Positions 1-64,000 of a DNA stretch of 64,000 nt are shown in pieces. The notes below the pieces were generated by a model that was not told where the DNA came from, made no database searches, and was given only the letters and a program-made list of their open reading frames with translations. Position 1 is the first letter of the stretch; the number at the start of each line of letters is the position of its first letter. The stretch spans positions 1 through 64,000 of the forward strand of contig VGVH01000010.1 of NCBI GenBank assembly GCA_016874095.1, written 5' to 3'. The stretch is from Gammaproteobacteria bacterium. Its GTDB lineage: Bacteria > Pseudomonadota > Gammaproteobacteria > Steroidobacterales > GCA-2729495. A program made the translations under genes and the position numbers.

Positions 1-2730
<2,730 letters not shown>

Positions 2731-3111
2731 CCTTTGCAGCCCCGCTGTCTGCGGCTCGCCCGAGCTGCAGACCGGTGGCTTTGTGGCCCGGCCTCACGAC
2801 CGGTGTACCGTCAAGAATGCGCTGCAGGATGAGCGGTCACATAAAGGCTGGATAGGACGCACTTCACAAATCGAGTAAATCGGGCGCGGCCGGGCATAAC
2901 AGCGAAAACCCTGGAAAAGCGGCGCCTAACGCTGCCAGACAGCAGCTGCACGATGGCACTGCCGTGGGATGCACGGCACATCGGTCATCGCCCACAGGAA
3001 CTGTTGAGATCAGTGGGCCCGCTCAGGCGATTACGTCAACGCCAGGCAAAAGGACTCGACAAGACCCTCGCCGAACACCGGTCGCGGGGGCGTGGTTATT
3101 GGAAAGAATGC

Positions 3112-3171
3112 GGGTGCCGGGTCGCAGCTTCGCAGCTTTTCAAAAAGCTGCGAAGCTGCGACCCGGCACCC
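3112..3171. repeat. Perfect 29-bp inverted repeat with 2-nt loop (REP-like hairpin, family A)
   Basis: gggtgccgggtcgcagcttcgcagctttt-ca-aaaagctgcgaagctgcgacccggcaccc. Confidence 0.95.
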
Positions 3172-3192
3172 TAAACGACCCGGCACCCTAAA
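3159..3192. repeat. Two perfect tandem copies of the 17-mer cgacccggcaccctaaa next to the hairpin; a partial third copy at 3205-3220
   Basis: cgacccggcaccctaaa cgacccggcaccctaaa gcaaaagctaaa gggcaccctaaacgac. Confidence 0.9.
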
Positions 3193-3211
3193 GCAAAAGC
3201 TAAAGGGCACC

Positions 3212-3877
3212 CTAAACGACACCGTAGATCATCAGGTGATGCTCGCCCTCTTCTGCCACGGTGAGCCCGGTCAGTCTTGCGTGGGCGAGCTGCCCGCGGA
3301 CTTCATCTGGTTCAAACGCCGCACAAAGGGAGTTGAAGTAATCGCGTCGCAGGACCTCGGGCTCGTTCGCGGACTCGCGCTGCACGATTGCCGCTGCTGC
3401 CTCGGCCGAAGCCGGCCGGCGCAGGTCGGCGACGAAGACGCGGCAACCGCGATTCGCGTGTTCACAAATGGTCTGCCACAACACCTGCGGGCGATGGAGC
3501 TGGTGAAGCAGGCTGTGCGACATGACGAGCTGCCACGGCCGCTGCGGCAGCTTCGGCGATGGCACGATCGCCTCCAGCAATGTCACGCGCTGCGCAAGGG
3601 CTGAATCCTTCGCGATATCGGCCTGGGCCAGATCCAGCATCGCTGCCGAACCGTCGACGCCAAGGAATCGCGCGGTCGGAAAAGCCCGCGCGAAGCGCAG
3701 CAGCACGTCACCCGAACCACAGCCGATGTCGAGCACGTCACCGTCTGGGAGAAAGCCGGGGAACAACCGCCGGAAGACGTTGAGCCGCTCGCCATGCGGT
3801 ACGCTGAAATCCGCCTCGTGGTAGGCGAGCGCCTGCGCTGCGTCCTCCATCAGCTCCGGTTCGGGGATGCGCTCCAC
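3212..3877 (-). CDS. Class I SAM-dependent methyltransferase
   Basis: DVLDIGCGSGDVLLRFARAFPTARFLGVDGSAAML motif I and following region; GTG start; stop lies in the repeat. Confidence 0.85.
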   Translation of the reverse strand: MERIPEPELMEDAAQALAYHEADFSVPHGERLNVFRRLFPGFLPDGDVLDIGCGSGDVLLRFARAFPTARFLGVDGSAAMLDLAQADIAKDSALAQRVTLLEAIVPSPKLPQRPWQLVMSHSLLHQLHRPQVLWQTICEHANRGCRVFVADLRRPASAEAAAAIVQRESANEPEVLRRDYFNSLCAAFEPDEVRGQLAHARLTGLTVAEEGEHHLMIYGVV

Positions 3878-3886
3878 CGGTGCCGA

Positions 3887-5713
3887 TCAGCGACGCCGAC
3901 GGGCGAGGCCGATGAGCAGTGCCACGAGCCCGGCGAGACCGAGGGTACCGCCGCCTCCGCCTCCCCCACCGCCGCCGGGCGTGCTTACGGTCACGTCGGT
4001 GAAATCCTCCAGCCCCAGGTTGTCGGTCACCGTAAGTCGCAGCACGACGGATGCTCCAGGTGCTGGCGCATCCAGCGTCGCAACCGGCGTATTGGCGCCG
4101 CTCAGGTTCGCGCTGCCGCTGCGGACCGTCCAGGCGAAACCCGTGAGCGTGCGCGAATCGGCAGGAGCGCTGTCCGAACCGTCCAGCACCACCGGCTGCC
4201 CGCTCACGACCGTCGCCGGCGCATCGATTATCGCGATGGGCCGGAGCGCAGCGGCCACGCTCACGGCAGCGTCCAGCATGCCCGCGCCGCAGGTCGAGGT
4301 CGTGCAGGCGCAGGCCAGCGTATCGTCGACCGTGTTCGGACAATTGGCGAGGCCAAGGGACGCAGCAGACGGGAACGACCGGGCGGACTGCTGCAGCCGC
4401 TCGCGCAATTCGGCGGGAGCCAGGTTGCTGTTCACCGCCAGCATCAGCGCGGCAGTGGCCGCTACCAGCGGTGCCGAGAAGCTGGTGCCGACGTTGGCGT
4501 CGAGCTGGTCGGTATAAATCGCCGTGGTGGCAACCGTGGTTCCGGCATTGCTGGTGGTGTCGAGTGAGAAGAGGCAAGGCCCGCCTGTGTTCACGCAGTT
4601 GCCACCCGGCGCCGCCAGGGTGACCTCCGGCCCGAGGCTGCTGTAGCCCACCTTGGCCCCCGTCGCGCGCAAACCTGCCACGGCGACTGCCCCGTCGCAA
4701 TTCGCGGGCGCGTCGACCGGCCCCGTCTCGTTGCCCGCCGACGCCACGACGACGGCCCCGGCCTCCACGACCTCATCGACCGCCGCCTGGTAGCTGTTCG
4801 TGCAATTTCCCAGGGCACCGAGGCTGATGTTGATGATCCGCGCCGGAAACGGGTTGGCCGGGACGGTATCGACACTCAAGCCGGCAGCCCAGCGCATGCC
4901 CTGGATGATGTCGGAGTTGTAGCCACCGCATTTGCCGAGCACACGCACCGGCAGGATCCAGCCGTCCCAGGCAGAACCGGCAATGCCGGTCGCATTGTCC
5001 GTCAGCGCGCCGATCATCCCGGCGATGCGTGTGCCGTGCCAGGAACTGTTCGTGACCAGGCAGCCCGCGAAGAACGAAGTTGCGGCTTCGCCGGACGTCA
5101 CCCAGTCGCCGGGATCCGTCGGGTCGGCGTCCCAGCCATTGCCGTCGTTCGCCGTGCGGAATCCACCGCCGCTGTCCGGGCCGACGAAATCGCGTCCGGG
5201 CAGTACGCGCCCCCCGCTGCCGAAGACACCGAGATCGGGATGGCTCGACAGAACGCCGGTGTCGAGCACGGCGACGATGACTTCCTCCGAGCCCGTGGTC
5301 GTGTCCCAGGCCGCAACCGCATTGATCGCAGAGGCCTCCGTCGCCTGCAGGTACCACTGCCCGGTGAACAGCGGATCGTTCGGCGTTGCATGCGGCCGGG
5401 CGCGCGCATCGGGCTCGACGAACGCAACATCTGGATCCGCCGCGAGCCGCGCCAGTGTTACAGCAAGCGCTTCGCCCGACTGCGGGTCCGGCAACTCGAC
5501 GACGGCCATCCGCGGACCCAACGAACGCTGTGCACGGAAGCCGATGCCGCTGCGGACTCCGAGCGCCTGTGCCTTCCCGGCAGCCGAGGCGGAACGGACA
5601 ACTGCGTCGCCCTGCGCACGGAAGCCGACGATGAGCCGCTGCGCCGGCTCGTCCGCGGCAGCGACGCTCGCGACCATGGCGAGAAGGATTCCGACTAGTA
5701 CACGTCCGCGCAT
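3887..5713 (-). CDS. S8 (subtilisin-like) serine protease with signal peptide and C-terminal GlyGly-CTERM-like sorting tail
   Basis: Triad contexts VAVLDTGV, SWHGTRIAGMIG, GTSFSAPLVAATAALM; C-terminus STPGGGGGGGGGGTLGLAGLVALLIGLARRRR. Start chosen at MRGRVLVGILLAMVASVAAA. Confidence 0.9.
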   Translation of the reverse strand: MRGRVLVGILLAMVASVAAADEPAQRLIVGFRAQGDAVVRSASAAGKAQALGVRSGIGFRAQRSLGPRMAVVELPDPQSGEALAVTLARLAADPDVAFVEPDARARPHATPNDPLFTGQWYLQATEASAINAVAAWDTTTGSEEVIVAVLDTGVLSSHPDLGVFGSGGRVLPGRDFVGPDSGGGFRTANDGNGWDADPTDPGDWVTSGEAATSFFAGCLVTNSSWHGTRIAGMIGALTDNATGIAGSAWDGWILPVRVLGKCGGYNSDIIQGMRWAAGLSVDTVPANPFPARIINISLGALGNCTNSYQAAVDEVVEAGAVVVASAGNETGPVDAPANCDGAVAVAGLRATGAKVGYSSLGPEVTLAAPGGNCVNTGGPCLFSLDTTSNAGTTVATTAIYTDQLDANVGTSFSAPLVAATAALMLAVNSNLAPAELRERLQQSARSFPSAASLGLANCPNTVDDTLACACTTSTCGAGMLDAAVSVAAALRPIAIIDAPATVVSGQPVVLDGSDSAPADSRTLTGFAWTVRSGSANLSGANTPVATLDAPAPGASVVLRLTVTDNLGLEDFTDVTVSTPGGGGGGGGGGTLGLAGLVALLIGLARRRR

Positions 5714-5773
5714 GACCCATCCCGATCCGGACAACACCCTTCGCGCGATCATAGCGCAGCGCGACGGTGCAAC

Positions 5774-7213
5774 TCAGCGCTGTGCGCCGGACTCGTCGAA
5801 GTCGCCGATACGCTTTGCCGCGCCGCGCCGGATCAGCACCGCGCGACGTCGCAGGAAACGCGTCAGCCCTGATGCACCCAGTCGCGACGGTCCCATACCT
5901 GACAGTCGGAAGGAATTCTTCTCCGCGTCAAAGGCTTCGGTGGTGAGGCCGCCGTCGTTGATGCTCACGGCGCCCGCCGCGAGACGCGCCGCCACCGCCC
6001 GCGCCTCCGCCTCGTCGCCTATCACCGCAGCCGAGAGGCCGTAGACGGAATCGTTGGCGAGCGCGACGGCGGAGTCCAGATCGTCGAACGACATCACCGG
6101 AATCACCGGACCGAAGGTCTCCTCGGTCAGCAGTTTCATCGTGTGATCGACCTGCGTCACGACGGTCGGCCTGAGCCACGATCCCCCTCCATGCCGCTCG
6201 ATCGCGCCGCCGGTGAGGATCTTCGCTCCGCGGGCGCGCGCGTCGTCGAGCTGGGCGGCGATGATGTCCGCCTGTTTCGCGAAAATGAGCGGCCCCAGGT
6301 TCCCGCGGCTCGCGTCTGGCCAGCTCAGTTCCACAGCCGCGGCCTGGCGCAGGAGCGCCGCGAGAAAGGCGTCATGGATGCGCCGGTCGACGTAGACGCG
6401 CTCGAGCGACTGGCAGGCCTGGCCGGTGGCCTGTACCGAAGCGCGCAGCACGACCGCAGCAGCGAGCTCCGGTTCCGCCGATGCGAGCACGATCGCCGGA
6501 TCCTTGCCCCCCAGCTCGAGGCAGCAAGGGATGAAGTGCCGGGCGCAGCACTCGGCGACCTTGCGCCCCGTCGCCACGCTGCCGGTGAAGCAGATGAAAT
6601 CCGCCGCGCCGACCAGCGCGGCGCCGGTGGCACCGTCACCCTCGATCATCGCGAACACGCCGGCGAGCTCCGGGTGCCTGCGCACGCTCGCCATCAGCGG
6701 CGAGATGAAGCGCGGCGTCACTTCGCTCGGCTTCACGATGACGGCGCATCCCGCCATCAGCGCTGGTATCGCGTCGAGCATCGACAGCAGGAACGGGAAG
6801 TTCCACGGGCTGATGACACCGACGAGCGGGTATGGCACGAGTTGAGTGTCGATGACGATGCCCGGGGCGACCGAGGGTTTCTCGGCCGACGGGCGCAGCA
6901 ATGCGCCGGCCAGCGCGGCATAACCCGCGACGATCCCAGAGAGCGTCGCGAATTCCTCCCGCGCGAGGCGCCGGCGGCCGGTGTCGGTGGCGAGCGCGTC
7001 GAGCAGCGCCGAGTGGTCCGCCATCAAGCCGTCAACCCATGCCCGCAGCACCGTAGAACGATGTGCTGCACCGGACGCGGCCCATGCGGGCTGCGCCGCG
7101 CGCAAGCGGCGCGCGAGATCGACCAGCGCCGGCTCGGCCAGCGGCTGGATCGTGCAGTCGTCAGCGCCAGTGCGCGGATTCCGCACCGGCAGCGAGCGTG
7201 CCGCGGTCATCAT
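5774..7213 (-). CDS. NAD(P)-dependent aldehyde dehydrogenase family protein (coniferyl-aldehyde-dehydrogenase-like)
   Basis: GVISPWNFPFLLSM, FTGSVATGRKVAE, LELGGKDPAIVL, QATGQACQSLERVYVD. Confidence 0.9.
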   Translation of the reverse strand: MMTAARSLPVRNPRTGADDCTIQPLAEPALVDLARRLRAAQPAWAASGAAHRSTVLRAWVDGLMADHSALLDALATDTGRRRLAREEFATLSGIVAGYAALAGALLRPSAEKPSVAPGIVIDTQLVPYPLVGVISPWNFPFLLSMLDAIPALMAGCAVIVKPSEVTPRFISPLMASVRRHPELAGVFAMIEGDGATGAALVGAADFICFTGSVATGRKVAECCARHFIPCCLELGGKDPAIVLASAEPELAAAVVLRASVQATGQACQSLERVYVDRRIHDAFLAALLRQAAAVELSWPDASRGNLGPLIFAKQADIIAAQLDDARARGAKILTGGAIERHGGGSWLRPTVVTQVDHTMKLLTEETFGPVIPVMSFDDLDSAVALANDSVYGLSAAVIGDEAEARAVAARLAAGAVSINDGGLTTEAFDAEKNSFRLSGMGPSRLGASGLTRFLRRRAVLIRRGAAKRIGDFDESGAQR

Positions 7214-7276
7214 CTGGCCGGCGGGGTCATCTTGCGGAAGGCGGTCCAGCTCGTCTCGTCGGGACGCTCGTGTCCA

Positions 7277-7621
7277 TCAGCTGACCAGCCTGTCGACTTT
7301 CGCGGCACAGATGAAATCGTTTTCGGTCAATCCGCCGACCGCGTGTGTCCACCAGGTCACGCGGCAGCGCCCGTAGGTCACCTCGAGATCCGGGTGGTGG
7401 CCCTCCTCGTTCGCGATCCAGGCAACCGCGTTCGCGAAACCCATCGTGCGATGGTAGCCATTGAACTCGAAGAGGCGGCTGATCGACTTGCCATCGGCAG
7501 CAAGCGACCAACCCGCGTCCAGCGCACCGAGCATTTCGCGCACGGCGCTGGCGTCGAGCGCCGGCACGCCGCCTTCGCAGGGCTTGCAGCGCTTCGCGGT
7601 CAGGTCTTCTGCGTTCGCCAT
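7277..7621 (-). CDS. phhB: Pterin-4a-carbinolamine dehydratase
   Basis: FEFNGYHRTMGFANAVAWIANEEGHHPDLEVTYGRCRVTWWTHAVGGLTENDFICAAKVD. Confidence 0.9.
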   Translation of the reverse strand: MANAEDLTAKRCKPCEGGVPALDASAVREMLGALDAGWSLAADGKSISRLFEFNGYHRTMGFANAVAWIANEEGHHPDLEVTYGRCRVTWWTHAVGGLTENDFICAAKVDRLVS

Positions 7622-7697
7622 GACCGGCACTTTCCGCCGAGTGGCGCTAAGCCGTCAAGGGCCATACTGCCGCAGGTCGTTCGGGCACGCTGCCGAG

Positions 7698-8117
7698 ATG
7701 ACGGCGGCCGTCGAATCGCGACTGGGTCCTTTCCCGCTGGCTGCAGGAGTCACGGCGCGACTCATCGGCATCCGCTGCGGTTTCGCGCTGGCCGCCGCCG
7801 GGTACGCATCGATGGGTCTGGTCGACGATCCGCTGGGCGGCGGCATGATCGCGGCGGCGGTCTTCGCGGGCCTCGGCGAAGCGAGTGCGGTCGTCTGTGC
7901 CGGAGTCTTCATCGGCCAGGAGGCGCCACGCGAGGGCCGCGGCGTGATCTTCGGCACCTACGGGCTGTCCGGTTCGCTCGGCATGATCTGCCTCACCTCG
8001 CTTGGCGGCCTGTTGTACGACCGCATCGGGCCCACCGCGCCGTTCCTGATGATGGGCGCAGTGAACGCTCTGGTGGTGGCTGCACTTCTCAGCGTGAAGC
8101 CGCGAGCGCCGCGCTGA
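7698..8117 (+). pseudogene. C-terminal remnant of an MFS transporter
   Basis: ARLIGIRCGFALAAAGYASMGL...GVIFGTYGLSGSLGMICLTSLGGLLYDRIGPTAPFLMMGAVNALV resembles the last TM helices of an MFS protein; no N-terminal half upstream. Overlaps the convergent 8089-9381 gene. Confidence 0.6.
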
Positions 8118-9381
8118 AGTGCCGCCGGCCCCAACCGAGCAGCAAAGCCGCGGCGAGCGCGGCTGCGCCGGTCACCAGCGCGAGCGAACGGCCGACGGCG
8201 AGTTCGTTGCCGAAGATGTAGTCGGTTGCGAGCGCCGTCGCCAGCGGACCGATTCCCATGCCGATGATGTTGAGGAAGAACAGATAGAGCGCTGACGCCA
8301 CGGCACGATTCGCGGCCGGCGCCAGCACCTGCAACGCAGCCGGCGCCGCGCCGTAGGCGAAGGTGCTGAAGAAGAGCAGCGGCGCGTACAGCGCCAGCAT
8401 CACATCCAGCGTATCGACCACCGGCGCAAACACGCCAAATGCGAGGCAGCCTGCCGCGCTGATCACGCCGACCCGCAGTGGCGCGTCGGACCGCCCCGCC
8501 GCCTGCCAGCGGTCCGCCAGCCAGCCGCCTGTCAGGATGCCGGCGGTGCAAAAAACGACGATGAGGCTGCCGAGGCGCAGGCCCGCTTCCGCAGGTCCCA
8601 GTCCGAAACTGCGCGCGAGATGCGCCGGCGTCCAGGCAAGCAGTGAATTGAGCACCATGCCGAGCAGCGCGAAGCCGATGAGATGGGCGGCATATGCCTG
8701 CCAGTGACGGCGGATGTGGGGCCACAGCGCCGCGATGCTTCCGCCCGAACCCGCAGCCGGACTCCGTCGCAGCGGCTCGGTCAGGGTAAGCAGCCACAGT
8801 GCGACCACGAGTCCCGGCAATCCCACGACGAGGAAGACCAGCTGCCAGGGTCGCAGCGCGCCGACGAGCGGCAACTCGGTGACACCGGCCTGCGCCACTT
8901 CGGCGATCACCGCAGCCCCGATGATGAGCGCGAGACCCATGCCGGCGAAGGCGCCAAGCGTGTAGACGCTCAGCGCACGGTTCAGCCGTTCCGGCGGGAA
9001 GCTGTCGGCAATCATCGAGTAGGCCGCGGGCGACAGCGCCGCCTCGCCCACGCCCACGCCGATGCGCGCCGCGAGCAGCTCCCAGAAATTGCGCGCCAGC
9101 CCGCAGATGGCCGTGGCCAGACTCCAGAACGCGACGCCGATCGCGATGATGTTGCGGCGGTTGCGCCGGTCGGCCAGCGTCGCGATCGGGATTCCCAGCA
9201 GCGTGTAGAACACCGCGAAGGCCAGGCCGTGCAAGAGGCTCACCTGCGTGTCGGTAACGCCGAGATCGGCCTTTATGGGACCGACCAGCAGCGTGAGGAT
9301 GCTGCGGTCGATGAAGGACAGCACGTAGGCGACCGTCAACACGGCGACGAGGTACCAGCGGGCAGGCGCTCCTGATGTCAT
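8089..9381 (-). CDS. MFS transporter
   Basis: AYVLSFIDRSILTLLVGPIKADLGVTDTQVSLLHGLAFAVFYTLLGIPIATLADRRNRRNI; multi-TM; starts 9 bp after the VWA gene stop. Confidence 0.9.
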   Translation of the reverse strand: MTSGAPARWYLVAVLTVAYVLSFIDRSILTLLVGPIKADLGVTDTQVSLLHGLAFAVFYTLLGIPIATLADRRNRRNIIAIGVAFWSLATAICGLARNFWELLAARIGVGVGEAALSPAAYSMIADSFPPERLNRALSVYTLGAFAGMGLALIIGAAVIAEVAQAGVTELPLVGALRPWQLVFLVVGLPGLVVALWLLTLTEPLRRSPAAGSGGSIAALWPHIRRHWQAYAAHLIGFALLGMVLNSLLAWTPAHLARSFGLGPAEAGLRLGSLIVVFCTAGILTGGWLADRWQAAGRSDAPLRVGVISAAGCLAFGVFAPVVDTLDVMLALYAPLLFFSTFAYGAAPAALQVLAPAANRAVASALYLFFLNIIGMGIGPLATALATDYIFGNELAVGRSLALVTGAAALAAALLLGWGRRHFSAALAASR

Positions 9382-9390
9382 GACCTGCCG

Positions 9391-10383
9391 TCAGCGCAGC
9401 GTCGACAACGCGACGAAAGTGCCGCCGTTGCGCTCGCACAGCGTGCGCATCAGGTTGGAGAACCGCAGCGCATTCGACATCCGGCCGCCGGCAACCTGGG
9501 TCGGGAAACCGACGGCATGGATGCGCACGAGCCTGTTGCCTGAGGCGTCCGCGGTGTTGATCTTCTCTACATAGCGCGCCACCGACTCGATGTTGCCCCT
9601 CGGGAAGTCGTCGCCGAAGACGAAGATGCTGATCCGCTTGCCGGGTTCGTAAAAAGTACTGATTGCTTCCGCGATTCCCTCGACTGGGCTCGAATCGCTG
9701 TAGGCCTCCCAATTGGCCAGTGCACCGAGGATCTCGCGGCGGGTCGTCGCGGAATCCGGCATCCAGCGCCCGGCATAGCTCTGGAACAGGTACCTGCCCT
9801 CGTCGTTCAGCACCTGGATGCCTTTGATCCTCGGGTACACCTTGAGTGTCTCGGACACCTTGCGCAGGACGAGATCCCAGGGTCCGTTGAACATGCTGCC
9901 CGAGGTGTCGATCACGAAAATGATGTACTCGCTGTCCACGGGGATGCCGCCGATGGGCTGGTTCTTCTCCGGCGGTTTGTAACCGGCGAGCAGCCGGCGC
10001 ATTTCCTCCGTCAGCTTCTGGCGGGCCGCCAGCAGTTCGCCGGCGGTATCGGCATCGACGGCATTCTTCTCGCTGGCGGCAAACTGGCCGCGGATGCGGG
10101 AAAGATCGGCCTGCAGCTGGGCAAGCAGTTGCGCGTCCTTCGCTATCGTTGCCTCGACTGTTTCCATCTCGCGGTTGAGCACGGCCGATTCGCCAAGGAT
10201 ATCGAAAAGCTCCGCCTGCAGCGCTGCGATCAGTTCGCGGCGGTCCTCCCGGGCGCGCTCGATGATGCGCGGCTCCGAGGCCTTGTTGAGCACCAGCAGC
10301 ATGATGACCGCCCCGAAGCCGCAGCAGATGGCATCGAGGAACGACAGGCTGAAGACCTCCGTGTCGCGGCGCTGGCGCCTCAC
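9391..10383 (-). CDS. Membrane-anchored VWA domain protein (MIDAS DTSGS) with ExbD/TolR-like N-terminal TM segment
   Basis: GTG start VRRQRRDTEVFSLSFLDAICCGFGAVIMLLVLNKA; FVIDTSGSMFNGPWDLVLRKV. Track ORF 9391-10872 extends upstream out of real coding sequence; the GTGA overlap defines the start. Confidence 0.85.
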   Translation of the reverse strand: MRRQRRDTEVFSLSFLDAICCGFGAVIMLLVLNKASEPRIIERAREDRRELIAALQAELFDILGESAVLNREMETVEATIAKDAQLLAQLQADLSRIRGQFAASEKNAVDADTAGELLAARQKLTEEMRRLLAGYKPPEKNQPIGGIPVDSEYIIFVIDTSGSMFNGPWDLVLRKVSETLKVYPRIKGIQVLNDEGRYLFQSYAGRWMPDSATTRREILGALANWEAYSDSSPVEGIAEAISTFYEPGKRISIFVFGDDFPRGNIESVARYVEKINTADASGNRLVRIHAVGFPTQVAGGRMSNALRFSNLMRTLCERNGGTFVALSTLR

Positions 10384-11471
10384 GGCCAGTCCTCCGCAAT
10401 GGTGAGCATCGCGCCGCCGCTCGTGTATGCCATCTGCCAGAAATAACCTGCTGCCTCCGGGTCGCCATCCATCGGCAGCAGCAGGATGTTCATCGGCAGC
10501 TTGCGGGGCAGGCTGCGGATGGCATCGACCATGTATTTCACGCGCTTCTGCGCCTGCACTTCCTCGACTTCCGGCGGCGGCTGGTCGCCCTGGGTCGGCA
10601 GGCCATCGGTGATCAGGAAGACGTTGTCCGGCTGCGGCTCGAGTTCGCTGATCTCGGCGAACGCGTTGATGAGGCTGGTGCCCTTGCCGGGCACGAACTG
10701 CCGGAGCCGCGCCAGTGTGCGGTCGACCTTGTCCTTCTCCCGCAGGCTGGTCCAGCCGCTGCCCTCGCCGAAGAAGCGCACCGGCTTCTCGTTGAAGACG
10801 ACCACCTGCACCTGCTGCGCGGGCTGCATCTGCGTGAGCAGCCACTCGACCGAACGCACCGCCTGGCGCCACTTCGGCGCCTTGCGCTTCTCGGCGTCAG
10901 GCATGCTGCGGAAGCGGACCACGTTGACGAAATTGCGCCCGAGCATGCTGCCCGAACCGTCGACGAGTATGAGCACGTGGCTGCCGCCCATGCGGATGCC
11001 GGTCAGGTACTGGCGATTCCCCTCGCCGGCGAAGGCGCGGATGCGCTGGCCGGTGGTCGGTTCCGGCGGCGCGTTGCGGAAGGCGAGCCGCTTGTTGCTC
11101 TCCTCGAGCTGGCGGATGTCGGCGCGCAGCTGCTCGATGCTCTCCTTCTGCGCGAGGCTGTCGCCCTCCTTCAGGTCTGCCGTGAGCTGCGCGATCAGCT
11201 CCTGCATGCGGGCGATCTCAGCCGCCGCCAGCGCGCGCCGATCCTGCTCTTCCTTGAGCGAGTTGCGCAGGCGGACGAGATTCTTGCGGCCTTCCAGCAC
11301 TTCCTCGTCGATGCGGCTGGTCTCGCTCATCACCTCGGCGCTCGCCATCTTCGCGCGGGCGGCGACCTGCGCGTTGATGATGACGAAGAGCAGCACCACG
11401 GCACCGAACCCGCAGGAGATGCAGTCGAGGAACGACAGGCTGAAGACCTCGGTCTGGCGCCTACGGGGCAT
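10380..11471 (-). CDS. Membrane-anchored VWA domain protein (MIDAS DGSGS), paralog of the neighbour
   Basis: MPRRRQTEVFSLSFLDCISCGFGAVVLLFVIINAQ; coiled-coil region; ILVDGSGSMLG; FLITDGLPTQGD. Confidence 0.9.
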   Translation of the reverse strand: MPRRRQTEVFSLSFLDCISCGFGAVVLLFVIINAQVAARAKMASAEVMSETSRIDEEVLEGRKNLVRLRNSLKEEQDRRALAAAEIARMQELIAQLTADLKEGDSLAQKESIEQLRADIRQLEESNKRLAFRNAPPEPTTGQRIRAFAGEGNRQYLTGIRMGGSHVLILVDGSGSMLGRNFVNVVRFRSMPDAEKRKAPKWRQAVRSVEWLLTQMQPAQQVQVVVFNEKPVRFFGEGSGWTSLREKDKVDRTLARLRQFVPGKGTSLINAFAEISELEPQPDNVFLITDGLPTQGDQPPPEVEEVQAQKRVKYMVDAIRSLPRKLPMNILLLPMDGDPEAAGYFWQMAYTSGGAMLTIAEDWP

Positions 11472-12807
11472 GGGCAGCCTCCGCGACCAGGACCAGCTCC
11501 TGCGGCGGCTGGCCGATCGCGATCACATCGCCGGCCTGCAGAACCGCCAGCGACTCCACGCGATGCCCGTTGAGCGCCGTGCCGTAGCGGCTCTGGTCGT
11601 GCAGCACCATGCGCCCGTCCTCGAGGCGTATCGTGCAGTGGCGCCGCGACACGCCCTGGCCCGTGAGCTTGAGTCCGTACTCTCCTTCCGACATCTCGGC
11701 GCCGACCTGCAGCGGCACCGGCCCCAGCCGCCAGGCCCGGCTGCCGTGCACCAGATGGGTCGGCGCGACACCGGCCGCTGCGGCCGGCAGCGCATCCGGC
11801 GAGGCGGCAGGCTGGTCGAACGGCAAGGCAGTGGCAAGCACGTGCGTATCGGCCGGCGCGCCACGCAGGCGCAACGCGCCGCGGGCCGCTGCGCCCGGCT
11901 CCAGCTCGACGACGGCCGAGGCCGGCAGCATCATCAGCGCTTCGATCACGCCCGGCAGCTGCGCCAGGCGGTGATGCACCTGCAGCACGGAAGGCTCGCG
12001 CGGGGAAAGCAGCGTCCGCAGCTGTCGCGTGAGCGGCTCGCAGAGCCGCGCGACCTCCGCGCGCAGCGCAGCGGCCGACAATCTCGCTTCGTAGCGATGC
12101 CCGCCGTGCTCGAGCGCGAGCGCAATCGTCTCCTGCCGCATCGCCGCCGCCAGCCAGCCATCCAGGCGGTCAAAGAGCCTCTGCTCGCTCGACGCCTGGT
12201 GCAGCGGGTCGAATCGCGAGCTGTCGACGAAGGCGCGGGCGATGAACTCGGCGCAGCCGCGCTCAATCGTCTCGACGCCGAAGCGTTCCACGCTGATGCG
12301 CGCCCCCAGCCTCGCCCCGCCCTCCTGGCCGATGCGCGTGATCCACGCCGTCTGCAGTCCGGCAACTACGTCCCAGAGCGCGCGGTCCGGGTATGGCCGC
12401 CGGCTGGCGGCCACCGCGATGTCGACGAGGCCGGCGACCGGCATGCCGATCTCCCCGGCGATACCGAGCAGCAGCCCGAGCTGCGATTCGGACCAGCCGG
12501 GCGGCACGACGAGTATTGCCGCGGTCGCATCGGCGCGCGCCTGCCAGAGCCCGGCAAGCTGGCGCGCTGCGAGATCCGCGCCCGAGGCTGCATCGGCCAG
12601 CGGCACGGCGAGTGTCGATTCGGACAACGCGGCCCAGTACGCCCGCTGCGCCAGCCGCGGGCTTGCGCGCAGCACGCTGCGCGCCGGATCGCCGAACACG
12701 AGCCGCCCGTCGACGAGCGCCGCATAGCCCGGCCCGGCCGCAACGAGATCGCTGCCGCGGCTCATCACCAGGGCGGCATCGCACAGTTCGATGGCGGCGA
12801 GCGACAT
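11461..12807 (-). CDS. Putative actin/Hsp70-fold protein with C-terminal FHA domain
   Basis: N-term MSLAAIELCDAALVMS..., AILVVPPGWSESQLGLLLGIAGEIGMPVAGLVDIAVAA; C-term YGLKLTGQGVSRRHCTIRLEDGRMVLHDQSRYGTALNGHRV...LQAGDVIAIG is a canonical FHA. Confidence 0.75.
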   Translation of the reverse strand: MSLAAIELCDAALVMSRGSDLVAAGPGYAALVDGRLVFGDPARSVLRASPRLAQRAYWAALSESTLAVPLADAASGADLAARQLAGLWQARADATAAILVVPPGWSESQLGLLLGIAGEIGMPVAGLVDIAVAASRRPYPDRALWDVVAGLQTAWITRIGQEGGARLGARISVERFGVETIERGCAEFIARAFVDSSRFDPLHQASSEQRLFDRLDGWLAAAMRQETIALALEHGGHRYEARLSAAALRAEVARLCEPLTRQLRTLLSPREPSVLQVHHRLAQLPGVIEALMMLPASAVVELEPGAAARGALRLRGAPADTHVLATALPFDQPAASPDALPAAAAGVAPTHLVHGSRAWRLGPVPLQVGAEMSEGEYGLKLTGQGVSRRHCTIRLEDGRMVLHDQSRYGTALNGHRVESLAVLQAGDVIAIGQPPQELVLVAEAAHAP

Positions 12808-12830
12808 AGCGGATTCCGCCGGACCCGGCC

Positions 12831-13628
12831 TCAGCTCGCGTGCAGGTGGCGGATCAGCCGGTCGTCGGCGTAGCTCTCCGCGTCGAACACCAGCCGCTCC
12901 TGCATGAGCTGCAGCTGGTGCACGAGGAACATGAGCAGGATGCTGATGAGCAGCGCGATGAGCGTCGAGTTGAACGCCGTGCCGAGGTTTTCCGTCACAC
13001 CGCTCACGTCGCCGTCGACCGCGCGGTGCGCCATGTTGAGCGCCAGCCCGATGCCGCGCACGGTGCCGATGAACCCGATCGCCGGGATCGCCCAGAGGAT
13101 GTAGCGCACCATCGACAGCTCCGAATCCATGCGTTCCGCCTCGGAACTGACCATCTGGTGCGCCGAGGAGGCAACGTCCTGGATGTTGCGCGTCGCACCG
13201 AAGCGCACCAGGACATGGTGCAGGACGCGGGGCAGCAGCAGCGCGCGCTGGGACTCGGGCAACGCCTCGATCTGCCGGGCATAGTCGCGCGTGTCCTCGG
13301 GCAGCACCCGCACGCCATCGGCGATGGGCACGAGCACCTCCTCGAGCAGCTTCCGTTCGGCAATCGCCGCGTTGCCCTTGTAGGCGATGATGGCGAGGCA
13401 CCAGAGCAGGAGCACGAAGCAGGACTCCTGCTCGTAGTCTTTCACGACCACATAGAAAGACGTCTCTGCGACGTAGTCGGGGTCCTTGTCCATCATCGCG
13501 CGTTGTTCGGCGACCACCGCCTCGGCGTTGGGCCAGACGACCGTCACATACACGGTGTGGACCAGGAGCACGGCGATGATCAGCGCGAAGAGCTGGAAGA
13601 CGAACTCGCGGGAAAATGTCCTGTTCAT
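12831..13628 (-). CDS. MotA/TolQ/ExbB-type proton channel family protein
   Basis: YILWAIPAIGFIGTVRGIGLALNMAHRAVDGDVSGVTENLGTAFNSTLIALLISILLMFLVHQLQ. Confidence 0.85.
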   Translation of the reverse strand: MNRTFSREFVFQLFALIIAVLLVHTVYVTVVWPNAEAVVAEQRAMMDKDPDYVAETSFYVVVKDYEQESCFVLLLWCLAIIAYKGNAAIAERKLLEEVLVPIADGVRVLPEDTRDYARQIEALPESQRALLLPRVLHHVLVRFGATRNIQDVASSAHQMVSSEAERMDSELSMVRYILWAIPAIGFIGTVRGIGLALNMAHRAVDGDVSGVTENLGTAFNSTLIALLISILLMFLVHQLQLMQERLVFDAESYADDRLIRHLHAS

Positions 13629-13664
13629 GGCTGCTGCTTCTTTCGCGGCGGCGAATCCGCCGCC

Positions 13665-13922
13665 TCAGATGTCCGATGGCAATGCGATCGCAATGTCGGC
13701 CGGGAGCGGTTTCGTGCTGCGGAACTCGCCCTTGCCGGGATCGGGCGGCTTGCCCTCGAGTTCCTCCTGCACGCGGCGCAACTCTTCCTCCAGTTCGTCG
13801 CGGCTCACTTCCTCGACCTGCGGTGGTGCCTTTGCCTCGCTCTCCGGCGCCGGCGGCGCCTGGGCACCGGCCGTCGGGCCGAGGGCCAGAGCAACGATGG
13901 CGATGACTTTCACTGCCTGCAT
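13665..13922 (-). CDS. Small exported Pro/Glu-rich coiled-coil protein
   Basis: MQAVKVIAIVALALGPTAGAQAPPAPESEAKAPPQVEEVSRDELEEELRRVQEELEG; between operon neighbours. Confidence 0.7.
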   Translation of the reverse strand: MQAVKVIAIVALALGPTAGAQAPPAPESEAKAPPQVEEVSRDELEEELRRVQEELEGKPPDPGKGEFRSTKPLPADIAIALPSDI

Positions 13923-13929
13923 GCCGTGC

Positions 13930-16317
13930 CTACTCCACCGAACGGGCCAGCCTGAAACCCACGTCGAGCCGCCCCTGGTCGCCGAAGTCGCGGAACGACT
14001 GGCGCAGCTCGCTCACGCTCGAGTGCCGCCAGCTCGAACCGCGGATCACGTGGTAAGGACCCTGGTCCGGGCCTAGCGGGTCGACGACTTCGTCCGCGGT
14101 CGGCGTGTACACAGTGTAACGGTCGCTGACCCACTCGGCCGCGTTGCCGCCCAGGTCGCGGAACCCGAGCGGGCTCGCGGCGAAACTGCCGACCGGCGCC
14201 GTCACGGGCCAGCCGTCGTTGTAGGTCGCAAGCACGTTCGGGACGATGCCCTGGGCGGCGACATCGGCGAAATTGCCCGATTCGGCGCCAGGCGGCATCT
14301 GCATGCCCCAGGGGTAGCGGCGCATGCCGCCGCCACCGTTCCAGCGGCTCGCCCATTCCCACTCCGCTTCGGTCGGCAGCCGGTAGCCGGTATTGAGCGG
14401 CGAGCTGAGCGTCGGGCGACCGTCCTTCACGACGTACGCCTGCGGCAACCCTTCGCGATCGCTCAGCCAGTTGCAGAAACTCGCGGCCTCGTTCCAGCTG
14501 ACCATCACCACCGGGTGCGAGTCGCCCGCCAGCTCCTGGTACTTCTCGGCGCCGCTGGTGTGCGCTGCCTTGAACTCGCGGAATTCGCGGTTGGTGACCT
14601 CGTTGACGCCTAGATAGAAGGCGCGCGTGATCCTTACCGCGCGCTCCGCCTCGTTCGGTCGCCGGCCCTGTTCGCGCCGCGGCGCGCCCATGGTGAAAGC
14701 GCCCGGGCCGACGAGCCGCAGCGTCGCGCCGAACCGCGTGGTGATCGTTGCCGGCACGGCCGCGAGCACGGCCTCGGCCGGCGTCAGCAGCCGTGCCTCG
14801 ACGAGCTGCGTCTGGCCGGGCCGCGGCGTCACTTCGCGCGACCAGGTCACGTAACCCGGCTTGCGCAGCTCGATCTTCTGCGGCAGCGCCGGCAGCTCGA
14901 GCGACTGGTTGGCGATGCCGCGGGAGACGCCGTTCACCCACAACTCCGCGTCGGCGGGCTCAGCCACTACGCGCACCAGGCCGCGGCGCTCCTCGAGCAC
15001 GACATTGATCGCCTCGCTTCCCCGCCGCGCGATCTCCACGCGGCGCGTCGCGGCCGCGTACCCCGGCTTCGCGACGATCACCGTGTGCGGTACGCTGGAA
15101 CGCAGTTCCACGTCGAGCGGCGTGTCGCCCTGGTAGCGCTGGTCGATCGTCACGGCTGCGCCGGCCGGCGTCGAACGCACGCTGAGCATCGCATCCGCTT
15201 CGACCAGCTCGACGGGCGGCAGCGTCAGCTTCTGTCCCGCGACCACGGTGACGGCGCGGGTCCACGGTTTGTATCCGTCCAACCGCAGCTCGAGCTTCGC
15301 GGTACCGGCAGCCACCGGCACCGAGGCGGGTGTCGCGCCGGCATCCAGGCCGGCCACGCGGATCCGGGCGCCGGGCGGCGTGCTCTCGATGGTCACGTCG
15401 GCCCAGTTCGGGACCAGTCCGAGCACGACGGTCTGTTGCTCGCCGCGCCCGATGACTTCGACGGTGGCGTCATGGGGCAGATACAGGGGAGCGTCGACCT
15501 CGAGCCGCCGCGCGCCCGCGGCGGCAGCGTACGTGCCATCCGCACCGGGCTGCACGTCGGCGCCGTCGATGCGCACGACGAGCGACTGCGCCGGCGTCTG
15601 CAGGACAAGGCGTCCCGGCAGCCGCTGCAGCGAGTAACGCCACTCCTGGCGAGGCGCATCGCCGACCTCGATTTCTGCCGTGATCGGCTCGTGGCCCGGC
15701 GCCGAGAGATCGACGCGATAGCTGCCCGGCTGGAGTAGGAAGCGACCGCCGATCGAGAGCGTTGGCAGAGTGCCGTCGACACTCACGACGGCATCGAGGG
15801 GCTCCGTGCGGATCCCGACCGAGCGCGCGGTGAAGAGCCAGGCGGCTACGAGAGCGAACCCGGCCAGCGCCAGCCAGACGAGCCTGGCGGTGCGCCGGGG
15901 CGACGGCGTTGCCGCCGGCGCGGACCGTCGCGCGCCGATCCGCGGCGCGTCGCCGCCCTGTTCGACTGGCGGCAGTGTCTCGTAGCCGCTGTCGTCGTAC
16001 TCGAGTTCGAGACGAAGAGTCCCGCCCGCGAAGTTGCAGCGGACGCGCAGCGTGCCGGCGGTCAGCACGTCACCGTCTGCAAGCCAGCGCGGCGCAGCCA
16101 GCAGCTCGCCATTGACGGCGACCGGCAGTCCGCCAAGGCCTGTGGCCTGCAGCAGGAGCCGCTCGTCCAGCAGGCTGATGAGGGCGGCGATTTCCGCCGA
16201 CACGGGCCCGGGGACGCGCAGGTCCGCCGCCGGACCCGTGCCGATGCGCAGCGGCAGCGCTTCGGGCTCGACGTTGCGCGTCCCGCCCGGACCTGCAATG
16301 GCAATCGAGCGGCTCAG
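13930..16317 (-). CDS. FHA-like N-terminus, TM helix, PEGA repeats and C-terminal FGE/SUMF1-fold domain; conservative GTG start at 16203, proposed CTG start at 16317
   Basis: VNGELLAAPRWLADGDVLTAGTLRVR (FHA-like); VWLALAGFALVAAWLF TM; repeated PEGA-type segments (TPPGARIRVAGLDAG, STPAGAAVTIDQRYQGDTPL, AEPADAELWVNGV); FGE-like GAFTMGAPRREQG...YRLPTEAEWEWASR...GGNAAEWVSDRY...GFRLAR. Confidence 0.8.
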   Translation of the reverse strand: MSRSIAIAGPGGTRNVEPEALPLRIGTGPAADLRVPGPVSAEIAALISLLDERLLLQATGLGGLPVAVNGELLAAPRWLADGDVLTAGTLRVRCNFAGGTLRLELEYDDSGYETLPPVEQGGDAPRIGARRSAPAATPSPRRTARLVWLALAGFALVAAWLFTARSVGIRTEPLDAVVSVDGTLPTLSIGGRFLLQPGSYRVDLSAPGHEPITAEIEVGDAPRQEWRYSLQRLPGRLVLQTPAQSLVVRIDGADVQPGADGTYAAAAGARRLEVDAPLYLPHDATVEVIGRGEQQTVVLGLVPNWADVTIESTPPGARIRVAGLDAGATPASVPVAAGTAKLELRLDGYKPWTRAVTVVAGQKLTLPPVELVEADAMLSVRSTPAGAAVTIDQRYQGDTPLDVELRSSVPHTVIVAKPGYAAATRRVEIARRGSEAINVVLEERRGLVRVVAEPADAELWVNGVSRGIANQSLELPALPQKIELRKPGYVTWSREVTPRPGQTQLVEARLLTPAEAVLAAVPATITTRFGATLRLVGPGAFTMGAPRREQGRRPNEAERAVRITRAFYLGVNEVTNREFREFKAAHTSGAEKYQELAGDSHPVVMVSWNEAASFCNWLSDREGLPQAYVVKDGRPTLSSPLNTGYRLPTEAEWEWASRWNGGGGMRRYPWGMQMPPGAESGNFADVAAQGIVPNVLATYNDGWPVTAPVGSFAASPLGFRDLGGNAAEWVSDRYTVYTPTADEVVDPLGPDQGPYHVIRGSSWRHSSVSELRQSFRDFGDQGRLDVGFRLARSVE

Positions 16318-18539
16318 ATGGCCTCCTCGCAGCGCACGACCACGGGTGCCTTGCTGCCCGGGCTCACCCGGAACTGCACGCGCACGTCGCGGAACCCGGC
16401 GCGCGTACCGACCGCGGTGTAGGTTCCGGGCCGCAGATCGAGATCGTGCGTCGCGAATGGCCCGAGCCGACCGATCCTGAACACGGTGACTTCCGTCAGG
16501 CCGTCGGACTCGAGCCGCACCGGCACGGGGGTCGTGCCGAGCACGATGAGCCGGTCGAGATCACCCGTCTGCTGCGCGAGTCGAGGGCCCTGTGGCGTCG
16601 TGGCACGAGCGCGCACGAGGGTGGCTCGGGCGCTGGCGACCAGGCGATCGTCGTTGAACTGGTCCGAGGCGGAAATGAGTCGCGACAGCTCGCGATCGAG
16701 CTCGAGCCGACGTGCGGCGTTGTCACGCGCCTGGCGCGATTCGATCACGCCAGCATCGACAGCGAGCGCCGCGTCCCAGGCGGCGAGCGCCTCGTCCCAC
16801 CGCTCGGCCGATTCGTGTTTGCGGGCGGCAGCTGCCAGTCGCTCGATATTGCCGAGCCCGCGATCGCTCTCGGCCTGCGCGAGCGCAGCGCGCGCCGCTG
16901 CATCGCCCGGGCGGATCGCCAGCGCAGCCTCGAACGCCGCACGCGCAGCAGCGCTGTCGCCGGCCGCCTGCGAGGCAAAGCCAGCCGCCATCCGGCGCTG
17001 GTAGTCGTCTGCAGCTGCGGCGGTCTCCAGCGCCGCCACGGCCGAGCGTGCCGGCTGCCAGCGGGGGTCGAGCGCAAGAACCTCGCGCCACAAGCCCAGG
17101 GCGTCGGCGCGCGCCCCGGCTGCGGCGGCCGCCTCGGCCTGTTGCGCCAGCGCGAGCACGCGATCGAGCCGGCCGGCGCGCGCCAGGCCCTCGCTTGCCG
17201 CTGCGAGACCGGGTGAGATGGCCAGCGCGCGCTCGTAGGCATCTGCAGCCAGCGCCTGGTCGCCGGCGGCGATGGCAGCCTCGCCCTCGCGCAGCGCGCG
17301 GTCGCGTTCGCCGTCGGCGCGGGCGAGCAGTTCGCGAGCCAGAGCGGTGGCCGCGCGATAGCCGCTGAGCGCGGCTGCGCCGTCGCGGGAGCGTATCGCG
17401 GCGTCAGCCTCGACCGCGCGACGACGGATCTCGTCCCAGGCCGGCGCGGCCCAGCGCGCCGGATTGAGCTTCTTCAACTCGTCGTCGAGGCGCAGGAACT
17501 CGCCGAGCGCGAGGTCGATGTCCGCCTGCGACGCGGTCGGCGCTGGCGCGGCTGGCACCGACTCCGGTGCCGCTGGCCGTTCGACCACCAGGGGACTCTG
17601 CGGCGCCGGCGCGAATTGCGGCAGGTAGATGACGACGGCAACAACCGCCAGCGCCGCGATCGCCAGGGCCGCATAGACAAAGGAAGCGGACACGCCGGCC
17701 CTGCGCCCGGCAAGGGCTGCAGGCGGCGCTGTGGCTGCAGAGCGCACCCGGGCGCGGATCACGGCGGCCTGCGCGGTGCCGGCGTCCACGGCGAGCACCT
17801 CGTCGAGTGCAGCCCTGACCGCGGCCATGCCGGGCGGTCGCGCCGCCGCAGACTTCGCCAGCATCGCGCCGATCAGCGCGCGCAATGCCGCGGGCAGCGG
17901 CGTACCGGCCAGATCGGTTTCCGGCACCGCGGGCACAGCGGTGCGAATTCGCTCCGGCGTGACATCGGGATGAAACGGCGGGACGCCCGCGAGCAGGTCC
18001 ACGAGCAGCGCGCCCAGCGCATAGACGTCATCGCTGGCGGTCGCCGCAGCGCCATCGAGACGTGCCGGCGACATCGCCGGCAGCGAACCGGCACCGGCAC
18101 CGAAGTCCGCGAGGAAGAGTTGCCCGGTCGCGTCGCCGAGGACATTCGACGCCTTGACGTCGCCGTGCACGATGCCCTGGCGGTGCGCGTATGCCAGCGT
18201 GTCCGCGAGTCCTGCGACTGCCCGGAGGACATCGTGGTAATCCGCGCCACGAAGTTGCCCGATGCCGGGCCCGGCACGCAGCGGCAGAACCAGCACCGCT
18301 GGCGGACCAGCCAGACATTCGCTCGACGCCAGGATGCCCGGGTGCACGAGTCGCGCAGTGATGCGATGCGACGCTGCCAGCACGGCGGCCGCCGCCTCGT
18401 CGCGCGCGACCTTCAATACGATCGGATCGCCGCCGGCAACCGGTTCGGCCTGCCAGACCTCGGCAGTCGCGCCGGAACCGAGTCGGGCAACCAGCCGCCA
18501 GCGCCCAGCCAGGATCACGCCCGCTGCCAAACCGGCCAT
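16314..18539 (-). CDS. Hanks-type Ser/Thr protein kinase with TM helix and TPR-like periplasmic region
   Basis: LVARLGSGATAEVWQAE, IVLKVARDEA, QGIVHGDVKASNVLGD, LFLADFGAG, ASDDVYALGALLVDLLAG; TM FVYAALAIAALAVVAVVIYLP; repeated Ala-rich TPR-like units. Confidence 0.9.
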   Translation of the reverse strand: MAGLAAGVILAGRWRLVARLGSGATAEVWQAEPVAGGDPIVLKVARDEAAAAVLAASHRITARLVHPGILASSECLAGPPAVLVLPLRAGPGIGQLRGADYHDVLRAVAGLADTLAYAHRQGIVHGDVKASNVLGDATGQLFLADFGAGAGSLPAMSPARLDGAAATASDDVYALGALLVDLLAGVPPFHPDVTPERIRTAVPAVPETDLAGTPLPAALRALIGAMLAKSAAARPPGMAAVRAALDEVLAVDAGTAQAAVIRARVRSAATAPPAALAGRRAGVSASFVYAALAIAALAVVAVVIYLPQFAPAPQSPLVVERPAAPESVPAAPAPTASQADIDLALGEFLRLDDELKKLNPARWAAPAWDEIRRRAVEADAAIRSRDGAAALSGYRAATALARELLARADGERDRALREGEAAIAAGDQALAADAYERALAISPGLAAASEGLARAGRLDRVLALAQQAEAAAAAGARADALGLWREVLALDPRWQPARSAVAALETAAAADDYQRRMAAGFASQAAGDSAAARAAFEAALAIRPGDAAARAALAQAESDRGLGNIERLAAAARKHESAERWDEALAAWDAALAVDAGVIESRQARDNAARRLELDRELSRLISASDQFNDDRLVASARATLVRARATTPQGPRLAQQTGDLDRLIVLGTTPVPVRLESDGLTEVTVFRIGRLGPFATHDLDLRPGTYTAVGTRAGFRDVRVQFRVSPGSKAPVVVRCEEAI

Positions 18540-18551
18540 TGATCCCGGCTT

Positions 18552-19772
18552 TCAGCCCGCGGGAGCGGGCGTTGCTGGCGCTGATACGGCCGCCGGCAGC
18601 CCGGTCTCCCGCTCATAGACCTCGCGCAGGAGGCGGCGCCATTCGCGGAACTTCTCCTCGGCCGTCCCCGATAGCCGCTTCGTCTGGCCCTCGATCTCGA
18701 CCAGCAGCGGTTCGGCTTCCGCTTCCAGCGACTTGCCCTGCTCCTTGATGCCCTCGCGCGCCAGCGTGGCTTCCCGCTGCTTCGCGAGACCGGCCTTGAT
18801 GCCTTCGATGCCGCCGATGACGCCTGTCGTGGTGATCGCGGAATTGGAGCTGGAGGAATTGCCCTCGTAGAGGATCGCGCCGAGCAAGGCTGCGCCACCG
18901 AGCAGGTAGCGCAGCATGGCCGAGCGCTTCAGGTCCTCGTACTTGAGCGTCTCGGTGCGCGAGACCTTGCGCCAGTCCTCGTAGGGCTTGCCGATGTCGA
19001 AATAGAGCGCGGCGTAGTACTCGTTGAGCGTGTCGACCAGCGCGTACTCGCGCTCCCGCACGGCGCGCAACCGGGACAGCATCGGGTCGTCCTCCGCGGG
19101 CAGGCGCTGCACGCTGTAGATGCCTTTTTCATCGCGCGCGAGAAAGCCGTCGAAGGCCGCAGGCGCGAGATCGTCCGCGAAGCGCAGTTCGGCGATCTCG
19201 CGCAGCCTCGCGAGGTCTCGCTCGCCCAGCTTCTGGCGCAGGGCGAGCAGGTCGTTCGCGATCTCGTTGTAGACGTTCTGGTAGGGATCGAGGCCGGGAT
19301 CGCGGTAGCGCGAATAGGCCTTTTCCGCCACGCGCGTGCGATAGGCCTTGTTGAGCCACTCTTTGCCGGTCGCGTCCCAGGCGCCGACGCGCAGCGCGAC
19401 CTCCAGCCCGTCGGAGTGGTCGATGCGGGCCCATACCAGCAGATCGACCGATGCGCTGCGATCGGGGAGCACCCACACCGAGCCCCAGTGCCCGCTGCTC
19501 TCGAGCGTGCCGCGCAGGTGGTAGGGCATATAACGGGACTCGGCGCGACGCACGTCCGGGAACACCAGGCTGTCGGGGTCGGGTTCGCCCTCGGGCAGTC
19601 CCGGGTCGAACAACATGATGCCGACGTCGAGCAGCTCGCCCGGCGGGACTTCGGCACTGGCGCGTTCGAGATCGACTTTCTCGTACTGGATCTTGCGCGA
19701 GCTGCTGCAGCCGGCGCTCAGGACTGCGGCAAGAGCCAGGCACGCCGCAGCGATGCGAAGGGCGCGCGTCAT
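18552..19772 (-). CDS. Predicted lipoprotein of unknown function
   Basis: MTRALRIAAACLALAAVLSAGCSSSRKIQYEKVDLERA lipobox; ATGA overlap with upstream gene. Confidence 0.8.
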   Translation of the reverse strand: MTRALRIAAACLALAAVLSAGCSSSRKIQYEKVDLERASAEVPPGELLDVGIMLFDPGLPEGEPDPDSLVFPDVRRAESRYMPYHLRGTLESSGHWGSVWVLPDRSASVDLLVWARIDHSDGLEVALRVGAWDATGKEWLNKAYRTRVAEKAYSRYRDPGLDPYQNVYNEIANDLLALRQKLGERDLARLREIAELRFADDLAPAAFDGFLARDEKGIYSVQRLPAEDDPMLSRLRAVREREYALVDTLNEYYAALYFDIGKPYEDWRKVSRTETLKYEDLKRSAMLRYLLGGAALLGAILYEGNSSSSNSAITTTGVIGGIEGIKAGLAKQREATLAREGIKEQGKSLEAEAEPLLVEIEGQTKRLSGTAEEKFREWRRLLREVYERETGLPAAVSAPATPAPAG

Positions 19773-20563
19773 TCCTTGATCCCGGTGCGTTTGCGGTATT
19801 GCTCCCACAGGGCTTCGCGCACGACCGGGTCCGTCTCGGCCATGGCCGCCTCGCGCAGCTGACGGGCAACTTCGTCGTCGGCGCTGCCGTCGGCCGGAAT
19901 GTCCTCCGGCAGTTCGACTGGCGCACCGGGCCGCTCGTCGTCCTTGCCGGACTTGCTGCCCTTCGAGGTGTTCTTGACTTCGCCCTGCCCGGGTCCTGCC
20001 TCGCCACCGGCACCGGCCTCGCCCTCGGGCGGCGTGTCGGGGCCGGCGCCGCCCGGTCCTTCCTGCCGGCCGCTCGTCGCACCACCGCCGCTGCGGGTTG
20101 CGCCGGGGTTCCTCGTATCGTTGGCGTCGCGTGACTCGCGTCCGGTCGACTCCTGGGTCGAGCCGCGGCCACTCTGGGCCATGACGTCGCGCTCGCGCTT
20201 CATGCTGCCGTCGAAGTCCTTGAGCGACTTGTCGAGGTCGCCGTCGGGGTCGTCGCTGCCGGACCCGCCGGACTCCCCGCCCGCGGCCCCGCCCGTGTCC
20301 GGCAGCTCGCCGCTACCGCCCGGCGCCGGCATGCCGCCGCCCGTAGTCGAGCCACCGGACGGGCTGCCGCCGGACGGCGTACCGCCGGGCAGTCCACCCC
20401 CGCCTGCACTGCCGCCGCCTCCGCCCGGCAGCGGCACGGGCACGCTGATGGCCGGGCCGCCACCCGATCCGACCACGGAACTGGACGCGCTGCAGGCCGT
20501 CAGCATGAGCGCCAGCACCGTTAAAGGAATAAGCCGGGTTATACCGCTCGCCGAGGAAGTCAT
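19769..20563 (-). CDS. Predicted lipoprotein with long Gly/Ser/Pro-rich low-complexity region
   Basis: MTSSASGITRLIPLTVLALMLTACSASSSVVGSGGG lipobox; track ORF starting at 20764 is over-extended. Confidence 0.75.
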   Translation of the reverse strand: MTSSASGITRLIPLTVLALMLTACSASSSVVGSGGGPAISVPVPLPGGGGGSAGGGGLPGGTPSGGSPSGGSTTGGGMPAPGGSGELPDTGGAAGGESGGSGSDDPDGDLDKSLKDFDGSMKRERDVMAQSGRGSTQESTGRESRDANDTRNPGATRSGGGATSGRQEGPGGAGPDTPPEGEAGAGGEAGPGQGEVKNTSKGSKSGKDDERPGAPVELPEDIPADGSADDEVARQLREAAMAETDPVVREALWEQYRKRTGIKE

Positions 20564-20666
20564 CGCTGCTCCCGCACAGTCGTCACCGGACGACGTCGAA
20601 GTATATCGCTGGGGTTTGGTCAGCCGCTGGCAGGTAATGGTTCCTGCCGCGAGGGCCCGATGACGG

Positions 20667-21320
20667 TCAGCGACTGCCCGGCAGCTCCCGCAACAGGCGC
20701 TCCGCAGCGCGGCTGGCCACGGTGACCAGCGGCGCCGGGTTCTCGGTCGCAGAGTCATAGGCATAGTTCAGCTCGCCGCCGCCCTCCCAGGCAACCGCGC
20801 CGGTGTGCGAGTCCCAGACCTGCAGGAACACGCGGAGATTGGCCTGCTTGGTGTCCATGAGGCGCAGCCCGAAGAAGCTCAGCCTGCTCCGCGACAGCTG
20901 CTGGAAATCTGCAAGGCTCAACTGGACCAGATAGCGAACACCCCCGACTTCGCCCACACGCTTCAGCACCGAACCCTCGAGGATGCCGGTCTCGAGGTAG
21001 TCGCGGTACATGCTCTTGTAGTCCTGATCGAGGTCGGCCGCGTTGACGTCGCTCAGGATGCTCGGCAGCGGGACGATCTTGACGCCGGGCCTGGCGTCGC
21101 CCAGCGCACGGGCGAAAGCCTGCGCCAGCGCCTGCTTGTCGGCCTCGCGCCCGGTTGCCGCCGCGGGCGTGAGGAACCCGACGCCACCGGTTTCGAGATC
21201 GGTCGCGCCCAGGGACAGGTTGCTCGACTGCACCTCGTGGCGCGTTTGCTGGCCGATGCCGCAGGCGCCCAAGGCCGCGGTCGCCACGAGCAGACAGAGC
21301 AGACGCCAGGTGCGGGGCAT
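20667..21320 (-). CDS. Predicted lipoprotein of unknown function
   Basis: MPRTWRLLCLLVATAALGACGIGQQTRHEVQ lipobox; co-directional with the cluster. Confidence 0.8.
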   Translation of the reverse strand: MPRTWRLLCLLVATAALGACGIGQQTRHEVQSSNLSLGATDLETGGVGFLTPAAATGREADKQALAQAFARALGDARPGVKIVPLPSILSDVNAADLDQDYKSMYRDYLETGILEGSVLKRVGEVGGVRYLVQLSLADFQQLSRSRLSFFGLRLMDTKQANLRVFLQVWDSHTGAVAWEGGGELNYAYDSATENPAPLVTVASRAAERLLRELPGSR

Positions 21321-21448
21321 CGATCATCACCATCGAACCGGGAAACCGGCGTCATTCTGCCATCAATCGGCTGCGTCACGGGGCGCCCTGCGCCGTCATG
21401 CGACCATCTGGTAGCATCACAGCCTCGCGGATTCCCACGGGGCCCGAC

Positions 21449-21916
21449 ATGGCGCTTGCCGATGCAAAGGCCGATCTCGAGGCGAAGATCGGCCAGGAAA
21501 TATTCGTCAGCGACTGGCTGACCATCACCCAGGACATGGTCAACGCGTTCGCGGCGGCGACGCGGGATTACCAGTGGATACACGTGAATCCCGAACGGGC
21601 GAAGACAGAGTCCCCGTACCGCGCGACGATCGCACACGGCTACTTCACCCTGTCGCTGTACCCCTACCTCCGCGACATGGTGAACGAATCGAAGCCGATG
21701 TTTCCCGGCGTGCGCAGCACGATCAACTATGGAATCAACAAGCTCCGGTTCCCGAACGCGGTGGCCGTCGGCAGCCGCATCCGTGCCCGCTGCAAGCTCC
21801 TCGGCGTCGAGGACGTCAAGAACAGCCTGCAGATCACCGAGGAATTCACCGCCGAAATCGACGGTCAGTCGCGGCCCGGCTGCGTCGCCGAATGCGTCAT
21901 GCGGCTTTATTTCTGA
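21449..21916 (+). CDS. MaoC-family dehydratase
   Basis: SDWLTITQDMVNAFAAATRDYQWIHVNPERAKTESPYRATIAHGYFTLSLYP. Confidence 0.9.
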   Translation: MALADAKADLEAKIGQEIFVSDWLTITQDMVNAFAAATRDYQWIHVNPERAKTESPYRATIAHGYFTLSLYPYLRDMVNESKPMFPGVRSTINYGINKLRFPNAVAVGSRIRARCKLLGVEDVKNSLQITEEFTAEIDGQSRPGCVAECVMRLYF

Positions 21917-21927
21917 GCGAGGCAGTC

Positions 21928-22692
21928 ATGAGCGATGCACCCCTGATCATCGAGCGCAACGGCGCGATCCTCACGCTGACGATCAACCGCCCCGACAAGC
22001 GCAACGCGCTGTCGCTGGCGCTGCTCGACGACATCGGCAAGACGCTGGCACGCCATGCGGATGACGACGGCATCCTGGCGGCGGTGGTCACCGCCGCGGG
22101 CGACAAGTGCTTCGCCGCCGGCGGCGACCTGCAGGAGCTCGACGGGGTCCGCAGCGAAGCCGATGCGCGCACCATGAGCAAGCGCGGCCGCGCCGCACTC
22201 GACAAGCTGCGCACCTTTCCGGTTCCGGTGATTGCCGCGCTGAACGGTCACGCGCTCGGCGGCGGAGCGGAACTCGCACTCGCCTGCGACCTGCGCGTTG
22301 CTGCACCGCACGCCGAGATCGGCTTCCTGCAGGGACAGCTTGCCGTGACGACAGCCTGGGGCGGCGGCATCGACCTCGCCCTCACCATCGGCGATCGCCA
22401 GGCCCTGCGCATGCTGTCCACCAGCGCGAAGCTCGAGGCATCACGCGCGCAGGACATCGGCCTGGTCGACTGGGTCTGCGCCCCCGGCCAGCCGCTCGAC
22501 GCCTGCGTGCGTACCTTCCTCAAGCCCTACCTCGCGCGCACGCGCGCGGTGCTCGTCGGCTTCAAGGCGCAGACCTCCGTGCATCGACGCAAGGTGCACG
22601 CTGAACGCGCCGCAGTCGAGCAAGAGCATTTCGTGCGCACCTGGACGCACGCGGATCACTGGGCGGCGGTGGCGGCAGCGAAGAAGGGCTGA
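21928..22692 (+). CDS. Enoyl-CoA hydratase/isomerase family protein
   Basis: LTINRPDKRNALSLALLDDIG, CFAAGGDLQELDGV, ALNGHALGGGAELALACDLRVA. Confidence 0.9.
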   Translation: MSDAPLIIERNGAILTLTINRPDKRNALSLALLDDIGKTLARHADDDGILAAVVTAAGDKCFAAGGDLQELDGVRSEADARTMSKRGRAALDKLRTFPVPVIAALNGHALGGGAELALACDLRVAAPHAEIGFLQGQLAVTTAWGGGIDLALTIGDRQALRMLSTSAKLEASRAQDIGLVDWVCAPGQPLDACVRTFLKPYLARTRAVLVGFKAQTSVHRRKVHAERAAVEQEHFVRTWTHADHWAAVAAAKKG

Positions 22693-22745
22693 TACCGGCC
22701 GTTGCCGACCGGCGCTGGCGGAAACAGCCGCCCAGGCAGGCAGCC

Positions 22746-24407
22746 TCAGCGCAACGCGCGGCGCAGGATCTTCCCGACGTTCGACTTCGGCAGCGTGTCG
22801 CGGAACTCGATGTGCTTCGGCACCTTGAACGGCGTAAGCCCTGCGCGGCAGTGGGCGCGGATGTCGTCGGCGGTAGCCGACTGCCCCGGCTGCAGCACGA
22901 TGAATACCTTTACTGCTTCGCCCGTGTTCTGGTCGGGCACGCCAATGCAGGCGGCTTCGAGCACGGCCGGGTGGCGCATCACCACGTTCTCGATCTCGTT
23001 CGGGTAGGCCTTGAGGCCTGACACGGCGATCATGTCCTTCTTGCGGTCGACGATGCGGAGGTAACCCTGCTCGTCCATCACGGCGATGTCGCCGGTGCGC
23101 AGCCAGCCATCCGGCGTGAAGGCCGTTGCCGATGCGCCGTTGTTGCCCCAGTAGCCGCGCATGACCTGCGGGCCCTTTACGCAGAGCTCGCCTGGCTGAC
23201 CGAGCGGCGCGTCGCGGCCCTCGTCGTCGCGCAGCACGACGTCGGTGCTCGGATACGGCAGTCCGATCGAGCCGGTGTACGCCGTTATCGTCGGCGGATT
23301 CGAGGTAACGACCGGCGATGCCTCCGACAGGCCATAACCCTCGAGCACCGTGCCGCCCGTCACTTCGGCCCAGCGCTTCGCCGTCGCTTCCATGACCGCC
23401 ATGCCACCGGCCGACGTGAGCTTCAAGTGGGAGAAGTCGACGGTGGCGACGTCGGGATGATTCGCCAGGTGCTGATAGAGCGTGTTGACACCGGTCATCA
23501 CGGTGAACGGCCAGCGTCGCAGCTCGCGGATGAAACCCTTCAGGTCGCGCGGATCGGTGATGAGGACGTTGAGCCCGCCGATGTCCGTGTAACAGAAGCA
23601 GTTACAGGTGAGTGCGTATACGTGGTAGAGCGGCAGCGCAGTGATGACGATCTCCTGACCGCGGACGACGTAGCCGCCGAACCAGGTGTTGCACTGGCGT
23701 ATGTTCGCGACCAGGTTGCCGTGGCTCAGCATCGCACCGCGCGACAGGCCCGTGGTGCCGCCGGTGTATTGCAGGCAGGCCAGATCGGAACTGCCGAGCG
23801 CGACGGGCTGACAGGAGAATCCGTGCGCGATGGCTGAACGGAATCGGACAGCTGCCGGCAGTCGCCAGGGCTTCACCAGCCGGCGCAGGTGCCGCACGGC
23901 GAAATTGACCAGCGGTCCCTTCGGAAAGCCGAGCAGGTCGCCGATACCCGTCACCACGATGTGCTCGACGGCCGTGCCGGGCAGCGCCTGCTCGAGCACG
24001 GCCGCTGCATTCTCCACGATGACGATCGCGCGGGCTCCCGCATCCTTGAGCTGGTGCGAGAGCTCCGCTGCGGTGTACAGCGGATTCACGTTCACGGCGA
24101 CCATGCCGGCGCGCAGGATGCCGTACAACACCACGGGGAATTGCAGGAGGTTCGGCAGCATGATCGCCACGCGGTCGCCGCGCTGGAGTTTCAGGCCCTG
24201 CTGCAGATACGCCGCAAACTGCCGCGACAGCCGGTCAAGTTCGGCGAAAGTGATCGTGCGGCCGAAACTCGCGAAAGCCGGTCGGTCCGCGTAAAGCGCG
24301 ACCGCCTCCTCCAGCATGCGCGCCAGGCTGTCGTCGGGCGCGACTTCGATCTCCGCCGGCACACCCGGCGGGTAGTTCGCGAGCCAGGGACGCGCGGTTG
24401 CCGTCAT
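22746..24407 (-). CDS. fadD: Long-chain acyl-CoA synthetase (AMP-dependent synthetase/ligase)
   Basis: LQYTGGTTGLSRGAMLSHGNLVAN; GYGLSEASPVVTSNPP; GWLRTGDIAVMDEQGYLRIVDRKKDMIAVSGLKAYPNEIE. Confidence 0.9.
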   Translation of the reverse strand: MTATARPWLANYPPGVPAEIEVAPDDSLARMLEEAVALYADRPAFASFGRTITFAELDRLSRQFAAYLQQGLKLQRGDRVAIMLPNLLQFPVVLYGILRAGMVAVNVNPLYTAAELSHQLKDAGARAIVIVENAAAVLEQALPGTAVEHIVVTGIGDLLGFPKGPLVNFAVRHLRRLVKPWRLPAAVRFRSAIAHGFSCQPVALGSSDLACLQYTGGTTGLSRGAMLSHGNLVANIRQCNTWFGGYVVRGQEIVITALPLYHVYALTCNCFCYTDIGGLNVLITDPRDLKGFIRELRRWPFTVMTGVNTLYQHLANHPDVATVDFSHLKLTSAGGMAVMEATAKRWAEVTGGTVLEGYGLSEASPVVTSNPPTITAYTGSIGLPYPSTDVVLRDDEGRDAPLGQPGELCVKGPQVMRGYWGNNGASATAFTPDGWLRTGDIAVMDEQGYLRIVDRKKDMIAVSGLKAYPNEIENVVMRHPAVLEAACIGVPDQNTGEAVKVFIVLQPGQSATADDIRAHCRAGLTPFKVPKHIEFRDTLPKSNVGKILRRALR

Positions 24408-24411
24408 GCGT

Positions 24412-26478
<2,067 letters not shown>

Positions 26479-26635
26479 GGCGGCCCCATTTCAGGCGCTA
26501 AGCGGGCGTGATGCCATTGTGGCACCGACGACCCCGGCCGCGCTGCAGGTCCTGCATCCGGAACCCCGGTGCCCCGCGAATGGCATAATTGCGGTTGATT
26601 CCCCCGGCCCAGGCAAACGACCCCGAAGGCACCCA

Positions 26636-28894
26636 GTGGCACGCTCCCGAATCCCCCACTTCTACCGCATGTCCCCCGCCGAGCGCGTGCGGGCGGTACA
26701 CGACCTCGGCCTGCTGAGCGACGGCGACTTCGACCGCCTGTCCAAGGGCACGGCGACGCTCGACATCAGTGCCGCGGACAAGATGATCGAGAACGTGATT
26801 GGCGTGCTCGGCATGCCCATCGGGCTGGGCCTGAACTTCCTGATCAATGGCCGGGAGTACGTGGTACCGCTGGCCGTGGAGGAGCCGTCCATTGTCGCGG
26901 GCCTGAGTGCCGCTGCCAAGATGGCGCGGGCCTCCGGGGGCTACACCGCCACCTCCACGCCGCCGATCCTCATCGGCCAGATCCAGGTGATCGACGTACC
27001 GGACATGGCGCGCGCCATGGCGGCTTTGCGCGACCGGCAACAGGAGATCCTCGACCTCGCCAACAGCTTCCACCCGCGGATGGTGGCCCGCGGCGGCGGC
27101 GCCGTGGACATCGAGGTCCGCAGCTACCCGATGGCGAGCACGGACGGGGAAATGCTGATCCTGCACCTGCTCGTCGATACGCGAGACGCGATGGGCGCAA
27201 ACCTCGTCAATGGCATGTGCGAGGGCGTGGCGTCGCTGGTCGAGACGATCACCGAAGGCCAGGTGTTCCTGCGCATCCTCTCGAACCTGGCCGACCGGGC
27301 GCTCGCCCGCGCCGAGGTGACGCTGCCACCGTCCGCACTGGCCGGCAAAGGCTACTCGGGCGAGCGGGTGCGCGACGGCATCGTCATCGCCGCCGACTTC
27401 GCCTGCGTCGACCCTTACCGTGCGACGACGCACAACAAGGGAATCATGAACGGCATAGACGCCGTCGCTCTCGCGACCGGCAACGACTGGCGCGCGATCG
27501 AAGCGGGAGCGCATGCCTACGCCGCGCGCCAGGGCCGCTACACCTCGCTGACGCAATGGTGGCGCGATGAGGCCGGCAACCTGCGCGGGCGCATCGAGCT
27601 GCCGATGAAGGTCGGCATAGTCGGCGGGCCGCTCGAGTCGAACCCCGGCGTGGCGATGAACCTGCGCATACTCGGCGTGAAGTCCGGCCAGGAACTCGCC
27701 GAGGTCATGGCAGCGGTAGGCCTTGCGCAGAATTTCGCCGCATTGCGCGCGCTGGCTACCGACGGCATCCAGGTCGGGCACATGACGCTGCATGCACGCA
27801 GCGTCGTCAAGGCAGCAGGCACACCGCCCGAACTCTTCGACGAAGTCCTGGAGCGGCTGCTGCGCGACGGCGATATCAAGGTATGGAAAGCAGAGCAGCT
27901 GCTGGCCGAGGTGAAGGCGCAGCATTTGCCCGGCGCCGGCGCCATACAGCCGGCCAAGCTCGACGCGGAACTCGGCGTCGGCTACGGCAAGGTGATCCTG
28001 CTGGGCGAGCATGCGGTCGTGTACGGACGGCATGCGATGGCCGTGCCACTGCCGCTCACGACGCGCGCGGTCGTCGACGACGCCGGCAAGGGCGTCGAAC
28101 TGCTGATCCCGCGCTGGGGGGTGGAATACCAGCTGGCCAAGCCGCCCGAGCAGCGCCGTTCCTTCGAGCGCGCCGCTGGCGTCATACTTGACCGGCTCGG
28201 ATTGACCGATCGCAACCTGCGCATCGAGGTGTTCCCCGACGTACCGCGGGGCATGGGCCTCGGCGGATCGGCAGCGATTGCCGTGGCGATCATCCGCGCG
28301 CTGGACCGCCACTTCGCCCTGAAGCTGAGCGATGAACAGGTCAATGATCTGGCCTATCTGTCGGAGGAAATCGCCCACGGCAGCCCGAGCGGCATCGACA
28401 ACACGCTCGCGACCTACGGCAAGCCGCTGGTGTACCGGCGCGGCGCGCCACCACTGGTGGAGCCGCTGGCCCTGCGCTCGCCGCTGCACCTGGTCATCGG
28501 GATGACGGCCGCCGAGGGCCTCACCGCGAAAACGGTCGGCCACGTGCGAGAGGCCCGCGAGCGCAACCCGCGGCTCTACGAGAAGATATTCGACGACATC
28601 GACGCGCTGGTGCTGCAGTCGGTTGCCGCGCTACGCGACGACGACATCGCGGCCCTGGGCGAGCTGATGAATGTCTGCCAGGGCCTGCTGAACGCGCTGC
28701 AGGTCTCCACGCCGGAGCTGGAGCGGCTGATCGGCATCGCCCGCGAAGCCGGCGCGCTGGGCGCGAAGCTGACGGGCGGCGGCGGCGGCGGCGCGATGGT
28801 CGCGCTGTGCGCGGGCGATACCAGCCGCGTGCAGCAGGCGATCGAGCGGCAGGGTTTCCGCGCCATCGCGGTCGTCGCTGGCGGTGATTCATGA
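26636..28894 (+). CDS. Fusion: class II (degradative-type) HMG-CoA reductase + mevalonate kinase
   Basis: HMGR: SRIPHFYRMSPAERV, ENVIGVLGMPIGLGLNFLINGREYVVPLAVEEPSIVAGLSAAAKMARASGGYTA. MK (GHMP): GYGKVILLGEHAVVYGRHAMAVPLP, VPRGMGLGGSAAIAVAIIRALD, LTGGGGGGAMVALC. No stop between domains; GTG start chosen. Confidence 0.9.
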   Translation: MARSRIPHFYRMSPAERVRAVHDLGLLSDGDFDRLSKGTATLDISAADKMIENVIGVLGMPIGLGLNFLINGREYVVPLAVEEPSIVAGLSAAAKMARASGGYTATSTPPILIGQIQVIDVPDMARAMAALRDRQQEILDLANSFHPRMVARGGGAVDIEVRSYPMASTDGEMLILHLLVDTRDAMGANLVNGMCEGVASLVETITEGQVFLRILSNLADRALARAEVTLPPSALAGKGYSGERVRDGIVIAADFACVDPYRATTHNKGIMNGIDAVALATGNDWRAIEAGAHAYAARQGRYTSLTQWWRDEAGNLRGRIELPMKVGIVGGPLESNPGVAMNLRILGVKSGQELAEVMAAVGLAQNFAALRALATDGIQVGHMTLHARSVVKAAGTPPELFDEVLERLLRDGDIKVWKAEQLLAEVKAQHLPGAGAIQPAKLDAELGVGYGKVILLGEHAVVYGRHAMAVPLPLTTRAVVDDAGKGVELLIPRWGVEYQLAKPPEQRRSFERAAGVILDRLGLTDRNLRIEVFPDVPRGMGLGGSAAIAVAIIRALDRHFALKLSDEQVNDLAYLSEEIAHGSPSGIDNTLATYGKPLVYRRGAPPLVEPLALRSPLHLVIGMTAAEGLTAKTVGHVREARERNPRLYEKIFDDIDALVLQSVAALRDDDIAALGELMNVCQGLLNALQVSTPELERLIGIAREAGALGAKLTGGGGGGAMVALCAGDTSRVQQAIERQGFRAIAVVAGGDS

Positions 28895-29469
28895 GCGCAC
28901 TCAGCGCACCTGGCAACCGGCCTGCCGACCGCCTGATCCTCGTGGACAGCCAAGACCGGGAGATCGGCTCGCTATCCAAGGAGGAGTGCCACGCCGGCAG
29001 CGGCATCCTGCACCGCGCGTTCTCGATCTTCCTTTTCGACCCGCGGGGCCGCGTACTGCTGCAGCAGCGCAGCGCCGAGAAACCGCTGTGGCCGCTGTAC
29101 TGGTCAAACAGCTGCTGCAGCCACCCGCGCGAAGGCGAGCCGGTGGAAGCAGCGGTGCGCCGCCGCGTGCGCGAGGAGCTGGCTCTCAGCTGCCAGCCGC
29201 GCTTCCTCTACAAGTTCGAATACCACGCGCGCTTCACCGATGTAGGGGCGGAGCACGAGCTCTGCTGGGTCTACGCGGGATTCGTCGACCAGGCCCCGGT
29301 TGCCGATCCCGCCGAGGTCGCCGCCCTGCGATTCGTGAGTCCGGCCGAACTGGGCGCCGAAGCCGCCGCCCAACCCGAAAGGCTCACGCCCTGGCTGAAA
29401 CTGGAGTGGGCCGAGATTGCAGCCAGGCACCTGCACGGCATCGAAGCTGCCAATCCGGGTGCGCGCTAG
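28891..29469 (+). CDS. idi: Isopentenyl-diphosphate delta-isomerase, type 1 (Nudix)
   Basis: LHRAFSIFLFDPRGRVLLQQRSAEKPLWPLYWSNSCCSHPREGEPVEAAVRRRVREEL; ATGA overlap with HMGR-MK. Confidence 0.92.
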   Translation: MSALSAPGNRPADRLILVDSQDREIGSLSKEECHAGSGILHRAFSIFLFDPRGRVLLQQRSAEKPLWPLYWSNSCCSHPREGEPVEAAVRRRVREELALSCQPRFLYKFEYHARFTDVGAEHELCWVYAGFVDQAPVADPAEVAALRFVSPAELGAEAAAQPERLTPWLKLEWAEIAARHLHGIEAANPGAR

Positions 29470-30278
29470 TGGGCACGGTCGTCGTCACCGGCAGCAGCAA
29501 GGGCATCGGCCGTGGCCTTGCCACGGAGTTCATCCGCCGCGGACACGATGTCGTCGTCACCGCGCGCGACCCGATCCAGGTTGAACAGGCCGCGCAGGAG
29601 CTTACGGCGCTCGGGCCCGGCCGCGCCACCGGCGTGGTCTGCGATGTCACGAAGAAGAGCGACGTCGAGGCGCTGTGGCAGGCGGCGGTGCGGACTTTCG
29701 GGCGGGTCGACTGGTGGATCAACAATGCAGGCCATGCCGACGCACAGTGGAACGTGCACGAGATGCCGGAGCCTGCGGTGCACAAGCTCATCGACGGCAA
29801 CTTCAAGGGCACCATCTTCGGCAGCCAGGTCGCCGCGCTGGGCATGCGCGCACAGGGGTCAGGCGCCTTGTACAACATGCTTGGCGGCTCCTTCGGCGGC
29901 GGACGAGTGACGCCGAACATGGGCGTCTACAGTTCCACCAAGGCAGCGGTGTGGAAACTCACCCAGTACCTTGTTGCGGAGAACAAGGGCACCGGCGTAC
30001 TGGTCGGCAGCATCAGTCCCGGCATGCTGATCAGCGACAACTGGTTTCAACAGCAGAAGCAGATGACACCGGAGGAATGGGTGAAGATCCGTCCGTTCCT
30101 GAACATCCTCTGCGACCACGTCGACACGGCTGCGCCCTGGCTGGTCGAGCAGGTGCTCGCGAATCGCGAGAGCGGCAAGCGCATTGCCTGGCTCACCAAT
30201 GGCAAGATCACCGGCCGGTTCTTCGACGCCTACGTCCTGCGCCGCAAGCGGGATCTGTTCAGCCGCTACGGCCTGTAG
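29469..30278 (+). CDS. SDR-family oxidoreductase
   Basis: GTG start VGTVVVTGSSKGIGRGLATEFIRRGHDVVVTARD; GVYSSTKAAVWKLTQYL (YxxxK); overlaps idi stop by 1 nt. Confidence 0.85.
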   Translation: MGTVVVTGSSKGIGRGLATEFIRRGHDVVVTARDPIQVEQAAQELTALGPGRATGVVCDVTKKSDVEALWQAAVRTFGRVDWWINNAGHADAQWNVHEMPEPAVHKLIDGNFKGTIFGSQVAALGMRAQGSGALYNMLGGSFGGGRVTPNMGVYSSTKAAVWKLTQYLVAENKGTGVLVGSISPGMLISDNWFQQQKQMTPEEWVKIRPFLNILCDHVDTAAPWLVEQVLANRESGKRIAWLTNGKITGRFFDAYVLRRKRDLFSRYGL

Positions 30279-30296
30279 CCGCGGTGTCCGCGCCGC

Positions 30297-30687
30297 ATGA
30301 CTGAAGCGGCGCTCCTTTCCATCAGCGGCGCAAGACGCCGGCGCGGCGAGCGCACGACGCTTGCGGGCGTCAGCCTCGAAGTTGCGCCCGGCGAACTGGT
30401 CGCGCTGCTCGGCCCGAACGGCGCAGGCACTGACGCTCACCAACGTCGTGATCCTCGTCATGTCGGCCGTCGGCGGCAGCATGGTCCCGCGCTTCTTCAT
30501 GCCAGGCTGGCTGCAGACGCTCGGCTGGCTCACGCCCAACACCTGGGTGCTGGAAGCCTACGGCGGCGTCATGACACGCGGCGAATCCCTCGTCGGCGTC
30601 GCCTTCCCGCTGTGCCTGCTGGCGCTCGCCACCATCGGCTCGCTGCTCGTCGCGCAGGTTCTGGCGCGGCGGATGGCGCGGGATTAG
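30297..30687 (+). pseudogene. Collapsed ABC transporter: ATPase N-terminus (to Walker A GPNGAG) joined out of frame to ABC-2 permease C-terminus
   Basis: ISGARRRRGERTTLAGVSLEVAPGELVALLGPNGAG in one frame, then ALTLTNVVILVMSAVGGSMVPRFFMPGWLQTLGWLTPNTWVLEAYGG...ARRMARD in another. Confidence 0.8.
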
Positions 30688-30699
30688 AAGCAGGCCGCC

Positions 30700-31650
30700 C
30701 TAATCCTCGCGCAGCTCCGCCACCATCCACAGACCGCGTTCGCGCGGCTGCGCGGTGCGCCAGTCGCGCAGCAGCACGGCGCGCGCGGCGGTGAGGAAGC
30801 CGCGGATGCCGTGCCAGGCCCTGCGCGGGCGCGAGACCATCGCGCGGCTGTTCCAGGCGCTGGCGCCGCGCTCGCGCACGATCTCGCCGATCTCGCGATA
30901 GACGCCGAGCGCGGTGGCGACAGCCCAGGCCGAGCGCAGCGGCAGGTCAGCGAGACCGATGCGCGCAGAGGCGTAGTAGCGATCGGCTATGTCCAGCATT
31001 CGGCGCACGACCTGGGCCACACCCTCACGCTGAGCCGGATCCGCTGCGGCTCCGTCGGGCACTCCCGACTCGGCAAGCAGGGCTGCGGGCAGATAGCAGC
31101 GGCCGTTGGCAGCATCGTCCAGTACGTCACGCGCGATGTTGGTCAGTTGGAAGGCGATGCCGAGGTCGGCGGCACGCGCCAGCACGCGCGGCTCGCGCGC
31201 GCCCATTACGTAAGCCATCATCACGCCCACGACGCCGGCGACGCGATAGCAGTAGAGCAGCGTCTGCTCGATGTCGGCATAGGCGTCGCCCCGCACGTCC
31301 ATCGCGAAGCCTTCGAGCAGCTCGAGCGCATGGCGCTCGGGGATCGCGGATTCGCGTGCCACGCGCTGGAAGGCGGCGAATACCGGGTCATGCACGGCTT
31401 CGGCGTTGAACGCCGCCCTGGTCTGCGTGCGCAAGTTCTCGAGTCGCGCCTGGCGTTCCGCCGAACTCATGCTGAACGTGCCGAAGCCGAGGTCCTGTCC
31501 GTCGATCTGGTCGTCACAGTGGCGGCACCAGGCGTAGAGCATCCAGGCGCGCTCACGGGTCGCGGTGTCGAAGAGCGACGCTGCCGTCGCGAAGCTCTTC
31601 GAGCCGCGGCGGATCATCTCGTGGCTCAGGTCGACGATTGGGTCGCTCAT
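30700..31650 (-). CDS. crtB: Phytoene/squalene synthase family protein
   Basis: SKSFATAASLFDTATRERAWMLYAWCRHCDDQIDG; AYVMGARE; GIAFQLTNIARDVLDDAANGRCYLP. Confidence 0.92.
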   Translation of the reverse strand: MSDPIVDLSHEMIRRGSKSFATAASLFDTATRERAWMLYAWCRHCDDQIDGQDLGFGTFSMSSAERQARLENLRTQTRAAFNAEAVHDPVFAAFQRVARESAIPERHALELLEGFAMDVRGDAYADIEQTLLYCYRVAGVVGVMMAYVMGAREPRVLARAADLGIAFQLTNIARDVLDDAANGRCYLPAALLAESGVPDGAAADPAQREGVAQVVRRMLDIADRYYASARIGLADLPLRSAWAVATALGVYREIGEIVRERGASAWNSRAMVSRPRRAWHGIRGFLTAARAVLLRDWRTAQPRERGLWMVAELRED

Positions 31651-33140
31651 TGCGCGACCCCGAGGTCAGCGAGCATCAGCCCGGCAGTCGCGCGCGCCGA
31701 GGCCACCACGCCGGGCACGCCGGCACCAGGGTGGGTCCCGGCACCGACGAAATACAGGCCGCCGATTTTCGGATCGCGGTTGTGCACCCTGAACCAGGCA
31801 CTCTGCGTTAGCAGCGGCTCCAGCGAGAAGGCGGAGCCATGGTGCGCGTTCAATTCGCGCCGGAAATCCAGTGGCGTGAAAATGCGCCGCGTCACGAGGT
31901 CCTGCCGCAGGCCGGGTATGGCCCGCCGTTCCACCTGCTCGAGGACGCGGTCCGCGAATTCCGGCCCGATGCGCTCCCAGTCGAGCGGTGCCTTGCCGAG
32001 ATGCGGGACGGGCGCCAGGGCGTAGAAGCCCGCCTGTCCCGGCGGCGCCAGCGACGGATCCGTGCGGGTCGGGTTGTGCAGGTACACGGAAAAGTCGTCG
32101 GCCAGCACCCCGCGGTCGAAGATGTCGGCGAGCAGCTCGCGATAACGGGGACCGAAGATCACGGTGTGGTGCGCCACCTGCGGTGCCGGACGGCGCAGGC
32201 CGAAGTACACGACGAAGAGGGAATTGCTGTGGTGACTGCGCTCGAGCCGCGGCCCCGCCTGCCGTCCCCGGTCGGTGTTGCGCAGCAGGTGCGCATAGGT
32301 GTGCACAACATCGCCGTTGCTGGCAACGGCGCGCACCGGTGTTTCGCGACCGTCGGCGGTGCGCACGGCGCTCACCCGCCCTCCCCGCACGGCGATCTCG
32401 TCCACGGGAGCGGACAGGCGCAACTCGCCGCCGAGGTCAGTGTAGAGGCGCGCCATCGCCCGCACGAGTGCATGCGTCCCTCCCCGCGGAAACCACACGC
32501 CCCAGCGACGCTCAAGTGCATGTACCAGCGCATAGATCGACGACACCGCGAACGGATTACCGCCGATGAGCAGCGACTGGAACGAGAAGGCCTGGCGCAA
32601 CTCAGGATCGCGGATGAATCCGGACACGATGCCGTACACGGTGCGCCAGCTCTTCAGGCGCGTGAGCTGCGGCAGCGCGCGCACCATGCTCCACCAGTCG
32701 AGAAACGGCTCGTGCCCGAGCCGCACGTACCCCTGCTCGCACACGGCCTCGGAGTAACGCAGGAAGCGCCGGTAGCCCTCGGCGTCCGGCGCGTGCTTGC
32801 TGCGGACCTGCGCGGCGACCGCTTCGGCGTCGCCGTTGTATTCCATCTCGAAGCCGCTCTCCCACGACAGGCGGTAGTACGGATCCACCGGCAGAAGCTC
32901 GCAGTAATCCGCCAGCTGGCGCCCGGACAATGCAAAAAGATGCTCGATCGCGTTCGGTGCAGTGATGACCGTGGGCCCGGCATCGAACACGAAGCCCTGA
33001 TCCTCGTAGACGTAGGCGCGGCCGCCCGGCTTGTCACGCTGCTCGAAGAGGATCGTCGGGATGCCGGCAGACTGCAGGCGGATCGCGAGCGCGAGGCCGC
33101 CGAAGCCGGCACCGATGACTGCGACCGGCGGCCCGCTCAT
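31647..33140 (-). CDS. crtI: Phytoene desaturase
   Basis: AVIGAGFGGLALAIRLQSAGIPTILFEQRDKPGGRAYVYEDQGFVFDAGPTVIT; C-term GLYFVGAGTHPGAGVPGVVASARATAGLM. Confidence 0.93.
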   Translation of the reverse strand: MSGPPVAVIGAGFGGLALAIRLQSAGIPTILFEQRDKPGGRAYVYEDQGFVFDAGPTVITAPNAIEHLFALSGRQLADYCELLPVDPYYRLSWESGFEMEYNGDAEAVAAQVRSKHAPDAEGYRRFLRYSEAVCEQGYVRLGHEPFLDWWSMVRALPQLTRLKSWRTVYGIVSGFIRDPELRQAFSFQSLLIGGNPFAVSSIYALVHALERRWGVWFPRGGTHALVRAMARLYTDLGGELRLSAPVDEIAVRGGRVSAVRTADGRETPVRAVASNGDVVHTYAHLLRNTDRGRQAGPRLERSHHSNSLFVVYFGLRRPAPQVAHHTVIFGPRYRELLADIFDRGVLADDFSVYLHNPTRTDPSLAPPGQAGFYALAPVPHLGKAPLDWERIGPEFADRVLEQVERRAIPGLRQDLVTRRIFTPLDFRRELNAHHGSAFSLEPLLTQSAWFRVHNRDPKIGGLYFVGAGTHPGAGVPGVVASARATAGLMLADLGVAQ

Positions 33141-34297
33141 GCCGTGCCGCCCTTCAGCGCGCCGCGCGCGATGGTCGCGACCGCGCGACCCACGGGCACC
33201 GGCGGGCGGCCGCTGAGCAGCCGCAGCGGATCCAGTCCGCGAAGGCGACCCGCATAGAAGCGCTCGATGAGCGGTGCGGGCAACCGGTAGAAATGTTCAA
33301 GCGTGCGATAGCGCTCGGCGGGCGCGGCCGCCTCGAACATCAGGCGGTTCAACAGGCGCGCGAACCACTGGCGGCGCCAGCGCTCGAGCGAGCGGGCGCG
33401 GATAGCCGCCCCCACCGCCGCGCTCTCGAGGCGCGGCGCCGCCGCGATCTCGTCCGCCAGCCGCACGGCATCCGGCAGCGAGTATCCCGTCGTGTGGTGG
33501 AAGAGCAGCGCACGCATGCCGGTGCGCGGAACCGCCGCGCCCGCCTGCTGCCAGTACTGCTCCGCGTTGCCGGCCAGCACGATCGGCAGGCAGCCTTGTT
33601 CCTCGCGATCCACCCGCACGACGCTCCAGCCGGAGGCCTCGGCATAGTGCAGGCAGCGCCTGCGGTACGCCGCCGTGTCGAGCGCTGCATTCGCGCTGTA
33701 GCAGGTGTCCTCGACGAGGAGCCGCCGCTCGCCGAGCGGCAGCACGTACACGAACCGGTAACCGTCCAGTTGCTCCACCGTTGCGTCCATGAGTAGCGGC
33801 AGCGTCATGCCGTGCGCGCGCGCGGTCTCGATCTCGACGCCGACGAACTTCTGCCAGGCGAGATCGAAGCCGCCGAGCGCAGGCGCGCCGCGACCGTCGA
33901 GGACCAGGTCAGCCGGGATGGCCTCGCCGTCGGTGAGCCGCACGCCGTCCGGTCCGACGTCCGCCACCTGCGCCCGCGTGCGCAGCCTCGCGCCCAGGCG
34001 ATCGGCAAGGCGCTCATGCAGGTGCGCGGATGTGACGCTGTGGTACGGGGTGTCGAGGCGGCGCGAGTAGGCGGGGAAGCGGACTTCCTGCGCGTCCCAG
34101 GAAGCCGCGACCAGGGGTCGCATCCAGGCGAGGGCCTGCGCTGCGAGGTCGCTCGCGTGGTACGACCAGGTGTGATTGCCGCCAAGCGCCTCGCCTTGCT
34201 CGAGCAGGGTGATATCCACTCCAGGCCGGCGCTCCGCCAGTCGCCAGGCAATCAGCGAATTCGCCAGCCCGCCGCCGACCAGGACGACGCGCGTCAA
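33137..34297 (-). CDS. crtY: Lycopene beta-cyclase
   Basis: VVLVGGGLANSLIAWRLAERRPGVDITLLEQGEALGGNHTWSYH; ATGA overlaps with both neighbours. Confidence 0.9.
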   Translation of the reverse strand: MTRVVLVGGGLANSLIAWRLAERRPGVDITLLEQGEALGGNHTWSYHASDLAAQALAWMRPLVAASWDAQEVRFPAYSRRLDTPYHSVTSAHLHERLADRLGARLRTRAQVADVGPDGVRLTDGEAIPADLVLDGRGAPALGGFDLAWQKFVGVEIETARAHGMTLPLLMDATVEQLDGYRFVYVLPLGERRLLVEDTCYSANAALDTAAYRRRCLHYAEASGWSVVRVDREEQGCLPIVLAGNAEQYWQQAGAAVPRTGMRALLFHHTTGYSLPDAVRLADEIAAAPRLESAAVGAAIRARSLERWRRQWFARLLNRLMFEAAAPAERYRTLEHFYRLPAPLIERFYAGRLRGLDPLRLLSGRPPVPVGRAVATIARGALKGGTA

Positions 34298-34779
34298 GCC
34301 GCCTGCCTCAATCGCGCGACTGACTGGAGCAGCCGCTCGCCGCCTTCCGCCGTCCAGCGGCCGCGCAGATGTTCGACCACGTTGCCGTTGCCACCGAGGA
34401 CGAGGATATTCGGCGCACCGGTGTCGAGTGACAAGGTTCGCGCCCAGTCGCGCTCGAGGTCGATCAGGACGGAAACCTCAGGCGGCACGCGGCGCGCGAG
34501 CACGGTCCTGACCCGCTCGAGCTCGGGCTTGCTGTCCTCGTCGACATCCGCCACGGTGACGACGGGCAGGTCAGGATAACGCCCGAGCAGCTGTTCCTCC
34601 CAGCGCCGGACCTGTGCGAGCCGTCGCGCGTCGACAACCACCACGACCGCAACCTGGCCACGGTGCGCGACGAGTCCGCCGCTGCCGCCGCGCTGGTCCG
34701 GCCATTCGAGCTCAAGCAGCGGACCCAGGCCGCTGGTGGCGGCGAGCAGGACGGCGAGGATACAGGCGGACAGGTGCAT
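34294..34779 (-). CDS. Exported thioredoxin-fold-like protein without CxxC
   Basis: MHLSACILAVLLAATSGLGPL signal; VAVVVVVDARRLAQVRRWEEQLLGRYPDLPVVTVADVDED...APNILVLGGNGNVVEHLRGRW. Confidence 0.65.
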   Translation of the reverse strand: MHLSACILAVLLAATSGLGPLLELEWPDQRGGSGGLVAHRGQVAVVVVVDARRLAQVRRWEEQLLGRYPDLPVVTVADVDEDSKPELERVRTVLARRVPPEVSVLIDLERDWARTLSLDTGAPNILVLGGNGNVVEHLRGRWTAEGGERLLQSVARLRQAA

Positions 34780-34948
34780 GGCGGCTCGGCGCAATATTCC
34801 GCAACGGCCAACGGAAAGCCAGCCCGGCGGACAGGCTGACCGAAAGGCAGTCGCAGATATTGATTCGCCAGGCCCCGCAGAATGGATGCTGGCAGACGGC
34901 AGACAGGCCGGGCTTGCGCCCGGCCTGCGGTCCACGGCAGGCAGGAAA

Positions 34949-35389
34949 TCAGCGAACCTGGATGTCTATCGCGCGCGGCTTCGCCGCTTCGGCCTTCGGG
35001 ATCCGCACGGTCAGTACGCCGTCGCGCGACTCCGCGCTGATCCGGGCAGCGTCGGCATCGGGCGGCAAACTGAAACTGCGCGCAAAGTTGCCGTAGAACG
35101 ACTCGACGCGATGCTGCCGCTCGCTGTTGTCGCGACGCTCGTAACGGCGCTCGCCACGGATCGTGAGTACGCCTTCCTGGACGGTCACGCTCACGTCCTT
35201 GCGCTCGACGGCGGGCAGCTCGGCCTTGACGATGTACTCCTGGTCGGTCTCAGCGACATCCGCCACGGGGCGCCACTCGGCGGCTGCGTCGCCGCTGCCG
35301 GCAGCAGGCGCGGCACGACCGAAAATCGGGTTGTAGCGCGAAAAGATGCCCTCGAACTCCCGCAAGGGGCTCCAGCTCACCAGGGTCAT
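34949..35389 (-). CDS. Hsp20/alpha-crystallin small heat shock protein
   Basis: YIVKAELPAVERKDVSVTVQEGVLTIRGERRYE...SFYGNFARSFSLPPDADAARISAESRDGVLTVRIPK. Confidence 0.93.
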   Translation of the reverse strand: MTLVSWSPLREFEGIFSRYNPIFGRAAPAAGSGDAAAEWRPVADVAETDQEYIVKAELPAVERKDVSVTVQEGVLTIRGERRYERRDNSERQHRVESFYGNFARSFSLPPDADAARISAESRDGVLTVRIPKAEAAKPRAIDIQVR

Positions 35390-35443
35390 GGGTGGTCTCC
35401 TCTGTTGACGATGTCAAAGCCGGACAGCGCCGGCGATGACCCT

Positions 35444-35472
35444 TCAATGGAGACCGCGGCGGGCTTTTCAAG
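35444..35472 (-). promoter_or_regulatory. Putative sigma32 heat-shock promoter of the Hsp20 gene
   Basis: Minus strand CTTGAAA (35466-35472) - 13 nt - CTCCATTG (35445-35452); consensus CTTGAAA-N11..16-CCCCATNT; about 55 bp upstream of the start codon. Confidence 0.65.
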
Positions 35473-35504
35473 CCCCGCCGGCGTCGCGGAAAATCCATAC
35501 GCCG

Positions 35505-36686
35505 TCACGCGCCGACGCGCTTCAGCGCCTCATCCAGCGCGCCGATGAGGTCCTCGACGTCTTCCATGCCGACCGACAGCCGCACGAGCCCGTCGGTGAT
35601 GCCGACCCGCCCACGCTCCTCCGGTTCGACGTCGGCGTGGGTCATCGTCACCGGATGCGTGATGAGCGACTCGACTGAGCCCAGGTTCTCGGCAAGACTC
35701 CACAGCTCCACGCTGTCCATCAGCGCCTTGCCCGCACGTACGCCGCCCTTGACCTCGAACCACAGCATGGCGCCGAAGCCCGTCGCCTGGCTCTTCGCGA
35801 GCGCATGCTGCGGAAACGACTCGAGGCCCGGATAGCGCACCTGCGCGACCTTCGGATGCTGCTCCAGCCAGCGCGCGATGACGAGCGCGTTCGCCGACTG
35901 CCGCTCGAGCCGCACTGACAGCGTCTTGCAGCCCTGCAGGGTGAGCCATGCGCCCTGCGGCGACATGATCATCCCGGTGGCATTCATCACAAAGCGCAGC
36001 GCGGCGTCGAGCTCCTGCGTCTTCGCGATCACCGCGCCACCGACGGTGGCGTTGTGGCCGTCGAAGTACTTGGTGGTGCTGTGCACCGAGAGATCGGCGC
36101 CGAGCTCGAGTGGCCGCTGGTAGTAAGGCGTGAGAAACGTGTTGTCCACGGCGTGCAGGACGCCGGCTTCCCTGGCGATCTTCGAGATCGCGGCCAGGTC
36201 CGTCAGCTTCAGCGTCGGGTTCGCTGGTGTCTCCGTGAGGATGAGCCGGGTGTTCGGCTTCAGCGCGGCGCGCACGGTCTCGGGTCGCGACATGTCGGCA
36301 AAGGTGAAGCTCACGCCGAAGCGGCTGAAGATCTTCGTCGACAGCCGGTAGGTGCCGCCGTAGGCGACATCAGCGACGATGGCGTGGTCGCCCGCATTGA
36401 GGAAAGCGAGGTACACCGCCTGGAGTGCGGCCATGCCAGTGCCATAGCAGGTGCAGTCGGCGCCACCCTCGAGGTCCGCGAGCTTCATCTCGAGCGCGCG
36501 CACGGTCGGGTTCGCCGATCGCGAATAGGAGTAGCCCTTGCGCAGGTACTCGTCGACCGACTCCTGCACATAGGTCGTGGTCTGGTAGATCGGTGTCAGG
36601 ATTGCGCCCGTAACCGGGTCCGGCTGAACGCCTGCGTGGATCTGTCGGGTGTTGAAGCCCATGGAATTTCCTAATTTTTCTGTCAT
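35505..36686 (-). CDS. Cystathionine gamma-synthase/lyase family PLP enzyme
   Basis: MGFNTRQIHAGVQPDPVTGAILTPIYQTTTYVQ; SYSRSANPT; DLSVHSTTKYFDGHN (PLP Lys). Start may be 36662. Confidence 0.9.
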   Translation of the reverse strand: MTEKLGNSMGFNTRQIHAGVQPDPVTGAILTPIYQTTTYVQESVDEYLRKGYSYSRSANPTVRALEMKLADLEGGADCTCYGTGMAALQAVYLAFLNAGDHAIVADVAYGGTYRLSTKIFSRFGVSFTFADMSRPETVRAALKPNTRLILTETPANPTLKLTDLAAISKIAREAGVLHAVDNTFLTPYYQRPLELGADLSVHSTTKYFDGHNATVGGAVIAKTQELDAALRFVMNATGMIMSPQGAWLTLQGCKTLSVRLERQSANALVIARWLEQHPKVAQVRYPGLESFPQHALAKSQATGFGAMLWFEVKGGVRAGKALMDSVELWSLAENLGSVESLITHPVTMTHADVEPEERGRVGITDGLVRLSVGMEDVEDLIGALDEALKRVGA

Positions 36687-36757
36687 TTCCGTAGTGGCAG
36701 TTTAAACCGCACCGCTGCCGGCTTGCGTCGCCGGCCGGCTTTCCGGATCATGCGGCC

Positions 36758-37093
36758 ATGTCCCAGGAAGCCCTGCAGGTCTTCAATGTCGCCAGCCTGC
36801 GCAGCGAGGTGGCGGGGCCAGAACCGCGCTATTTCGAGTTCCTGGGTGGCGAACGCCTGACCGGAGGGCTTTACCGCCTGCCGGCCGGCTCGCACGACCT
36901 GCAGACACCGCACCTGGAGGACGAAGTCTACTTCGTCCTGGAGGGCAGCGCCCGCATCCGCTCGGGCGACGTCGTCCGCGACGTGAAGCCCGGCATGGTG
37001 CTATTCATCCGCGCCAATGCGCGCCACGCCTTCATCGAGATCAGCGAAGACCTGACGCTGCTGGCCGTGTTCAGCGCGGCAACGGACGCCTAG
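36758..37093 (+). CDS. Small cupin-domain protein
   Basis: PAGSHDLQTPHLEDEVYFVLEGSARIRSGDVVRDVKPGMVLFIRANARHAF. Confidence 0.85.
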   Translation: MSQEALQVFNVASLRSEVAGPEPRYFEFLGGERLTGGLYRLPAGSHDLQTPHLEDEVYFVLEGSARIRSGDVVRDVKPGMVLFIRANARHAFIEISEDLTLLAVFSAATDA

Positions 37094-38862
37094 AGCTGGT
37101 TCTCCGGCAGGGCGAGCAAGTCATCGCTGCCAGCCACGATCGCCTGTCGGCTGGCCTCGGCCTGCGGCAGGATCTGTGTCGCATAGAACGCAGCAGTCGC
37201 CAGCCGCGCCTCCAGGAAAGCCCTGTCGCCGCCGCCGGCGCCGAGGAGTCGCACGGCTGCCAGGGCAGAACGGCCGTGTTGCCAGGCGCCGAGCAGCACG
37301 CCGGTGAGCATCAGCAGGTGGTATGACGCTGCGCCCGGGATCGCCGGGTGCCGCTGCCAGTTGCCGGCGAGCCACGCCGCACTCGCCGCCAGCGCGGCAA
37401 CGCCGCGCTCGAGGCCTGCCGCTATCACCGCCAGTCGCTCACCGCCGGCTTTCAGTTCACGCACGGTCGCCCGCATGTCGGCGATCAGCGCCTGCAGAGC
37501 GGTTCCTCCATCGCGCAGGATCTTGCGGCCGACGAAATCGCCCGCCTGGATGCCGGTGGTACCTTCGTAGATCGTGGTGATGCGGGCGTCGCGGTAGTAC
37601 TGGGCAACACCGGTTTCCTCGACGTATCCCATGCCGCCGTGCACCTGCAGGCCGATCGACGTCAGCTGCTGCGCGGTCTCCGTGCACCAGCCCTTGATCA
37701 CGGGAATCAGCAGGTCGACGCGGGCCTGGTGCCGCGCCCGCGCGGCCGGATCCGGCGCATGATGGGCAAAGTCGAGGTCGGCAGCGACGCAATAGGCCGC
37801 GGCGCGCATCGCTTCGATCTGCGACTTCATCGTGACCACCATGCGCCGCACGTCCGGGTGGCCGATGATCGCTCGGCTGCGGCCATCGGCCGTGCGGCCC
37901 TGCACGCGGTCGCGCGCGTAGGCGCGGGCCTTCTGGTACGAGCGCTCGGAAATGGCGATGCCCTCGAGGCCGACGCCGAGGCGCGCATGGTTCATCATCG
38001 TGAACATGCAGGCGAGCCCCCTGCCCTCCTCGCCAACGAGGTAGCCGATGGCGTTGTCGAAGGCCATCACGCAGGTCGGGCTGCCGTGGATGCCGAGCTT
38101 GTGCTCGACCGACACCGGCGCGACGCCGTTGCGCGCGCCGATCGAACCGTCCGGGTTTACGAGGAACTTCGGCACGAGGAACAGCGAGGTGCCGCGCGTT
38201 CCGGCCTCCGCGTCCGGCAACCGGGCGAGCACGAGATGGACGATGTTGTCCGCCATGTCGTGGTCGCCCCAGGTGATGAAGATCTTCTGGCCGCTCACGC
38301 GGTAGTGGTCGCCTTCACGGACGGCCTGCGTGCGCACGGCGGCAAGATCCGAGCCGGCCTGCGGCTCGGTGAGGTTCATCGTTCCCGTCCACTCGCCGGA
38401 AGCCATGCGCTGGACGTATGTGCGCCGCAGGGTCGCACTGCCGTGGCTCTCGATGGTGCGGGCGGCGGCTTGTGTCAGCAGCGGGCAGAGCGCCCAGGCT
38501 AGATTGGCCGCCTGCCAGATTTCCTCGGCCGCGACACCAACGGCGTACGGCAGACCCTGGCCGCCCATGCCGGCATCCAGCGACAGGCCCGCCCAGCCTC
38601 CCGCGGTGAACTGCCGGTAAACGTCGATGAATTCCGGCGGCACGACGACCCCGCCGTTCTGGATCCGAGTACCGGCGCGATCGCCGATGGCGTTCGTCGG
38701 CGCAATCACGTCGGCGGCGAGCTGCGCTGCCTCGCCAAGCACGGCTTCCACGACATCGGCGGTTGCATCCGTATAGGCGGGCAGCGTCGCGACGGCGTCG
38801 ATGCCGGCCAGTTCGCGCAGCACGAACATCATCTCCCTGACGGGCGCCTGGTAATCGGACAT
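37090..38862 (-). CDS. Acyl-CoA dehydrogenase family protein
   Basis: MNLTEPQAGSDLAAVRTQAV, VSGQKIFITWGDHDMADNIVHLVLARL, GGMGYVEETGVAQYYRDARITTIYEGTTGIQAGDFVGRK. Start reset from 39147 to MSDYQAPVREMMFVLREL. Confidence 0.92.
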   Translation of the reverse strand: MSDYQAPVREMMFVLRELAGIDAVATLPAYTDATADVVEAVLGEAAQLAADVIAPTNAIGDRAGTRIQNGGVVVPPEFIDVYRQFTAGGWAGLSLDAGMGGQGLPYAVGVAAEEIWQAANLAWALCPLLTQAAARTIESHGSATLRRTYVQRMASGEWTGTMNLTEPQAGSDLAAVRTQAVREGDHYRVSGQKIFITWGDHDMADNIVHLVLARLPDAEAGTRGTSLFLVPKFLVNPDGSIGARNGVAPVSVEHKLGIHGSPTCVMAFDNAIGYLVGEEGRGLACMFTMMNHARLGVGLEGIAISERSYQKARAYARDRVQGRTADGRSRAIIGHPDVRRMVVTMKSQIEAMRAAAYCVAADLDFAHHAPDPAARARHQARVDLLIPVIKGWCTETAQQLTSIGLQVHGGMGYVEETGVAQYYRDARITTIYEGTTGIQAGDFVGRKILRDGGTALQALIADMRATVRELKAGGERLAVIAAGLERGVAALAASAAWLAGNWQRHPAIPGAASYHLLMLTGVLLGAWQHGRSALAAVRLLGAGGGDRAFLEARLATAAFYATQILPQAEASRQAIVAGSDDLLALPENQL

Positions 38863-38902
38863 GGAAGCGGCTCTGGCGGGTGTTCTTGTCGTTCGGCCGG
38901 CT

Positions 38903-40285
38903 TCAGATGGCCGACAGGTACCAATCATAGTCGAGGTTCGACACCTGCGCGTGGAACTGCTCGGCCTCGAAGCGCCGGGCCGTGCTGAACACGCGGCAGA
39001 ATTCCGCTCCCAGATACCCGGGGAGGATGCTGCCGGCATCGAATGCCGCCAGTGCGCCTTCCCAACGGTGCGACAGTCGGATCTCGGCGTCGATCTGCTG
39101 GCCCTCGCGCACCATGGCGGGCGGTTCGAGTCGGCTGGTGATTCCATGGTGAGCCGCTGCGAGGATTGCGGCCACGGCGAGATAGGGATTGCAGTCCGCG
39201 CCGGCCGGTCGATGCTCGAAGCGCAGGTTGCGGTCGTCAGACACCGGAATCCGGATCGCCACGCCGCGGTGATTCACGCCCCAGTTCGGCGCGATCGGCG
39301 CGAAGCAGCCCGGGCGGATGCGGCGGAACGAATTGGCATTGGGGCAGAACACCGCCAGAGACTCCGGCATTGCCGCGAGCATGCCGCCAATGGCGTGCCG
39401 CAGAGTCGCCGAATAGGCCTCGGGCGTCGCGGCCGGCGGCACCGGCGCGAACACGTTGCGACCGGCGGCGTCGAGCATGCTGACGTGCACATGCATGCCA
39501 GAGCCGTCCTTGTCGGCGAAGGGTTTCGCCATGAACGTCGCGGCAAGTCCATGGCGCGCAGCCACGCCGCGCACGAGCCGGCGCAACAGCACGGCGTGGT
39601 CGCAGGCGACCAGCGCATCGTCGACGTGGCGGAGATTGACTTCGAACTGGCCGGCACCGTACTCGGATACGACGCTGCCGGCCGGAATGCCCTGCGCCTG
39701 TGCCGCCGAGTCGATCGCGGCAAACAGCTCGTCGAGTTCGTGCAGGTCCTCGATGCTGTAGACGCGCGGGCCTTCCGCCCGCCGCTCGCTGCCGGGCACT
39801 CGGGAGCGCAAGGCGCGCGGCGCTTCCCCGCGTGTGTCGTCGAGCAGGTAGAACTCGTACTCGACTGCGATGACCGGCTTGAGACCGAGATCGGCGTATC
39901 GGCGCAATACACCGGCAAGGACCTGGCGGCTGTCGGCAAAGTACGGGCTGCCGTCGCGGTTCTCCATGCTGAGGAGGCCCTGCCCGAGCGGCGACTTCGA
40001 CCACGGCACCGGCACGACCGACCCCGGCACCAGGCGGCAGACGTAGTCCGGATCGCCGTCCTCGTTGCCCTGGGCGAGGCCATCGATGAGCATCCCGCGG
40101 CTGTCGAGCAGGAAGCCGGAGGCCGGAAAGGACAGGCCCGACCGCAGCACGCCCTCGAGTTCGCCGAGCGAGCAGCGCTTGCCGCGCAGGATGCCGTTCA
40201 GATCAGGCAGCAGCAGCTCGATGTGCCGCAGGCCCGGCAGGCTGCGACGCAGGTTCTCGACGACTTCAGACGACGGGCGGGACAT
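38903..40285 (-). CDS. Glutamine synthetase family protein (gamma-glutamylpolyamine-synthetase-like)
   Basis: ELLLPDLNGILRGKR; VVSEYGAGQFEVNLRHVDDALVACDHAVLLRRLVRGVAARHGLAATFMAKPFADKDGSGMHVHVSM; NSFRRIRPGCFAPIAPNWG. Confidence 0.88.
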   Translation of the reverse strand: MSRPSSEVVENLRRSLPGLRHIELLLPDLNGILRGKRCSLGELEGVLRSGLSFPASGFLLDSRGMLIDGLAQGNEDGDPDYVCRLVPGSVVPVPWSKSPLGQGLLSMENRDGSPYFADSRQVLAGVLRRYADLGLKPVIAVEYEFYLLDDTRGEAPRALRSRVPGSERRAEGPRVYSIEDLHELDELFAAIDSAAQAQGIPAGSVVSEYGAGQFEVNLRHVDDALVACDHAVLLRRLVRGVAARHGLAATFMAKPFADKDGSGMHVHVSMLDAAGRNVFAPVPPAATPEAYSATLRHAIGGMLAAMPESLAVFCPNANSFRRIRPGCFAPIAPNWGVNHRGVAIRIPVSDDRNLRFEHRPAGADCNPYLAVAAILAAAHHGITSRLEPPAMVREGQQIDAEIRLSHRWEGALAAFDAGSILPGYLGAEFCRVFSTARRFEAEQFHAQVSNLDYDWYLSAI

Positions 40286-40380
40286 CGGGGCGGCTCCGGT
40301 TCGCTCACTGGGCCAAGCGCCGGCCCGGCCTGCTACCATTCGCGTCCCGGGATTTTACCCGGATCGCGGAATCCGCCACA

Positions 40381-40634
40381 TGACTCGACAAAACCTCTCG
40401 ACGGGCTCGACCTGGGAACCGATCGCGGGTTACTCGCGACTGGTGCACATCGGGCTGAAGGGCGTCGTCCCGACCCGCATCTACGTCACCGACATCAGTC
40501 GCTGGGAGGCCGTCGGCCGCTCACATGGGGCGCTGCTTGGCGACATCCGACCGGCGACCGCGATGGTCGAGGTATCGAAACTGATCGACCCCGACATGCT
40601 GGTCGAGATCCAGGCGGACGCCCGGATCGTATGA
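40381..40634 (+). CDS. Internally shortened RidA/YjgF-family ORF (84 aa)
   Basis: STWEPIAGYSRLVHIGLKGVVPTRIYVTDISRWEAVGRSHGALLGDIRPATAMVEVSKLIDPDMLVEIQADA; the central RidA region is missing between GYSRLVHIG and VVPTRIYVTD. Confidence 0.7.
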
Positions 40635-41482
40635 GCAGCGGCCACGTACTCACTATCGTCTGCCCCGACACGACCGGCATAGTCGCCGCCGTGTCCGGGT
40701 ACCTGAGCAGCCAGGGACTGTTCATCGACGAGTCGTCGCACTTCGGTGACCCGCAGACGCGGCGCTTTTTCATGCGCACGCGGTTCACCGCCGGGACGGG
40801 CTTTTCACGCGGCGCGTTTGCGTCGGGCTTCATGCCGATCGCCACCCGCTTCAGCATGCAATGGCAGCTGCACGACATGCAGGTGCTGCCGCGCGTGCTG
40901 GTGATGGCGTCCCGCCACGACCACTGCCTGAACGACCTGCTGTACCGCTACCGCACCCGCTCGCTGGCCATGCAGATCCCGGCAATCGTGTCGAACCACA
41001 TGGACCTCGCGAGCCTGGCCGAGTGGCACAAGGTGCCCTATTTCCACGTGGCGGTGACACCGGACAGCAAGGCCCAGGCCGAGGCGCGACTACTCGAGAT
41101 CATCGAGGACACGCGTGTCGATCTCATCGTGCTGGCTCGTTACATGCAGGTGCTGTCGCCGGCGATGTGCGAGCGCTTTCCTGGTCGCATGATCAACATC
41201 CATCACTCCTTCCTGCCCGGCTTCAAGGGCGCCAAGCCGTATCACGAGGCGTATGCCCGCGGCGTAAAGCTGATCGGCGCAACCGCGCACTATGTGACCC
41301 CCGACCTCGACGAAGGTCCGATCATCGAGCAGACCGTGGAGCGCGCCGACCACACGCAGTCCCCGGAGGACCTTGCCGCAGTCGGCCGCGACGTCGAGTG
41401 CATCACGCTGGCGCGCGCAGTGAAGCTGCACCTCGAACACCGCGTGTTCGTGAACGGGCGGCGTACCGTCGTTCTGAGATAG
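40631..41482 (+). CDS. purU: Formyltetrahydrofolate deformylase
   Basis: VLTIVCPDTTGIVAAVSGYLSSQGLFIDESSHFGD; NIHHSFLPGFKGAKPYHEAYARGVKLIGATAHYVTPDLDEGPIIEQ; ATGA overlap. Confidence 0.93.
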   Translation: MSSGHVLTIVCPDTTGIVAAVSGYLSSQGLFIDESSHFGDPQTRRFFMRTRFTAGTGFSRGAFASGFMPIATRFSMQWQLHDMQVLPRVLVMASRHDHCLNDLLYRYRTRSLAMQIPAIVSNHMDLASLAEWHKVPYFHVAVTPDSKAQAEARLLEIIEDTRVDLIVLARYMQVLSPAMCERFPGRMINIHHSFLPGFKGAKPYHEAYARGVKLIGATAHYVTPDLDEGPIIEQTVERADHTQSPEDLAAVGRDVECITLARAVKLHLEHRVFVNGRRTVVLR

Positions 41483-41488
41483 GGCAAG

Positions 41489-41519
41489 GGGACGCTAACC
41501 TTCGGAAGGTTAGCGTCCC
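41489..41519. repeat. Perfect 15-bp inverted repeat, 1-nt loop (REP-like family B), between convergent genes
   Basis: gggacgctaaccttc-g-gaaggttagcgtccc. Confidence 0.95.
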
Positions 41520-41542
41520 TAAGTCCTAAGTCTTGCTTACTC

Positions 41543-42625
41543 TCAGGCCGAACGGCGCAGCGGCATCAGCGGCCGCAGTGCGCGCCAGGCATCGCGGATC
41601 GCAGCCTCGGTCGTCGCCCAGTCGATGCAGGCATCGGTGACAGAAACTCCGTAACGCAGTTTCCCGAGATCGGCGGGGATCTCCTGGTTGCCGGCATCGA
41701 GATGGCTTTCCAGCATCAGGCCGATGATCGAGCGGTTGCCGTGCGCCACCTGCTCGACGCAGTCGCGCATGACCAGCGGCTGCAGGTTGTGGTCCTTGTT
41801 CGAATTTCCGTGGCTGCAATCGATCACGATGCGCGCCGGCAGCCCGGCCTTCTCCAGCGCCTGTTCGCACTGGCGCACGCAGACAGAATCGTAGTTGGGC
41901 CGACCGCCACCACCGCGCAGGACCACATGGCCGTAGGCGTTGCCACGCGTGTGAATGACCGCGGGACGGCCGTCCTGATTGATGCCCAGGAAATGATGCG
42001 GCCGGCGCGCCGACTTGAGCGCGTTCACCGCCACCTGCAGTCCACCGTCGGTGCCGTTCTTGAATCCCACGGGCGTGGAAAGTCCGCTGGCCATCTCCCG
42101 GTGAGTCTGCGACTCGGTGGTGCGGGCGCCGATCGCCGTCCAGCTGATCAGTTCTCCCATGTACTGCGGCATCACCGGATCGAGTGCTTCGGTTGCCGTC
42201 GGAATGCCCATTTCCGCGAGATCGAGCAGCAGGCGCCGCGCTGCACGGATGCCCTTCTCCATGCGACAGCTGTCGTCCATGTCCGGGTCGTTGATGAGTC
42301 CCTTCCAGCCAATGGTCGTGCGCGGCTTCTCGAAGTAAACGCGCATCACCACGAGCAGAGAGTCTTCGACTTCTGCGGCAAGCGCCCTCAGCCGCGCCGC
42401 ATACTCGAGCGCAGCCTTCGTGTCATGGATCGAGCAGGGGCCGACCACGACGAACAGGCGCGGATCGTGGCCGTCGATGATCGCCTGAATCGCGCGGCGG
42501 CTGCGCGCCACGAAGTCGGTCACCGCACCGCTGGCCGGCAGCTCGACCTTGAGCGCTGCCGGCGATGGCAGGTCGGTTTCCGACACGACGTTGACGTTGT
42601 ACAGGCGATCGGTGCTGGCTGACAT
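41543..42625 (-). CDS. aroG: 3-deoxy-7-phosphoheptulonate (DAHP) synthase, class I
   Basis: VVGPCSIHD, VMRVYFEKPRTTIGWKGLINDP, WTAIGARTTESQTHREMASGLSTPVGFKNGTDG, IVIDCSHGNSNKD. Confidence 0.93.
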   Translation of the reverse strand: MSASTDRLYNVNVVSETDLPSPAALKVELPASGAVTDFVARSRRAIQAIIDGHDPRLFVVVGPCSIHDTKAALEYAARLRALAAEVEDSLLVVMRVYFEKPRTTIGWKGLINDPDMDDSCRMEKGIRAARRLLLDLAEMGIPTATEALDPVMPQYMGELISWTAIGARTTESQTHREMASGLSTPVGFKNGTDGGLQVAVNALKSARRPHHFLGINQDGRPAVIHTRGNAYGHVVLRGGGGRPNYDSVCVRQCEQALEKAGLPARIVIDCSHGNSNKDHNLQPLVMRDCVEQVAHGNRSIIGLMLESHLDAGNQEIPADLGKLRYGVSVTDACIDWATTEAAIRDAWRALRPLMPLRRSA

Positions 42626-42715
42626 GACGGCTTCACCGCTCTCCGGACAAGGCCGACTAGGATAGCGCACCTGCCGCCGCTAGAATGGTCGCCTCACATG
42701 CGGGAGAAAGACATA

Positions 42716-43666
42716 ATGAAGACCGCCAGCACGCTCAAGCCCTTCGCCAAAGGCGACATTTTCGCCGGCGCCACCCTGCTCAATGTCAAGGAAGACGACC
42801 ACGCCGGCGACGGCCGCATCATCCAGTACGACAGCAACCTCAATGAAAAGGGCGTGCTGTGGACCGCAGGCACCACCCACCTGATCGGCGGCCTCTCCTT
42901 CGCCCCGGACGGCACGTTGTGGGCCTTCGACTCGAACAGCTTCTGCGTGATTCGCGTGAGTCCGGAAGGCCGGCAGCTCCCGAAGGTCAAGTTCGCCGAC
43001 CGCGCTTTTTCCAACATCACCTTCGCGAAGGACGGCACGATCTATCTCGGCGAGCACCTGGTCGGCAACACCGTGCGCACGCGGCCGGGCACGTCGCTCG
43101 GCACGACGTTGCCGAAAGTGCCGGGCACGGATCTCTTCGGCTACGGCCACCTCTATCAGTTCACGCAGGAAGGCAGGCAGCTGCGCGAGTTCGCGACGCC
43201 CGTCCACGGCGGCATGCCCGCCTTCCTCGGGCTGACCGGTTCCGCGCTGCGACCGGATGGCAAAACGATGTTGTACCTGTCGGAATTGTCCGACAGCGTG
43301 CGCGTCTATGACCTCGTCAACGACAAGCCCCTGCCGAATCTCGTCACCTACGCGCCCGACAGCGGCAACATGGCAATGACGATTACTTACCTGCGCGACG
43401 GGCGCCTGATGCACATCCGCGCGAACTTCAAGGCAGGATTTTTCCTCGAGCAGCTGTCCGAAACCGGCGAGGTTCTGCGCAGCTACCCGCTGCCTGGCCC
43501 GGGCTGGGCGGCCGTGGGGCTCTCGACGGAGAAGGACACGGTTCTGATCGGCAACTTCTTCACCGGCACGCTCGCCAAGTTCAGCCTCGACAGCGGGCAG
43601 ATCCTGGCGAAGGCCGAGTCGGGCGTGCAGCGCTCACTGGCCGGCCTAGCGCAATATCCTGGCTGA
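42716..43666 (+). CDS. SMP-30/gluconolactonase-like beta-propeller protein
   Basis: GGLSFAPDGTLWAFDSNSFCVIRVSPEGRQ, NITFAKDGTIYLGEHLVGN, LTGSALRPDGKTMLYLSELSDSVRVYDL. Confidence 0.65.
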   Translation: MKTASTLKPFAKGDIFAGATLLNVKEDDHAGDGRIIQYDSNLNEKGVLWTAGTTHLIGGLSFAPDGTLWAFDSNSFCVIRVSPEGRQLPKVKFADRAFSNITFAKDGTIYLGEHLVGNTVRTRPGTSLGTTLPKVPGTDLFGYGHLYQFTQEGRQLREFATPVHGGMPAFLGLTGSALRPDGKTMLYLSELSDSVRVYDLVNDKPLPNLVTYAPDSGNMAMTITYLRDGRLMHIRANFKAGFFLEQLSETGEVLRSYPLPGPGWAAVGLSTEKDTVLIGNFFTGTLAKFSLDSGQILAKAESGVQRSLAGLAQYPG

Positions 43667-43672
43667 TCCGAC

Positions 43673-44479
43673 GTGAGCGATTCCCCAGAGACCTCGATCG
43701 GACGCCGGGATTTGCTCGCAACGGCACTGGGTGCGGCGATTGCCGGTCCGCTATCCGCGGCCGAGGGCCAACCCCAGCCGAGGGTGCTCATTACCGGGGC
43801 AAGCCGCGGAATCGGTCTGGAGTTCGCGAAACGCTACGCCGAGCGCGGCTGGCAGGTCGTCGCGACCTGTCGAACGCCGTCGACCGCGACGGCATTGAAT
43901 GAACTGGCTGCCAGCAGATCCAACATCGTGGTCGAACGGCTCGACGTTGTCGATCACGCCACTGTCGATGCGCTCGCCGCCAGGCTCAGCGGCCAGCCCA
44001 TAGACGTGCTGCTCAACAACGCCGGTATCGGCGGTGGTGGCGAGAACCAGCTCTTCGGCAAGCTCCGCTACGACGTGTACCCGGAGGTCATGAAGGTCAA
44101 CGCAGAGGGCCCGATCAAGGTCTGCGAGGCGTTCCTCGCGCATGTCGCGGCCAGCCGGCAGAAGAAGATGATTACCGTGTCGAGCAGCCAGGGCTCGATC
44201 GGCAGCGTGACGATGCCGATGCTTTACTGGTACCGCTCGAGCAAGTCGGCGGTAAACATGATCATGTACAACCTGGCGCTGCAGCTGAAGAACCGCAGCA
44301 TCATCGTCGGTCTCGTCACGCCCGGCGCGACGGACACGGATTTCATGGTGGGATTGCCGAAGAAAATGCTGCGGCCGGTAGCCGAGGCAGTCACCGACAT
44401 GATGCGCGAGATCGATCGCTTCGATCTCGCGACGACCGGGCGGTTCCTGGGTTACCGGGGCGACGTGCTGCCCTGGTAA
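43673..44479 (+). CDS. SDR-family oxidoreductase with Tat-like N-terminal leader
   Basis: GTG start VSDSPETSIGRRDLLATALGAAIAGPLSAAEGQPQPRVLITGASRGIGLEFAKRYAERG; YRSSKSAVNM. Confidence 0.85.
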   Translation: MSDSPETSIGRRDLLATALGAAIAGPLSAAEGQPQPRVLITGASRGIGLEFAKRYAERGWQVVATCRTPSTATALNELAASRSNIVVERLDVVDHATVDALAARLSGQPIDVLLNNAGIGGGGENQLFGKLRYDVYPEVMKVNAEGPIKVCEAFLAHVAASRQKKMITVSSSQGSIGSVTMPMLYWYRSSKSAVNMIMYNLALQLKNRSIIVGLVTPGATDTDFMVGLPKKMLRPVAEAVTDMMREIDRFDLATTGRFLGYRGDVLPW

Positions 44480-44593
44480 AAGGGGGTAAAAGGGGACGGG
44501 GGGAAAGGGGACGCTAACCTTCGGGGAAAAGGGGACGCTAACCTTCGTATGGCTTGCCTGAAGGCGAGCCATACGAAGGTTAGCGTCCCCTTT
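44478..44593. repeat. Compound REP-like family B element: partial heads, a 20-nt direct repeat and a 32-bp inverted repeat (31/32 match, 2-nt loop)
   Basis: aaaggggacgctaaccttcg at 44504-44523 and 44528-44547; arms 44528-44559 and 44562-44593 (aaaggggacgctaaccttcgtatggcttgcct / aggcgagccatacgaaggttagcgtccccttt). Confidence 0.92.
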
Positions 44594-44597
44594 CTCT

Positions 44598-45734
44598 TTA
44601 GCCGACCGCCTTCACGGTGCTGGCGTTGCCAGGCTTCACCATCGGCACCGGGTCCAGCACCCAGCCCTTCATCTCGCGGCGGGCCGGGCTCGGGATGGCA
44701 TAGGCCACCGTGCCGCGGTTGCGGTTCACCTTATCCATGTCGATGCGCCAGCCCCGCGACTCCCACTCCTTCTGTGCCTCACGGTAGTAGAGGATGCAAC
44801 GGTCGGAAGGCACCATGAATTCCCTGGTGTTCACGTCCGGCGTAAGAACCGGGTGCAGGTTCGAGATGATCTTGAGATCCTGGTCTGCCACATACTGATT
44901 GCGCTGTATGACGTAGGCATCCTGCTTCTCTTCGAGCGCGAAATTGCGGGCGCAGACGAGGTACAGATAAGTGTTCTCCTCGTCGATCGGCCGCTCGTAC
45001 AGGTACTGGTGGATGAAATAATTCGGCCCCGGATGGATGTAGGTCCACACGTGGTTCGTGCCGAAAAAACCCGTGCCGGCATCGAGATCGCCCTCGCTGG
45101 GACGGTACTTCTTCAGGTCGCCCTGCAGCGTCGGCGCCTTGAAGGTGTGCCAGAAACCCCGACCCCAGGGCGGGGAGTCGTCCATGCGCATGTCGCCGAT
45201 CTTGTACTCGCTTTCGCGCTCACCGCTGAAGCCGTGGGTGTCATGCACATACTCGTTGTGCGCAGGATCAACGCCGTTCTCGATCGAACGCTCGTAGTAA
45301 CCCTTGATCGGGAAGTGCTGGAGCGTGGTGCGCCAGCCTTCCTGGCCCCATTCCTTCACCGCGAGCACGGGGGGGCGCTCGGACTCCGGCAGGTCGCCGA
45401 GGAACGCGAAAATCAGCCCGTAGGACTCCTGGACGGGATAGGCGTCTACGCGCGTACGGCCTGGAATGCTGGCGTTGAGACCGAGCGAGGGTATGCGCTT
45501 GCACTGCCCTGACCCTTCGAACTGCCAGCCATGGTAAGGGCACTGGATGTGGTCGCCGACGACCTTGCCCCCGGACAGCGAACCCCCGCGGTGGGTGCAG
45601 GTATTCGACAGGCAATGGGCCTTCCCCTGGCTGTCACGAAAAACGACGAAATCCTGCATGAGGGCGCGCACCCGCGATGGCTTGTCGGTCAGTTCGGCGC
45701 TGGTCGCCATCGGGTACCAGAAGTTGATCAGCAT
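44598..45734 (-). CDS. Rieske [2Fe-2S] aromatic-ring-hydroxylating oxygenase, alpha subunit
   Basis: CTHRGGSLSGGKVVGDHIQCPYHGWQF (CxH-x17-CxxH); NGVDPAHNEYVHDTHGF mononuclear iron region. Confidence 0.9.
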   Translation of the reverse strand: MLINFWYPMATSAELTDKPSRVRALMQDFVVFRDSQGKAHCLSNTCTHRGGSLSGGKVVGDHIQCPYHGWQFEGSGQCKRIPSLGLNASIPGRTRVDAYPVQESYGLIFAFLGDLPESERPPVLAVKEWGQEGWRTTLQHFPIKGYYERSIENGVDPAHNEYVHDTHGFSGERESEYKIGDMRMDDSPPWGRGFWHTFKAPTLQGDLKKYRPSEGDLDAGTGFFGTNHVWTYIHPGPNYFIHQYLYERPIDEENTYLYLVCARNFALEEKQDAYVIQRNQYVADQDLKIISNLHPVLTPDVNTREFMVPSDRCILYYREAQKEWESRGWRIDMDKVNRNRGTVAYAIPSPARREMKGWVLDPVPMVKPGNASTVKAVG

Positions 45735-45855
45735 GTTCGTGGTCTCCGGAATAAAAGCCAGCTCGGGGTGGCCGATCCAGTACTCCAATTATAGACAGCA
45801 ATGGTCCGCGTCCAAAACAACCCGCTCCCGCGGAGGCGGGGCTTTTCGCCTCACC

Positions 45856-47058
45856 TCACGCGCCGGATTCGGCGGGCCGGGCGTGCTGTGACGTAATGTA
45901 GGCCAGCAGCGCCACGCAGGGCAGCATGATGGTCGCGGCTGCCAGCAGCGGCGCATCATGACCCAGCGTGGCGTAGAACAATCCGGCGATCGACGGGCCG
46001 ACCGCCCTGCCGCCCCAGCTCGCCGACTGGTAGACGCCCAGCACGGTTCCCCGCTCGTGCGCCTGCGCCGTGTTGGTCACGAAGGTCGACATGGCGGTCA
46101 GGTAGACGCCGCTGCCGCCGGAGGTCAGCGTAATCCCGAGCAGCATCCAGCCGAGTGACGGTCCGAAGGTCATCACGACCAGGCCGACCGCGTAGGCAGC
46201 AATGCCGGATATCGCAAGCCTTCCCTCCCCGATCCGCGGCGCAACGCGGCCGACCACGAAGCCCTGCACGACGGCAACCACGACCGCGAGCCAGGTGAAG
46301 GCGAGGCCGACCTGGCGGGGCCCCCAGGCGAATCGCTCCCGCGCCCAGAACGGGAAAATGTTCTCGAACATCGCCATGGCGACATATACGGCGAAACCCA
46401 GCACCAGGATCTCGACCATCAGGGGCCGGCGGACGATGTGCCGCAACGCCAGGGATTGGCCATCGGCACCACGCTCGGCGCTGCCCGCCCGCTTTTCCGG
46501 CGGCAGGCTCTCCTTCAGGTACAGCGCCGTGGCGAGAGCCGTGCCCGCAGCCAGCACGAACGCGACGATGCCCGGCCAGAACAGACTCGCGTCAGCCGCG
46601 GTGGAACCGCCGAGCAGCCCGCCGATCGCCGGACCCAGGATGAAGCCGCTGCTCATCGAGGCACCGATCCAGCCGATGCTCTGCGCGCGCTTTTCGGGGG
46701 GCGTGACGTCCGCCGCGTAAGCCATGGCGGGTGCGATCCCGCCCATCAGTCCGCTCAGGAAGCGGGCTGCCGCGAGTACGAAGAGATTGGGCGCGAAAGC
46801 CATCAACAAATAGGCCAGGGATACGCCGACGCCAGTGACGATGAGGACCGGCTTGCGGCCGATGCGGTCGGACAGGCGACCCCAGATGAGCGTCGAGATC
46901 AGCTGGCCCCACGCATACAGGCCAAGCGTGAACGATGCCCAGAACGGCGTAGCGCCGAAGTTCTGCGCCACGAATGGCATGCCCGGAATGACCAGCCCGA
47001 AGCCGATCCCGAAAAGCACGATGGTGAAGAGGAGTATCGGCATGCCGCTGTCCGCCAC
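45856..47058 (-). CDS. MFS transporter
   Basis: WGRLSDRIGRKPVLIVTGVGVSLAYLLMAFAPNLFVLAAARFLSGLMGGIAPAMAYAADVTPPEKRAQSIGWIGASMSSGFILGP. Confidence 0.92.
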   Translation of the reverse strand: MADSGMPILLFTIVLFGIGFGLVIPGMPFVAQNFGATPFWASFTLGLYAWGQLISTLIWGRLSDRIGRKPVLIVTGVGVSLAYLLMAFAPNLFVLAAARFLSGLMGGIAPAMAYAADVTPPEKRAQSIGWIGASMSSGFILGPAIGGLLGGSTAADASLFWPGIVAFVLAAGTALATALYLKESLPPEKRAGSAERGADGQSLALRHIVRRPLMVEILVLGFAVYVAMAMFENIFPFWARERFAWGPRQVGLAFTWLAVVVAVVQGFVVGRVAPRIGEGRLAISGIAAYAVGLVVMTFGPSLGWMLLGITLTSGGSGVYLTAMSTFVTNTAQAHERGTVLGVYQSASWGGRAVGPSIAGLFYATLGHDAPLLAAATIMLPCVALLAYITSQHARPAESGA

Positions 47059-47233
47059 GGGCCGAGGGCCGCGATGGCCGGAGGCAAGGGCGCCGTACTA
47101 TCCGGCAATCGGGAGCCTGAGTAAAGGCAGCCGGCGGACTTTCGTCAGGATTCGGCGTCGACCGGTTCTGGCCCGAAGCCGCCCGCGACAGGCCGGCGCG
47201 CAACGGCCGCTTCCAGTTCACCGAGCAGGTCGA

Positions 47234-47443
47234 GTGGGCACGACTCTTGCCACGAAAGCGGATCTAGAGCTGATGCGAACCGAGCTCCGGCAGGAGATCA
47301 CGCTCGCCCGCAAGGACATGGAAATCCTTTCGGGCAGAATCGACGCACGCATCGACATGCTATCCAGCACGATCACCGTACGGCTGGGTTCGATGCTGAT
47401 CGTCGGGCTCGGTCTGCTGTTCGGCGCACTGAAGCTAACCTAA
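47234..47443 (+). CDS. Short coiled-coil + TM protein, DUF1640-like, probably N-terminally truncated
   Basis: VGTTLATKADLELMRTELRQEITLARKDMEILSGRIDARIDMLSSTITVRLGSMLIVGLGLLFGALKLT. Confidence 0.5.
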   Translation: MGTTLATKADLELMRTELRQEITLARKDMEILSGRIDARIDMLSSTITVRLGSMLIVGLGLLFGALKLT

Positions 47444-47476
47444 CAACCAGCCACTGCTGCCGTGGTCGGCAATCCT

Positions 47477-48391
47477 TCAGCGATGCAATCGCGCGACGCT
47501 CGCCGCGTCGGCGTACCCCGGCTCCTCGAAATCCGCGGGTCCGTGCGGGTGATTGTGGCCGTCGGTCATTTCCCACTGGTAGAGCAGCGGGCGCTGGCGG
47601 TAACCCTGCCCAGCGGCGCGCTGCAGGTTCTCCCAGGGATTGCTCCAAGGGTTGTAGTGGAAGTAGTTGTGGAGCTTCGAGTCGGTGCGGCCCAGCGCGA
47701 TGGTGCCGAAGCGGCAGCGGAAAGCACCATGGTTGATGTAGGGCGGTCGCCAGAAGTAGCCGCCCGTCGGCAACTCGCCGAACTGCATCATCCAGCTCGT
47801 GCCCCAGATGTGATAGCTCTCTTCCGCGCAGTCGTGGTAACTGATGTTGTCCTGCGCGAACTGCGGCACCATGCAGTAGAGGAACGTGGTGGCGTGGGTG
47901 AGCGGATCCTGCCGTAGCAGCTTGCTGAGGCAGCCGGTCGCGACGCTCGGCTGTACGCGGCCCAGGCCGAACCACGGCAGGTCTTCGTAGCCGTTCAGCG
48001 ACGTGAACGCCTCGCGCAGCGCGCGGTCGTGGCTGTCGCCGGATTCCTCGAAATTAGGCTCGGCATCATTGAACATCAGGAGCGCTTCGGCGCCCTGCGG
48101 CACGTGGATCGCCGGCAAGGCAACACCGGCGGGCACGAAGCAGTAGTGGCCTTCGCGCCAGAGGGCGTCGCCGGCCTCGATCGTGCCGTTCAGCACGAAG
48201 ATCTCGCAGTCGGAATAGGAAAGACCCGGGCTGCGGCGATAACCGCCCGGAAAGCGGATTTTCAGCGTGCAGGCACCGGTGTCGACGTCCAGCGAAAGAG
48301 TCTTGTACTGGCAGCCGCGGAAGCCACGGACCTTGAACGCCCGGTACGGGTCGTTCAGCTCGACATAGGGTTCGATGTGCGGGCGCGCCAA
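47477..48391 (-). CDS. Cupin-like protein of unknown function (paralog of next gene)
   Basis: MARPHIEPYVELNDPYRAFKVRGFRGCQYKTLSLDVDTGACTLKIRFPGGYRRSPGLSYSDCEIFVLNGTIEAGDALWREGHYCFVPAG. Confidence 0.75.
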   Translation of the reverse strand: MARPHIEPYVELNDPYRAFKVRGFRGCQYKTLSLDVDTGACTLKIRFPGGYRRSPGLSYSDCEIFVLNGTIEAGDALWREGHYCFVPAGVALPAIHVPQGAEALLMFNDAEPNFEESGDSHDRALREAFTSLNGYEDLPWFGLGRVQPSVATGCLSKLLRQDPLTHATTFLYCMVPQFAQDNISYHDCAEESYHIWGTSWMMQFGELPTGGYFWRPPYINHGAFRCRFGTIALGRTDSKLHNYFHYNPWSNPWENLQRAAGQGYRQRPLLYQWEMTDGHNHPHGPADFEEPGYADAASVARLHR

Positions 48392-48426
48392 GGTGCGTTC
48401 TGCGCCGTGGCGCGCCCGCGGGCCGA

Positions 48427-49425
48427 TTACTTCTTCGCCTTCGCTTTCTTCTTCGGCAGTTTCATCGGTGCGTCGCGCGAATCGCGCTCATCTGACTCAC
48501 CGCCGAAGTGCCCATGCAGGGCGCGGATGTTCGGGTTTTTCTCGTAGTAGCCCGGGTACTGGAAATCCGGCGGCCCGTGCGGGTGATTGTGGCCGTCCGA
48601 CGCCTGCCACTGGTACAGCAGCGGGCGCTGGCGATAGACCTGGGCCGCGGCACGCAGCAGGTTCTGCTTCGGGTTGGTCCAGGGGTTGTAGTGAAAGTAG
48701 TTGTGAAGCTTCGAGTCCGTGCGGCCGAATGCAATCGTGCCCAGCTTGCAGCGGAACGCGCCGTGGTTGATGTAGGCCGGGCGCCAGAAGTAGCCCCCGG
48801 TCGGCAGCTCGCCGAACTGCATCATCCAGCTGGTGCCCCAGATGTGATAGCTCTCCTCCGCGCTGTCGTGGTAGGAGATGTTGTCCTGCGCGAACTCGGG
48901 CGTCATGCAGTACAGGAACGACAGCGCCTCGGTCAGCGGATCGTAGTGCAGCACCTTGATGAGGCAGCCGGTTGCCACCGACGGCGTCACCAGGTTGCCC
49001 GGACCCCAGGGCATGTCCTCGTAGCTGTTGAGCGACTTGAAGGCTTCCTTGAGTGTCAGCTCGTGGCTGTCGCCCGACTCCTCGAAATGCGGTTCGGAGT
49101 CGTTGAAGTAGAGCAGCGCCTCGGCACCCTTCGGCACGCTGATGGCACCGAGCGCGTAGCCGGCCGGCACCATGGCGTAGTGGCCTTCGCGCCAGACCTG
49201 GTCACCTACCTTGATCTCGCCGTTCAGGACGAAGACTTCGAGGTCGGAATAATGCAGGCCGGGCTTGCGCTTGTAGCCGCCGTCGAAGCGGACCTTGAGC
49301 GAGCAGGCACCGGTGTCGGTGTCGAGCGACAACACCTTGTAGTGACTGCCCTTGAAACCGCCGACGTCGAACTTGAGGAACGGCTCGTTCAGCTCTACGA
49401 ATGGCTCGATATGTGGTCTTGCCAC
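48427..49425 (-). CDS. Cupin-like protein of unknown function, Lys-rich C-terminal tail
   Basis: MARPHIEPFVELNEPFLKFDVGGFKGSHYKVLSLDTDTGACSLKVRFDGGYKRKPGLHYSDLEVFVLNGEIKVGDQVWREGHYAMVPAG; ends PMKLPKKKAKAKK. Confidence 0.75.
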   Translation of the reverse strand: MARPHIEPFVELNEPFLKFDVGGFKGSHYKVLSLDTDTGACSLKVRFDGGYKRKPGLHYSDLEVFVLNGEIKVGDQVWREGHYAMVPAGYALGAISVPKGAEALLYFNDSEPHFEESGDSHELTLKEAFKSLNSYEDMPWGPGNLVTPSVATGCLIKVLHYDPLTEALSFLYCMTPEFAQDNISYHDSAEESYHIWGTSWMMQFGELPTGGYFWRPAYINHGAFRCKLGTIAFGRTDSKLHNYFHYNPWTNPKQNLLRAAAQVYRQRPLLYQWQASDGHNHPHGPPDFQYPGYYEKNPNIRALHGHFGGESDERDSRDAPMKLPKKKAKAKK

Positions 49426-49465
49426 GGAAATCTCCTGGAAATCTTGATGACAGGCAGGCGCCCGA

Positions 49466-49756
49466 TCAGAACACGACCCGGCTGCGGCCCTTCGGCTTCT
49501 TGGGAATCAGATTGGCTGGAATCTTCACGCGCAGGTCGCCATTGGCGTTGAAGCCCTTGGTCTGGATGATGCGCAGGAAATTCGCGTACCACTTCTGCCG
49601 GTCCCGCTCGAGACCGTTCTGCTCTTTCACGATCGCTGCGTAACGCTTCTTCTGCAGCGCGATGTTTTCCTTGAACCACGCTGCGGCGTCCGCTGCCCGC
49701 GGCGGTTTCAGGTCCTGCACTCGCTTGGCTTTTGCTTTCGCCCTGGCCTTTGCCAT
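49466..49756 (-). CDS. Small basic protein of unknown function
   Basis: MAKARAKAKAKRVQDLKPPRAADAAAWFKENIALQKKRYAAIVKEQNGLERDRQKWYANFLRIIQTKGF; in line with neighbours. Confidence 0.7.
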   Translation of the reverse strand: MAKARAKAKAKRVQDLKPPRAADAAAWFKENIALQKKRYAAIVKEQNGLERDRQKWYANFLRIIQTKGFNANGDLRVKIPANLIPKKPKGRSRVVF

Positions 49757-49805
49757 CGATGGTCTTCCCTGGTGGTGAATTGATGAGTCGCGGCTTGCGC
49801 CGCTC

Positions 49806-50717
49806 CTACTTCAAATAGCTCTTGCGATACCAGTCGTTTACTTCGTCGCCCGTCGTGAACCACACGTCGTCGTGGGCCGCGATGTGCGCGAAGGCTCGCT
49901 TCAGGTGCTTGAACTTATTCGGCTGGCCGACCCAGAAGGTGTGCAGGCAGATCGGCATGCAGCGGGCGTTGTCTGCGCCTTCGTCGTACAGCACGTCGAA
50001 CTGATCGACGATCGCATCGCCGAACGCCTCGGAGCTGATGCCGACGTTCTGGAACGCCGGAATGTCGTTCAGTTCGACCGTGTAGGGCACCGAGATGAGG
50101 CTGCCCTTGGGCACGTTGAACGGAAACGGATGGTCGTCGGCCGTGTAGTCGCAGAGGTACTCGACGCCGAACTCGGCAAGCAGCTTCGGCGTGTTGTTGG
50201 TGTGGGTGAGGAACGGCGACAGCCAGCCCTTGGTCTTGCGGCCGATGCGCTTTTCCATCGCCGACAGCACGCCCTTGATGATCTCGCGCTCCTTCTTCTC
50301 GTCGATGCCGGAGAGGAAGTTGGCGGGGGCGTTGTTGATGCCATGGCCGATGAAGGCCCACTTGCGCTTGATGGCCTCGTCCATGATCCGCGGGTACTCG
50401 CGGATGATCTCGGCGTTGAGGCACACGGTGCCGCGCATGCCGATCTTGTCCATCAGCTCCATCATGCGCCACAGGCCGACGCGGTTGCCGTAATCGCGCC
50501 AGCCGTAATTCAGCGGATCCGGGTTGAAGCGCTGCGTGCCCGGAATGATCGCCGTGCCGGGAATGTCGTGCGGGAAGTGCTCGATATTGATGTACGGGAT
50601 CACGGCCACGCGAGCGCCCTTCGGCATCTTCAGCTTCGGCCGGTCGATGATCGGCACGTAGTTGTAATGCGGGCTCTGCGTAAGGTCGTTGCGCTTGGCT
50701 GCGGTTTTCTTGGCCAT
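49806..50717 (-). CDS. Polysaccharide-deacetylase-fold (PuuE-like) protein
   Basis: NYGWRDYGNRVGLWRMMELMDKIGMRGTVCLNAEIIREYPRIMDEAIKRKWAFIGHGINN; HTNNTPKLLAEFGVEYLCDYTADDHPF. Confidence 0.85.
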   Translation of the reverse strand: MAKKTAAKRNDLTQSPHYNYVPIIDRPKLKMPKGARVAVIPYINIEHFPHDIPGTAIIPGTQRFNPDPLNYGWRDYGNRVGLWRMMELMDKIGMRGTVCLNAEIIREYPRIMDEAIKRKWAFIGHGINNAPANFLSGIDEKKEREIIKGVLSAMEKRIGRKTKGWLSPFLTHTNNTPKLLAEFGVEYLCDYTADDHPFPFNVPKGSLISVPYTVELNDIPAFQNVGISSEAFGDAIVDQFDVLYDEGADNARCMPICLHTFWVGQPNKFKHLKRAFAHIAAHDDVWFTTGDEVNDWYRKSYLK

Positions 50718-50768
50718 GTGGGACTCCCCGGTTTCGATCGGTTGTTGGTTTTCCCGCTGTTGTGCGGA

Positions 50769-51431
50769 TTAAAGCGACTTGAGGTACTGGATCGTCTCGG
50801 CCTTGCTGACGACGTCCCCGTACTTGGCATTGATATCGAACAGGTTCGCCTCGTGCGGACCGTCGTGACGGTCACCGACGCATTCGCGGACGACGATCGG
50901 CCGGAAGCCGTGCTGGACGGCATCGACGGCCGAGGCGCGGATGCAACCCGACGTGGTGCAGCCGGTGATGATCACTGTGTCGCAGCCCATCGCCGTCAGC
51001 GTGGCGGCCAGCGATGTGCCGAAGAAGCAGCTCGCGTAGTTCTTGACGATGACCGTCTCGCCCTTCTTCGGTTTCACTTCGGGACAGAACTCCGCGTACT
51101 GGTTGCCCGGCACCAGCGACTTCAGCACCGGCGCCTTGCGGATCCACATGCCGCCGTCCTCGAAGTTGGCGGGGTTGTACAGCACGCGGGTGTGGATGAC
51201 GGGCACTTTTTTCCTGCGCGCGGCGTCGAGCAGCGCCGGCACTTCCTTCACGCACTTCACCACGCCGGGAGCGAGCAGCGGCGCTCCGGGCAGGGTGTAG
51301 CCCTGCAGCAGGTCGATGACGAGAACCACCGGCTTCTTGCCGAAGCCCATGCGGTTGTCCCAGACGCCCGCGTAGTTCTTTGTGGCGGAACTGCCGGTGG
51401 CAGCCTTCGCCGCTGTGTTCTTCCTGGCCAT
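50769..51431 (-). CDS. Isochorismatase-family cysteine hydrolase
   Basis: PVVLVIDLLQGY; VIVKNYASCFFGTSLAATLTAMGCDTVIITGCTTSGCIRASAVDAVQHGFRPIVVRECVGDR. Confidence 0.9.
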   Translation of the reverse strand: MARKNTAAKAATGSSATKNYAGVWDNRMGFGKKPVVLVIDLLQGYTLPGAPLLAPGVVKCVKEVPALLDAARRKKVPVIHTRVLYNPANFEDGGMWIRKAPVLKSLVPGNQYAEFCPEVKPKKGETVIVKNYASCFFGTSLAATLTAMGCDTVIITGCTTSGCIRASAVDAVQHGFRPIVVRECVGDRHDGPHEANLFDINAKYGDVVSKAETIQYLKSL

Positions 51432-51572
51432 GTGCTCAACCCCCGAAATAAGTGCCCTGGCCCGCCGCGTATCCGTGCGCCCGCGCAGCGCCGGATGGAC
51501 GACCGTTGGAATCGCTGAAAAACCGGTCAGCGGGACAGGGTTGTTATTAATGTCCGGACAATAGTTCCACGG

Positions 51573-52715
51573 TCACTGCCGATTCGCAACAGCGACGGAT
51601 GCGGCCGACCGCCCGGGGAGCATCGGGACGGCGTCCAGTATCCAGCCCTTCTCCGCCCGCCGCTCGGGACTCGGGATCGCATAGGCCGCCTTGAGCCGGT
51701 TGGCGTAGACCGCGGCCGTGTCGATCTTCCAGCCACGATCCTCCCATTCCCGGAGTTTTTCCCGGTATTTCAGGATCGGCTCGTCCGCCCGCACCATGAA
51801 TTCGCGGGTATTGGTCGGAGGAGTCAGCGTCGGCTGCAGCCTGGTGAGAACCTGGATGTCCTGCTCGACAACCATCCAGTTGCGATCGCTCACCCGCTGA
51901 TCCATCTCCGGCTCCAGGAAAGTGCTGCGCATGTTCAGGAAGAAGATATTGGTCCGGCCCTCGTCGATCGGCGTCTCCCACATGTACTGGTGCATCGACT
52001 TGCCCGGGCCGAAGCGGATGTAGGTCCACAGGTGATTGGGACCGATCACCCCGGAACCGGCTTCCCGATTGCTGCTGGCCATCTTCATGGTCGCGAATTG
52101 CGGGTCCGTCGCCGCGGGGGAATTGAAGGTGGTGAAGAAACCCGGCCCCCAGCGTCCGTCACCGACCCAGCGGATGTCGCGAACCTGGTAATCGTCGTTC
52201 TGGCCCGAGAACCCGTGGGTCGGGTGCACGAACTCGTTGTGGGCGGGATCGAGGCCGTTTTCGATCGATCGCTCGTAGTCGCAATCGACCTGGTAATTGA
52301 TGTAGCTCGCCCGCCAGCCCGGATCGTCGAATTCGGGCACCTCGAGCATCGGCGGCCGCTCGGCTTCCGGCAGGTCGCCAAGAAAGGCGAACACGATGCC
52401 GTACCTCTCCACGACCGGGTAGGCATCCACACGCGCCCGGGCCGGAATCCGCGCCTGCGTGCCGAGCGACGGGATGCGGCGGCAGGCGCCGCTGCCGTCG
52501 AACTGCCAGCCGTGGTAGGGACACTGGATGTTGTCGCCCTTGATCTTGCCGTCGGCCAGCGAGCCGCCGCGGTGGGTGCAGGTGTTGGAGAGGACCTGCG
52601 CCTGGCCTTTGGTGTCACGGTAGACGACGAAATCCTGCGCGAGCATGCGCACCCGCTTCGGCGCGTCCTTCAGTTCCCCGGACATGACTACCGGGTACCA
52701 GAAATTGATGTACAT
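51573..52715 (-). CDS. Rieske [2Fe-2S] oxygenase alpha subunit, paralog of 44598-45734
   Basis: CTHRGGSLADGKIKGDNIQCPYHGWQFDGSGACRRIPSLG; NGLDPAHNEFVHPTHGFSGQ. Confidence 0.9.
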   Translation of the reverse strand: MYINFWYPVVMSGELKDAPKRVRMLAQDFVVYRDTKGQAQVLSNTCTHRGGSLADGKIKGDNIQCPYHGWQFDGSGACRRIPSLGTQARIPARARVDAYPVVERYGIVFAFLGDLPEAERPPMLEVPEFDDPGWRASYINYQVDCDYERSIENGLDPAHNEFVHPTHGFSGQNDDYQVRDIRWVGDGRWGPGFFTTFNSPAATDPQFATMKMASSNREAGSGVIGPNHLWTYIRFGPGKSMHQYMWETPIDEGRTNIFFLNMRSTFLEPEMDQRVSDRNWMVVEQDIQVLTRLQPTLTPPTNTREFMVRADEPILKYREKLREWEDRGWKIDTAAVYANRLKAAYAIPSPERRAEKGWILDAVPMLPGRSAASVAVANRQ

Positions 52716-52877
52716 AGCCTTGCTCCTGCCGCAGTGATTCTAGATCCTTTCGCGCTGCGATCACACACGGATGCGATCCTCCGTCCTGTCCATGGATAGG
52801 TCAAATGGGACTTGCCTCGCGGCCTCCGGGGGGTTACGTGACGGACTGGACCCGCAGACTGCCGAAGGACCGCCCCC

Positions 52878-53061
52878 ATGGCCGAACCCGCCCGCAAGGA
52901 CCCCTCCTGCAGCCCAGCCGGCCAAACCGGCCTGGAAGACCCCGACGGTCAGGGAATTCGGACTCTGGAGCGGCTTCGAAGGCCGCGAGGGACTGCTCGG
53001 CCGCGGGCTGGTACAGATCGCTGATGTGTTCTACCGGCACCATCTCGATGTGGCAGGATGA
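52878..53061 (+). pseudogene. Possible degenerate partial copy of the 53102-53704 gene
   Basis: AAQPAKPAWKTPTVREFGLWSGFEGREGLLGRGLVQIADVFYRHHLD versus PPHAAKPGQSELDRYKTLSGFEGREDELGRSMSILLKMIGNHAG; shared nucleotides gagcggcttcgaaggccg. Confidence 0.35.
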
Positions 53062-53101
53062 CGGCTGGCTCGGTTGCGAGCTCGTCAAAGGAGAATAGAC
53101 C

Positions 53102-53704
53102 ATGGCTCAAGCTGCACAGACCATCGCCGCTGTCCCACCGCATGCCGCCAAACCCGGCCAGTCGGAGCTGGACCGTTACAAGACCCTGAGCGGCTTCGAA
53201 GGCCGGGAAGACGAGCTTGGCCGCTCGATGTCGATCCTCCTCAAGATGATCGGCAACCACGCCGGTTATGCGCATGAGATGAACGATCCGCTCGTCAAGG
53301 CGCACATGCTGGCGATGCAGTTCGCCAAGAACAAAGGACAGCTCGCCGAGTATGTCGAACACGACATCCGCACCATGCTGCCGATCAACCTGCGCATGAA
53401 GCAGATCATCGAGAAGACCGGCAACCGCGAAATCGCCCTGATCGCGCTGTTCGACCGCACGGCCTGCCACTACGCGCTCGCGCTCACCAGCAACGGCACC
53501 GGCCTGTCACGGAGCTGGCAGGAGCCCTTTGGCCATGTGCTTACGCAGTGCCGCAAGATCGGTCAATTCGATCTCACGGTGGAGGAGATCCACAGCCAGT
53601 GGACCCGCCCGCGGCTGGTTGGCTACTGCCGCAGCATGGGCGTGGAGCTGCGCGTGTCCGACATTGGCGCTGACGGACGCATCACCGCCGATATTCCGGC
53701 CTGA
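53102..53704 (+). CDS. Conserved-looking protein of unknown function
   Basis: MAQAAQTIAAVPPHAAKPGQSELDRYKTLSGFEGREDELGRSMSILLKMIGNHAGYAHEMNDPLVKAHMLAMQFAKNKGQ; only plausible coding frame; ends at the repeat. Confidence 0.65.
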   Translation: MAQAAQTIAAVPPHAAKPGQSELDRYKTLSGFEGREDELGRSMSILLKMIGNHAGYAHEMNDPLVKAHMLAMQFAKNKGQLAEYVEHDIRTMLPINLRMKQIIEKTGNREIALIALFDRTACHYALALTSNGTGLSRSWQEPFGHVLTQCRKIGQFDLTVEEIHSQWTRPRLVGYCRSMGVELRVSDIGADGRITADIPA

Positions 53705-53708
53705 GATG

Positions 53709-53797
53709 AATCAAGGGGACAGTGACCCTAATTTCACTGCAAGAAGTGCCGTCTTTATGGCAAAGCGAGCGGAATAAGGGTCACTGTCCCCTTGATT
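53709..53797. repeat. REP-like family C element: perfect 21-bp inverted repeat flanking a 47-nt core
   Basis: aatcaaggggacagtgaccct (53709-53729) ... agggtcactgtccccttgatt (53777-53797). Confidence 0.95.
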
Positions 53798-56048
53798 CCA
53801 ACTTGAAATCCATCAACGGCAGCTTGCGGATGCGCTGACCCGTGGCGGCGAACAGCGCGTTGGCGATGGCGGGCGCGACACCGGGAACACCGGGCTCACC
53901 GGCGCCGCCGGGGCGCCCCCCCTGCGGCATCAGCTCGATGTCGATGATCGGCGTGTCGGCGAGCCGCAGCATCCGGTAGCTGTCGAAGTTGCGCTGCTCG
54001 ACCATGCCGCCGCGAAACGTCAGCCGGCCGTACAGGGCCGAGCCGTAGCCGTCGAGGATGCCGCTTTCCAGCTGCGCGGTCAGTGCGTCCGGATGGATCA
54101 CGATGCGTGGATCGGCGACGCAGGTCATGCGGGCGACGCGCCAGCTGCCGTCCGGGGTCGTCTGCACCTCGGCGACGAGGGCGACGATCGTGTCGTGGCT
54201 CTCGAGCAGCGCCACGCCGCGACCGCTGCCCGCTGCCGCTGGCGATCCCCAGCCGGAACGCTCCGCGGCACGCCGCAGTACCGCCTGGAATGCGGGCTTG
54301 CCGTCGAGATGTGCGAGCCTGAACTCGACCGGATCGGCGCCGGCAGCATGCGCAAGCTCGTCGATGAAACCCTCGAGGATGAAGCAGTTGTGCGAATTGC
54401 CGACGCTGCGCCAGAAACCGGCCGGCACCCCCGGATCCTGCGGTACCAGCGCGAAACGCAGTGCCGGTATTCCTGTGTAGGCGAGGTTGATCGCACCGGA
54501 GAGAGCGGCCGTGTCGCTGCGGGCATCGCCACCCCGCGGCGTCGGGGTGCGCTCGAAATAGCTTGCCGTCACCGACTGGGTGGCGAGCGTGTAGTCGAGC
54601 GAAGCTATCCTGTCGCTGGTCATTGCTGCACGCAGCCGCGCCACGGCGCCGGGCCGGAAGCAGTCGCCGGCAATGTCCTCCGTCCTTGTCCATGACAGTT
54701 TGACGGGCCGCCCGGGGAACGCCATGGCAGCGGTGACCGCCTGGATCACGAAGTCCATTTCAGTGCGCCGGCCAAAACCGCCGCCCAGGAACATGCGGTG
54801 CACGGTCACGTGTTCCGGTGCGACGCCGGCAGTCGCGGCTGCGACATCGCGGACAACACTCTCCGCCTGGGTCGGCGCCCAGACGGTCACTTTTCCGCCC
54901 GCGACCAGTGCCGTGCAGTTCATCGGCTCCATGCAGACATGGGCGAGCCACGGCAGCTCGTAGACCGCCTCAAAGGACGTTCCGCCGGCAACCGGCCACT
55001 CTCCCTCCTCGCGCAACACCGCAGGATCCGGGTCATCCAGAGCGCGCCGCCAGGCCTCGAGCAGCGCGATGTCGTCGGCCACGGGCGCGTCGACCGGCTC
55101 CGGCTTCAGTGACAGGCGGGCGGCGGCGCGTTGCGCCGACCAGGAGTCCGCGGCAACCACCGCGACCGACTCGCGACCGACGCGCACCACGCCCTCGACT
55201 CCGGGCAAGCTGGACACCTCTGCGACGTTGTCTATCGCGGCGATGCGCGTACCGACCAGCGGGCTGTGGCGTATCGTCGCGTGCAGCAGGCCCGGCAGCG
55301 CGGTGTCGATGCCGAACCGGGCGCTGCCGGTCACCTTCGCAGGCACGTCGAGACGGGGCGGCGAAGTGCCGATCAGCGTGAAGCGGGACGGTTCCTTGCG
55401 CTCGATCACCTCCGGCACGGACTCCGCGGCGGCGAGCGCTGCCAGTTCGCCGTAGCCGGCGCGCCTGCCGGTCGCGGCATGCAGGACTTCGCCGTTCGAA
55501 GTCGACAGCTCTGCCGCCGGCAGGGCCCATCGCCGTGCGGCAGCAGCCACCAGCAGTGCCCGCGCCGTCGCACCAGCAAGCCGCACGGTATCCCAGCCGT
55601 CCACCATGCTGGTGCTGCTCAGTGTCATCGACAGACCCATCGCGTGGAATGCGCCGCGGATGCCGCGCTCGGCGAAGGCTGCGACCGGGCGGCCGGTGAC
55701 GTCGCCGAGCGGCTGCCCGCGCAGCAGCACACCGAAGTTGTAGTAGTCGCGGTCGACCGGCGTGAACTCGAAGCGCACCCGGCGCCAGTCGGCGTCCAAC
55801 TCCTCGGCCAGCAGCATCGGCAGGGACGTCGTGACACCCTGGCCCATTTCGGCGCGATGCACGCCCAGGATCAGTGTGCCGTCCGGATCGATCTTTAGCC
55901 AGGCGTTGAGGGCGACCGCCCCGGGCGTCGTCGCGGCGAAGTTCGCAGCCGCGTCGCCATCGTCGAGGCGTCGCGTCGCGTACCACACCGCCAGACCGCC
56001 GCTGGCAGCGAGGCCGCTCAGTATGAGTGCCCTGCGTGAGATCGCCAT
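53781..56048 (-). CDS. Xanthine dehydrogenase family molybdopterin-binding subunit (IorB-like) with Tat-type leader
   Basis: MAISRRALILSGLAASGGLAVWY; GVHRAEMGQGVTTSLPMLLAEELDADW; MNCTALVAGGKVTVWAPTQ; MFLGGGFGRRTEMDFVIQAV. Confidence 0.9.
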   Translation of the reverse strand: MAISRRALILSGLAASGGLAVWYATRRLDDGDAAANFAATTPGAVALNAWLKIDPDGTLILGVHRAEMGQGVTTSLPMLLAEELDADWRRVRFEFTPVDRDYYNFGVLLRGQPLGDVTGRPVAAFAERGIRGAFHAMGLSMTLSSTSMVDGWDTVRLAGATARALLVAAAARRWALPAAELSTSNGEVLHAATGRRAGYGELAALAAAESVPEVIERKEPSRFTLIGTSPPRLDVPAKVTGSARFGIDTALPGLLHATIRHSPLVGTRIAAIDNVAEVSSLPGVEGVVRVGRESVAVVAADSWSAQRAAARLSLKPEPVDAPVADDIALLEAWRRALDDPDPAVLREEGEWPVAGGTSFEAVYELPWLAHVCMEPMNCTALVAGGKVTVWAPTQAESVVRDVAAATAGVAPEHVTVHRMFLGGGFGRRTEMDFVIQAVTAAMAFPGRPVKLSWTRTEDIAGDCFRPGAVARLRAAMTSDRIASLDYTLATQSVTASYFERTPTPRGGDARSDTAALSGAINLAYTGIPALRFALVPQDPGVPAGFWRSVGNSHNCFILEGFIDELAHAAGADPVEFRLAHLDGKPAFQAVLRRAAERSGWGSPAAAGSGRGVALLESHDTIVALVAEVQTTPDGSWRVARMTCVADPRIVIHPDALTAQLESGILDGYGSALYGRLTFRGGMVEQRNFDSYRMLRLADTPIIDIELMPQGGRPGGAGEPGVPGVAPAIANALFAATGQRIRKLPLMDFKLESRGQ

Positions 56049-56116
56049 GATGAGGCGGCTAGTATACTGGCGCGCACCAAATTGCGACCGGTCAAGGCTG
56101 CCACTCAGGACCGCTC

Positions 56117-57892
56117 ATGAGAGCTTCACGACTTCGGCGAGCGAGCCTCGCCATGCTGGTCTGCGCCATTGCATTCATCGCGGGCTGTGGTCCCGTCGCA
56201 GCCGACCGCCGCGATGCCGACGTGATCGTCATCGGCGGTGGTATCGCAGGGCTGGCTGCCGCACTGGAAGCTGAGCGCCATGGCGCGCGCGTGCTGGTGA
56301 TCGAGGCAAATTCGGTTCCCGGCGGGCATGCCGTGATGGCGGGTGGCTTCGCACTCGTCGACACGCCGCTGCAACGGTCCAAGGGCCACTCCGACTCGCC
56401 GGACATCGCTTTCCGCGATCTCATGGTCTGGGGCGAGGACGCGGATGAGTGGTGGGTGCGGCACTACGTCGACAGCTCGCGCACCGAGGTCCACGACTGG
56501 CTCGCTGAGCTGGGCGTGAAGTTCTCCGTACTGCTCGATACACCCGAGGATACGGTGCCCCGCTTCCACTTCGCGGGCGGCGCAGCAGTCAACGTGGTCG
56601 TGCCAATGATCCGCGCCGCGCTGGAGACGGGTCGCATCGAGTTCCTGCTCAACACGGAGGTCACGGAAATAGTGCGTCGCGGCGGGCAGATGGACGGCGC
56701 GCAAACCCGCCGGCTGCGCGGCGACGGGAAGCACATGTATCGCGCACCGGCGCTGATCGTCGCCACGGGCGGCTACCAGAACGACCTGGATCTCGTACTG
56801 AAGACATGGCGCACTGACGTAGCCCCGCCCGCCCGGCTGCTGTCGGGCGCCGGCGAGTTCGCGCGCGGCAGCGGCCTGGAGCTGGCGGAGCGCTATGGCG
56901 CGGCCCGCAGCCGCCTCGATCACCAGGTCACCTTCATCGACGGCCTGCCCGATCCGCGTGACGCGACCGGCCGGCGCGGCTTGCTGGTCCAGAACCCGGT
57001 GGCGATGTGGGTCGACGCCACGGGGCGCCGGTTCACGAACGAGGCGGCACCGAGCAAGGTCACCGGCGAGGCCGTGCTGCGCCTGAGTCCCGCGACCCAC
57101 TGGCTCGTATTCGATTCAGCAGGAGCAAAACGCCTGCAGATCCGCGGAGCAGCGTGGCTGGGCAGAGAGACGATCGAACGCGAAATCCTCGGCAATGGCG
57201 CGCTCGTGAAGCGCGCCGACACCGTGCAGTTGCTGGCGGAGACCGCTGGCCTGCCGGTGGCGGCCCTCGTGGACTCGGTCGAACGCTTCAATCGCTTCGT
57301 CGAACAGGCGGTCGATACCGATTTCGGTCGCATCGGCCCCGGGTCCTCCGCCACCCCGCCACTGCCGATCCGCAAGCCACCGTACTACGCCTTGCAGCTG
57401 TTCCCGATGACACGCAAGAGCATGGGTGGACTGGTCGTGGATCACGAGACACGGGTGTTGGGCGGTGCCGGGCAGGTGCTCACGGGGCTCTACGCCGCCG
57501 GCGAAGTGACGGGTGTCGCCGGCATCAATGGCCGCAACGGCGGCTCCGGCACGTTCCTCGGGCCGTCGGTGCTGATGGGCCGCATGGCGGGGCGCAGCGC
57601 AGCCACACTGTCGCTGGGCGACAAGGTATTGAGGGAACCCCGGCCGGCATCCACGGCCGCGGCGACAGCGGTAGAACCAGCACCCGCCGCGAAGCCGACG
57701 GAGACCGTGGATCTCACGCCCCTGCTGGCACAGTCACGGCCGGGCTACTGGCACTTCGAGAAATCCCACGTGGTCGTCGTCGAACGCGGCCTCGACTGCA
57801 GTCGCTGCCACCGCGACGGCCGGACGCCGGGCCCTGCGGTGACGAAACCCCAGCGGCTCGTGCAACTGGGGTCCTGTCTTACCTGCCACTGA
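56117..57892 (+). CDS. FAD-dependent flavocytochrome-like oxidoreductase (fumarate reductase/KstD-type fold) with lipobox and two C-terminal CxxCH motifs
   Basis: CAIAFIAGCGPVAADRRDADVIVIGGGIAGLAAALEAERHGARVLVIEAN; GLYAAGEVTGVAGINGRNGGSGTFLGPSVLMGRMAG; C-term DCSRCHRDG...GSCLTCH*. Confidence 0.88.
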   Translation: MRASRLRRASLAMLVCAIAFIAGCGPVAADRRDADVIVIGGGIAGLAAALEAERHGARVLVIEANSVPGGHAVMAGGFALVDTPLQRSKGHSDSPDIAFRDLMVWGEDADEWWVRHYVDSSRTEVHDWLAELGVKFSVLLDTPEDTVPRFHFAGGAAVNVVVPMIRAALETGRIEFLLNTEVTEIVRRGGQMDGAQTRRLRGDGKHMYRAPALIVATGGYQNDLDLVLKTWRTDVAPPARLLSGAGEFARGSGLELAERYGAARSRLDHQVTFIDGLPDPRDATGRRGLLVQNPVAMWVDATGRRFTNEAAPSKVTGEAVLRLSPATHWLVFDSAGAKRLQIRGAAWLGRETIEREILGNGALVKRADTVQLLAETAGLPVAALVDSVERFNRFVEQAVDTDFGRIGPGSSATPPLPIRKPPYYALQLFPMTRKSMGGLVVDHETRVLGGAGQVLTGLYAAGEVTGVAGINGRNGGSGTFLGPSVLMGRMAGRSAATLSLGDKVLREPRPASTAAATAVEPAPAAKPTETVDLTPLLAQSRPGYWHFEKSHVVVVERGLDCSRCHRDGRTPGPAVTKPQRLVQLGSCLTCH

Positions 57893-57896
57893 GCGA

Positions 57897-58121
57897 TCAG
57901 TTCTCCGCGCCGCCGAACCGCGCTGTCGCGACCAGCGCGAACGTGCGCCGGTCCGGATGCGAGGTCATCAGCGCCCACGGGAAGATCGTGTATTGCGTGG
58001 TGCGCAGGCTCCACCCGCGCAAGTCGTCGGTGTTGGTGAAGAACGGCTGGCGGAATGCGCCGACCGGCGTGTCGTCGTCGGAGTAGTAGCCCCCCGCTTC
58101 CTCGACTCCGACCCAGCCGCA
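57897..58121 (-). pseudogene. 3' remnant of a gene of unknown family
   Basis: Coherent reading CGWVGVEEAGGYYSDDDTPVGAFRQPFFTNTDDLRGWSLRTTQYTIFPWALMTSHPDRRTFALVATARFGGAEN* with an in-frame stop immediately upstream and no start codon before YYSDDD. Confidence 0.45.
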
Positions 58122-58214
58122 TCATACGCCGGCGTATCCCGGGGTGACAGGGCGACCGCGACCGCGCCCGCATCCTGCTAGCATCGCGTGCGGCAATTTC
58201 GCGGAGCGGACAGC

Positions 58215-59567
58215 ATGAAGGAGCGGGACACGACGCAGGCTGGAGCGGGCTATCCGCCGACCGCCTATGCCTGGTACGTCGTCGGCGTGCTCACGCTGGC
58301 TTACATCGTGTCGTTCCTCGACCGCCAGATACTGGCGCTGCTGATCCAGCCGATCCGCCAGGACCTCGGCCTGTCGGATACGCAGATCAGCCTGCTCGGC
58401 GGTTTTGCCTTCGCGCTGTTCTACACGCTGCTCGGCATTCCCATCGGGCGACTCGCTGACAGACGCAGTCGCCGCACCATCATCGCCGTCGGCGCCACGC
58501 TCTGGTGCATGATGACCGCGGCCTGCGGACTCGCGCGGAACTTCTGGCAGCTGTTCCTGGCGCGCGTGGGAGTCGGGGTCGGCGAAGCGACGCTGAATCC
58601 AAGCGCGCTATCGCTCATCAGCGACTATTTCCCGCGCTCGCAGCGCGGCCGTGCCATCGGCGTCTACAATATGGGCATCTCGCTCGGCGTCGGGCTCGCC
58701 AACATCGTCGGCGCCTGGGCGATCGACGTGCTCGGCGATGGGACGACGGGACCCTTCGCCGGCACGCTGAAGCCGTGGCAGACGGTTTTCGTCCTGGTCG
58801 GACTGCCGGGTCTCGTCGTCGCATTGCTGATGCTCACGGTACGCGAACCGAGACGACAGGACCTGCTGCAGGCCTCGGGCGAAGACGGCATGAGCCTGGC
58901 GGACACCTGGCGGTACCTGCGCAAGCGCTGGCGGACCTATGCCACGCATTTCATCGGCATGTCGGTCGCGACCGTCATCGGCTACGGTTTCTTCCTCTGG
59001 GTGCCGACGCTCTTCGTCCGCAGCTGGGGCTGGACCATTCCCGAAGCCGGCTACACCTACGGGATGACGCTGCTCGTCACCGGTCCCATAGGCGTGCTGC
59101 TGGGCGGCTGGATCGCCGATCGCCTCTACCAGCGCGGCTACGCCGATGCGCTGATGCGCACCTGCGTCGCGACCGGTGTCTTCGTCTTCGTGCCGGCGTC
59201 GGTCCTGATGCCGCTCATGCCTTCGACGAACGGCGTGATCGCGCTGCTGGCGCTGTCGAACATGGGCGGCGCACTGATGACCGCGACGGGCGTCGCGGCG
59301 TTGATGATGCTCACGCCTAACGAGATGCGCGGACAGGTGACGGCCGCCTTCTATTTCGTGATCAGTGCGCTGGGCATGACTGTCGGGCCGACGGCCGTCG
59401 CACTGATCACGGACTACGGTTTCGGCGACGACGCTGCCCTTCCCTATTCCATCGCCTGGATGGCCGCTGGTGCCGGGGTCGTAGGCCTCACCTCGCTCGT
59501 GGCGAATCTGCGGCTCTACCGGGCCGGTGTCATCGAAGTCGAAAGCCGATTGCGCAACGCGTCCTAG
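58215..59567 (+). CDS. MFS transporter (similar to 8089-9381)
   Basis: AYIVSFLDRQILALLIQPIRQDLGLSDTQISLLGGFAFALFYTLLGIPIGRLADRRSRRTI; RVGVGVGEATLNPSALSLISDYFP. Confidence 0.92.
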   Translation: MKERDTTQAGAGYPPTAYAWYVVGVLTLAYIVSFLDRQILALLIQPIRQDLGLSDTQISLLGGFAFALFYTLLGIPIGRLADRRSRRTIIAVGATLWCMMTAACGLARNFWQLFLARVGVGVGEATLNPSALSLISDYFPRSQRGRAIGVYNMGISLGVGLANIVGAWAIDVLGDGTTGPFAGTLKPWQTVFVLVGLPGLVVALLMLTVREPRRQDLLQASGEDGMSLADTWRYLRKRWRTYATHFIGMSVATVIGYGFFLWVPTLFVRSWGWTIPEAGYTYGMTLLVTGPIGVLLGGWIADRLYQRGYADALMRTCVATGVFVFVPASVLMPLMPSTNGVIALLALSNMGGALMTATGVAALMMLTPNEMRGQVTAAFYFVISALGMTVGPTAVALITDYGFGDDAALPYSIAWMAAGAGVVGLTSLVANLRLYRAGVIEVESRLRNAS

Positions 59568-62500
59568 GAAGTTGCCGCCGCAGGCTGCCGCCGGAACCGG
59601 GCAAGCAACCGGGCCCTGGTGAGTCGTGCCGCAGTCGCCGCTTCGGCCTTGACCGGACCGTAGCCCTTTATGTCGCGCGTGAAGCCGGCCAGCGCGACAG
59701 CGTCGCCATGATTGCCGGCCGCCAGCGCCGCGACGATTTCTTCCACCACTGATTCGTATTCGCCGATCAGCTCCCGCTCGAGCCGGCGATCGGCCGTGTA
59801 ACCGAAGGGGTCGAACGGCGTGCCACGCAGGAACCGCAGGCGCCTGAGGACCCGGAACAGCGGCAGGATCCACGCACCGATGCGTCGCTTGCGTGGCCTT
59901 CCCGCGACGGGATCGTGCCGCGCCAGGCCGGGCGGCGCGAGATGGAAGTTCAGGCGGAAATCACCCGACATGGCCTCGCGGATCTTCTGCAGGAAATCGT
60001 GCGAGCTGAGCAGTCGCGCCACTTCGTACTCATCCTTGTAGGCCAGTACCCGGAAGTACTCTTCCGCCACGGCGACGGCGAGCGGGCCACCGGCCGCGCC
60101 GGTGACGCGCCGCTCCGTGGCTTCGGTGAGCTGCACCAGGCTCTCGTAGCGATGCGCCAGCGCTTCGTCCTGGTAGGCCTCGAGGAATCCGGCGCGCCGC
60201 GCGACCATTGCCTTGAAGCCACCGCTCTCGCGACGCGTTGACTCGAGACCCGCGGCGGCGGCAACAGCCGCGGGATTGGAGGCCGCCAGCCGGCCCCAGC
60301 GGAACGCCGCGGTATTGCGTTCCACCGCGACACCGTTCAAGCGGATCGCTTCCAGCACCGCTTCTTCCGCCAGCGGAACCGCACCCTTTTGCCAGGCGGC
60401 GCCGAGCAGCAGGAAATTCGTCGCGATGGAGTCGCCGACCAGCGCCTGCGTGAGCCGCGCTGCGGGCAGCACCGTCAGCGCGCCTGGTGCCAGCGCGTCT
60501 TCCAGCACGCCTTCCAGGGTGGCTACCGGAACCTGCACATCGCGATCGTGGATGAAACTCGACGGCAGGTCCGCATCGACGTTCACCAGCGCCAGGCTGC
60601 GTCCGAACGCCAGCCGGCTCATCGCCTCGGCGCCGGTTGCCACGAGCAGGTCTCCGCCGATCAGCAGATCCGCTTCAGCCGCCGGGATCCGCGGCGTATG
60701 CACGATGTCTTCGGAGCGGCCGATACGCACGTGGCTCATGACGGCGCCGAACTTCTGCGCGAGACCGGTCTGGTCCATCGTCACGGCGTAGCGCCCATCC
60801 AGATGCGCAGCCATGCCGAGCACGGCGCTCAGCGTGACGACGCCGGTACCGCCGACGCCGGCGATCACGATGCCGTGCGCTTGGCGCAGTACGGGCAGCT
60901 GCGGCGCAGGCAGGCCAGCCACGTCCGGCTGGCGCACCGGGGGCACGCGCAGTTCGCCCCCGGACACGGTGACGAAGCTCGGGCAGAAGCCATTCACGCA
61001 GGACAGATCGCTGTTGCAGCTGTCCTGGTTGATCGTGCGCTTGCGACCGAAATCGGTCTCGAGCGGCGCCACACTGAGACAGTTCGATGCCAGGCCGCAG
61101 TCGCCGCAACCTTCGCAGACCAGCTCGTTGATAAAAGCCCGCTCGGCAACCGCCGGCAGTTTGCCGCGTTTGCGGCGCCTGCGCTTCTCGGTGGCGCACA
61201 TCTGCGCGTAGATCAGCACGGTAACGCCCTTGATCTCCCGCAGCTGCAACTGCACCGCTTCCAGCTCGTCGCGGTGATGGAACGTCACGCCCGCCGGGAA
61301 GAGATGCCGTTCGCCGACAGCATCGGGGTCGTCGCTGACGATCGCAATACGGCCGATGCCCTCGGCGTCGAGCTGCCGCGCGATGCTCGCCACCGTCAAC
61401 CTGCCGTCGACGGGCTGACCGCCGGTCATCGCCACCGCATCGTTGTCGAGCAGCTTGTAGGTGATGTTGACTCCGGCAGCGACAGCCGCGCGGATGGCGA
61501 GCAGCCCCGAGTGGAAGTAGGTGCCGTCACCGAGGTTCTGGAACACATGCGGCGTCGCGGTGAACGGTGCCTGGCCGATCCACGAGACGCCTTCGCCGCC
61601 CATCTGCGTGAAGGTCTCGGTGGAGCGATCCATCCACTGCGCCATGTAGTGGCAGCCTATGCCCGCCATGGCCCGGCTCCCGTCCGGAACGCGCGTGGAG
61701 GTATTGTGCGGACAGCCGGAACAGAAGTACGGCTGCCGCTCGAGAGCGGACGTGGCCGTCGCGAGCGGCGCCTGTGGCCTGCCGAGCGCCGCCAGTCGCG
61801 CGGTCATCCGCTCGCTCGAGTGAAAACGCGCGATGCGCGCACCGATCACGCGCGCGATGAGACCCGCGGTCAGCTCGCCCGCAGGCGGCAACAGCCACTG
61901 GCGGTCCTCGTCGAACTTGCCGATGACACGAGGCCGCGTCACCGGATCCCAGTTGTAGAGCTGTGACTCGAGCTGCGACTCGATGATCGAGCGCTTCTCC
62001 TCGACCACGAGGACTTCCTCCAGTCCGCGTGCGAAGGCCTTCACGCCGACGGCCTCCAGCGGCCACGGCATGCCGACCTTGTAGAGGCGCAGACCGATGT
62101 CCGAGGCGACACGTGCGTCGATCCCCAGGTCGTCGAGCGCCTGGCGAACGTCGAGGTAGCTCTTGCCGGTGGTGATGATGCCGAAGCGGGCCCGCGGGCT
62201 GTCGAATACCAGCCGGTCGACGTTGTTGGCAGCCGCGAATGCCAGCGCCGCCTGTACCTTGTGCCGCTGCAGCCGCAATTCCTGCTCGAGCGGCCGGTCG
62301 GGCCAGCGGATGCCGAGACCGCCGAGCGGCATCGTGTAGCCGACCGGCTGCACGATGCGCACCCGCTGCACGTCGGCGTCCACGGTCCCGGAGGAGTCCA
62401 TCAGCTCCGACGTCGTCTTCAGCGCGACCCAGCAACCGCTGTAACGGGACATCGCCCAGCCGATCACGCCGAAATCGAGCAGGTCCTGCAACCCGGCCGG

Positions 62501-63016
62501 ATGCAGCACGGGCATCATCGATGCGACGAAAACGTGTTCGCTCTGGTGCGGCAGCGTCGACGAACGTGCAGCGTGATCGTCGCCGGCGATGGCGAGTACG
62601 CCGCCCCAGTTGGCGGTGCCGGCCGCGTTGGCGTGGCGGAGCACGTCGCCGCTGCGATCGACGCCCGGCCCCTTGCCGTACCACATGCCGAACACGCCGT
62701 CGTAGGTGGCGCCCGGGAACAGGCCGACCTGCTGGCTACCCCACAGCGCGGTGGCCGCGAGGTCTTCGTTCACGGCGGCCTGGAAACGGACGTGGTGCTC
62801 CTCGAGGTGCGTGCGCGCGCGCCACAGCTGCTGGTCGAGCCCGCCGAGAGGCGAGCCGCGGTAGCCGGTCACGAGGCCCGCGGTGTTGCGGCCATCGGCA
62901 AGGTCGCGCCGCCGCTGCACGAGCAGCAACCGCACGAGCGCCTGCAGCCCGGTCAGGTAGACCATGCCGGAGGCGCGGGTGTATTTGTCCTCGAGGCTGG
63001 TGACTCGCTGCAACAT
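59564..63016 (-). CDS. Indolepyruvate ferredoxin oxidoreductase family protein (fused subunits)
   Basis: GLVTGYRGSPLGGLDQQLWRA; PYFCSGCPHNTSTRVPDGSRAMAGIGCHYMAQWMDR; TQMGGEGVSWIGQAPFT; VIAGVGGTGVVTLSAVLGMAAHLDG. Confidence 0.93.
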   Translation of the reverse strand: MLQRVTSLEDKYTRASGMVYLTGLQALVRLLLVQRRRDLADGRNTAGLVTGYRGSPLGGLDQQLWRARTHLEEHHVRFQAAVNEDLAATALWGSQQVGLFPGATYDGVFGMWYGKGPGVDRSGDVLRHANAAGTANWGGVLAIAGDDHAARSSTLPHQSEHVFVASMMPVLHPAGLQDLLDFGVIGWAMSRYSGCWVALKTTSELMDSSGTVDADVQRVRIVQPVGYTMPLGGLGIRWPDRPLEQELRLQRHKVQAALAFAAANNVDRLVFDSPRARFGIITTGKSYLDVRQALDDLGIDARVASDIGLRLYKVGMPWPLEAVGVKAFARGLEEVLVVEEKRSIIESQLESQLYNWDPVTRPRVIGKFDEDRQWLLPPAGELTAGLIARVIGARIARFHSSERMTARLAALGRPQAPLATATSALERQPYFCSGCPHNTSTRVPDGSRAMAGIGCHYMAQWMDRSTETFTQMGGEGVSWIGQAPFTATPHVFQNLGDGTYFHSGLLAIRAAVAAGVNITYKLLDNDAVAMTGGQPVDGRLTVASIARQLDAEGIGRIAIVSDDPDAVGERHLFPAGVTFHHRDELEAVQLQLREIKGVTVLIYAQMCATEKRRRRKRGKLPAVAERAFINELVCEGCGDCGLASNCLSVAPLETDFGRKRTINQDSCNSDLSCVNGFCPSFVTVSGGELRVPPVRQPDVAGLPAPQLPVLRQAHGIVIAGVGGTGVVTLSAVLGMAAHLDGRYAVTMDQTGLAQKFGAVMSHVRIGRSEDIVHTPRIPAAEADLLIGGDLLVATGAEAMSRLAFGRSLALVNVDADLPSSFIHDRDVQVPVATLEGVLEDALAPGALTVLPAARLTQALVGDSIATNFLLLGAAWQKGAVPLAEEAVLEAIRLNGVAVERNTAAFRWGRLAASNPAAVAAAAGLESTRRESGGFKAMVARRAGFLEAYQDEALAHRYESLVQLTEATERRVTGAAGGPLAVAVAEEYFRVLAYKDEYEVARLLSSHDFLQKIREAMSGDFRLNFHLAPPGLARHDPVAGRPRKRRIGAWILPLFRVLRRLRFLRGTPFDPFGYTADRRLERELIGEYESVVEEIVAALAAGNHGDAVALAGFTRDIKGYGPVKAEAATAARLTRARLLARFRRQPAAATS

Positions 63017-63047
63017 GGGCCGCCCGACCCGTCGGTTGCGCCCTAGC

Positions 63048-64000
63048 CTACTCCAAAGCCGCCCGGGCCGCGGCCTCGGCGAGCGCGCGCTGCGACTCGA
63101 GCGATTCGGCGGCGCGCAGCTGGCTCTCGGCGCGCACCTGGTTATGGTGGCTGCGCGAGGTGAAGCGCACCGGGTCCCAGCCGAAATAGCTTTCGTTCAG
63201 CGCATCGGCGCAGAAACGGGCCGCCAGTTCAATGTAGATCGTGGCGATTGCCGGCACGATCGCCGCCGCCTCCGCCGGTTCGAGACGATTGCCGGCGGCA
63301 TATCCCCGCAGCCCCGCTGCGAGAAGCTCGACGGCGAATCCGGAACGGGCGTCGTCCTCTCCACCCGGGTTGCACCAGGAACGGAATGCGTCGCCGAGTT
63401 CGAGCGGCAACGACATGGGCGCGATCGTGTCGAGGTCGATGAGACAGATCGCGTGGCGCCCGTCGCCGGAGAACAGGATGTTGTTGGCTTTCGGGTCGCC
63501 GTGGACGATGCGCTCGGCTGTCGCGGGCAACGCGGGCAGGCGCGCGGCGGCGGCGAGGATACGCGCGGCCTGGGGCGCGATGTCGCCATGGCGCGGGTGG
63601 CCTCGCCGTGCATCGACCGCCTGCCGGAGCCCCGCCAGGTGACGCTGCGTGTCGTGGACACCCAGGCGGCGCGCACGAAACTCGTGCTTCAGGTCGCGCA
63701 GCGCATGGTGGAACCTTCCGAGCAGCAGGCCGGCCTCGCGCGCCTGATCGGGCGCTGAGAGTCGCTGTAGCGAGTGCCCGTCGACCCAGGTCAGCGCCCT
63801 CCAGACTGCGTCGCCTTCGCGATGCCAGGCTTCGCCCGCGTCGGTGCGCAGGAGCAGCGGTGTCGTTACGCCCCGCGCGGCGAGGTGGCGCGTTATCGCA
63901 TCGATGTCCTCGTTTACCTCGGGCGCGAACAGCGGATTCAACCGCTGCAGCACGAAGCGCCCCCGCGACGGATGCTCGACCAGCAGGGTCTGGTTGATGA
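63048..64000 (-). CDS. Aminoglycoside-phosphotransferase-fold phosphotransferase, partial (N-terminus beyond right edge)
   Basis: IVHGDPKANNILFSGDGRHAICLIDLDTIAPMSLPLELGDAFRSWCNPGGED; upstream of the listed ORF the frame stays open to the edge (NQTLLVEHPSRGRFVLQRLNPLF). Confidence 0.88.
   Translation of the reverse strand, partial: INQTLLVEHPSRGRFVLQRLNPLFAPEVNEDIDAITRHLAARGVTTPLLLRTDAGEAWHREGDAVWRALTWVDGHSLQRLSAPDQAREAGLLLGRFHHALRDLKHEFRARRLGVHDTQRHLAGLRQAVDARRGHPRHGDIAPQAARILAAAARLPALPATAERIVHGDPKANNILFSGDGRHAICLIDLDTIAPMSLPLELGDAFRSWCNPGGEDDARSGFAVELLAAGLRGYAAGNRLEPAEAAAIVPAIATIYIELAARFCADALNESYFGWDPVRFTSRSHHNQVRAESQLRAAESLESQRALAEAAARAALE

Follow-up and report, generated by a model that had tools for sequence, protein, structure and literature searches.

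The window, i.e., the whole stretch of 64,000 nucleotides analysed, carries genes for a Ser/Thr kinase, FHA- and PEGA-type proteins, an ExbB-like channel subunit, two VWA proteins and lipoproteins, with all of these ORFs located on the minus strand in window coordinates (Table 1). Most ORFs show GC3 values of coding type (0.85–0.92), with the kinase and Lip2 at 0.80. The overlaps reported in the preliminary description agree with the coordinates, with ATGA at 19769–19772 joining the Lip2 stop to the Lip3 start, 11 nt at 11461–11471 shared by the FHA stop and the VWA1 start, and GTGA at 10380–10383 joining the VWA1 stop to the VWA2 start. Its domain calls for the kinase, PEGA/FGE protein, ExbB/MotA channel, FHA and VWA proteins were reproduced by profile search, VWA2 only weakly. 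The conserved set comprises eight to nine adjacent genes, and its order among related loci is Lip2–Lip3–kinase–PEGA/FGE–small exported protein–ExbB–FHA–VWA1–VWA2. An MFS gene at 8089–9381, previously listed as a possible member, was rejected, as the neighbourhood survey revealed no conservation with the set.

Table 1. Features of the locus in window coordinates, with profile matches and occurrence in the loci with full flanks.
Feature	Coordinates	Strand	Description
Lip1	20667..21320	-	Extra lipoprotein, accessory, near relatives only
Lip2	19769..20563	-	Lipoprotein with LTAC lipobox; 77/80 loci have the family upstream of Lip3
Lip3	18552..19772	-	Lipoprotein, weakly TolB-domain-1-like; 75/80 loci
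Hanks-type Ser/Thr kinase	16314..18539	-	PF00069 5.6e-15; 79/80 loci
PEGA/FGE protein	13930..16203	-	Pfam PEGA x4 + FGE-sulfatase (7.9e-45 / 1.7e-43); 79/80 loci
Small exported protein	13665..13922	-	Conserved C-terminus; 75/80 loci
ExbB/TolQ/MotA-type channel subunit	12831..13628	-	PF01618 (MotA_ExbB) 2.1e-12; 77/80 loci
Hsp70-fold + FHA protein	11461..12807	-	FHA 1.8e-12; 70/80 loci
VWA1	10380..11471	-	VWA_2 6.4e-9; N-terminal TM with Asp16
VWA2	9391..10383	-	VWA1 paralogue; N-terminal TM with Asp17

Features of the encoded proteins

The ExbB-like protein contains four hydrophobic segments and, at the sequence level, the conserved Thr residues of the pentamer-subunit kind, T189 and T222, which are invariant in 98/98 sequences; a PDB profile search returned no match for it. 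VWA1 has a basic N-terminus, one TM segment (SFLDxxxCGFG), a coiled region and then a VWA domain with a complete MIDAS, and its D16, C20, G23, D171, S173, S175 and D289 were found in all 110 sequences, with T or S at position 265. The N-terminal TM motif is the same in VWA2, where the MIDAS is also complete and D17, C21, G24, D159, S161, S163, S231 and D258 were found in 103/103 sequences. The VWA domain of VWA2 scored weakly (VWA, 0.012), and its PDB profile search yielded coiled-coil noise only; the two proteins are clear paralogues (hhalign E 4e-30), and the pair, each protein with a single N-terminal TM, was present in 77 of the 80 flanked loci.

No tolR, exbD or motB gene was found in the cluster, VWA1 and VWA2 had no Pfam match to PF02472 (the ExbD/TolR family), and by reading, the SHLS motif is absent from both. 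When the VWA N-termini were aligned by hhalign to ExbD profiles from these genomes, no significant homology emerged, so homology to ExbD is not claimed and the putative axle role of the pair rests on position and motif. The genome has four ExbD matches, all on contigs other than that of the window, and a motor encoded at the locus would therefore be an extra one. The earlier statement that ExbD/TolR is missing thus holds for the locus, yet the VWA proteins look like the ExbD counterpart, and the two probably replace ExbD/TolR.

The kinase has one TM segment (~288–306), followed by a TPR-rich region and a conserved PEGA-like C-terminus, predicted to be periplasmic. Its active-site residues are kept, with K43, D127 and D145 at 91–94% in 53 sequences. 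The product previously described as an FHA protein is predicted to join an N-terminal pseudo-ATPase of Hsp70 fold to an FHA domain at its C-terminus: its AF2 model (pLDDT 95.2) matched Hsp70 in Foldseek (E ~1e-16, TM (target) up to 0.71), and a profile match was obtained to the Hsp70 SSB1 (2e-4). By reading, the phosphate loops of the Hsp70-like domain are degenerate, with ELNDAGI and HLDxxLH as the family consensus where DLGTT and DLGGGT are expected. Phospho-reading by this protein is putative because the gene is missing from about one in eight loci and a Tyr replaces the usual loop Asn of its FHA domain.

The PEGA/FGE protein consists of a cytoplasmic FHA-like N-terminus, one TM segment (~108–126), four PEGA domains and a C-terminus of FGE/SUMF1 fold. 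The best PDB profile matches of the N-terminus were FHA domains (E 0.05–0.5), so that of the FHA domains first proposed, one is of Pfam level and this one is suggestive at best. The FGE domain is without catalytic cysteines: the catalytic Cys pair is absent, and Cys577 is the sole conserved Cys, with none in the C-terminal active-site stretch.

Signal peptides and lipoboxes, judged by eye, were observed in Lip1, Lip2 and Lip3, in line with the three lipoproteins counted before; Lip1, however, occurs in only six loci, all related, and is a local extra outside the core. Lip2 has a long disordered linker rich in Gly, Ser and Pro, and its C-terminal ~40 residues are conserved (DivArQlREAA..E.DP.lRe.LW.EYR). 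Lip3, with a signal peptide and Cys22 (70/80 aligned), has an N-terminal alpha/beta domain, followed by a ~75-residue helix and a hairpin (AF2 pLDDT 84.8). The top Foldseek matches of Lip3 were all TolB, with a best E of 7.6e-4 but a TM of 0.18, and the N-terminal domain resembles TolB domain 1 weakly and locally; a PDB profile search gave no match, and Foldseek long-helix matches to ExbB, TolQ and BAR domains were taken as generic hairpins. The small exported protein is disordered, with the extreme C-terminus F-x-P-S/T-E-x-I/L-x-A-D-x-x-V/I-x-F-P-x-D-I conserved among the 93 homologues compared.

Distribution and conservation of the locus

The gene order was kept in 134 distinct loci, of which 80 had full flanks. 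Among the latter, the parts besides VWA1 were each present in 70–79, and the canonical order was exact in 58. Carriers were found in Gammaproteobacteria, Desulfobacterota and a few Acidobacteriota, including cultured ones, e.g., Steroidobacter and Pseudohalioglobus. Loci from 'Rhodospirillales' MAGs cluster with members of the window's order, and Alphaproteobacteria were therefore left uncounted as carriers. In the window's order, 159 of 233 good genomes carry the locus.

Synteny of the set extends over several phyla and is not confined to near relatives, persisting at 30–60% protein identity. In 370 genomes, the Lip3 search detected 26 and the VWA1 search 29, with 25 common to both where 2 were expected (reciprocal co-occurrence 25/26; hypergeometric P 1e-33, relatedness ignored). 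The pairwise distances of seven locus proteins, compared without a housekeeping-gene control, correlate at 0.54–0.91. This cross-phylum synteny and reciprocal co-occurrence refute chance neighbourhood or an operon kept in one lineage only, a reading to which we give practically no weight.

A PP2C gene and a second kinase gene lie upstream of the locus in related genomes, so that the PP2C phosphatase, reported as missing, does occur beside the locus there. OmpA-type genes are directly downstream in ~20 loci, and no outer-membrane channel or translocon gene was detected among the conserved neighbours.

Comparison with known systems

A TolQ-homologue motor core with a heterologous vWA pair and no TolR was predicted in 2025 (Mol Biol Evol, msaf138; PMC12204202), with AF3 models of the TolQ homologue and vWA pair with an Asp-bearing pore helix, and with homologues in Idiomarina loihiensis; this TPH-vWA/TolQ-like motor family is widespread in Proteobacteria (PMC12204202). 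The locus shares with it the linked tolQ/exbB homologue, the heterologous vWA pair, the helix Asp, the Thr residues and the lack of TolR/ExbD/MotB and of the SHLS motif, a likeness judged by features and arrangement. The main text of PMC12204202 contains zero mentions of 'kinase' and 'PEGA', and the Hsp70-FHA protein, the PEGA/FGE protein, the small exported protein and the lipoproteins are likewise absent from that main text. Literature searches for the complete gene set retrieved no description, and no characterised system was found to match the locus. Since the channel and VWA pair have already been proposed as a motor, the term 'undescribed' is limited to the wider assembly.

In Myxococcus gliding, AglR works with two ExbD-like partners and the FHA protein GltG (PMC3169522; PMC9389320). 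By analogy, this machine offers a functioning example of a parts list like that of the locus, as both combine a single MotA/ExbB-type subunit with envelope proteins, an FHA protein and a pair of unlike partners that carry the Asp; it differs in that AglQ/S are Pfam ExbD proteins, GltG has a TonB domain, and PEGA/FGE and Hsp70-like proteins are lacking. The Tol-Pal system shares an ExbB/TolQ subunit, a single-TM Asp partner and an outer-membrane lipoprotein, together with the weak TolB-likeness of the Lip3 domain and the OmpA-type gene adjoining some loci. However, the locus has a vWA pair for TolR and adds a kinase and FHA; TolA, the TolB propeller and Pal are not among the core genes, the OmpA-type gene being limited to those ~20 loci.

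A candidate phospho-controlled envelope motor

Motors of the 5:2 kind, such as MotAB, ExbBD, TolQR and AglRQS, power motility, uptake and outer-membrane upkeep. We consider it likely, though far from certain, that the product of the locus is a PMF-driven motor spanning the envelope, of the same kind as TolQR, ExbBD and AglRQS, in which VWA1 and VWA2 would form an axle that acts on outer-membrane lipoproteins under phospho-control. Observed directly are the synteny, the co-occurrence, the invariant Asp, Thr and MIDAS residues, the kinase motifs and the Hsp70 fold. The reading is further favoured by the correlated protein distances, the published AF3 models of a like arrangement, the AglR precedent, and the PP2C, second kinase and OmpA-type genes adjoining some loci. 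The motor part is well supported, while the phospho-control and the purpose of the machine are put forward conditionally. Five ExbB-like copies would surround the TM helices of the VWA1–VWA2 heterodimer, whose Asp residues would be the proton carriers, and the periplasmic VWA domains, with intact MIDAS, would pass movement to Lip3, Lip2 and the PEGA/FGE protein as bridging partners toward the outer membrane. The membrane kinase, with its periplasmic TPR/PEGA sensor half, may phosphorylate a component, which would be read by the cytoplasmic FHA parts, namely the Hsp70-like FHA protein and perhaps the PEGA/FGE N-terminus, leading to motor assembly or gating. The 5:1:1 stoichiometry, the flow of protons, the transfer of force, gating by phosphorylation and whatever is moved are inferences. 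Of the phospho-regulated trans-envelope machine first suggested, the conserved kinase-linked trans-envelope set is supported, whereas the channel and VWA pair make up one predicted motor that is already published.

An unlikely alternative is that the system is primarily an envelope sensor: ExbB/VWA and the periplasmic PEGA, TPR and FGE parts would monitor the condition of the outer membrane or wall, the signal would leave through the kinase, and ion flow would tune signalling and not force. This would fit a kinase that is steadier than the Hsp70-FHA gene (79 against 70 of 80 loci), the predicted periplasmic location of PEGA and TPR parts in the kinase and FGE protein, and the PP2C and second kinase adjoining some loci; however, a sensor would need neither the complete ExbB Thr pair nor an Asp-bearing axle, and both are invariant. 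The T9SS couples a PMF motor (GldL/GldM) with an FGE-fold ring protein, and energised secretion or surface assembly of this type (GldKLMN), with the FGE-fold protein as GldK and the motor exporting or moving a surface protein, appears improbable. The locus also has a predicted PMF motor and an FGE-fold envelope protein, and the FGE part matches NCBIfam GldK (2.6e-28), though its 99.5 bits fall far short of the 350-bit cut-off; FGE folds occur widely, and this match is accounted for by PF03781. No GldL/M/N-like gene was found, the motor parts have no detected sequence relation to those of GldKLMN, and the conserved neighbours lack a channel or translocon.

Anti-phage defence of the Zorya type is very improbable, although the MotA/ExbB-type subunit is shared with ZorAB, the ExbB protein being weakly ZorA-like (4e-4), and the kinase gives generic PD-T4-6 model matches. 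The PADLOC scan yielded weak ZorA matches only, which upholds the earlier remark that ZorC, ZorD and ZorE are missing; ZorB and a nuclease are absent as well. Phage and plasmid searches recovered zero copies of the locus, the lipoproteins are conserved, and the locus is carried by most good genomes of the order, unlike patchy defence genes; the defence reading was rejected.

Beyond the motor itself, the locus could, more tentatively, represent an additional class of energised machine in the envelope, alongside Ton and Tol-Pal. Such a machine would place a 5:2 proton motor under direct phospho-control, an FHA adaptor of Hsp70-like fold and a TM Ser/Thr kinase serving as its on/off switch, and a vWA pair would pull in a metal-dependent manner on outer-membrane lipoproteins; we regard this as possible, though doubtful. 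The fixed gene set supplies the likely partners of the predicted vWA motor, which thereby becomes testable. If the motor reading is true, a widespread motor with its own kinase, pseudo-Hsp70 adaptor and vWA axle would couple phosphorylation to force in the envelope.

Gene content, order and distribution of the locus

The genes are listed below in order of transcription. The gene overlaps proposed in the preliminary description were borne out by the ORF coordinates. VWA2 is a paralogue of VWA1 across its whole length despite its weak Pfam VWA score (hhalign E 4e-30).

Genes of the locus, with coordinates in the window, position in the gene order and Pfam matches
Gene	Coordinates	Strand	Order or Pfam match
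Lip1 (predicted lipoprotein)	21320-20667	minus	first in transcription order
Lip2 (predicted lipoprotein)	20563-19769	minus	after Lip1
Lip3 (predicted lipoprotein)	19772-18552	minus	after Lip2
Kinase	18539-16314	minus	Pkinase 5.6e-15
PEGA/FGE protein	16203-13930	minus	PEGA x4 7.9e-45; FGE-sulfatase 1.7e-43
Small exported protein	13922-13665	minus	after PEGA/FGE
ExbB-like protein	13628-12831	minus	MotA_ExbB 2.1e-12
FHA protein	12807-11461	minus	FHA 1.8e-12
VWA1	11471-10380	minus	VWA_2 6.4e-9
VWA2	10383-9391	minus	VWA, weak only
MFS gene	9381-8089	minus	last, after VWA2

A search of 59 relatives matched VWA1 in 43 of the 49 good genomes, almost always as a tandem pair, and matches were obtained from 159 of 233 good genomes across the order (54 of 62 genera) and from 29 of 364 good genomes across the class, spread over many families. 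At least 575 confirmed relatives were recovered by a GTDB scan, and the best 80 of these were mostly gammaproteobacterial (Woeseiaceae, Halieaceae, Steroidobacter and Chromatiales), with Desulfobacterota and Acidobacteriota MAGs also among them. Phylum samples around an Acidobacteriota carrier and a Desulfobacterota carrier yielded 2/247 and 3/198, respectively, seeds included, so the locus is rare in both phyla. The Desulfobacterota and Acidobacteriota loci cluster together in most locus proteins, which argues against binning errors.

In all, 134 distinct loci were annotated with family HMMs, 80 of which had enough flank for gene counts. The main HMMs (Lip3, kinase, FGE, ExbB, FHA, VWA1 and VWA2) were seeded with the window and loci L013-L043 only, loci from L045 upwards being excluded from seeding, while the Lip2 and small-protein HMMs were iterated on a wider locus set. 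Besides VWA1, the 80 flanked loci carried the kinase (79), PEGA/FGE (79), VWA2 (77), ExbB (77), Lip2 (77), Lip3 (75), the small protein (75) and FHA (70). The neighbourhood survey that had been suggested earlier revealed a conserved gene set, with 58 of the 80 loci in exactly the order of the window. The FHA gene is missing in, for example, L025, L210, L219, L225 and L226, and ExbB is placed after VWA2 in L208 and L220. In the reciprocal test, with Lip3 as the query against the same 370 genomes of the class, 26 gave a match, and 25 of these also contained VWA1 against two expected (P 1e-33, a statistic that ignores relatedness).

The single Lip3-positive genome lacking VWA1 is a complete small genome in which Lip2, Lip3 and kinase remnants, fragmented and interrupted by stops, were located at L239:8373-11305, an apparent decay of the locus. 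Diverged second copies without the Hsp70-FHA gene were observed in L034 and L231, whose genomes also harbor a normal copy; in the diverged copy of L231, the Lip2 C-terminus lies at the opposite end. An isolated VWA1-VWA2 pair, without ExbB or the other genes, was found at L233:3106-5366, with a second copy in the same genome.

The predicted motor core

The N-termini of VWA1 and VWA2 carry a basic stretch followed by one TM helix with the consensus F-S-L-S-F-L-D-x-x-x-C-G-F-G-A, the Asp, Cys and Gly of which are invariant in 110 VWA1 and 103 VWA2 sequences. The MIDAS residues are complete in both proteins, and T189 and T222 of ExbB are conserved in 98 of 98 sequences. The position of the Asp resembles that in ExbD, but no profile homology between VWA1 or VWA2 and ExbD was detected. 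The main text of PMC12204202 describes a second vWA family that forms heterologous pairs where TolR is absent, the same arrangement as here; its AF3 models place the vWA Asp inside the Thr ring, and no function is assigned to the arrangement there. Taken with synteny, the invariant residues and this published modelling make the reading of the core as a motor well supported. Four ExbD matches were located elsewhere in the genome, separate from the locus, which means that the motor comes on top of the usual Ton/Tol-type systems.

Kinase, FHA protein and envelope components

The catalytic Lys, HRD-Asp and DFG-Asp of the kinase are retained in 91-94% of 53 sequences, and its C-terminal end is PEGA-like and strongly conserved. 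The predicted model of the FHA protein (pLDDT 95) resembles structures of the Hsp70 family (Foldseek E ~1e-16, TM up to 0.71), with which a profile search agrees (2e-4). Since the phosphate-loop motifs are not kept, the protein is read as a pseudo-ATPase. In Woeseiaceae-type loci, a PP2C phosphatase and a second Hanks kinase lie immediately upstream of Lip2 (L035:2056-4316 and L028:2071-4340); the L035 version of this kinase has a zinc-ribbon tail. PP2C fragments were also found in L074, L105 and L121.

The PEGA/FGE protein has the FGE fold without the catalytic Cys pair. The small exported protein is disordered except for a fixed motif at the extreme C-terminus, F.P(S/T)E.(I/L).AD..(V/I).FP.DI, which ends in FPxDI; disorder combined with such a fixed end is the pattern expected of a docking peptide. 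Lip2 combines a long low-complexity linker with a fixed C-terminus. The best PDB matches of the Lip3 N-terminal domain were all TolB, though weak (E 7.6e-4, TM 0.18), and this domain is followed by a helix of about 75 residues and a hairpin. A gene encoding a Gly-zipper and an OmpA domain was observed immediately downstream of VWA2 in L035 (16207-17007), L082 (12187-12960) and about 18 more loci.

Relation to described motors and proposed working

The kind of motor is already known, and its vWA subclass was predicted in 2025 (PMC12204202), the main text of which mentions neither a kinase nor PEGA. The fixed assembly of kinase, pseudo-Hsp70-FHA, PEGA-FGE and lipoproteins was not found in the open-licence PMC papers searched, PMC12204202 being covered by its main text. 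The vWA domains and lipoproteins would transmit force to the outer membrane, and the kinase, the FHA protein and the occasional PP2C suggest that the motor may be under phospho-control. Envelope maintenance and surface movement are both possible purposes of such a motor.
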